Positions 1 through 34,092 of a stretch of DNA of 34,092 nt are shown here, piece after piece (position 1 is the stretch's first letter; every line of letters begins with the position of its first letter). The position numbers were made by a program, and so were the translations under genes. A model generated the notes under the pieces. The model saw only the letters and a list, made by a program, of their open reading frames with translations. It was not told where the DNA came from and searched no databases. Source of the DNA: an uncultured Saccharophagus sp. (GTDB lineage Bacteria > Pseudomonadota > Gammaproteobacteria > Pseudomonadales > Cellvibrionaceae); assembly GCA_937920545.1 (NCBI GenBank), contig CAKZUG010000075.1:1-34092 (forward strand). Direction: 5' to 3'.

Positions 1-130
1 TATGAGTAAGGCGCGATCATATCAAAACAAGGGCGCAGATAAAATAAAGGAATCGATTTAATGGGGCGCTTGTATAGCGTGGTAGAAAAACCAGTATGAG
101 AGTGATGAATACAAGCAAATAATACAAAAA
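1..130. other. Left-edge stretch with no assignable gene
   Basis: No gene can be supported here. One plus-strand frame is open from base 2 to a TAA at 59-61, giving a possible 19-residue tail, and a 12-codon ATG frame starts at 61. Neither has recognisable sequence. If a plus-strand gene ends here, the hairpin at 131-160 would also terminate it. Confidence 0.3.
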
Positions 131-166
131 AGCCACTGCACACATAAGTGTGCAGTGGCTTTTTAG
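126..166. terminator. Bidirectional rho-independent terminator downstream of deaD
   Basis: A perfect 13-bp stem (131-143 with 148-160) closes on an ATAA loop. A-rich sequence lies on the left and a T run on the right, so it can terminate transcripts on either strand. It lies about 45 bases past the stop of the minus-strand helicase gene and would end that transcript. Confidence 0.85.
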
Positions 167-207
167 AGCGCTAGTTAATACGTTATTTAGCGATGTGCTA
201 AACCGTA

Positions 208-2076
208 TTATTCAGAAGCAGCGGGGCGTTTCTTAACACTGCTTTCGCCGCCGTTAGATTTGCCTTTTTTCTTGTTGTAAGCGGGTTTGTCTCCATCGCT
301 TTTACGTGGTTTTTTGCGGTAGCTTTTATCGCTGTTACCGCCACCACCGCCTGCGCCTAATTTAGATATACGGAGTTGCTTTTGGCATACCCATACTTTA
401 TCCAGCGTTTTAATAGCGTCGTCTGTAGTGGTGTTAGGTAGATCAACAGTGCTGTAGTTATCGTGCAATTTGATATGCCCAATAAATTTGCTGCTAATGT
501 TAGCTTCGTTAGCGATAGCGCCTACAATATCGCCAGGGCGTACACCGTCATCACGGCCGACTTCAATACGGAAAGTCTGCATGTTTTCGTCGCCGCCTTT
601 GCTGCCACGATCACGTCTTGGGCGCTCTTCGCGTCCGCCACGTTCGCCGCCACGCTCGCGCCCACGACCCCTGTCACGTCCACGACCTCTATCGCGTCCG
701 CCATCATCGTCACGCTGCGTGCGCTCGCGAATTTCACGCTCTGGCTTATCTGTTAATAAAAGCGGTTGGTCACCTTGGCTCAATAAGGCGAGGGCGGCAG
801 CAATATCGGCTGGATCAATTTCGTTATCGTGGGTAATTTCTGTCACGATTTTACGGAATGCTTCTATACCGGGTTTTTGTGCTGCTTCGATTACTTTTTG
901 CTTGAATTTGTCAATACGCAGATTGTTAAGATCTTGCGTGCTTGGCATTTTCATATGCTCGATAGGTTTGCGTGTTGCGCGCTCAATACTGCGTAGCATG
1001 CGCATTTCGCGTGGTGCAACAAATAAGATAGCATCACCAGTACGACCAGCGCGGCCAGTACGACCAATACGGTGTACATACGCTTCTGTATCGTAAGGGA
1101 TGTCGTAGTTAAGTACGTGACTGATACGTTCAACGTCAAGGCCACGTGCCGCTACATCGGTCGCAACCAAAATATCAATTTGGCCTTTTTTGAGCTTTTC
1201 TACCGTGCGCTCACGAATATTTTGCGAGATATCACCGTTAAGCGCAGCACTTGAATAGCCGCGTGCAGCGAGTTTCTCGGCCAGCTCAGTTGTTGTGGTT
1301 TTTGTACGCACAAAGATGATCATCGCGTCGAATTCTTCTGATTCTAAAATACGCGTAGTTGCATCTAGCTTGTGATGACCGCTCACACCCCAGTAGCGCT
1401 GTCTAATGGTGCTCGCTGTGGTGGTTTTTTGTTCAATTTTGATATGTGCAGGGTCGTTAAGGTATTTGTTGGCTACCTTGGCGATTTCACGCGGCATCGT
1501 TGCCGAGAAGAGCGCGATTTGGCGTGTGTCTGGCGTATGTGATAATACCCATTCAACATCGTCAATAAAGCCCATGCGTAACATTTCGTCGGCTTCATCT
1601 AAAACAAGGTGAGTTAGGTTGTCGAGCTTTAATGTGCCTTTACGCATGTGATCCATCACGCGGCCGGGTGTACCCACAACAACTTGTGCGCCACGGCGTA
1701 AACCACGAATTTGCTGATCGTAGCTTTGGCCACCGTAAATAGGCTGAATGTGAAAGCCTTTCATGTGGTTGGCATACGATTGGAACGCCTCAGCCACTTG
1801 AATAGCAAGTTCACGCGTGGGTGCAAGTACCAGCACTTGTGGATGCTTCGATTTTACATCGATGTTGTTAAGAATAGGTAAGGCAAAAGCGGCCGTTTTA
1901 CCCGTACCGGTTTGGGCTTGACCCAAAATATCGCGACCTTCTAAAAGGTGCGGGATGCTTTTTTCTTGGATAGGAGACGGTTTTTCGTAACCTATATCGC
2001 TAAGTGCTTTAAGGATATCTTTATTTAGGCCAAGGTCGCTAAACGTTGGGCCTGATTCAACTGTTGTATCGGTCAT
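208..2076 (-). CDS. deaD: ATP-dependent DEAD-box RNA helicase DeaD/CsdA
   Basis: Cytoplasmic RNA helicase of the DeaD/CsdA type, which unwinds RNA during ribosome assembly and mRNA decay, especially in the cold. Visible motifs are the Q motif near residues 30-37, Walker A AQTGTGKT (54-61), PTREL (86-90), TPGR (about 136-139), DEAD (160-163), SAT (191-193) and HRIGRTGRAGR (335-345). An Arg/Gly/Asp-rich linker (about 455-495) leads to a DbpA-type RNA-binding domain (about 500-572) and a basic tail. Length (622 residues) and layout fit DeaD rather than the shorter RhlB, RhlE or SrmB. The start has an AGGA-type ribosome site, a good promoter lies about 95 bases upstream, and a strong terminator follows. 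The gene is monocistronic. Confidence 0.96.
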   Translation of the reverse strand: MTDTTVESGPTFSDLGLNKDILKALSDIGYEKPSPIQEKSIPHLLEGRDILGQAQTGTGKTAAFALPILNNIDVKSKHPQVLVLAPTRELAIQVAEAFQSYANHMKGFHIQPIYGGQSYDQQIRGLRRGAQVVVGTPGRVMDHMRKGTLKLDNLTHLVLDEADEMLRMGFIDDVEWVLSHTPDTRQIALFSATMPREIAKVANKYLNDPAHIKIEQKTTTASTIRQRYWGVSGHHKLDATTRILESEEFDAMIIFVRTKTTTTELAEKLAARGYSSAALNGDISQNIRERTVEKLKKGQIDILVATDVAARGLDVERISHVLNYDIPYDTEAYVHRIGRTGRAGRTGDAILFVAPREMRMLRSIERATRKPIEHMKMPSTQDLNNLRIDKFKQKVIEAAQKPGIEAFRKIVTEITHDNEIDPADIAAALALLSQGDQPLLLTDKPEREIRERTQRDDDGGRDRGRGRDRGRGRERGGERGGREERPRRDRGSKGGDENMQTFRIEVGRDDGVRPGDIVGAIANEANISSKFIGHIKLHDNYSTVDLPNTTTDDAIKTLDKVWVCQKQLRISKLGAGGGGGNSDKSYRKKPRKSDGDKPAYNKKKGKSNGGESSVKKRPAASE

Positions 2077-2170
2077 TCATAATTCCTGATAATGGTGAGC
2101 TTGCCACGTTACCTTCTTATGAATGAGAAATAACGAAAAGCGAGCTTGAATACGCTAAAAAAGCGGCACT

Positions 2171-2199
2171 ATTATATAGATAATGGCGTCGGTTGTCTT
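2171..2199 (-). promoter_or_regulatory. Predicted sigma70-type promoter of deaD
   Basis: Read on the minus strand, a perfect TATAAT (2171-2176) lies 17 bp from an AAGACA -35-like element (2194-2199, four of six consensus bases). Transcription would start near 2164 and leave a leader of roughly 85-90 bases before the helicase ATG. E. coli deaD/csdA also has a long leader, so post-transcriptional control is plausible but not shown. Confidence 0.5.
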
Positions 2200-2585
2200 T
2201 TTTTTGATCAGCGGTGTGGTGGTATAAATAAGTAAAAAAAGGTTAAAACAAGTGAAGTGTGTATAAAACACAGGTTTTGGGTTGTTCGTACATATTAGGC
2301 GCGCATTGTAGGCGTTATTATGAGTAAATACTACCCACAATAGTCAAAAAGATCGGCTTATTCTGGCTTAATTTGGCAATTACGGTGGTTTAGGCTTGGC
2401 GTTTAACGCCTCATTTGTATTAAGTGATGTATTCTTAGTGGACGGCTATTCTATCGACTTAAAATGGTATAGCGTGATTTCTGTGTATTTGGGTATGATG
2501 TGCGCGATAAGTTCGCGGTGCTGTAGGCGCTACTTTTTTGTTGGCGCTTGATCTTAATTAGAAAAAGAAACAAGAAGGATAATGT
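2200..2585. other. Divergent intergenic region between deaD and the yaiI-like gene
   Basis: AT-rich DNA upstream of two divergent genes. I see no coding frame with recognisable content. A short GGCG/CGCC hairpin lies at 2398-2410. A TATGAT at 2494-2499 could be a -10 for the plus-strand gene but lacks a convincing -35. Confidence 0.35.
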
Positions 2586-3038
2586 ATGACTATTTGGGTT
2601 GATGCCGATGCGTGCCCTATTATGATCAAAGAGGTCATTTGTAAGGCGGCCACAAATCGTAAAATCCCGACGTATTTTGTGGCGAATCAATTTACACGTT
2701 TACCGCCATCGCCATTTTTGCATGCACATGTGGTGACATCGGGTTTTGATGAGGCAGATAATTATATTGTCGAGCAGGTCGAGGCGGGTGATGTGATTAT
2801 CACGGCCGATATCCCGCTGGCGGACGAAGCTATTACGAAGGGCGGCGCTGTTATTAGTCCGCGTGGTGAAATACTCACGCACGATAATATTAAACCGCGT
2901 TTAAATATGCGTGATTTTCTAGATCAGATGCGAGCGAGTGGCGAGCATACTGGCGGTCAAAGGCCAATGAATGCCACCGATAAGCAGCGTTTTGCCAATA
3001 TGCTGGATAAGACGTTAACAAAAATGCGCCGCGTGTAA
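2586..3038 (+). CDS. yaiI: YaiI/YqxD family protein (UPF0178, DUF188)
   Basis: 150 residues, the usual length of this widespread small cytoplasmic family, whose molecular function is not established to my knowledge. The N-terminal WVDADACP motif (residues 4-11) with clustered Asp and Cys is diagnostic and recalls the acidic active sites of PIN/NYN-type nucleases, which is only an analogy. The C-terminal half carries a conserved SPRGE segment and an RPMNATDKQRF stretch. An AAGGAT ribosome site precedes the ATG. It is convergent with the next gene and not in an operon. Confidence 0.9.
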   Translation: MTIWVDADACPIMIKEVICKAATNRKIPTYFVANQFTRLPPSPFLHAHVVTSGFDEADNYIVEQVEAGDVIITADIPLADEAITKGGAVISPRGEILTHDNIKPRLNMRDFLDQMRASGEHTGGQRPMNATDKQRFANMLDKTLTKMRRV

Positions 3039-3042
3039 AGCC

Positions 3043-3075
3043 CGCCCCAGCTACTCGTTAGTGTATTCCGGGGCG
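3043..3075. terminator. Weak GC-rich hairpin between convergent genes
   Basis: A 6-bp CGCCCC/GGGGCG stem (3043-3048 with 3070-3075) lies in the 42-bp gap between two convergent genes. There is no T tract on either side, so its terminator role is uncertain. Confidence 0.3.
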
Positions 3076-3080
3076 TGTCA

Positions 3081-4514
3081 TTAGTTGGCGTGCTCATCTA
3101 GGCGGCAGTGAATGTTTTGCCTAAATAAATTGCGCTCTTGTATTGTTTTAGCCACAACCTTGGGGACCATTTGTTCCCATCCCGCTTCATTGTTAACTAT
3201 TTGACTCAGCACATCATCAGAAAATATCGAGAGATACGCTGCGTTGTAGTGGTTAATCTGTGAAATACAGCCGCGCATCACCAGATACTCAAACAGTGGT
3301 TTGTGTTTGGCCTCGATAGTGAGGTTGTCGACTTTAAGCATTTCTTGTGTTTCTGGGTTTTTATAAGGGTAGATATACAGCTTAACGTTGTTTTTAAATA
3401 GACGGCCAAAGCCCTCTAAAATACCGCCCTGTAAGTGATCGTAGTAATGCTCTTGGAATATTTCTTTTAAGCTAAGCGCGCCCATCGTCATGCCAATGCG
3501 TCTGCGCGTGTAGCGTGCTAGGTAAGCCGCTAAACGGTAATGCTCGGGGAAATCCGATATAAGCACTGCGTGCCCAGTCGCTTCAAGTGCCTCGGCTCGG
3601 CTTAAAAAGTCATTAAGGTCAATACCGTCTTCGTGGTCGGTATTGAGGTTGTGCATGGTAATTTCCATTAGGGCAAGTGTTTCGCCCTGTTCAATATCGT
3701 CTTCGTCTTCAAATTCGGTCAATGCGGCTTCTAGCATATCGATATTTAGGTTGGTGACGGGGCGAAAGCGCCCGCGCTCGACCAAAACAGGACGTTTGCG
3801 TAAGTATTCTGAAGGTTGTAAAACTGTGCCGTCGGCGGCGAACATGGCTGCGCCCGATAAGCCTAGTTGCACCAGTTTTAAGCTTGCGACGCGATTATCT
3901 ACATCGGCAAAAGCGGCGCCCGAAAAATCGACCATGTCTATTTCTAGGCGGTTTGTGTTGAGGCCGTCTAAGAGTGATTCTATTAGTGTGTGTGGTTTCT
4001 CGCTTAAATAGCAGGCACCATAAATTAAGTTAACGCCAACAATGCCTAGCGCCTCTTGCTGTAATGCATTTTCGTTATCGAGCATGCGTACATGGATCAC
4101 AATGTCACTAGGGGCGGCACCGGGTTCGTGCTGAAAGCGGATGCCCAGCCAGCCGTGGCATTCATTGGTGCCGTGATAGTTGCGTGCTGATACGGTATCG
4201 GCAAACGAAAAGAAGGCAGTGGAATCTCCGCGGTCTGCGCTTAAGCGCTCGAGCGTAAGATCGTATTCGTAGCGTACCATCGAGTCAAGCCTATCCCGAC
4301 ATACATAGCGTGGACATTTCCCGTAAATTGCATCGCTGACTTTCATGTCGTAAGCCGAGATGCTTTTGGCGATAGTGCCCGCCGCGCCGCCCGCCTGAAA
4401 AAACCACCTAACGACTTCCTGCCCTGCGCCTATTTCGGCAAAGCTGCCGTAGCGCTCGTCATCTAGGTTCACTTCTAATGCTTTACTGCGGGGAAGTGTG
4501 GGGTGTTTTTTCAT
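3081..4514 (-). CDS. Conserved protein of unknown function (477 aa)
   Basis: I cannot assign a function. The protein has no signal peptide and no membrane segment, so it is probably a soluble cytoplasmic enzyme or scaffold. Conserved-looking stretches include the N-terminal GSFAEIGAGQEVVRWFFQ (about residues 23-40), an AYDMKVSDAIYG motif (about 53-64), a CHGWLGIRFQ segment (about 118-127) followed by HVRMLD, and a VGVNLIYGACY segment (about 158-168). The second half is rich in Leu, Asp and Glu. I recall homologues of similar length in many environmental bacteria under inconsistent names, but cannot verify this. The start has an AGAGG ribosome site 6 bases upstream. The gene stands alone, and about 190 bp separates it from the DTW gene on the same strand. 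Confidence 0.75.
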   Translation of the reverse strand: MKKHPTLPRSKALEVNLDDERYGSFAEIGAGQEVVRWFFQAGGAAGTIAKSISAYDMKVSDAIYGKCPRYVCRDRLDSMVRYEYDLTLERLSADRGDSTAFFSFADTVSARNYHGTNECHGWLGIRFQHEPGAAPSDIVIHVRMLDNENALQQEALGIVGVNLIYGACYLSEKPHTLIESLLDGLNTNRLEIDMVDFSGAAFADVDNRVASLKLVQLGLSGAAMFAADGTVLQPSEYLRKRPVLVERGRFRPVTNLNIDMLEAALTEFEDEDDIEQGETLALMEITMHNLNTDHEDGIDLNDFLSRAEALEATGHAVLISDFPEHYRLAAYLARYTRRRIGMTMGALSLKEIFQEHYYDHLQGGILEGFGRLFKNNVKLYIYPYKNPETQEMLKVDNLTIEAKHKPLFEYLVMRGCISQINHYNAAYLSIFSDDVLSQIVNNEAGWEQMVPKVVAKTIQERNLFRQNIHCRLDEHAN

Positions 4515-4704
4515 GGTTGCCTCTGTGTCAGTTGAGAAGTGGGTTATGATTTAGCGCGTCTGACGCTTTCATACTTTGTCGGGTCGAGCCTGCTGTGATT
4601 CTTAATGTGCTTACCTATATGTTACCGCGTTGTGATTTGTTTAGCTTGTTAAATGTACCTAAATACATCTGGGGTTTTTATCGGGTGCGCGCCTTTTTTG
4701 ATGT

Positions 4705-5502
4705 TTACCTGTCACGTCTGTGAGCAAGAAGGTGTTCGTGAGCGGCTGTTATGCTGGGTGTGGTATTTTTGCGAACAGACACGTAATGCTGATTAAAAAC
4801 ATCAAAATACATCTCAAGTAGTTTAGCGCTTTTTTCGTCACCTGCGGCTATTAAACATAATACGGCAGCCTGTGCTGTGGCCAGTTGATTATTTTGGGGG
4901 GCTTTGCGTACGGCATATTTGCCTGTGTAGCCTAAGGTGCTAGGGAGTGAGTAGCACGGCACTTTATCTAGCCAGCGGCTGAGCCTCACCATGCGTGAGC
5001 TTTGTCGCCATGTGCCATCGAGCAAAATGAAAGTGAGCTTCTTTTGATTTTGTGAGCCGTTGGGCGATGCGCTGCATTTTGGTAAGGCTGACGTAAAGCG
5101 AGAGAGATCGTCATCTGGTTTTGGGGTTTCGGGTTTAGGAAAAAGGATGTAGCAGTCGCGTGTTGGGTCGTTAAGCATGGCCAGTAACGCCGTATCAGGC
5201 TCGGTGCGATGCCAGCAAAAGGCGTAGGTTTGGTGGTTAAATGTACTCGCGATTAGGCGGCCAGTATTGGTGGGCTTGAACACTTCATCGCTGTGCATTA
5301 ATAAAATAAAATCGCATACGCTGCTTGCTTTAGGCGCGTAGCTGCAAATACATGTTCTCTCGCTTAGTTGGCACTGCTCGCAACGTATAACGGAAATTCC
5401 GCGTGCTTTAAATAGACGTTTAGATTGTGCTTTTTGTTTGGCAAGTAACTCAGTAAAGGCATTGCTTGCTGCTGAGATGGCTGGCTTGCATTGTGTCGTC
5501 AT
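4705..5502 (-). CDS. tapT: DTW-domain tRNA-uridine aminocarboxypropyltransferase (TapT-like)
   Basis: Member of the DTW (TDD) superfamily. E. coli TapT (YfiP) transfers the aminocarboxypropyl group of S-adenosylmethionine to U47 of tRNA to make acp3U. Evidence is the LDGTW catalytic-type motif, a cysteine cluster CxxC-x6-CxC near residues 41-53 that probably binds zinc, and a conserved YAVRKAP segment in the C-terminal half. The frame extends upstream to an ATG at 5580, but that ATG has no ribosome site. The ATG at 5502 has an AAGAG-type site and gives 265 residues, nearer the usual 230-260, so I chose it. The gene is isolated and divergent from the chemoreceptor gene. Confidence 0.85.
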   Translation of the reverse strand: MTTQCKPAISAASNAFTELLAKQKAQSKRLFKARGISVIRCEQCQLSERTCICSYAPKASSVCDFILLMHSDEVFKPTNTGRLIASTFNHQTYAFCWHRTEPDTALLAMLNDPTRDCYILFPKPETPKPDDDLSRFTSALPKCSASPNGSQNQKKLTFILLDGTWRQSSRMVRLSRWLDKVPCYSLPSTLGYTGKYAVRKAPQNNQLATAQAAVLCLIAAGDEKSAKLLEMYFDVFNQHYVSVRKNTTPSITAAHEHLLAHRRDR

Positions 5503-5837
5503 TTGTACGCTCTTTTTTAAGTGCTGATCATTGATAGTGTTGATTCTGATGTTAGCGGTGAGGCTGATTCTAGCGTACATATTGCTATTAAAGTGTTTGT
5601 CCTTTGTTTATGTGGCATTAAAGCTCTATGTTGGGCGTGCCGTATCAGTAATTGCTCTGTTTTTGTTTGTTTGGATCTACCTTTGTTTTTATTCTCTTTG
5701 GTCGTCTATGCTTTGTGTAGGCGGTGCCTTTAATGTATGTCGAGTGGCTTTTAATCTGTTAGTGGGTTTTTTAACATGTGCCTGGTGTAGATTAGGGTTA
5801 CCCAAAGGTGTTCAGATGTAATTATTGGGGTGGGTGT
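5503..5837. other. T/G-rich divergent intergenic region
   Basis: This separates the minus-strand DTW gene from the plus-strand chemoreceptor gene. The plus strand is strikingly rich in T and G, so its open frames translate into low-complexity hydrophobic sequence that I regard as an artefact of composition. I find no convincing sigma70, sigma28 or sigma54 promoter, no terminator and no repeat. Confidence 0.4.
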
Positions 5838-7454
5838 ATGACAGTGTTTTGGGCGAAGGTTTCTATTGGCAAGCGGTTGTTGCTGTGCTTTGGGTTTTTG
5901 GTTTGTTTGTTGGTGGGTGTATTATTTTTGGGTGGGCAAGGTGTAAATACATTATCTGCGCAAAATAACCGAATAGTCAACGACGAGATTCCGCAGTTTT
6001 TAAAGGTGGCTGATTTAAAAGGTTATGCTGAAGAGGCTGTTATTAGTTTGCTCCTGCTTTTATCAACTCAGGAGCGCAATAAGCGTATACCTCTTTATGC
6101 CGCTATGGATAAAAGTAATCGTCAGATCGATGCAACGATACAGTCGTTTGAACAAAGTCAGAGCGTGTATATTGGCGAACGCTTTACTGCTGCACGAGGA
6201 GCGTCCCGGGATGCATTTAATGAAACTGTAGAGTTGCTAGAGCTTGATTCTCAGGCTGCGTTGTCGCAATTTAACGAGACGACCAAGCCTACTTTAATGG
6301 CGTTCTTAAGCGAAGTGGAGTTTGTTGCCTCTCAAAAGCGCGAAATGCTTATTGATGAGCAGGTGGCGGCATCTGATCAGGCAAATGCTATGCAGTTTTG
6401 GTCGTTACTGTTAGGCGGGGTTGGTGTACTGTTTGTGGGTGTGTTTGTTGGTCTGGTGGTTAAAAGTATTACTGTACCTCTTAAGCGTGCGGTTGATATT
6501 GCTCGGCGCATTGCTGCGGGTGATCTATCATCCCCTCCGGATCCTGTTGGGCGCGATGAGGTCGCGAGTTTGATGTCGGCCTTTTGTGGTATGTGCGCTG
6601 GGCTACAGACGCAGATGTTGCTTATTCAGCATAATGCGCGCACGGTTAAAGGTATTGCATCTGATTTGGTTAATCCTGTGTCTGTTGTGCATGCAGGGTC
6701 ATCTGATCAGAGCGAGGCTGTTGAGCGTGTAAGTGCCCATATGGCGGTGTTTAGTCGTGATTCCGACGAGGTGAGTGCTATTAGTTTACGCGCACGCGAG
6801 CAAAGTAAGGAGGCGCGTGAGCTGGCAGTTAGCGGTAAATCCTTGATTGATAATGTGACTCAGGAGTTCGATAAAATATCGCAAACAATTGCTCACTCTG
6901 CTGGCGCAGTGACTACCTTAAGTGAAAGTGCTGCATCAGTGAGAGTCTTAGTGACAACGGTGCGTGAAATTGCTGAGCAGACAAATTTACTGGCTCTTAA
7001 TGCGGCCATTGAGGCGGCAAGGGCTGGTGAGGCGGGTAGGGGGTTTTCTGTTGTGGCCGATGAGGTACGAGGCTTGGCTAATCGTACTGAGCTTGCAACA
7101 ACGCAAATTAATGACGTTATTGATGCTATGGAAGGTGAGACAGCTTTGGCTGTTGATCAAATCGGGAAGGGTCGTCAAGAGTTGGAGTTGGGCGTTGTGA
7201 TGATTAATCAAATGGTTGAGCCGTTAAATGCACTCAATATCAATGCTGACGACTCTTATAAGGCGCTTGCCCATCTGGGGGGTGTGGTTGAGCAGCAGTC
7301 AAAAGCCAGCACGCATATTAATCAAGAGATTATTCATATTAATAGTCGAGCGGCCGATAATGTTTCGTCGGCTGAATCTGTTAGGCAGATCACCGCAACG
7401 TTAACCTCTATCTCTAATGACCTCGAAAACGTGGTGCAATACTTTAAGGTGTAG
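5838..7454 (+). CDS. Methyl-accepting chemotaxis protein
   Basis: Inner-membrane chemoreceptor that would signal through CheW/CheA. From the chosen start it has TM1 (about residues 13-33), a periplasmic domain of about 150 residues with four-helix-bundle character, TM2 (about 188-208), a HAMP domain (about 209-260) and a long coiled-coil signalling domain. The hairpin-tip signature [21 protein letters not shown] lies near 377-397 and is nearly invariant in the family. The ligand is unknown. The protein ends YFKV without an NWETF-type pentapeptide, so it lacks a tether for CheR/CheB. The frame opens at 5808, but GGGGTGG at 5827-5833 favours the ATG at 5838 (538 residues). No other chemotaxis gene is nearby, so it is an orphan receptor. 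Confidence 0.93.
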
Positions 7455-7490
7455 GTCGGCGTCTTTTTGTGCGGTTAGTTTGTCCCTACT

Positions 7491-7532
7491 AAACGGCGCT
7501 TGCTGCAAGGTGTTATTGCAAGCGCCCGTTTT
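7491..7532. terminator. Terminator between convergent genes
   Basis: A perfect 9-bp stem GGCGCTTGC/GCAAGCGCC (7495-7503 with 7518-7526) is followed by CGTTTT on the plus strand. On the minus strand it is followed by GTTTAG. It lies in the 80-bp gap between the convergent chemoreceptor and lipoprotein genes and probably serves both. Confidence 0.65.
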
Positions 7533-7534
7533 GC

Positions 7535-8923
7535 TTAAGGTGCTTGCAGGGCTTTTCTTAATGCGCCGTAGCTTGGTTGCTTACCAATAAAGCGTATTTT
7601 TTGTGCGACCAAGCTATTATTGGTTGGGAGTGTGTTTATGAGTGCGTAAGTTGTGAATGTTTCAGCGACCTCTTCATCTCCTCCTTCTCGTTCGGCGTAC
7701 GATGTAACAAAGTTACCCTCTGTTTTGGGGGATCCGTCGCGCGCATAGTCCTGCGGGTTGCGTGACCTTCTTGGTTCGTTCTTGTCGAACACCTGAGAGA
7801 ATAATTCTGTGGTGCCTGTTGTTAAGTTAATAAGGTGGCCAAATTCATGTACTAATGTCCAGTCAAAATATCCTCTCTTAGCAATTAATGGGTCGCAAGG
7901 CTCACCAGCAGAGTCGGCTAGGTTGGCGTTAATGGCTATGGTGTAGCCTGGTCGACCTAGGTCGCTGTTTTTGCCTGTGCCGTCAAACCAACCGGCACGG
8001 CTGCCGCCCGTGTAAACATTAAATTGAATAAGTTGTGTGCGATATTTAACGGGTATTCGTGTAGCAAATTTTTGCCAGTATTGAAGTGCTATATCGCCAT
8101 AGCGTTGATCGCGCACTAATTTAGAGACAATAGTGTTGCCGCTGACTTCAAATGCTGCACGAATATCGTTGTTGGCGCTTGCAAGTGCTGTACTGTTGGG
8201 GATGTCATCTAAATCTGGCATTGATACTGGTGTGCAGCTCTGAGTGCCTGTTGGTAGGGATGGGTTTTCTTCTGGGGGTGTGGAGGGGGTAGCGTTAGCG
8301 TATTGGATGTCAATATAGTTTAAGTTGATATCTCCCGTCTCAAAATAGACCTGCAATGTTTGTTTTGCGGCTCCAATAGTAATGTCTTCAATAACAACAT
8401 CGTTAAAGCTTTCAAAGCCTTTGGCCGGAATGGTGACTGTTTGTAGGGGGGTGTCGTTTAAATGTATTGATATTCTTCTGGGGCTAGCAGTTTGCGTGCC
8501 CGCAGCGGCCCTCAGAGTGATGTCATAAGTGCTTTGAGCGTTAGTTAGCGTGTCGAATTCTAGCCACTCGCCTTCTGTTACCCACCCGACATAACATATT
8601 CCGTTGTTGTCTTGCGTTTGTGCCATATCGGCCTCGCCAGTAGAGCATTGGCCTTGTGCGTCACCTTCGCGATTGGGGTCTATTTCATAGGCGCGGGTGT
8701 AATCTTGAGCTTGAATTCGCCCAGGAAGATCGAAATCTTGATTGATACCGCCAGCGGGGCCACTGGAGCTACTAGAGCTACTAGAGCTACTAGAACTACT
8801 AGAACTACTAGAACTGCTTATGGTGGATACGGGGCTTGGCTGCATATCAATGTCTATACTGTTGTCACCTGAGCAGGCGGTGAGAATATATAGGTAGCAG
8901 GTTATGATTAAGGGTTTTTTCAT
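7535..8923 (-). CDS. Lipoprotein with poly-Ser linker, CBM6-like domain and HExxH putative metallopeptidase
   Basis: Probable outer-membrane or surface lipoprotein: a lipobox LTAC places the lipidated Cys at residue 17. A run of 19 serines (36-54) is the poly-serine linker typical of marine polysaccharide-degrading Cellvibrionales. A domain at about 65-210 looks like carbohydrate-binding module family 6 (opening GRIQAQDY, then GWVTEGEWLEF, ending NLNYIDIQYA). The C-terminal half has HEFGH (359-363), a zinc metallopeptidase motif, with a later EEVAETFTTYA segment that could supply the third (Glu) zinc ligand. I infer a peptidase anchored to or targeted at polysaccharide, acting on glycoproteins or cell-wall material. 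The peptidase family is not identified. The initiator ATG has only a weak ribosome site. The gene is monocistronic. Confidence 0.78.
   Translation of the reverse strand: MKKPLIITCYLYILTACSGDNSIDIDMQPSPVSTISSSSSSSSSSSSSSSSSSSGPAGGINQDFDLPGRIQAQDYTRAYEIDPNREGDAQGQCSTGEADMAQTQDNNGICYVGWVTEGEWLEFDTLTNAQSTYDITLRAAAGTQTASPRRISIHLNDTPLQTVTIPAKGFESFNDVVIEDITIGAAKQTLQVYFETGDINLNYIDIQYANATPSTPPEENPSLPTGTQSCTPVSMPDLDDIPNSTALASANNDIRAAFEVSGNTIVSKLVRDQRYGDIALQYWQKFATRIPVKYRTQLIQFNVYTGGSRAGWFDGTGKNSDLGRPGYTIAINANLADSAGEPCDPLIAKRGYFDWTLVHEFGHLINLTTGTTELFSQVFDKNEPRRSRNPQDYARDGSPKTEGNFVTSYAEREGGDEEVAETFTTYALINTLPTNNSLVAQKIRFIGKQPSYGALRKALQAP
8762..8815. repeat. Six 9-bp tandem units encoding the poly-Ser linker
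   Basis: Six consecutive 9-bp units of the form ACTRGARCT (three serine codons each on the minus strand). The first has ACTGGAGCT, the next two ACTAGAGCT and the last three ACTAGAACT. Because each unit is a multiple of three, slippage would change linker length without a frameshift. Confidence 0.9.
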
Positions 8924-9124
8924 GTTGTCTTTGCTTTAAAAGTCGTTGTGTTGAGGTTTCTATATTAAGTTAATGCGCCGCATGTTTGTGGTAGTGGCGC
9001 ACAATAATTACATGTGAATATTGTTGTTTGTAAATGCGAAAGCATAGTCTTGTTATTTAAATGAACTAAAACGCGGTCAGTGTAGTCAGTTTAGCCGTTA
9101 GATCGTAGGCGTTTCGCGTCTTTA

Positions 9125-9151
9125 TTTGTGCTGTAAGATTTGTACTGTAAG
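9125..9151. repeat. Direct repeat upstream of the secreted cysteine protein
   Basis: TTTGTRCTGTAAG occurs at 9125-9137 and again at 9139-9151, a 14-bp spacing and therefore not quite one and a half helical turns. It ends about 50 bp before the probable start codon at 9203 and may be an operator or chance duplication. Confidence 0.4.
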
Positions 9152-9202
9152 CTTTTACAACTTACTATTAATCTATGTTTGTCTTTCACTTATGGTGTGG
9201 TT

Positions 9203-9904
9203 ATGAAAATGTTAATAAAAAGTCTACTTGCTAGCTTGTTTTGCTTGTCGAGCCTTAGTGCCTTTGCACAACCATTGACATCAGGTGTAAAAGCTAAAGA
9301 GATTGATTATTATTTTGTTAAGCCTGACCTGCGGCGTTGTGCTGCGCCTCTTTGTGGTGGTGTGTTTGTGCAAAAGGTGAATGAGCGTTCAATGCGCTGC
9401 CCAAACGGTAAACGGCAGTTGCAGTGTTATATCAGCCATTTTGATATGAAAGAAATGGGCGGCGGCGCTTTAGATGCTGCTAAGCACTCGTCGTTTATTG
9501 TTGCGGGTGTCATAACCGCTACCCGTTCTAATGGCGAAGAGCTGGGCGACTCTCAGTGGGTGAGCGCGACACTGAGTGCTTCTCAGGTTCTTTATCGCGC
9601 TGGTAAGGCGAGTGATGTAGGAAGGTTTTGGAGTCTTAAGTCAAATTTATCGCGCTGTATAACGCAGCCCTGCTTTTATGGTGAGGCACAGCTTATAAAT
9701 GCACAGTTTAAAAGAAGCTTCTCTGATTATGATTTATCAAAGGCTGGCTTATCGCGCGTTCAGGTTGCGCAAATGAAATCTCGCCTTAAGAAAGGCGCGC
9801 CTGTTTTTACAAAGGCCATCCGACGCAGCTATAAAGGTGAGACTGGCAGGGGAATTCGCTTTGTTCCAACGGAGGTTTATTTGCCTTTAAATGACGCGCT
9901 ATAA
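9203..9904 (+). CDS. Secreted protein with two cysteine-pair motifs (hypothetical)
   Basis: A 233-residue protein with a clear Sec signal peptide (residues 1-22, cleavage after AFA). The mature part contains two related segments, RRCAAPLCGG (from about residue 36) and SRCITQPCFYG (about 150-160). Each has an R-C-x4-C core in a similar setting (a bulky hydrophobic / Lys-x-(D/N)-L context before it), which suggests an internal duplication with disulfide or metal pairs. I think it resembles a DUF6748-type domain but cannot confirm this. The frame opens at 9140, but the ATG at 9203 starts the signal peptide properly. It lies alone before the tRNA operon promoter. Function is unknown, with a periplasmic or secreted location inferred. 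Confidence 0.7.
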   Translation: MKMLIKSLLASLFCLSSLSAFAQPLTSGVKAKEIDYYFVKPDLRRCAAPLCGGVFVQKVNERSMRCPNGKRQLQCYISHFDMKEMGGGALDAAKHSSFIVAGVITATRSNGEELGDSQWVSATLSASQVLYRAGKASDVGRFWSLKSNLSRCITQPCFYGEAQLINAQFKRSFSDYDLSKAGLSRVQVAQMKSRLKKGAPVFTKAIRRSYKGETGRGIRFVPTEVYLPLNDAL

Positions 9905-9933
9905 ATTAATTGTATATTTATTGAAAATAACAC

Positions 9934-9962
9934 TTGCCAAGGTGGGGGTGCATCCCTATAAT
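9934..9962 (+). promoter_or_regulatory. Strong sigma70-type promoter for metY/rimP operon
   Basis: TTGCCA (9934-9939) and a perfect TATAAT (9957-9962) are separated by exactly 17 bp and followed by a GC-rich discriminator (GCGACGCC). That discriminator is typical of growth-rate- and ppGpp-controlled stable-RNA promoters. Transcription would begin near 9969 and run into the initiator tRNA about 95 bases downstream. Confidence 0.85.
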
Positions 9963-10064
9963 GCGACGCCTGACTTGGACGAAGTCCATAAGGATGTAAA
10001 GTTTTACAGCAGCTTTATTTAGATAAGAGACACAGGTTTATGGTTGTGTTTATGTTGTAACCGG

Positions 10065-10141
<77 letters not shown>

Positions 10142-10150
10142 ATTATTTCA

Positions 10151-10239
10151 ATGTCTAGCAGTTCATTATTCAAGTGATGCTAGGCATATATTGAATCAAG
10201 ATTGCAATTTATTTAATTGCTAATGCAGATTTTAATCTG
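10151..10239 (+). other. Structured tRNA trailer / operon leader with three hairpins
   Basis: After the tRNA the transcript can form three hairpins: ATGTCTAGCA with TGCTAGGCAT (10151-10160/10178-10187), GCAATT with AATTGC (10204-10209/10215-10220) and CAGAT with ATCTG around 10226-10239. They precede the terminator and may mark processing sites between tRNA and mRNA. The role is inferred. Confidence 0.45.
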
Positions 10240-10248
10240 TTTCGATTG

Positions 10249-10268
10249 ACCCCTTTATGGGGTTTTTT
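10249..10268 (+). terminator. Rho-independent terminator after metY
   Basis: A stem ACCCC/GGGGT (10249-10253 with 10259-10263) with a 5-base loop is followed by six T. It should end most tRNA transcripts or act as an attenuator, leaving read-through or a second promoter to supply rimP-nusA-infB. The 235 bases up to the rimP ATG hold no promoter that I find convincing. Confidence 0.75.
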
Positions 10269-10504
10269 CATATCTGAATGTTAGAAATTTACTCTTTTTG
10301 TTTGTAATATTGCATCAGGTATATACCGCTTGATAAAGCAGTAATGTCATCCCCCTTGTCGAGTGAAATAGATTAAGCATTAAATGGGCCGTGTGCCCAT
10401 TTTTTATATAAGCGTTTGCCGCGATTGTAGTTAATAATGCAGCGGGTGGCGTTATTAGCGGTGCGATGAGTGACGGCACCAAAAACGCAACAAAGAGAAC
10501 ATGT

Positions 10505-10960
10505 ATGTCAGTTAAAGAAAGTAAGTTAAAAACATTGCTTGCCGATATCATTACTTCATTAGGTTTGGAGTTTTGGGGTTTGGAGTTAAAGCAGCAAGGT
10601 AAAGATACCGTTTTACGTATTTATATCGAAAATAAAGACGGTGTTAGTGTCGATGACTGCGCCAATGTTAGTCGTCAAGCAAGCAGTGTTTTAGATGTTG
10701 AAGATCCAATAGCTAGCGAATATACCCTAGAGGTATCGTCGCCCGGTATGGATAGGCCGCTTTTTACACTTGATCAGTTTAAACAGCATGTTGGCGAGAA
10801 CGTTACTGTTAAATTACGCGTCGCCTTTGATGGTCGTAGAAAGTTTTCTGGCCGCTTAAATGCCATAGAAGATGACGATATTGTTGTGCAAATAGATGCA
10901 GAGGAGTACTTGCTACCCTTTGATACTGTAGATAAAGCCAACGTCGTCCCCAAATTTTAA
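10505..10960 (+). CDS. rimP: Ribosome maturation factor RimP
   Basis: Cytoplasmic 30S assembly factor. The 151 residues match the usual length (about 150). The N-terminal domain has the VLRIYIENKDGVSVDDC segment and the core has YTLEVSSPGMDRPL (about residues 79-92), the family signature. The C-terminal SH3-like domain covers roughly 95-151. An upstream in-frame ATG at 10466 exists. I chose the ATG at 10505 because an AAAGAGAA ribosome site precedes it and the alternative adds 13 residues with no family match. First protein gene of the operon, before nusA. Confidence 0.95.
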   Translation: MSVKESKLKTLLADIITSLGLEFWGLELKQQGKDTVLRIYIENKDGVSVDDCANVSRQASSVLDVEDPIASEYTLEVSSPGMDRPLFTLDQFKQHVGENVTVKLRVAFDGRRKFSGRLNAIEDDDIVVQIDAEEYLLPFDTVDKANVVPKF

Positions 10961-11016
10961 GTACAAATAAACAGGTAATGTTATTTCCCAACAATAGGGA
11001 TATATAGAGGCAATAA

Positions 11017-12489
11017 ATGAAAAAAGAAATTTTGCTCGTAGCGGAAGCAGTATCCAACGAAAAAGGCGTGGATCAAGAAATTATCTTTGAAGCACTCGAG
11101 TTGGCATTGGCGACAGCCACCAAAAAGCGTTACGATGAAGAATCAAATATTACGGTAAGTATTAACCGTGCAGACGGTAATTATACTACTTTACGTAAGT
11201 GGTCAGTCGTTAGCGATGACGAGATGGCCGAGCTAGGTACACAGTTCACAACAGAAGAAGCCATCGAAAAAGATCCTACACTTGTGCCTGGCGACAGCTA
11301 TGAAGAAGTTGTAGAAAATGTCGAATTTGGTCGTATTGCTGCACAAACAGCTAAGCAAGTTATTGTACAGAAGGTTCGTGAAGCTGAGCGCGCTAAAGTG
11401 GTTGCTCAGTTTAAAGACCGTGTTGGTGAACTTGTTTCTGGTTCTGTCAAAAAAGTGACGCGTGATAATATCATTGTTGATTTAGGTAATAACGCTGAAG
11501 GTTTACTGCCAAGAGAGGAGCTCGTTGGTCGTGAAGTCTTTCGTATGAATGATCGCGTCCGCGCTGTATTGCATGATGTACGTCCTGAATCACGTGGCCC
11601 GCAGTTATTTTTAAGCCGCGCTTGCCCAGAAATGATTGTCGAATTATTCAAAATTGAAGTGCCCGAAATTGCGGAGCAAGTGATTGACTTAAAAGCGGCA
11701 GCACGTGACCCTGGTTCGCGCGCTAAAATTGCCGTTTCGACGAATGATGGTCGTATTGATCCTGTTGGCGCATGTGTTGGTATGCGTGGATCACGAGTAC
11801 AAGCTGTCTCAAATGAATTGGGTAACGAGCGTATTGATATTATCCTTTGGGATGATAACCCGCCGCAATTTGTTATTAATGCCATGGCGCCTGCTGAAAT
11901 CGAATCTATCGTTGTTGACGAAGAAAAAGGCTCAATGGATGTGGCTGTTAATGAAGAAAATTTAGCCCAATCTATTGGCCGCGGCGGTCAAAATGTTCGC
12001 CTTGCGTCTGAGTTAACCAAGTGGGATATCAACGTGATGAGCGTTGAGCAGTGGCAAGAAAAGCAAACTAAAGAAGCCGATACAGTTAGAGATACCTTTA
12101 TCAAAGCGCTAGATGTTGATGAAGATACAGCCGATTTTTTAATCGAAGAAGGTTTTGCATCACTAGAAGAAGTGGCGTACGTGCCATTAGAAGAGTTCTT
12201 GGCTATCGAAGGTTTCGATCAAGAAACGGCCGAAGAACTGCGTAACCGTGCGAAAGACGCATTATTAACGCAGGCTTTAGCGGGTGAAGAAAAGCATCAG
12301 CCTGCTGATGACTTGTTAAATATGGAAGGTATGGACAATACACTTGCACACGCTCTTGCTGCACAGGGTGTGGTCACAATGGAAGATTTAGCCGAGCAGT
12401 CAATTGACGAGCTAATGGTTGTTGATGAGATGGATGAAGAAAGAGCCGCAGCGTTAATTATGAAAGCGCGTGAGCCTTGGTTTGAATAA
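11017..12489 (+). CDS. nusA: Transcription termination/antitermination factor NusA
   Basis: RNA-polymerase-binding elongation factor that modulates pausing, termination and rRNA antitermination. 490 residues (E. coli 495). Order: N-terminal RNAP-binding domain (1-125), S1 domain (about 132-198, with [19 protein letters not shown]), KH1 (about 230-275, [15 protein letters not shown]) and KH2 (about 300-345, [14 protein letters not shown]). Two helix-hairpin-helix acidic repeats follow in the last 130 residues, as in gammaproteobacterial NusA. The ribosome site is AGAGGC. It is 56 bp after rimP and upstream of infB. Confidence 0.98.
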
Positions 12490-12545
12490 TCTCATCATTG
12501 TGAATAAAACGGGTAATAACCCCGTGCAGTAAACGTAAAAGTGAT

Positions 12546-12567
12546 GCTGGCAGCCTTTGTTGCCAGC
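12546..12567 (+). other. Intercistronic hairpin between nusA and infB
   Basis: GCTGGCA (12546-12552) pairs with TGCCAGC (12561-12567) in the 115-bp gap. No T run follows, so it is not a terminator. It may be an RNase processing or stability element. Confidence 0.4.
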
Positions 12568-12604
12568 AAAATACACATAGAATATATTAGGATTTAAATT
12601 ATTT

Positions 12605-15445
12605 ATGGCTGAAGTAACTGTTAGTGAACTTGCCAAGTCAGTAGGCGCACCTGTAGAGAGAATTCTTACTCAAATGCAGCAAGCGGGTCTTAAACATACT
12701 ACCGCAGACGACCTTGTATCCGACGACGAAAAACAAAAGCTACTTGTTTTTTTGAAGGCGAGTCACGGCGAAACGGCAGAGGCCTCTCCCAAAAAAATCA
12801 CCTTAAAACGTAAAACTACCACAACCCTAAAAACAGGTTCGGGTAGTTCGCGTAAAACGGTTAACGTAGAAGTAAGAAAAAAACGAACTTACGTTAAACG
12901 TGACGAAACATCTGCAGACGCGGAAGAAACGGTAGCCTCTGATGCATTAGGGACAGCATCTGTCGAGCCGACTCTCGTTGAAACACCTGACGTGGCTGAG
13001 CCTGTGGCGCAAGAGCCTGAAGCTGAGCCGGCGCCAGAAGTTAAAGATGAGCCGATTGCTGAAATCGTTGAAAAAGCCGAAGAGCCTAAAAAAGAAGATA
13101 AAGCCTCTGAGCCTGTTGTTGAAACGGCGACAGAAAGTCAGCCAGAAGCGCCGGTTGAAGAAGCACCTAAGCCGAAGCCAACACAAATTCGCACATCATT
13201 TGTTGATGATGTTGAAGAGATGCGTATTCGTGCTGCACAAAAACGTAAAAACGCTGAAGCTGAGCGTATTGCTGCATCGGCTGCCGCCAAAAAAGAAAAA
13301 GAAGACGCCGCTGCCGCTAAAAAAGAAGCAGCAGAGGCTAAGCCTGCACAAGCAGCGGCCGCTAAAGCTGCTCCCAAAGCCGCGCCTAAAACTGAAAAAC
13401 CTGCTAAGCCATCACTTGATACGTTAAAGAAAGCGCCGCGAGATGCTGATAAAGCGTTCGAAGATGATGATAAAAAGCATAATAAGCGTGCAGGCAAAGC
13501 CGTTAAAAAGACAGCTGGGCCTAAAAAAGTCGCGTCAGCACTTGATTATGTTGAAGATAAAACGGAGATTGACGAAGTCATCCGTGTGCCTAAATCTAAA
13601 AAATTAGGTAGCGGTAAAAAAGGCTCGCGTCCAGTCATCAAAAAATCATCGAATAAGCATGGATTTAAAAAGCCAACTGAAAAAATCATTTACGAAGTCG
13701 CGATTAGCGAAACAATTATTGTTTCTGATCTTGCGCAGCAAATGAATGTTAAAGCCGGTGAAGTCATCAAATCATTGATGAAAATGGGCACCATGAGCAC
13801 AATGAATCAAGCGATTGACCAAGAAACAGCGCAGTTAGTTGTGGAAGAGTTGGGTCATAAATTCCGCTTGGTAAGCAAAGATGAAATTGAGAACAAGTTA
13901 AAAGCCACTGTTGCGACTAAAACTGAGGGCGGTAAAGAGATTGACCGTGCACCTATTATTACGGTTATGGGTCACGTCGATCACGGTAAAACATCGTTGC
14001 TCGACTATATTCGTGAAGCTAAAGTCGCCTCTGGCGAAGCCGGTGGTATTACACAGCATATTGGTGCATACCGCGTACAAACAGGGCATGGCGAATTAAC
14101 CTTCTTAGATACACCGGGTCACGCGGCCTTTACGGCTATGCGTGCACGTGGTGCGCAAGCAACAGACGTTATTATTTTGGTTGTGGCTGCGGATGATGGC
14201 GTTATGCCTCAAACCGAAGAAGCGGTACAGCATGCTAAGGCTGCTGGCGTGCCAATGGTTGTCGCCATTAACAAGATGGACAAGGAAGCGGCTGATCCTG
14301 ATCGTGTTAAAAACGAACTATCAGCAAAAGACGTGATCCCTGAAGACTGGGGCGGCGATACGCAGTTTATTCCTGTTTCTGCGCACACTGGTGAAGGTAT
14401 TGATGATCTTCTTGAAGCGGTTGCTTTACAGTCTGAACTGCTCGAGCTTAAAGCGTTAACTGAAGTGCCTGCAAAAGGCGTAGTGATCGAATCTCGTATG
14501 GATAAAGGCCGTGGTGTTGTAGCAACCGTGCTTGTTCAAGACGGTAATTTACATGCGGGTAATATTATACTTGCTGGCCAAAGCTTTGGCCGTGTACGTG
14601 CTATGACTAACGAGCTAGGCAAGAGTGTGCGCGATGCAGGTCCATCAACCCCTGTCGAGATTCTTGGTCTAGATGCAACACCTAACGCAGGTGATGAATT
14701 CTTGGTTGTGCCCGACGAACGTAAAGCACGTGAGGTTTCTGAATTTAGAGCCGAGAGAGAGCGCCAAGAAAAATTACAGCGTCAGCAAGCAGCCAAACTT
14801 GAAAATATGTTTGCTGGTATTGGCGAAAACGAAGTGAAAACGCTATCTGTTGTCCTCAAAACGGATGTGCGTGGCTCGCTAGAAGCGATCCAAGCTGCGC
14901 TGTTAGATATGGGTAACGATGAAGTACAAGTTAATATTGTAGGCGGCGGCGTAGGTGGTATTACCGGTAACGATGTCAACTTAGCCTTAACAACAGGTGC
15001 GATTGTGCTTGGTTTTAATGTGCGTGCAGATACTACAGCGCGTAAAGTGGCAGAGTCTGAATCTATTGAGATTCGCTATTACAGTATTATTTATCAACTT
15101 ATTGATGAAGTGAAATCAGCACTTTCAGGTATGCTTGATCCAGAGCGTATCGAAGAAATTGTAGGTATTGCAGAAGTGCGTGATACGTTCCGTTCGCCTA
15201 AGTTTGGCCAGGTGGCTGGCTGTATGGTGACAGAAGGATCGGTTTACCGTAACAAGCCCATCCGCGTATTACGCGATAACGTGGTTATTTTTGAAGGTGA
15301 GCTTGAGTCATTACGCCGCTTTAAAGACGACGTAAGCGATGTACGTAACGGCATGGAATGTGGTATTGGTGTGAAAAACTACGACGTTAAAGTCGGTGAT
15401 CAGATCGAAGTCTTTGAAGTTAAAGAAGTCGCTCGCGAACTATAG
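12605..15445 (+). CDS. infB: Translation initiation factor IF-2
   Basis: GTPase that brings fMet-tRNA to the 30S P site. 946 residues (E. coli 890). The N-terminal IF2_N module (1-55) is followed by a long Ala/Lys/Glu-rich charged region (about 60-350) and a second IF2_N-like module (about 360-425). The G domain has GHVDHGKT (G1, near 456-463), DTPGH (G3) and NKMD (G4). Domains II, III and IV follow, ending in the initiator-tRNA-binding C2 domain ([17 protein letters not shown]). The low-complexity linker explains the extra length. An AGGA site lies about 12 bases before the ATG. It sits 9 bp before rbfA. Confidence 0.98.
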
Positions 15446-15454
15446 GTTACCAAC

Positions 15455-15853
15455 ATGGCAAGAGAGTTTTTTAGATCAGATAGAATCGCCGACGCCATAC
15501 TGCGTAGGCTGGCTGTGGCGATTCGCTCAGAAATTCGTGACCCGCGTATAGGTCTTGTTAATATCAACTCTGTTGATGTGACGCGCGATCTGTCTATTGC
15601 TAAGGTGTATATCACCTTGGTGGGCGCGGATGACGAAGATGACAATAAAGAAGCCGCTAAGATTCTTAACAACGCGGCCAGCTTCCTACGCAATATTATT
15701 GCGAAAGAGCTGACTATGCGATCTGTACCGCGTTTATCTTTCTTCTATGATAGGACTGCAGTGCAAGGTCAAATGATGTCAACGCTTATCAAAAAAGCGG
15801 TGGCAGAAGATACCGCTAAATCAGGTAATACGCCTGATGGCGATCAAGACTAG
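15455..15853 (+). CDS. rbfA: Ribosome-binding factor A
   Basis: Small 30S maturation factor (132 residues) with a KH-like fold that binds 16S rRNA helix 1 and is needed for cold growth. Family features are the opening AREFFRSDRIADAILRRLA, the IRDPRIGLVNINSVDVTRDLS segment (about 28-46) with the conserved DPR..L..V..V..S pattern, and a conserved LRSVPRLSF-like strand (here MRSVPRLSFFYD). The tail is acidic. It starts 9 bp after infB and ends 18 bp before truB, so it is tightly operonic. Confidence 0.96.
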   Translation: MAREFFRSDRIADAILRRLAVAIRSEIRDPRIGLVNINSVDVTRDLSIAKVYITLVGADDEDDNKEAAKILNNAASFLRNIIAKELTMRSVPRLSFFYDRTAVQGQMMSTLIKKAVAEDTAKSGNTPDGDQD

Positions 15854-15871
15854 CCCTAAGGTTATATAGAT

Positions 15872-16813
15872 ATGGGCAGACGACGTAATTACGGACGACC
15901 AATAAACGGGATTATCGTATTAGATAAGCCCGCTGGCGTCACTTCTAATGGTTTATTGCAGCAAGTCAAACGCACTTTTTTTGCTAATAAGGCTGGCCAC
16001 ACAGGCAGTTTAGATCCGTTAGCGACAGGTGTATTACCCATTTGTTTGGGTGAGGCTACAAAGTTTTCACAATATTTGTTAGATTCAGATAAAGGCTATA
16101 ACAGCACATTTGTTTTAGGTGCTCAAACAGATACTGCCGATGCCGATGGCGAGATACAAGCCACACAAGACGCATCACATATCACCAAAAAAGATGTCGA
16201 AAAAGCGTTGGCTCAGTACCGTGGCGATATTATGCAGGTGCCGCCTATGTATAGCGCACTTAAGCACAATGGTCAGCCTTTGTATAAGTTAGCGCGTAAA
16301 GGCGTTGAGGTAGAAATTAAGCCTCGTGCCGTGACCATCTTTGAGTTTGAATTACTCGATTTTAGGCCCGGTAAACTAGCCGAGGTCGATGTCAAAGTCC
16401 TTTGCTCAAAAGGGACATATATTCGTAGTTTGGCGGTCGATATTGGTCATGATTTAAATGTAGGCGGTCATGTGAGTGTGCTCAGGCGTACGCAAGCGGG
16501 TGCATTTACATTGGAACATGCACATACCGTTGAATCGTTAGAAGAAGAGCGCGGTGAGCAGTTGGCAAATGTATTAGATTATCACTTGATGCCGATGGAT
16601 AAAGCCATCGATGATTTACCTAAACTCGATTTAGACGACAGCAGTGCCCATTATTTTATGCAAGGGCAAGCTGTAATGGACGGTAGGGTCTACCGTTTAG
16701 GCGATGAAGGTGATACGATTCGCGTGTTTAATGAACAAGGCCAGTTTTATGGTATTGGCACCATTACCGACGAAGGTACAGTGGCACCAAAAAGACTGGT
16801 GAATTACACATAA
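15872..16813 (+). CDS. truB: tRNA pseudouridine(55) synthase TruB
   Basis: Makes pseudouridine at position 55 in the T loop of tRNAs. 313 residues (E. coli 314). The catalytic Asp lies in GSLDPLATG (about residues 46-54), the N-terminal motif is GIIVLDKPAGVTS, and a KGTYIRSLA motif (about 183-191) is present. A C-terminal extension (about 250-313) resembles the TruB/PUA-like region. The ribosome site is TAAGG before the ATG. It follows rbfA by 18 bp, with 134 bp to rpsO. Confidence 0.97.
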   Translation: MGRRRNYGRPINGIIVLDKPAGVTSNGLLQQVKRTFFANKAGHTGSLDPLATGVLPICLGEATKFSQYLLDSDKGYNSTFVLGAQTDTADADGEIQATQDASHITKKDVEKALAQYRGDIMQVPPMYSALKHNGQPLYKLARKGVEVEIKPRAVTIFEFELLDFRPGKLAEVDVKVLCSKGTYIRSLAVDIGHDLNVGGHVSVLRRTQAGAFTLEHAHTVESLEEERGEQLANVLDYHLMPMDKAIDDLPKLDLDDSSAHYFMQGQAVMDGRVYRLGDEGDTIRVFNEQGQFYGIGTITDEGTVAPKRLVNYT

Positions 16814-16853
16814 AGCGTAAGCTTATGTAGGTTTGGTGTTAACGCCATACCGC

Positions 16854-16912
16854 ATGACCTGACTGTAAATATGCGCGGTCAGGCCATATTTAATCGTGCT
16901 GTGATAACAGCA
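16854..16912 (+). promoter_or_regulatory. Candidate structured leader of rpsO
   Basis: Two hairpins precede rpsO. The first is CCTGAC with GTCAGG (16858-16863/16878-16883, extendable by ATG/CAT across a mismatch). The second is TGCTGT with ACAGCA (16897-16902/16907-16912) with a GATA loop. In E. coli S15 represses its own mRNA through a leader pseudoknot. An analogous role here is inferred and unproven. Confidence 0.35.
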
Positions 16913-16947
16913 TGTTCGCATGTTAATTAAAATATAAGGGTTTTCCC

Positions 16948-17217
16948 ATGGCACTAAGTGCATCAGAAAAATCAGCAATTGTTAAAGAATACCAAACTGC
17001 CGAAGGCGACACAGGTTCACCTGAAGTACAAGTGGCTCTTTTAACAAGCAACATCAACAAGTTGCAAGGTCATTTCTCTAGCCATAAGCAAGATCACCAT
17101 TCGCGTAGAGGCTTGATTCGCATGGTAAACCAACGTCGTAAGCTGTTGGATTATTTGAAAAGCAAAAATGTTGAACGCTATGCAAGCTTGATCCAACGTT
17201 TGGGTCTACGCCGCTAG
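16948..17217 (+). CDS. rpsO: 30S ribosomal protein S15
   Basis: 89 residues, exactly the usual length. Primary 16S-binding protein of the 30S platform. It carries the family motif [20 protein letters not shown] (about residues 22-41), the [21 protein letters not shown] stretch (about 50-70) and the C-terminal [14 protein letters not shown] strong AAGGG ribosome site precedes the ATG. A terminator follows immediately, and pnp lies downstream as in E. coli. Confidence 0.98.
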
Positions 17218-17222
17218 GCAAC

Positions 17223-17255
17223 AATGCCCGCTTTATGCGGGCATTTTTATTTTTA
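17223..17255 (+). terminator. Rho-independent terminator of rpsO
   Basis: A 9-bp stem AATGCCCGC/GCGGGCATT (17223-17231 with 17237-17245) has a TTTAT loop and is followed by TTTATTTTT. It terminates most rpsO transcripts. Partial read-through into pnp occurs at the equivalent site in E. coli. Confidence 0.88.
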
Positions 17256-17299
17256 CGTTACTTGTAAAGCTGCTTAATAGAACTAACAAGAGCGTAGAA

Positions 17300-17436
17300 T
17301 ATTTAAGCACATTGCAAAATCGGCAATTAGCGCTTAAATACAGGTGAGCCTTTAAAAGGCGCACCACTCATTGTGTGCAATAGGTGCATACAATGTTATT
17401 TATATATAAAGAAAAAAAAGTGCAATGGGGCACTTT
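17300..17436 (+). promoter_or_regulatory. Multi-hairpin pnp leader (candidate RNase III / PNPase autoregulatory region)
   Basis: Four hairpins lie in the pnp leader. A: 17300-17308 with 17332-17340, plus an inner ATTGC/GCAAT. B: GGTG-GCCTT with AAGGC-CACC, 17343-17365. C: an 11-bp stem with one G-U pair, 17369-17379 with 17385-17395. D: AAAGTGC/GCACTTT, 17417-17423 with 17430-17436, just before the ribosome site. In E. coli, RNase III cleaves such a leader and PNPase then represses its own mRNA. Similar control here is inferred from position and structure. Confidence 0.6.
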
Positions 17437-17454
17437 ACAAAAAAGGATAAAAAA

Positions 17455-19587
17455 GTGAATCCGATTATTAAAAAATTTCAGTTTGGTAACGACACAGTCA
17501 CTATCGAAACAGGCCGCATAGCTCGTCAAGCAACAGGTTCTGTTGTAGTGAGCGTTGGCGAGACAACAGTACTGGTTGCTGTTACGGCTGCGAAAGAAGC
17601 TAAGCCTGGTCAAGATTTCTTCCCGCTATCTGTACATTATCAAGAGAAAGCCTACTCTGCGGGTAAAATCCCCGGTGGTTTTTTCAAGCGCGAAGCACGC
17701 CCATCTGAAAAAGAAACGCTCACATCGCGTTTAATTGACCGTCCAATTCGTCCGCTTTTTCCAAATGGATTTCTAAACGAAGTACAAGTTGTTTGTACCG
17801 TTATTTCTGCTGAAAAAGACGTAGATCCCGATATTGCTGCCATGATTGGTACTTCGGCTGCATTGGCTATTTCAGGTGTACCGTTCAGTGGCCCAATTGG
17901 TGCTGCACGTGTGGGTTACACAGAAAAAGACGGTTACATTCTTAACCCAACTTACTCATCGCTTAAGGGCTCTGAGTTAGATATGGTTGTGGCTGGTACT
18001 GAAGATGCTGTATTAATGGTTGAATCAGAAGCTGCTGAATTACCAGAAGATATTATGCTAGGTGCCGTTTTATACGCTCACCAAGAATTACAAGCTGTTG
18101 TTAAAGCCGTCGCTGAACTTGTTAAAGATGCTGGCAAGCCTACATGGGATTGGTCAGCAGAAGCGATCAACACAGAGCTTAAATCAAAAATCGAAGCTGA
18201 TTTTGGTGCTGGTATTGGCGAAGCTTACCGCGTAACCGATAAGTTAGCGCGTTATAACGCACTGGGTGAACTTCGTAGCCAAGCGATTGCCGCTCTTGTA
18301 ACAGAAGAAAACGATGTAAGCGCAGACGATGTAAAAAGCCTGTTTGCTAAGATCGAGAAAAACATCGTGCGCACACGCGTTGTTGCTGGCGAGCCGCGTA
18401 TTGATGGCCGCGATAACAAAACTGTTCGTCCATTACATGTTGAAGTGGGCGTGTTACCGAAGGTACACGGTTCATCATTGTTTACTCGTGGTGAGACACA
18501 AGCGTTAGTCGTGTCTACATTGGGTTCGGCACGCGATGCACAAACGATTGATGCCTTAGAAGGCGAGCGTAAAGATAACTTTATGTTGCACTACAACTTC
18601 CCTCCTTACTCTGTAGGTGAGTGTGGTCGTATGGGTGCAACAGGCCGTCGTGAGATTGGTCATGGCCGTTTAGCCCGTCGTGGTATTGCTGCTGTATTGC
18701 CCACTGAAGATGTTTTCCCTTACACCATGCGTGTTGTAAGTGAAATTACTGAATCAAACGGTTCAAGCTCAATGGCATCGGTATGTGGTGCTAGCCTTGC
18801 ATTAATGGATGCCGGTGTGCCCTTAAAAGCCCCAGTAGCGGGTATTGCAATGGGTCTTGTTAAAGAAGATAACGGTTTTGCTGTATTGACTGATATCTTA
18901 GGCGACGAAGATCACCTTGGCGACATGGACTTTAAAGTAGCGGGTACGGCTGACGGTATTACAGCGCTACAAATGGACATTAAAATCGAAGGTATCACTG
19001 AAGAGATCATGGATATTGCACTTGGCCAAGCATTAAGTGCTCGCCTGCATATTCTTGCTCAAATGAACGAGGTTATCTCTACACCACGTGAAGATTTGTC
19101 TGATAATGCACCGCAGTTCCATACGCTAAAAGTTGATTCAGATAAAATCCGCGACATTATTGGTAAAGGCGGTGCAACCATCCGTGCTCTTACTGAAGAG
19201 ACGGGCGCATCAATCGATATTGACGACGACGGCACAGTGAAAATTTATGCTGATACAGCTGAAGGCATGAAAGCGGCTGTTACACGTATCGAAGAGATTA
19301 CGGCTGAAGCTGAAATTGGCGCTACTTACGAAGGTAAAGTAGTACGCATTGTTGATTTTGGTGCGTTTGTAAACTTCTTACCGGGTAAAGATGGCTTAGT
19401 GCATATTTCACAAATTGCACATGAGCGCGTTCAAAGCGTATCTGATTACCTAAAAGAAGGCCAAGACGTAAAAGTGAAATGTCTAGACATCGATCAGCGT
19501 GGTCGTATTAAGCTGTCTATCAAAGAGCTTTTACCAAAGCCTGAAGTACAAGAAGTAAAAAAAGAATCATCAGACGCTGAAGGTTAA
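17455..19587 (+). CDS. pnp: Polyribonucleotide nucleotidyltransferase (PNPase)
   Basis: Phosphorolytic 3'-5' exoribonuclease of the degradosome. The order is RNase PH-like domain 1, an alpha-helical domain, RNase PH-like domain 2 (with [12 protein letters not shown]-like and [16 protein letters not shown] catalytic/metal regions), KH ([15 protein letters not shown], near 565-580) and S1 ([17 protein letters not shown]). The frame opens at an ATG at 17425, but that ATG lies in the loop of a leader hairpin and has no ribosome site. The GTG at 17455 follows AAGGAT by six bases and gives [10 protein letters not shown], matching the conserved start, and 710 residues (E. coli 711). I take GTG as the true start. 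Confidence 0.97.
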
Positions 19588-19612
19588 TATACCTCTCAAT
19601 GTTTGGTTATCT

Positions 19613-19646
19613 AAACCCATTTGGCGTGAGCTAAATGGGTTTTTTT
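19613..19646 (+). terminator. Rho-independent terminator of pnp
   Basis: A 13-bp stem with one G-T wobble (19613-19625 with 19630-19642) and a GTGA loop ends in a run of T. It closes the metY-pnp operon. Beyond it, 100 bases of AT-rich DNA lead to the next gene. Confidence 0.9.
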
Positions 19647-19745
19647 ATATTGGGCTTGCTAAAGATCAATGAGGCTCATTGCATAAATAAGGTTAGGATA
19701 GCCGAGTAACAACAATTTTTTATTGGAAGCTAAAGGTTTTTCGTA

Positions 19746-20615
19746 GTGCGGAATATATATAAAAGCATGATGTTTTGGGGTGTGTCTTTACTTGCGTTGT
19801 TAATTAGCCTCGCGACACAGGCCTCTACCAAGCCAACGGCTGCAAGCAATACAGGCAGCCAATCAAGCGCAGATAAGACAACATCGCAGCCAAAATTAGT
19901 GTTGGGTTTGGGGTTAGGTGGCCAATATATCCATGATTATCGAGGCTCAAAAAGTACTTCGTTAGAAGTGCTGCCTTTTCCCTTTATTCGTTACAACAGT
20001 GATTTTTTGAAAATAGACCGCAACGGTGCACGTGGCAGTATTATTGATGCCAAAAATTTCGAGTTGAATATCAGTGCCGATTTAGCATTAAACGGTGACG
20101 ACGAGGATAACGTACTTAGGCAAGGTATGCCCGAGTTAGACACGGTACTTCAACTTGGCCCCTCTGTTGATATTAATTTAACCGGTCAAAACTTAGATCG
20201 CGGTTTATCTCTGCGTATGCCATTACGGGCTGCCTTTGCCGTATCGTTAGAGGGTATTGATGCCATAGGATATAATTTTGCCCCCAAGTTAACCTACCGT
20301 TTTAAGCCGTACAATGAGTGGCAAATAAAAACGGATCTAGGTGTGCTTTATGCCTCTTCGCAATTTCATGCGTATTATTACAGCGTCTTACCCGAGCAGG
20401 CCACATTATCGCGGGCAAGGTTTAAAGCAAAAGCAGGCTACAGTGGCGCTTTTGGTAAAATAAGTGCGGTAAAACTAAGCGATACATGGTTGTGGGGCAT
20501 GAGTATTCGGTACGATAATATAAGTGGTACGGCGTTTATTAAGAGCCCCTTAGTAGAAACCAATAATCATGTTGTTATTTCTTTTGGTGTTGCCAAAATG
20601 CTGTACGCTCGTTAG
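19746..20615 (+). CDS. MipA/OmpV family outer-membrane protein
   Basis: 289-residue predicted outer-membrane beta-barrel with a signal peptide (residues 1-26, cleavage after TQA). MipA in E. coli scaffolds peptidoglycan synthases and hydrolases. OmpV-like homologues act as porins or adhesins. Family features are a strand start of GLGLGGQYIHDYRGS, the IRYNSDFLKIDRNGARGS segment, and the C-terminal SIRYDNISGTAFIKSPLVE strand leading to a hydrophobic end. The start is GTG: an AAAGG ribosome site precedes it and the resulting N-terminus (RNIYK) provides the positive charge a signal peptide needs, whereas the downstream ATGs would lose it. It is a single gene after the pnp terminator. Confidence 0.85.
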   Translation: MRNIYKSMMFWGVSLLALLISLATQASTKPTAASNTGSQSSADKTTSQPKLVLGLGLGGQYIHDYRGSKSTSLEVLPFPFIRYNSDFLKIDRNGARGSIIDAKNFELNISADLALNGDDEDNVLRQGMPELDTVLQLGPSVDINLTGQNLDRGLSLRMPLRAAFAVSLEGIDAIGYNFAPKLTYRFKPYNEWQIKTDLGVLYASSQFHAYYYSVLPEQATLSRARFKAKAGYSGAFGKISAVKLSDTWLWGMSIRYDNISGTAFIKSPLVETNNHVVISFGVAKMLYAR

Positions 20616-20786
20616 TCGTAACATTTAAAAGCAGTTAGAACAACGTTATCCACATATATGCACGTTAACTATTTTAAATAGCCTGTGTATAAATAAGGTG
20701 TGTGTAAAAGCGCGTTAAGTTTCGCCTGAAGTCGTTACCATTAAAATAATATATTGATAAAATAAGCAAATAAGAGTGACTGTATA

Positions 20787-22484
20787 ATGATAAAAACAAC
20801 CCTATCTATCCTCATGTTATTCACCTACACGGTGTTAAGCTTTCCCGCTTACAGCATGACAAAACAAGATTTTTTTGATAAAAGATCGGCTCTGATTATT
20901 AAGCATGGGCATCACGACACAACATTTAAAGCTCTATTAAATGAGAAAAAAGCGCAAACAAAATTTACTAGCGAATATTGGCGCTGGCGTGTAGATCAGT
21001 ATTTGTATGGTCAGTATGTCGAGTTTCAGCCTATCTATGATGCATATATAAAAGGTAAAAAATTTAACGAGATATATGATTTACCCGCTGAAAATTTAGG
21101 GCCAAAATGGCAAGCACTTAAAAATTTACCTGAGTTACCCAGTGGTTATTTCACAGGTAATTTACCTGGTAACGCATACACAGGCTGGCATAAATTAATT
21201 GGTGATACGCTGTATGTGACATACCAAGGCCATTTAACTGATCCTTATGTCGCAGGCTATAACCTCACATCTAAAGACTGGTCTGGCCCGTTCAAGGCAG
21301 GTCACAGTACGCTATCAAAAGGCGATAGAAAGATAGATAGCCACGGCCGACCAATTATAGAAGTGGATAATCAGGGGTATGTGCATATTGTGTTTGGTGG
21401 TCATGGCGGCGAGCGCGAAGACGGTTTAAACCCGCTATCTATTGATACGCCCCATGCTGGCGGCAGAATGAAGCATGTTGTATCAAATAAGCCTTATGAT
21501 CTGAGCGCGTTTACAGAAAAAAACGACATCACACCGTTTGCGTCTTATACCAAAAGCTACAAAATGGCTAACGGCGATATTTATTTTTTCACCCGTGCGG
21601 GCACGCATAAATCGCCTTGGCTGTATTATAAAATGGCATCGGGGTCACAAACGTTTGAGCCGCCTGTTATTATCTCGTGGCCAACGCCCGATAAAAATGA
21701 CCCTATTTTAGTGGATACCCATTATATTAATCCTGTTAAAGTTTCTGATACCGACATTGTTATTACATCGTTATGGCATCAATGTAACTTTAACGAAACG
21801 CACGATAAAACCCACTATAACCGCTTAAATGCTTACTATATGCGCTTAGATACCACCGACGATACTTTTTACAATGTTAATAATAAAAAACTGACATTAC
21901 CGTTAACCTTTGCATCTAAAAACATAGATACGCTCGCATACGATTCACAAAAAGCTGGCGAGACGAGCTTTGGTACAAAACCGTTAGTGTTAAAAAGTGG
22001 TATACCTGCGCTGGCGTATGAAGCGCGAGGAGAGGGTTATCGCGAGTGGCGTATGGCTAAATATGAAAAAAACCGTTGGAGTCATGGGCATCCTATGCCG
22101 GGCACAGCAAATCGAATAGTATTAAGCGAAGCCGGTCAGCCCATTAAAAAAGTGATTGCGCTTGAGGTTTTACAAAAAACAGGCGCGCTAGGGGAAAAGC
22201 CCGAAGCGCTAAAAGCCGCTGTCACCTATCAAAATACGGCAGGCGAAAGCTTATTTGGTATAGCTAAATCGGTGAGCTACTCGGATAAAAAACAAACATG
22301 GAAAATAGAGCAAGTTTACTTTAATGTGGCGCAATCGCAATCGCAATCGCGATTACGTATGGAGTCTGTAAAAGATAATCACGAGAATACCGTTGCAATG
22401 ATTGTGAATGTTAAAAAGGGCGCAGCGCAGCGCCTATATCTTTGGCACGATGGCGAGCTAAGAGAAAATAAAGCAGTTAAATAA
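20787..22484 (+). CDS. Secreted BNR-type beta-propeller protein, possible polysaccharide lyase
   Basis: 565 residues with a Sec signal peptide (about 1-23). A helical N-terminal part (about 25-120) precedes a beta-propeller region with BNR_4-like features: KIDSHGRPIIEVDNQGYVHIVFGGH (about 184-208), a HVV-x3-PYDLS segment and a THKSPWLYY strand. These recall the seven-bladed propeller enzymes related to PL24/PL25 ulvan lyases, which use His and Tyr. Identity as a lyase is inference. It could be a non-catalytic carbohydrate-binding or unrelated glycan enzyme. A short (GCAATC)x3 repeat at 22331-22348 encodes QSQSQS. No polysaccharide-utilisation cluster surrounds it. Confidence 0.6.
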   Translation: MIKTTLSILMLFTYTVLSFPAYSMTKQDFFDKRSALIIKHGHHDTTFKALLNEKKAQTKFTSEYWRWRVDQYLYGQYVEFQPIYDAYIKGKKFNEIYDLPAENLGPKWQALKNLPELPSGYFTGNLPGNAYTGWHKLIGDTLYVTYQGHLTDPYVAGYNLTSKDWSGPFKAGHSTLSKGDRKIDSHGRPIIEVDNQGYVHIVFGGHGGEREDGLNPLSIDTPHAGGRMKHVVSNKPYDLSAFTEKNDITPFASYTKSYKMANGDIYFFTRAGTHKSPWLYYKMASGSQTFEPPVIISWPTPDKNDPILVDTHYINPVKVSDTDIVITSLWHQCNFNETHDKTHYNRLNAYYMRLDTTDDTFYNVNNKKLTLPLTFASKNIDTLAYDSQKAGETSFGTKPLVLKSGIPALAYEARGEGYREWRMAKYEKNRWSHGHPMPGTANRIVLSEAGQPIKKVIALEVLQKTGALGEKPEALKAAVTYQNTAGESLFGIAKSVSYSDKKQTWKIEQVYFNVAQSQSQSRLRMESVKDNHENTVAMIVNVKKGAAQRLYLWHDGELRENKAVK

Positions 22485-22512
22485 TAGATGATTTAATTAT
22501 TATTGTGAGGCT

Positions 22513-22553
22513 AAGAGCCTTTGCTTATTTAATAGTAAGCAAAGGCTCTTTGG
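22513..22553. terminator. Perfect 15-bp inverted repeat downstream of the BNR gene
   Basis: AAGAGCCTTTGCTTA (22513-22527) pairs exactly with 22536-22550 across an 8-base loop. Only three T follow on the plus strand. It separates the BNR gene from the minus-strand TauE gene and probably terminates the former, though the T run is weak. Confidence 0.55.
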
Positions 22554-22602
22554 TTGAATATATGTCTGTTGAAGTTAGTGATATTAGCTTATGTGTATTA
22601 CC

Positions 22603-23367
22603 CTACATACGTATAACCGAAGCGATTAACGATAAGCCAACCAAAATAGTGGTCACCTCAAAAACACGTTTAATTAATATGTTCCCTTTTTTAAGGGATA
22701 TCACCGCACCGATATAGCCACCTAATAATGACCCTGCTAGCAAAACGGGCAGCCAATCCCATTGCACCTCAGCTAAAAACGCAAAGGTAATTGCGCCTGT
22801 GCCATTCCAAAATAAACCCACGCATATCATTGTATGGGCGGTAGCTTGTTTGTAGTCGCAGCCAAACCATGCAACCAACCAAAGCGTGACAAATAAACCG
22901 GTGCCCGAGCTGAGCGCACCGTTTAAAAAACCTATTAAAAAAAGAATGCCTGCGCCTATCACTGCATGTTGTATGTTTTGTTTTTTCTCTACTTGAACTC
23001 ACCCTAGCTGCGCTTTAAAAATAGAGTAAATACCCAGTGATAATGTGAGTACACCTAAAATAACTTTAGCGGTAGATTCGGGTATTAATAATATTGTTTT
23101 AGCCCCAATGATAACGCCGGGCAAACCAAAGGCCAGCAGTAATACGATGAGCTTAGCGTTAAAAATAGACGCCCTCGCATGTTTGATGCTAGCACCCACG
23201 CCTAATGCCACACTCGCTATTTTATGTGTGGCCAGCGCGACAGATAAAGGCAGCCCCATAAAAACCAATGCAGGCAGTTGTATTAACCCTGCACCACCAC
23301 CTGCCATGGCCGATAAAATATTTGAAGTAAGTGATATAAAAAATAAAAGTAAATGTTCAATTATCAT
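22603..23367 (-). pseudogene. TauE/SafE family sulfite exporter-like gene with in-frame TGA
   Basis: A 255-codon frame runs without frameshift from ATG 23367 to 22603, but codon 123 (22999-23001) is TGA. The upstream half (22999-23367, 122 residues) begins MIIEHLLLFF and carries the first TauE repeat (GGGAGLIQLPALVFMG). The downstream half (22603-22998; an internal GTG at 22962 gives 119 residues) carries the second repeat (NGALSSGTGLFVTLWL). Intact TauE/SafE proteins of about 250 residues with two such repeats export sulfite/organosulfonates or unrelated anions. The ATG overlaps the upstream glycosyltransferase stop by four bases (ATGA), so it is translationally coupled. Causes could be a nonsense mutation, a sequencing error, read-through or a genuine split into two halves. 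Confidence 0.75.
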
Positions 23368-24656
23368 AAATTAGCTGGCTTTTTGTAAGGTGCGTTGCGT
23401 AAACAGAAGGCTAAGGGTTTTTGTGGATAAGCATGCTCTGTCATATATCGAATAAATTTTAATGTTAAAAAGCCATCAAACCATGTGGTAAATTGCGTGA
23501 TAAATTGTGCTTGTGTGCAGTTTTGCTTGATGCAATGCGTTAACAGTTTTTGAATGTTGAGCGCGGTTAATGCATCGATAATAAAAGCGCAGTAAGGCGA
23601 TTGTTCAAATGTATGGTTAAGCGATACTTGCAGCTGATTGTTTTTTTGATAAAAGCATAATAATAAATGTATAAAAGTTAGCGTATCTTTTAGTACATAA
23701 AAACAATCTGGCGCATAATAGGTATAGTTAAGTGTTTCAATGTTTTTTATATCTTGATTGTGATTTAAATCTTGATTGTGATTTAGATATTCATTGGCAT
23801 TAATAATATTTTGCGCAGCGGGCCCTGTGCCAAATGGCACCCGGTTTGAGGCGCGGGCTTTTAATAGCAGTGTGTTATCAAGGGCTTGAATATTTCCCAC
23901 TTTGGCGAGTTTATTCAGCAGGTAAAAATCTTCACCCGCTGGCCGTTTAGGGAAACCGCGTACAGCGCAATAGCTTAACGCATTCACTGCAAGCGTGCTG
24001 CCCAGCGTATGAAATGCATAAGGCGATCCTGCCCACGCTAAACCTTCTTTGTAGTATTTAATGGCGCATTCATAATAATGTGTCGCTATGCTAATAGCGC
24101 TGTTATCTTTTGTGTGCGTGTAGTTAAACACCCACGCACTGATTTTTGCATCATAAAAAGTGTGGCTAAAATACGTGCTGGGCAAAGTAGCGTCGGCATC
24201 GGTCGAAAAAATAATCGGCGTGCTAATATATTTTTTGTTAATAAGGCTAACAGCAATGTCGGCTCCTATTTTTCGGGCTAGGCCAACGCCTTGCTTAACC
24301 GGTAAGGCTGTATTTTTTTGAGCGTGCTCAGCTAATATAAACGCACTTTTTTTGTAAGTAATATAGCTCATGTTTTGATGTTGCCAGAGCACCTGCCCGT
24401 TTTGCTTTAGGTGTGTAATAAGTGCAATGTTAAGTTTATTTTGAGAAAACGGCTGTGTAGCGGGTTGGTTAACCACTAAAATCACAAGCGCGTTATGAGC
24501 GTCGTGATGCTGTGTCAAACGATCGATAAATTCGATTGTCTCGTCGTAGCACGGAATCACACAAACATATTTTTTCAAAAACACAGGTAAGGTATGTATG
24601 AGGTGCGTGCTGGGTTCGCTGTATTTTGTAATATACGCGTCTAGCGCCTTACTCAT
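23364..24656 (-). CDS. Family 2-type (GT-A) glycosyltransferase
   Basis: 430-residue predicted glycosyltransferase. The N-terminal VCVIPCYDE motif (about residues 31-39) is the GT-A nucleotide-sugar entry, and a STDADATLP segment (about 170-178) carries the DxD metal-binding motif. A GGEDFY-like acceptor motif appears as PAGEDFYLL (about 240-248). It has no obvious membrane anchor. Acceptor and sugar are unknown. An LNHNQD hexapeptide is duplicated in tandem (23751-23786). AAGGAT precedes the ATG closely. It overlaps the downstream TauE-type gene by four bases, so the two form a two-gene transcript. Confidence 0.78.
   Translation of the reverse strand: MSKALDAYITKYSEPSTHLIHTLPVFLKKYVCVIPCYDETIEFIDRLTQHHDAHNALVILVVNQPATQPFSQNKLNIALITHLKQNGQVLWQHQNMSYITYKKSAFILAEHAQKNTALPVKQGVGLARKIGADIAVSLINKKYISTPIIFSTDADATLPSTYFSHTFYDAKISAWVFNYTHTKDNSAISIATHYYECAIKYYKEGLAWAGSPYAFHTLGSTLAVNALSYCAVRGFPKRPAGEDFYLLNKLAKVGNIQALDNTLLLKARASNRVPFGTGPAAQNIINANEYLNHNQDLNHNQDIKNIETLNYTYYAPDCFYVLKDTLTFIHLLLCFYQKNNQLQVSLNHTFEQSPYCAFIIDALTALNIQKLLTHCIKQNCTQAQFITQFTTWFDGFLTLKFIRYMTEHAYPQKPLAFCLRNAPYKKPANL
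23751..23786 (-). repeat. Two 18-bp tandem repeats inside the glycosyltransferase gene
   Basis: ATCTTGATTGTGATTTAA (23751-23768) is followed by a copy differing only in its last base (23769-23786). It encodes LNHNQD twice and keeps the frame. It looks like a recent in-frame duplication. Confidence 0.85.
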
Positions 24657-24672
24657 ACGGTATCCTTAATGG

Positions 24673-24726
24673 TTGTGTAAATGACAGTGGGTATATAAAT
24701 GACAGTTAATATGTAAATGGCGTGTT
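24673..24726. repeat. Three 18-bp direct repeats upstream of the glycosyltransferase gene
   Basis: AAATGACAGT starts at 24679 and 24697, and a third, degenerate AAATGG starts at 24715, all with an 18-bp period. The array sits just upstream of the glycosyltransferase start and could be an iterated protein-binding site. No factor is assignable. Confidence 0.5.
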
Positions 24727-24796
24727 CAAAACAGAAAGTTAGTTAACATGTTGTAAATAATTAAAGTGTTTAAATGAATATTGAAAATGGCGCGTT

Positions 24797-24839
24797 CACT
24801 CATGCCCACTAATTTTATCGTGTTTGGTGGGCATGAGTG
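24797..24839. terminator. 13-bp inverted repeat downstream of the MiaE-like gene
   Basis: CACTCATGCCCAC (24797-24809) pairs perfectly with 24827-24839 across a 17-base loop. On the minus strand the following sequence is only mildly T-rich (CGCCATTTTC), so terminator function is plausible but not typical. Confidence 0.5.
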
Positions 24840-24850
24840 CATGAATCTTT

Positions 24851-25423
24851 TTAATGCAGGGTAGATTGAATAGGCAGGGTTTTGACAATATCTGCTTCAA
24901 TATCAAGTAATATATCTAAGCGCTCATCAATAGTGGCTTTATCAAAGTAATGACTAGCCAATTCAATAAATAACTCGCTGTGTTTTTCTTCGGACGCTGT
25001 TATCGCAGCGTAAAAATCCTTTAATTCGCCTGCGGGTAGAGCCTGTGCAATCAAACCAAAGCGCTCGCAACCACGGCTTTCTATAATCCCCGCAATTAAT
25101 AATCGGTCTAAAAAATAGACATCGGTGCCGCGCCTATGGTGTTTACGGAGTGCATTAACGTAGGCATCTTTTGTATCGGCTTCTAACGTGAGGCCGCGCT
25201 TGGTAACCAACTTCACTACTTCTCTAAAGTGCATCATTTCTTCAATGCATAGGTCTGTCATGGCTTCGACAATAATGGGTTTGTCGGGGTAGTGAGATAA
25301 CATCGACATCGCCATACCCGATGCTTTCTTTTCGGCAGCCGCGTGGTCAATTAAAAAAGTATCGAGATCATTTAACACGCATTGTGTCCAAGCGTTGGGT
25401 GTTTTAAAACGTAATTCAAACAT
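24851..25423 (-). CDS. miaE: tRNA-(ms2io6A)-hydroxylase, MiaE-like
   Basis: Non-haem diiron monooxygenase that hydroxylates the ms2i6A37 isopentenyl group of tRNA. Candidate iron ligands include Glu in AEKKASGMA, an ExxH motif in EEMMHF, and a second ExxH in SEEKHSEL. These fit a ferritin-like four-helix fold. The frame opens at an ATG at 25498, but the upstream 25 residues are unconserved. MFELRFKTPNAW from the ATG at 25423 is the typical start, and GGAT precedes it. Length is 190 residues. It is divergent from fabV. Confidence 0.88.
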   Translation of the reverse strand: MFELRFKTPNAWTQCVLNDLDTFLIDHAAAEKKASGMAMSMLSHYPDKPIIVEAMTDLCIEEMMHFREVVKLVTKRGLTLEADTKDAYVNALRKHHRRGTDVYFLDRLLIAGIIESRGCERFGLIAQALPAGELKDFYAAITASEEKHSELFIELASHYFDKATIDERLDILLDIEADIVKTLPIQSTLH

Positions 25424-25528
25424 GGTGTGGTATCCAATAAAGGCGTTATTATCAGGCTTTGCCCTTTGATGCCGTGAATTTTCACCGGCAAGACACATAA
25501 AGGGGACTGCAATAAAGATATATTCGGT

Positions 25529-25546
25529 TATAATGCGCCCATTATA
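25529..25546. promoter_or_regulatory. Palindromic overlapping -10 elements between miaE and fabV
   Basis: TATAATG-CGCC-CATTATA is an 18-bp palindrome. TATAAT reads perfectly on both strands (25529-25534 on plus, 25541-25546 on minus). If both are -10 elements, two face-to-face promoters overlap and compete. Neither has a strong -35, so an operator is an alternative reading. Confidence 0.4.
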
Positions 25547-25602
25547 CCACCTGTTTTTTTTAAACGGCTACGTCGATAGCCTGTTAACCCTAGGGAAACC
25601 CC

Positions 25603-26793
25603 ATGATTATTGATAAACCTAAAGTTCGCGGTTTTATTTGTACTAATTCTCAGCCAGAAGGTTGTGCCGCCAATGTTCAAGAGCAAATCGATTTTGTAAA
25701 GGCGCAGGGTGCCATAGATGGCGGCCCCAAAAATGTACTTGTTATCGGTGCTTCTACTGGTTACGGTTTAGCTTCGCGTATTACTGCGGCCTTTGGTTGT
25801 CAGGCAAAAACATTGGGTGTGTTTTTTGAAAAGCCAGGTAATGCACGTAAGCCTGGTTCAGCAGGTTTTTACAACTCGGCGGGTTTTCATGCCAAAGCCG
25901 ATGCGGCAGGTTTGTATGCTAAAAGCATTAATGGTGATGCCTTTAGTGACGAGATCAAGCAAACCACGATCGACACAATTAAAGAAGACTTAGGTAAAGT
26001 CGATTTAGTGATTTACAGCCTTGCATCTCCTCGTCGTAAAGACCCCAAAACAGGTGAGCTGCATTCGTCGGTACTAAAGCCTATTGGCGAATCGTATACC
26101 GCAAAAAACCTGAATACCGATACGCTGAAAATTGCCGATATGACGATCGAGTCGGCTTCTGAAGACGAAATAGCCAACACCGTTAAAGTCATGGGTGGCG
26201 AAGATTGGGAGTTGTGGATAGAGGCACTTGCTAACGCTGGCGTATTGGCCGACAACGTTAAAACCGTTGCTTATACCTATATTGGCGACAAGTTGACTTG
26301 GCCAATTTATGGTAAAGCCACTATTGGTCGCGCCAAAGAAGATTTAGACCGTGCTGCTACAGCCATTAACGCACAGCTTAAAGGTGTAAACGGTCAAGCG
26401 AATGTCGCTGTACTAAAAGCGCTTGTCACGCAATCTAGCTCAGCTATTCCTATTATGCCGTTGTATATTTCTATTTTGTACAAAGTGATGAAAGAAGAAG
26501 GCAGTCACGAAGGGTGCATCGAGCAGTTATACCGCCTGTTTACAGAAGGTTTATATACATCAACGCCGCGTTTAGATGACACAAACCGCTTTAGAATGGA
26601 CAACCTTGAGTTGTCTCAAGCAGTACAAGATAAAGTAGAGGCCATTTGGCCAACCGTAACAGAAGAAAACCTTTTTGATGTCACCGACTACAAAAGCTAT
26701 AACCAAGAGTTTTTGAAACTGTTTGGTTTTGGTATTGATCGTGTTGATTACACCAATGAAGTTGAAACAGAAGTTGATTTTAACCTGATATAA
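25603..26793 (+). CDS. fabV: trans-2-enoyl-ACP reductase FabV
   Basis: NADH-dependent enoyl reductase of the short-chain dehydrogenase superfamily that performs the last step of each fatty-acid elongation cycle. It replaces or supplements FabI and is less sensitive to triclosan. 396 residues (usual about 400). Features: opening IDKPKVRGFICTNSQPEG, a cofactor motif VIGASTGYGL (about residues 47-56), and the FabV active-site pattern Y-x8-K in PIYGKATIGRAK. The C-terminal FGFGIDRVDY is a family signature. AGGG precedes the ATG by eight bases. An lpxL-type gene follows 9 bp later. Confidence 0.96.
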   Translation: MIIDKPKVRGFICTNSQPEGCAANVQEQIDFVKAQGAIDGGPKNVLVIGASTGYGLASRITAAFGCQAKTLGVFFEKPGNARKPGSAGFYNSAGFHAKADAAGLYAKSINGDAFSDEIKQTTIDTIKEDLGKVDLVIYSLASPRRKDPKTGELHSSVLKPIGESYTAKNLNTDTLKIADMTIESASEDEIANTVKVMGGEDWELWIEALANAGVLADNVKTVAYTYIGDKLTWPIYGKATIGRAKEDLDRAATAINAQLKGVNGQANVAVLKALVTQSSSAIPIMPLYISILYKVMKEEGSHEGCIEQLYRLFTEGLYTSTPRLDDTNRFRMDNLELSQAVQDKVEAIWPTVTEENLFDVTDYKSYNQEFLKLFGFGIDRVDYTNEVETEVDFNLI

Positions 26794-26802
26794 CGGCACG
26801 TT

Positions 26803-27729
26803 ATGCGCACAAAAGCAGGCTACAAAATACCGCTACATCCTAAAACATGGCCTACTTGGTTGGGTTTTGGCGTGTGGTGGCTAGTCACTTGGATGCTACC
26901 CCGTAAAACACTTTTATGGATGGGCATATATTTGGGGCGGTTTGCCATGCGAGTAAGCAAGCGCCGCACCCATATTGCCCGCACCAATATTGATGCGTGT
27001 TTCCCCGAAAAAACACAAGCCGAACGCGATACTATTTTACGCGAGTCAATGGAGTCGATTGGTAAAGGGTTTTTTGAGTTTGGTTTGGCTTGGTTTGGCC
27101 CTATTAGTAAGTTAAATCATGGCTATACCATTGAAGGCTTAGAGTATATCGAACAAGCCCACGCCGATGGTGAAGGTGTGCTCTTAATAGGGTTTCATTT
27201 TTTAACCCTAGAGATTGGCGCGGCGTTTTTAAGTTTAAATATATCGGTAGATGGTTTTTATCAGCCGCACAAAAACCCCGTGTATGAGTTTGTGATGAAA
27301 GTCGGTCGAGAGCGCCATAACAAGCAAGCCGTGAGTTTTCAAAAAAGCGACTTGCGCGGCGTAATTCGCTGTCTAAGAAAAGGGCGTTCGGTACTGTATT
27401 TAAATGATCAAGATCTTGGCCCTAAGCGCTCGGAATTTGTCCCGTTTTTTGGCATACAAACCGCCACGGTATTGGGTACTAGCCAGTTATTACGTGCAGG
27501 TAAGGCGCGGGCCTTATTTCATATTACGGGCCGCAACGATGACGGCACTTATTATATTAAATTTGTACCACCGTCCCAGCCATTAGGCCAAGGCGATGAT
27601 TTAGAAGACGCGCGGATGATTAACGCCTTTGCTGAAAACGCTATTCGGCAACAGCCGGGGCAATACTTGTGGGCGCATAGACGCTTTAAAACACGCCCAG
27701 AAGGTGAGCCACCCTTTTATAAATTGTAG
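26803..27729 (+). CDS. lpxL: Lipid A biosynthesis acyltransferase (LpxL/HtrB family)
   Basis: Inner-membrane acyltransferase that adds a secondary acyl chain (lauroyl or similar) from acyl-ACP to Kdo-lipid A. 308 residues, as usual. Visible features are an N-terminal hydrophobic helix (about residues 16-35), the catalytic HX4E (H132-x4-E137 in GFHFLTLE), and an RRRTHIARTNIDACFPEK-like segment (here KRRTHIARTN) after the helix. A later NDQDLGPKRSEFVPFFG motif is also typical. It follows fabV by 9 bp, so fatty-acid synthesis and lipid A acylation are probably co-transcribed. Confidence 0.92.
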   Translation: MRTKAGYKIPLHPKTWPTWLGFGVWWLVTWMLPRKTLLWMGIYLGRFAMRVSKRRTHIARTNIDACFPEKTQAERDTILRESMESIGKGFFEFGLAWFGPISKLNHGYTIEGLEYIEQAHADGEGVLLIGFHFLTLEIGAAFLSLNISVDGFYQPHKNPVYEFVMKVGRERHNKQAVSFQKSDLRGVIRCLRKGRSVLYLNDQDLGPKRSEFVPFFGIQTATVLGTSQLLRAGKARALFHITGRNDDGTYYIKFVPPSQPLGQGDDLEDARMINAFAENAIRQQPGQYLWAHRRFKTRPEGEPPFYKL

Positions 27730-27747
27730 GGTCGGCTCAGTGTTTAT

Positions 27748-27762
27748 GGTACATTATGTACC
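27748..27762. promoter_or_regulatory. 15-bp palindrome upstream of dapA
   Basis: GGTACAT-T-ATGTACC is a perfect 7+1+7 palindrome, about 57 bp before the dapA ATG and 18 bp after the lpxL stop. It is a candidate operator overlapping the dapA promoter region. The bound factor is unknown. Confidence 0.45.
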
Positions 27763-27818
27763 CATATCTTTTCAGGTTTAAAAACCACTATTAATTTGTG
27801 TTATTTTGGAGACGTTAC

Positions 27819-28694
27819 ATGTTCCACGGTAGTATGGTTGCACTTGTTACCCCTATGCAGCCCAATGGCGATGTTGATTGGCAGGCATTGCACAATCTTG
27901 TGCAATGGCATCTTGAGCAAGGCACACATGCAATTGTTGCCGTTGGCACCACGGGTGAAAGCGCAACATTAAATGTGAACGAGCATATACAAGTAATTAA
28001 GTCGGTGGTAGAGCAAGTAGCGGGTCGTATTCCTGTGATTGCTGGCACAGGTGCTAATTCTACAAGTGAGGCCATCGAGTTAACGCAAGCCGCCGCTACA
28101 GCTAAAGTTGATGGCTGTTTATTGGTGACGCCTTATTATAATAAGCCCACACAAGAAGGCTTGTTTTTACATCATCAAGCGATTGCCAAAGCAGTGGCTA
28201 TTCCTCAACTTTTATATAATGTGCCTGGCCGTACAGCGGTAGATATGCTGCCTGAAACAGCGGCTAAATTATCGTATGTGGATAACATTGTAGGCATCAA
28301 AGAGGCGACAGGTGATATTTCACGTGTTAAATCTATATTAGATAACGCTAAAGACGGCTTTTTACTTATTTCTGGTGATGATGAAACCGCCGTTGATTTT
28401 ATTCATCAAGGTGGTGTAGGGGAAATTTCCGTTACAGCGAATGTTGCCCCTAAACTTGTTGCCACCATGTGTGAACTTGCTGCAAAAGGTGAGATCGAAC
28501 AAGCGCATGCGATCAATAACCAGCTTATGCCTTTGCATGACGCCATGTTTGTTGAATCTAGCCCTATTCCCGTTAAATGGGCCCTCAACAAAATGCAGCG
28601 TATTCAAGACGGTATACGTTTGCCTTTAACAGCATTAAGCGAACAGCACCATGCCACAGTAGAGCAGGCGCTTAAACTGGCAAATGCACTGTAA
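27819..28694 (+). CDS. dapA: 4-hydroxy-tetrahydrodipicolinate synthase
   Basis: First committed enzyme of the lysine/diaminopimelate branch, condensing pyruvate with aspartate semialdehyde. 291 residues (E. coli 292). Schiff-base Lys161 is in GIKEATGD, the catalytic Tyr is in LLYNVPGRT (about residues 131-139), and GTTGE (about 43-47) is intact. The frame opens at a GTG at 27798, but GGAG 8 bases before the ATG at 27819 and the conserved FHGSMVALVTP start choose the latter. dapA precedes bamC, a conserved order in gammaproteobacteria. Confidence 0.97.
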   Translation: MFHGSMVALVTPMQPNGDVDWQALHNLVQWHLEQGTHAIVAVGTTGESATLNVNEHIQVIKSVVEQVAGRIPVIAGTGANSTSEAIELTQAAATAKVDGCLLVTPYYNKPTQEGLFLHHQAIAKAVAIPQLLYNVPGRTAVDMLPETAAKLSYVDNIVGIKEATGDISRVKSILDNAKDGFLLISGDDETAVDFIHQGGVGEISVTANVAPKLVATMCELAAKGEIEQAHAINNQLMPLHDAMFVESSPIPVKWALNKMQRIQDGIRLPLTALSEQHHATVEQALKLANAL

Positions 28695-28727
28695 GTTTTT
28701 GACCAAACCAATAAGAATGATTCACTT

Positions 28728-29912
28728 ATGATCTTTAAACGTACTTCATTAATTTTTGTTTTATCGGCTGTTCCGTTCTTTACTGCTTGCAGTTTCATTG
28801 GCGGTGATAAAGGCATGTTTCGCGACCGCTCAAAAGATTATTTGGGCTCAGGGTCACTTAAACCGATTGTCATCCCGCCGGCATTAAAAAGTAAACCGCT
28901 TAATACTGCGTTTGTTATCCCGCATGTCAGCGCAAAAGACGAGTTTGGTGATGCGGTAAAAATTAGTGAATATGTTGTCCCACGGCCAGAAGCCATTGCC
29001 GAAGATGAAGCCGAACTGGGTGTGAAAATACAATCTTTAGGGGGCGATCGATGGATCTTTTTGAATGTGCCTACATCACAAGTATGGCCGCAAACGCAAA
29101 GCTTTTTATCTGAAAATAATGTATCACCTGTTAAATCGTACGCATTAGAAGGTGTGATAGAGACTAATTGGGTGACGTTTAAAGATGACGCCAGCACAAA
29201 AAGCCGTTATCGCCTGCATATCCAAAAAGGGATTCACCCCGACACAACTGAAATCCACGTAACACAAGCACAGTTTGCCTCAGACAGTTTACCTGCTTTT
29301 GGTCCAAGTTTTGACTGGCCTGAAAGATCACATGATACCGAGCGTGAAAAATGGTTAACCGATGAGTTAGCCGCTGTTTTGGCTTTAGGTGTGAGCAACA
29401 GTGCCGCGTCATTAATGGGGCAAGCTGTAGGTGGGAGCGTTAAGGCTAACTTAGGTCGCTACAAAGGTGAGCCTGTTTTACGCCTAGATTTACCCGCTGT
29501 ACGCGCTAATGCATCGCTGTTGCATGCTATTAAAGCCGATCAATTTGTCATGTATGATGCCATTCAAAACGAAGGTGTTTTTTACTTTGGCTACCCGTAT
29601 ACACCAAAAAAGACAGGTTTTTTTAGTCGATTAGCGTTTTGGCGTGGCTATAAAGGCGCTAAACCGACTAGCCCGTTTAGTATTGGCGATGTCTTGTCAC
29701 AATTAAGTGATAAACCTGAAGTAAAAGAGACATTCTCTGGTGTGTCGTCTGCCGCTTTTATCGCTTCACCTAAAAATATTAATGGCTACCTTGTGATTGT
29801 TCACCCTGTAGGCGATGGTTTTGTCGCCAAAATAAGAACCGCTCAAGGTGAAACGTTAGAGGATGCGCACGCTAAAGGTATTTTACGCTTGCTACGCACA
29901 CGTTTAATTTAG
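28728..29912 (+). CDS. bamC: Outer-membrane protein assembly factor BamC
   Basis: Lipoprotein subunit of the BAM complex that inserts beta-barrel proteins into the outer membrane. Lipobox FTAC, so Cys21 would be lipidated. 394 residues, somewhat longer than E. coli BamC (344). It has an unstructured N-terminal region (about 22-90), then helix-grip-type domains with DRWIFLNVPTSQVWPQ (about 105-120), and ends HAKGILRLLRTRLI. Position after dapA supports the call. Ribosome site is weak (AAGAAT). Whether the extra length reflects a third domain is uncertain. Confidence 0.88.
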   Translation: MIFKRTSLIFVLSAVPFFTACSFIGGDKGMFRDRSKDYLGSGSLKPIVIPPALKSKPLNTAFVIPHVSAKDEFGDAVKISEYVVPRPEAIAEDEAELGVKIQSLGGDRWIFLNVPTSQVWPQTQSFLSENNVSPVKSYALEGVIETNWVTFKDDASTKSRYRLHIQKGIHPDTTEIHVTQAQFASDSLPAFGPSFDWPERSHDTEREKWLTDELAAVLALGVSNSAASLMGQAVGGSVKANLGRYKGEPVLRLDLPAVRANASLLHAIKADQFVMYDAIQNEGVFYFGYPYTPKKTGFFSRLAFWRGYKGAKPTSPFSIGDVLSQLSDKPEVKETFSGVSSAAFIASPKNINGYLVIVHPVGDGFVAKIRTAQGETLEDAHAKGILRLLRTRLI

Positions 29913-30024
29913 CGTATACATGCGGTTAGTTGCATTGCCTTTTATATAATGATGTAACGTAAGCTGCATGTTTTTGCGGTTTACGTGTATTTTTTGATTT
30001 ATCACATCTTTTTAATTCATTTTT

Positions 30025-30801
30025 ATGACAACTCCTGTTTTTCAATTTGCCTCTCTAGGCAGCGGTAGCGACGGCAATACCACGGTGATTCAAGCTGGCG
30101 ATAGCTACTTTTTGCTGGATTGCGGTTTTTCTATGCGTGAAACTATCAAGCGCTTAGCACGCTTAGATATCGACATTACGCAAATTACTGCCATTCTGGT
30201 GACACATGAGCACGGCGATCATATTAAAGGTATGCCTGCACTTAACCGTAAATACCGTATTCCTGTCTATATGACGCGCGGCACGCGTTTAGCTAAATCG
30301 TACGGTGAATTGCCCGTCATTGAAATCATCGAAGATTTCAATGCCTTTACATTGGGTGGTTGTCGTATTACACCTGTTGCCGTGCCCCACGACGCGAAAG
30401 AACCCGCACAATTTACGTTTGAGTTTGGTGGCTTACGGTTAGGTATATTGACGGATATTGGTTTTATCACGCCGCATGTTGTCGATGGGTTTGATTGTTG
30501 TGATGCGTTGCTAGTAGAGGCAAATCATGATTTGGCCTTGCTTTCTATGGGGCCTTATCCGCAATCGCTTAAAACCCGCGTATCGGGTAATTGGGGGCAC
30601 CTTAACAACCTTCAAACCGCTGATTTTTTACAGCAAATTAACCTCAATAAACTAAAAACCTTGGTCATTGGTCATATTAGCCAAAAAAATAACTGTATAA
30701 AAAAAGTGTCTGAGGTGCTTGAGCCCCACTTGCCTGCGCGTTTATTTGAATCGATTAAATATGCCTGCCAAGATGAAGGTTTTGGTTGGATATCGCTCTG
30801 A
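30025..30801 (+). CDS. MBL-fold metal-dependent hydrolase (YycJ/VicX-like)
   Basis: 258-residue metallo-beta-lactamase-fold enzyme. The metal-binding motif is HEHGDH (H61, H63, D65, H66) and it opens with FASLGSGSDGNTT, which is characteristic of the YycJ-type subfamily (predicted exonuclease/hydrolase). A further conserved GHISQKNN-like loop is at the C-terminus. The substrate is unknown. The ATG lacks an obvious ribosome site, but the conserved start fits. It follows bamC, the order found in other gammaproteobacteria. The last codons are duplicated after the stop (30772-30828). Confidence 0.88.
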   Translation: MTTPVFQFASLGSGSDGNTTVIQAGDSYFLLDCGFSMRETIKRLARLDIDITQITAILVTHEHGDHIKGMPALNRKYRIPVYMTRGTRLAKSYGELPVIEIIEDFNAFTLGGCRITPVAVPHDAKEPAQFTFEFGGLRLGILTDIGFITPHVVDGFDCCDALLVEANHDLALLSMGPYPQSLKTRVSGNWGHLNNLQTADFLQQINLNKLKTLVIGHISQKNNCIKKVSEVLEPHLPARLFESIKYACQDEGFGWISL

Positions 30802-30828
30802 TGAAGGTTTTGGGTTAGATATTATTCT
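30772..30828 (+). repeat. Tandem duplication spanning the MBL gene stop codon
   Basis: The segment at 30772-30799 (starting GATGAAGGTTTTGG) recurs imperfectly at 30800-30828 with one extra base. The stop TGA is formed at the junction of the copies. The second copy lies beyond the gene and is not translated. Confidence 0.8.
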
Positions 30829-30877
30829 AAACCTCCTCTATTGGTTCTTGTTTTTTGAATGTGTCGAATTTAATCAC

Positions 30878-30891
30878 GTGTAAATTTACAC
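30878..30891. promoter_or_regulatory. 14-bp palindrome upstream of the PilZ gene
   Basis: GTGTAAATTTACAC is a perfect palindrome about 48 bp before the start codon at 30939. It resembles generic TGTAAA-TTTACA operators, but I cannot assign a regulator. TATACT sequences at 30900-30905 and 30913-30918 could be -10 elements, without clear -35 partners. Confidence 0.45.
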
Positions 30892-30938
30892 CTTTAGTTT
30901 ATACTCATTGAATATACTGTAAATTTAGGAGAGTTAAA

Positions 30939-31211
30939 GTGGAAGAACGCCGTCGTTCGAGGCGAACGCAGACTAGCATTCGTGTCGAGATCAGCCACCC
31001 ATCATTTGGTTTAATTATTGGTTCCACAAGCGATTTATCTGAAGGTGGCGCGCAAGTCACTCTTGAAAACAGTCGTGTTTTACCCCCTTCGGGTACTGTG
31101 GTTGATGTTCAGTTTAAAAAATTAATTGGCAATATTAACGAGAAGCCAGTCCCTATGCGTGTAATGCATACTGTTAAATCAACTATCGGTTTAATGTTTG
31201 TTACCACTTGA
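30939..31211 (+). CDS. PilZ-domain protein, probable c-di-GMP receptor
   Basis: 90-residue single-domain PilZ protein. The two c-di-GMP-binding motifs are visible: an Arg-rich RRRSRR at residues 4-9, matching RxxxR, and DLSEGGAQ (about 32-39), matching (D/N)xSxxG. Such proteins bind cyclic di-GMP and regulate motility, biofilm or exopolysaccharide by protein contact. The partner is not deducible from the context. The start is GTG at 30939, with an AGGAGAG ribosome site six bases upstream. It is a single gene between two promoter-rich gaps. Confidence 0.86.
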   Translation: MEERRRSRRTQTSIRVEISHPSFGLIIGSTSDLSEGGAQVTLENSRVLPPSGTVVDVQFKKLIGNINEKPVPMRVMHTVKSTIGLMFVTT

Positions 31212-31487
31212 TTTGTGTATCCGCATGCATAATATGTAAAGCGTGCGTCATTTCCGCTTGTTTTTACTTTCGCCATCATTCAGCTTGCTATTAACTAGTA
31301 AACATAATGCCAGCCGTGCAGCTAAATACTGATAGAAATGCATGCATTACTTTTTTAAATTGCGGTAGTGTTCATGCTATATAAACAAAATCGGCGTAAA
31401 ATCTTTATACGTATTTCAAATATATGAATAGCAGCATGTATCGCTATACATTTTAAGCAAAATAATTTGGTTAGAAGAGAGAATAAA

Positions 31488-32159
31488 ATGTTTAATAAAA
31501 CAAAGCGCGTATCTAAAATTGCATCATTAGCAGGTTTGCTGGCCTTAACAACGGCGTGTGCCACTTACGACCCTTACACAGGCGATAAAAAAGCGGGCAA
31601 TTCAGCGGTTGGTGCTGGTATTGGCGCATTGGCAGGTGCCGTGATTGGCGCAGCTACAGCGGGTGGCGATAAAAATAAATCAATCTTAACCGGTGCAGCA
31701 GCAGGTGCAGCATTAGGTGGTGGTATTGGTTTGTATATGGATAAACAAGAAGCCAAACTTCGCCAGCAGCTTCAAGGTTCAGGCGTACAAGTACGCCGTG
31801 AAGGCAACGAATTATTTTTAATCATGCCGGGCAATATTACGTTTGCAACAGGTCAATACTCAATTAAATCGCAGTTTTATGATGTGCTTACTTCCGTTTC
31901 TGTTGTCTTAAAAGAATACAATAAAACGGTCATTCAAGTGTCGGGCCACACTGATAACGTAGGTAACTCGCAGTTTAATCAAACGCTTAGTGAGCAGCGC
32001 GCCGCTAGCGTAAAAACGTATTTAGTGCAAAAAGGCATTGTGCCAGGCCGCGTACAATCAGTTGGCTACGGTTTTCGTTACCCTGTTGCGCCTAATGCAA
32101 CAGCTCAAGGCCGCGAGCAAAACCGTCGTGTAGAACTTAAGCTAGAAGTGATTGAGTAA
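31488..32159 (+). CDS. OmpA-domain lipoprotein with glycine zipper (YiaD-like)
   Basis: 223-residue outer-membrane lipoprotein: lipobox TTAC places the lipidated Cys at residue 24. Residues about 38-82 are Gly/Ala-rich, a glycine-zipper segment that may span or associate with the membrane. The C-terminal OmpA domain (about 105-220) binds peptidoglycan and has GHTDNVGNSQFNQTLSEQRA and the REQNRRVELKL end. The frame opens at a TTG at 31467, but AGAGAGAA before the ATG at 31488 gives the proper signal peptide. A terminator follows. It is divergent in role from the similar lipoprotein at 33144. Confidence 0.9.
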   Translation: MFNKTKRVSKIASLAGLLALTTACATYDPYTGDKKAGNSAVGAGIGALAGAVIGAATAGGDKNKSILTGAAAGAALGGGIGLYMDKQEAKLRQQLQGSGVQVRREGNELFLIMPGNITFATGQYSIKSQFYDVLTSVSVVLKEYNKTVIQVSGHTDNVGNSQFNQTLSEQRAASVKTYLVQKGIVPGRVQSVGYGFRYPVAPNATAQGREQNRRVELKLEVIE

Positions 32160-32204
32160 ACACCTTAATTTTATACAGTAGCACCTTGCTACTTAGATGT
32201 TATT

Positions 32205-32229
32205 AAAGCCACTTTATGTGGCTTTTTTT
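32205..32229 (+). terminator. Rho-independent terminator after the OmpA lipoprotein
   Basis: AAAGCCAC (32205-32212) pairs with GTGGCTTT (32218-32225), followed by T to 32229. It ends the lipoprotein transcript and lies 11 bp before the rsmJ ATG, which argues against a start at the ATG at 32216 inside the stem. Confidence 0.85.
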
Positions 32230-32239
32230 ATGGAATGTT

Positions 32240-33031
32240 ATGTTGTCAGATACGTTAATTATAAAATCGACTATTTCTGCTTGGGAGCAAGCCAGTGCGT
32301 TTGCCGCTGTACATAAGTTAAGCATTGTTGATATTGATAAAAAAACGGCACATGATTTTACGTTAGTGTTTGATTTTACGCGTGTTTACTTGCTCGATTG
32401 TAGACAAAAGAAGCCAGTTGAAATCTGTGTCGATTTTAATTCTGGTGCGGCGGAGCATCGACGAAAATACGGTGGCGGTGCAGGGCAATCAATTGCAAAA
32501 GCCTGTGGTATAAAAGGCGGCAGAAAACTTCATATACTGGATGCCACAGCAGGCTTGGGGGGCGATAGCTTTGTGATGGCAAGTTTAGGTTGCACGCTCA
32601 CGTTATTAGAGCGCTCACCTATTGCGTTTAGCTTGTTAAATAATGCTTTAGAGCGCGCAAGTGAAAGCGAAAATGTTGAGTTGCTCGATATTACCTCACG
32701 TATGACATTACACAATGTAAGTGCGCTTGATGCTTTGCATAACATAGGCGTGTATTCAGATGATGCGTTCGATGTTATTTACTTAGACCCCATGTTTCCT
32801 GAAAAGAATAAGAAAGCATTGGCTAAAAAAGAAATGCAAATCTTTCAGCAAATAGTGGGTGCCGATAACGATGCTGATAACTTGCTGGAACCTGCACTAG
32901 AAGCAGCCACATACCGTGTGGTGGTTAAACGTTCCAAAACCGCTCCGTATTTAAATGGTGTAGAGCCAACGCTTGAGCTCAAGGGCAAATCTTCACGCTT
33001 TGATATTTATACTAAAAAAAAGCTACCTTAA
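32240..33031 (+). CDS. rsmJ: 16S rRNA (guanine(1516)-N(2))-methyltransferase RsmJ
   Basis: S-adenosylmethionine-dependent methyltransferase modifying G1516 in helix 45 of 16S rRNA. 263 residues (E. coli about 250). SAM-binding motif DATAGLGGD (about residues 98-106), acidic loop LLERSP (about 122-127), catalytic-type YLDPMFPEKNKKALAKKEM (about 178-196), and the C-terminal RFDIY. The frame opens at the ATG at 32216, inside a terminator stem. The ATG at 32240 with GGAA upstream is preferred. It is transcribed separately from its neighbours. Confidence 0.94.
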   Translation: MLSDTLIIKSTISAWEQASAFAAVHKLSIVDIDKKTAHDFTLVFDFTRVYLLDCRQKKPVEICVDFNSGAAEHRRKYGGGAGQSIAKACGIKGGRKLHILDATAGLGGDSFVMASLGCTLTLLERSPIAFSLLNNALERASESENVELLDITSRMTLHNVSALDALHNIGVYSDDAFDVIYLDPMFPEKNKKALAKKEMQIFQQIVGADNDADNLLEPALEAATYRVVVKRSKTAPYLNGVEPTLELKGKSSRFDIYTKKKLP

Positions 33032-33061
33032 AAAAGCTACCTGAAGAACATTACCTCAAAA

Positions 33062-33091
33062 CTAAAAAAGAGCCAAAGGGCTCTTTTTTAG
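33062..33091. terminator. Bidirectional terminator between rsmJ and the OmpA lipoprotein
   Basis: CTAAAAAAGAGCC pairs with GGCTCTTTTTTAG around a short loop (33062-33074 with 33079-33091). The A run and T run make it functional for rsmJ on plus and the convergent lipoprotein gene on minus. Confidence 0.88.
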
Positions 33092-33143
33092 TTTCGTTTT
33101 AATGGGTGCCATACAGCTAAAAATAACAGCAAATTAATAGCCA

Positions 33144-33758
33144 TTAATAAATAACAGCAAATTCACGTTTTGTGCCATCTAACTCGATGCGTACACGTCT
33201 GTTTTCCTCACGGCCCATTTCGGTTTCATTAGTGGCAACAGGTCTGCGTTCGCCATAAGCGTCAATGTCAAAATCGGCTTCGGTAAAGCCGCTCATAACC
33301 AGGTAATCTCTTACCGATTGTGCTCTTTCTTTCGATAATGCACGGTTATACTCATTTGTACCAATGGCATCTGTATGGCCTGATAGCGTCAGTTCCAGTT
33401 CGCTACTCTTATCTGGTAGTGTGTTAAGCATATTGTCTATTTGCTGTTTTGATTCGCTTGTTAGCTCGGATGAATCAAAATTAAAATTGATGACCAATGT
33501 TTTTTCAATCGATTCTGTTACAGCGATTATTTCAGGTGCGGCTTCAGGTACAGATTGAGGCGCCGATTCAGGCTCAATACTTGGCTCTTTATCTACCTTA
33601 ACAGACATCATTGCGGGCCTCGCCGCAGTTGTATTCACTTTATTTGAATCTGATTTCATTGACAATAGTTCATAATTATCATTAGAGCTACAACCTGCTG
33701 TGGCAATCAGTGCAGTAGAAATGGCGGTTGTTAAAATAACTTTTTTTGTAAGCTTCAT
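33144..33758 (-). CDS. OmpA-family lipoprotein
   Basis: 204-residue lipoprotein: signal peptide with lipobox ATAGC, Cys at residue 23. Residues about 35-85 are low-complexity (rich in Glu, Pro, Ala, Ser). The C-terminal OmpA-type peptidoglycan-binding domain (about 88-200) contains FDSSELTSESKQQID, SGHTDAIGTNEYNRALSKERA and a REENRRVRIEL end. It is close in domain type to the lipoprotein at 31488 but lacks the glycine zipper. The ribosome site is a strong GGAGGA. It is a stand-alone gene between a bidirectional terminator and an AT-rich region. Confidence 0.9.
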   Translation of the reverse strand: MKLTKKVILTTAISTALIATAGCSSNDNYELLSMKSDSNKVNTTAARPAMMSVKVDKEPSIEPESAPQSVPEAAPEIIAVTESIEKTLVINFNFDSSELTSESKQQIDNMLNTLPDKSSELELTLSGHTDAIGTNEYNRALSKERAQSVRDYLVMSGFTEADFDIDAYGERRPVATNETEMGREENRRVRIELDGTKREFAVIY

Positions 33759-33951
33759 GTTTCCTCCAAGTTAACTAATTAAATAAAAGGTAGATAGTTA
33801 AGTAGCTGCAATAATTAAGTGAAATATAAATAATTAAGTATACAGCGTGTAAACTTATTGAAATTAAAGCTAATAAGGTGCCAATTATTAAAAGTGTATA
33901 ATTAACAGTGGGTTAGGTGTTTTTGTCGGGGAGGGGGTTATGTTTTTATAT
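33759..33951. other. AT-rich intergenic DNA before the IS element
   Basis: No gene, RNA or terminator found. This region holds the promoter of the minus-strand lipoprotein by position, but no -10/-35 pair stands out. A G-rich run (GGGGAGGGGG) lies at 33929-33938. Confidence 0.3.
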
Positions 33952-34092
33952 CTTGAATTCAAGTATTAAGTGCAATCATTATGAAGCCACCAGAACTTCT
34001 GATTGCCCCGTAAATAATTCATGAGGGGTTTTATACCCTCTTGTTTTTCTTGGCCTATGATTGAGCTTATCAACTGCCGCTTGTATTTCTGC
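33952..34092 (-). mobile_element. Right end of an IS30-family insertion sequence (partial)
   Basis: The transposase C-terminus runs off the window. The bases after its stop, including CTTGAATTCAAG at 33952-33963 and the stretch to about 33976, are the likely terminal inverted repeat. The exact end and target duplication cannot be read because the other end is outside the window. Confidence 0.65.
33979..34092 (-). CDS. IS30-family transposase, C-terminal fragment
   Basis: 37 residues plus stop, open at the window edge. The reading is AEIQAAVDKLNHRPRKTRGY then KTPHELF and GQSEVLVAS. The LN-x-RPRKT-x-G(Y/F)KTP core is the characteristic end of IS30-family DDE transposases. Too short to say whether the full element is intact. 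Confidence 0.85.
   Translation of the reverse strand, partial: AEIQAAVDKLNHRPRKTRGYKTPHELFTGQSEVLVAS

Follow-up and report, generated by a model that had tools for sequence, protein, structure and literature searches.

The window, the entire 34,092-nucleotide stretch of DNA analyzed here (contig 75 in a 2.97-Mb draft genome made up of 154 contigs, with a completeness of 84.3%), encodes on the minus strand (23367-22603) a TauE/SafE family gene (PF01925) that is interrupted by an in-frame TGA between the two TauE repeats. We tentatively favor the view that this gene was broken by a real, recent in-frame nonsense change; next in likelihood comes a fission of the gene into two separately translated parts, then an error in the assembly, with only a small share left for recoding of the TGA. 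The features relevant to this question, all on the minus strand, are as follows.

23364..24656, minus strand: 430-aa product of the gene next upstream, resembling glycosyltransferases by a sub-threshold match only; the pair is found in 15/27 relatives
22999..23367, minus strand: upstream TauE half, 122 aa, running from an ATG to the TGA; first TauE repeat (open reading frame list and Pfam PF01925, profile 1-112)
22999..23001, minus strand: in-frame TGA, codon 123; in the 26 aligned relatives this column holds 22 Gln, 2 Val, 1 Lys and 1 His
22963..22998, minus strand: 12-codon stretch from the TGA to the GTG; inter-repeat linker, most deviant by unseen-residue count, 56% A
22603..22962, minus strand: downstream half, 119 aa from the GTG, TAG end; second TauE repeat (open reading frame list and Pfam PF01925, profile 131-237)

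The 254 codons of the gene lie in one frame that is open from 23367 to 22603 apart from 22999-23001, in agreement with the first-pass annotation, which had described a TauE/SafE-type gene split by one TGA and had left the strand unstated. Its further claims, that each half carries one of the two repeats and that the same frame reads as normal protein on both sides of the TGA, hold as well: the halves match the Pfam profile separately (upstream half alone, E 3.3e-18, 66.7 bits; downstream half alone, E 3.1e-18, 66.8 bits), and the alignment with relatives is free of gaps within 60 columns on either side of the TGA. When the gene is read through the TGA, a single match spanning profile positions 1-237 is obtained (E 4.4e-41, 141.6 bits); each half and the read-through protein exceed the PF01925 cut-off of 32.6 bits. 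As it stands, the gene does not encode a single uninterrupted chain with both TauE repeats, given the TGA at codon 123. By its sequence, the product is a putative anion exporter of the TSUP (TauE/SafE) family, whose cargo would be sulfite, sulfoacetate or a related anion. A sequence search for a relative of the TauE protein with a solved structure gave no convincing one, and in a structure predicted from a two-row alignment (mean pLDDT 43, too poor for use), a coil at residues 122-131 separates helices 97-121 and 132-148, which would agree, only weakly, with the inter-repeat position of the stop.

Intact relatives and selective constraint

Close orthologs of the gene (E below 1e-40) are present in 28 of the 144 genomes of the family, whereas a TauE match at E 0.001 or better is found in 115; among 293 sampled genomes of the order, 32 have a close match, the window's genome being counted in the 28 as well as in the 32. 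This narrow distribution of the close ortholog indicates that the gene is dispensable. Three more TauE-family genes, all without internal stops, are encoded in the same genome. In plasmid records, there are 93 matches, every one below 60% identity, so that no closer copy is found there.

The window gene was aligned with 26 of its 27 close relatives, and all 26 have a sense codon in the column of the TGA. Given the lack of nearby gaps, the TGA looks like an in-place substitution rather than the product of a shifted frame, and a frameshift or indel as its cause is not supported. Getting from the relatives' Gln codons to a TGA would take a minimum of two base changes. The first-pass annotation had held that a sense codon at this position in relatives would make this an intact gene; the sense codons are there, but even the nearest relative is only 67% identical, so that they testify to a whole ancestral gene and not to a whole copy in the window.

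The 27th relative (genome G140), which was left out of the alignment, has its gene interrupted by a scaffold gap filled with N: at positions 1488-1489 of its locus (L032), the TauE gene is cut at an NN scaffold join with repeated flanks, an artefact that resembles a split gene, and it was accordingly rejected as a second natural split. The TAA codons within the TauE matches of genomes G003 and G059 were likewise rejected as internal stops, being normal gene ends. No internal stop was found in the other 31 close matches of the order sample (three of which are also in the family sample), nor any other internal stop or one-repeat-only TauE among the best-scoring matches listed for a 60-genome sample of the phylum. 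Thus, save for the scaffold-gap case, there is no other split TauE among the matches listed for the family, order and phylum samples, and our literature search found no report of a split TauE protein, an absence that is limited to that search.

The only other genome of the genus among the 144 (G123; a single contig of 5,057,531 bases) has a whole TauE gene, the nearest ortholog within the TSUP/TauE-SafE family (PF01925; TCDB 2.A.102). This ortholog likewise contains both repeats, its halves being 66% and 79% identical to those of the window gene, and has the upstream neighbour and the surrounding gene order in common with the window. Compared with this family, the window gene is distinguished by the TGA that interrupts its frame between the repeats and by its diverged linker.

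Divergence from the G123 ortholog at the three codon positions is 0.34/0.16/0.67 for the upstream half (121 residues) and 0.23/0.10/0.58 for the downstream half (100 residues, the first 13 omitted). The third-position ratios, 2.7 and 3.5, respectively, indicate that both halves have been under selective constraint, which might have ended recently; ten other genes give ratios of 1.4-4.3, one of these (33144-33758) being probably a paralogous match. Changes unique to one lineage (outgroup G131) number 19 in the window against 8 in G123 for the upstream half and 10 against 5 for the downstream half. Neighbouring genes show a similar imbalance (e.g., 31:15, 47:26 and 45:31), which suggests that the whole lineage evolves faster and that the TauE gene is not special in this respect. 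In a tree of 27 sequences, the window branch is the longest (0.727; sister 0.181), and its ratio of scaled branch lengths in the second and first halves, 1.20, ranks an unremarkable eleventh of 27. With the codon-position bias kept and neighbour-like rates in both halves, the decay is not old, and a long-dead pseudogene was rejected. Across the genes of 22603-33758, the window lineage has more unique amino acid changes than G123 in every outgroup comparison except one (30025-30801, outgroup G131, 21:25).

The linker and translation past the stop

The 12-codon linker that follows the TGA matches the relatives at 0.077, compared to 0.256-0.410 for the same stretch in the 26 relatives. Six of its 12 residues are unseen in these relatives, compared to 16 of 117 for the remaining variable columns (uncorrected one-sided Fisher p 0.006), and by this count it is the most deviant 12-column stretch of the protein. 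Among the replaced residues is a Gly that is invariant in 26/26 relatives; with this Gly counted, the downstream half departs from the relatives at 4 of its 51 near-invariant positions and the upstream half at 1 of 47, the runner-up for the downstream half being an intact relative with 3 of 49. The A content of the linker is 0.56, outside the range of 0.08-0.50 in the relatives. However, a loop around residues 65-76 deviates to a similar degree by another measure, without any stop, and the linker of an intact relative (L013) is unusual as well (p 0.0098). Given these two cases, linker decay is not specific, and we do not treat it as decisive; the linker pattern fits release by fission but does not prove it.

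The ATG of the TauE gene overlaps the TGA stop of the 430-aa upstream gene by 4 bases, the usual arrangement for translational coupling, and the two genes are presumably carried on one mRNA. The GTG noticed in the first-pass annotation as a potential restart is indeed present, in frame, at 22962-22960, 12 codons (36 nt) past the TGA, but it lacks a Shine-Dalgarno sequence and its pairing energy (+2.2 kcal/mol) is the weakest among the 24 starts scored; three other mechanically called open reading frame starts score +1.7 to +1.9 kcal/mol. One study reports that, in E. coli and Haloferax, coupling was almost lost even at a distance of about 20 nt (PMC10666635), whereas a review describes conflicting results on the role of distance (PMC12548453). 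The 30 bases 5' of the GTG are A-rich and predicted to be largely unpaired, a context that could perhaps permit a weak independent start. When the two repeats are aligned with each other, the GTG lines up with the native ATG to within about one residue in two alignments, both of them weak (E 0.67 and 0.06).

Explanations for the interrupted gene

Under the favored scenario of a recent nonsense change, an anion exporter gene of the TSUP (TauE/SafE) family, inherited vertically and second in an apparent two-gene operon, would have acquired a real TGA, present in the DNA of the cell, in the loop that joins the two repeats. Translation would then stop after the first repeat, and the second repeat would at best be weakly made from the GTG 36 nt further on, in which case the cell would probably have little or none of this transporter; the three unbroken paralogs could cushion this loss. 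The sense codon in 26/26 gap-free relatives, the constraint on both halves, the use of TGA as a normal stop along with the presence of RF2, the unbroken paralogs, the dispensability of the ortholog, and the position of the GTG, far from the stop and without a Shine-Dalgarno sequence, all speak for this scenario. It is less comfortable with the location of the stop, given that, by an estimate from loop length, random nonsense would hit the inter-repeat loop in about 1 of 13 to 20 cases, with the need for at least two base changes from Gln, and with the diverged linker, for which a very recent change offers no explanation. Ordinary bacterial nonsense pseudogenes show a single in-frame stop in an otherwise intact gene, with paralogs elsewhere in the genome; the window gene resembles them in all these traits and differs in the inter-repeat position of the stop and the diverged linker.

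These same two departures are what a natural fission would account for, whereby the repeats are made separately from one mRNA, the second from the GTG at 22962, and join as a two-piece transporter, a possibility that we consider doubtful but ahead of the remaining ones. The stop sits between the repeats, both of which have kept their constraint, the most deviant stretch of the protein, rich in A and devoid of its invariant Gly, lies between the TGA and the GTG, and the GTG is close to the native register. These features must be set against the poor initiation context of the GTG, with a 36-nt distance that is far for coupling (reports on distance being mixed), the comparable deviation of the 65-76 loop and of the intact L013 linker, and the larger number of near-invariant changes in the downstream half. 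Nor is there another split TauE among the matches listed, apart from the scaffold-gap case, and a survey of more than 300 TSUP proteins from sulfate reducers found them to be 240 to 790 residues long, which implies no half-size proteins in that set (PMC5840216). A precedent of sorts is split-Doa10 of Kluyveromyces, likewise a multi-helix membrane protein encoded as two fragments; these fragments are reported to be expressed and assembled and the split to be genus-wide (PMC3464245), whereas for the window gene, expression of two fragments and a shared split are hypothetical. Slightly more doubtful is the specific proposal that a TSUP protein has undergone fission into its two ancestral repeats, inserted separately, and has been caught early, with the halves kept and the linker lost. 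An internal duplication is the presumed origin of the TSUP family. If both halves are made, the gene would be a natural reversal of that event and a simple test bed for the origin and assembly of repeat-built membrane proteins; if the TGA arose by simple nonsense mutation or is erroneous, this is an ordinary broken gene, relevant for annotation only.

An assembly or sequencing error, with the true TauE gene being whole, appears rather doubtful, and somewhat less likely than fission. The fragmented, incomplete state of the draft, the whole genes in 26/26 aligned relatives and the constraint on both halves are compatible with it; the two or more changes that separate the TGA from the relatives' Gln codons and the unusual surrounding linker, which a point error would leave untouched, are not readily so. 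A crude, codon-usage based scan for broken genes covered 332,446 bases of this genome (20 stretches and the window) and was sensitive only to in-frame stops flanked on either side by 60 codons or more. Among the 84 same-frame pairs of open frames tested, six appear to be coding on both sides; five of these look like ordinary neighbouring genes (two in the window, three judged from their translations), and the sixth is the TauE gene. No second gene broken by an in-frame stop was recognised in these 332 kb, suggesting that the assembly is not full of such stop errors, although a scan of this kind cannot clear a single site. Reading through or recoding of the TGA (by selenocysteine, a suppressor tRNA or an altered code), yielding a full-length protein, is highly improbable despite the open frame and protein-like sequence on both sides of the stop. 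None of the eight tRNA-Sec matches in the genome reaches the gathering score, all of them being ordinary tRNAs, and no SelB was found above the cut-off, absences that are not final in a genome that is 84% complete; RF2 is present, and the linker is not conserved. TGA terminates 9 of 126 long open frames, so that a global reassignment was rejected. Of the four possibilities among which the first-pass annotation had not chosen, three stay in contention (fresh nonsense mutation, assembly error, two-piece transporter), and read-through or recoding has become unlikely.

Neighbouring genes

The TauE gene is adjoined on its other side by a gene on the plus strand (20787-22484) for a 565-aa BNR-repeat protein (PF15892), for which the short flanking sequences of the relatives' loci contain no match. 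For the 430-aa product of the gene at 23364-24656 on the minus strand, the only Pfam match, to mannosyl-3-phosphoglycerate synthase, is below threshold (E 0.0026). This gene is located directly upstream of TauE in 15 of the 27 relatives' loci, with partial hits in three more (1.5-kb flank); the glycosyltransferase-like gene and the TauE gene form a conserved pair.
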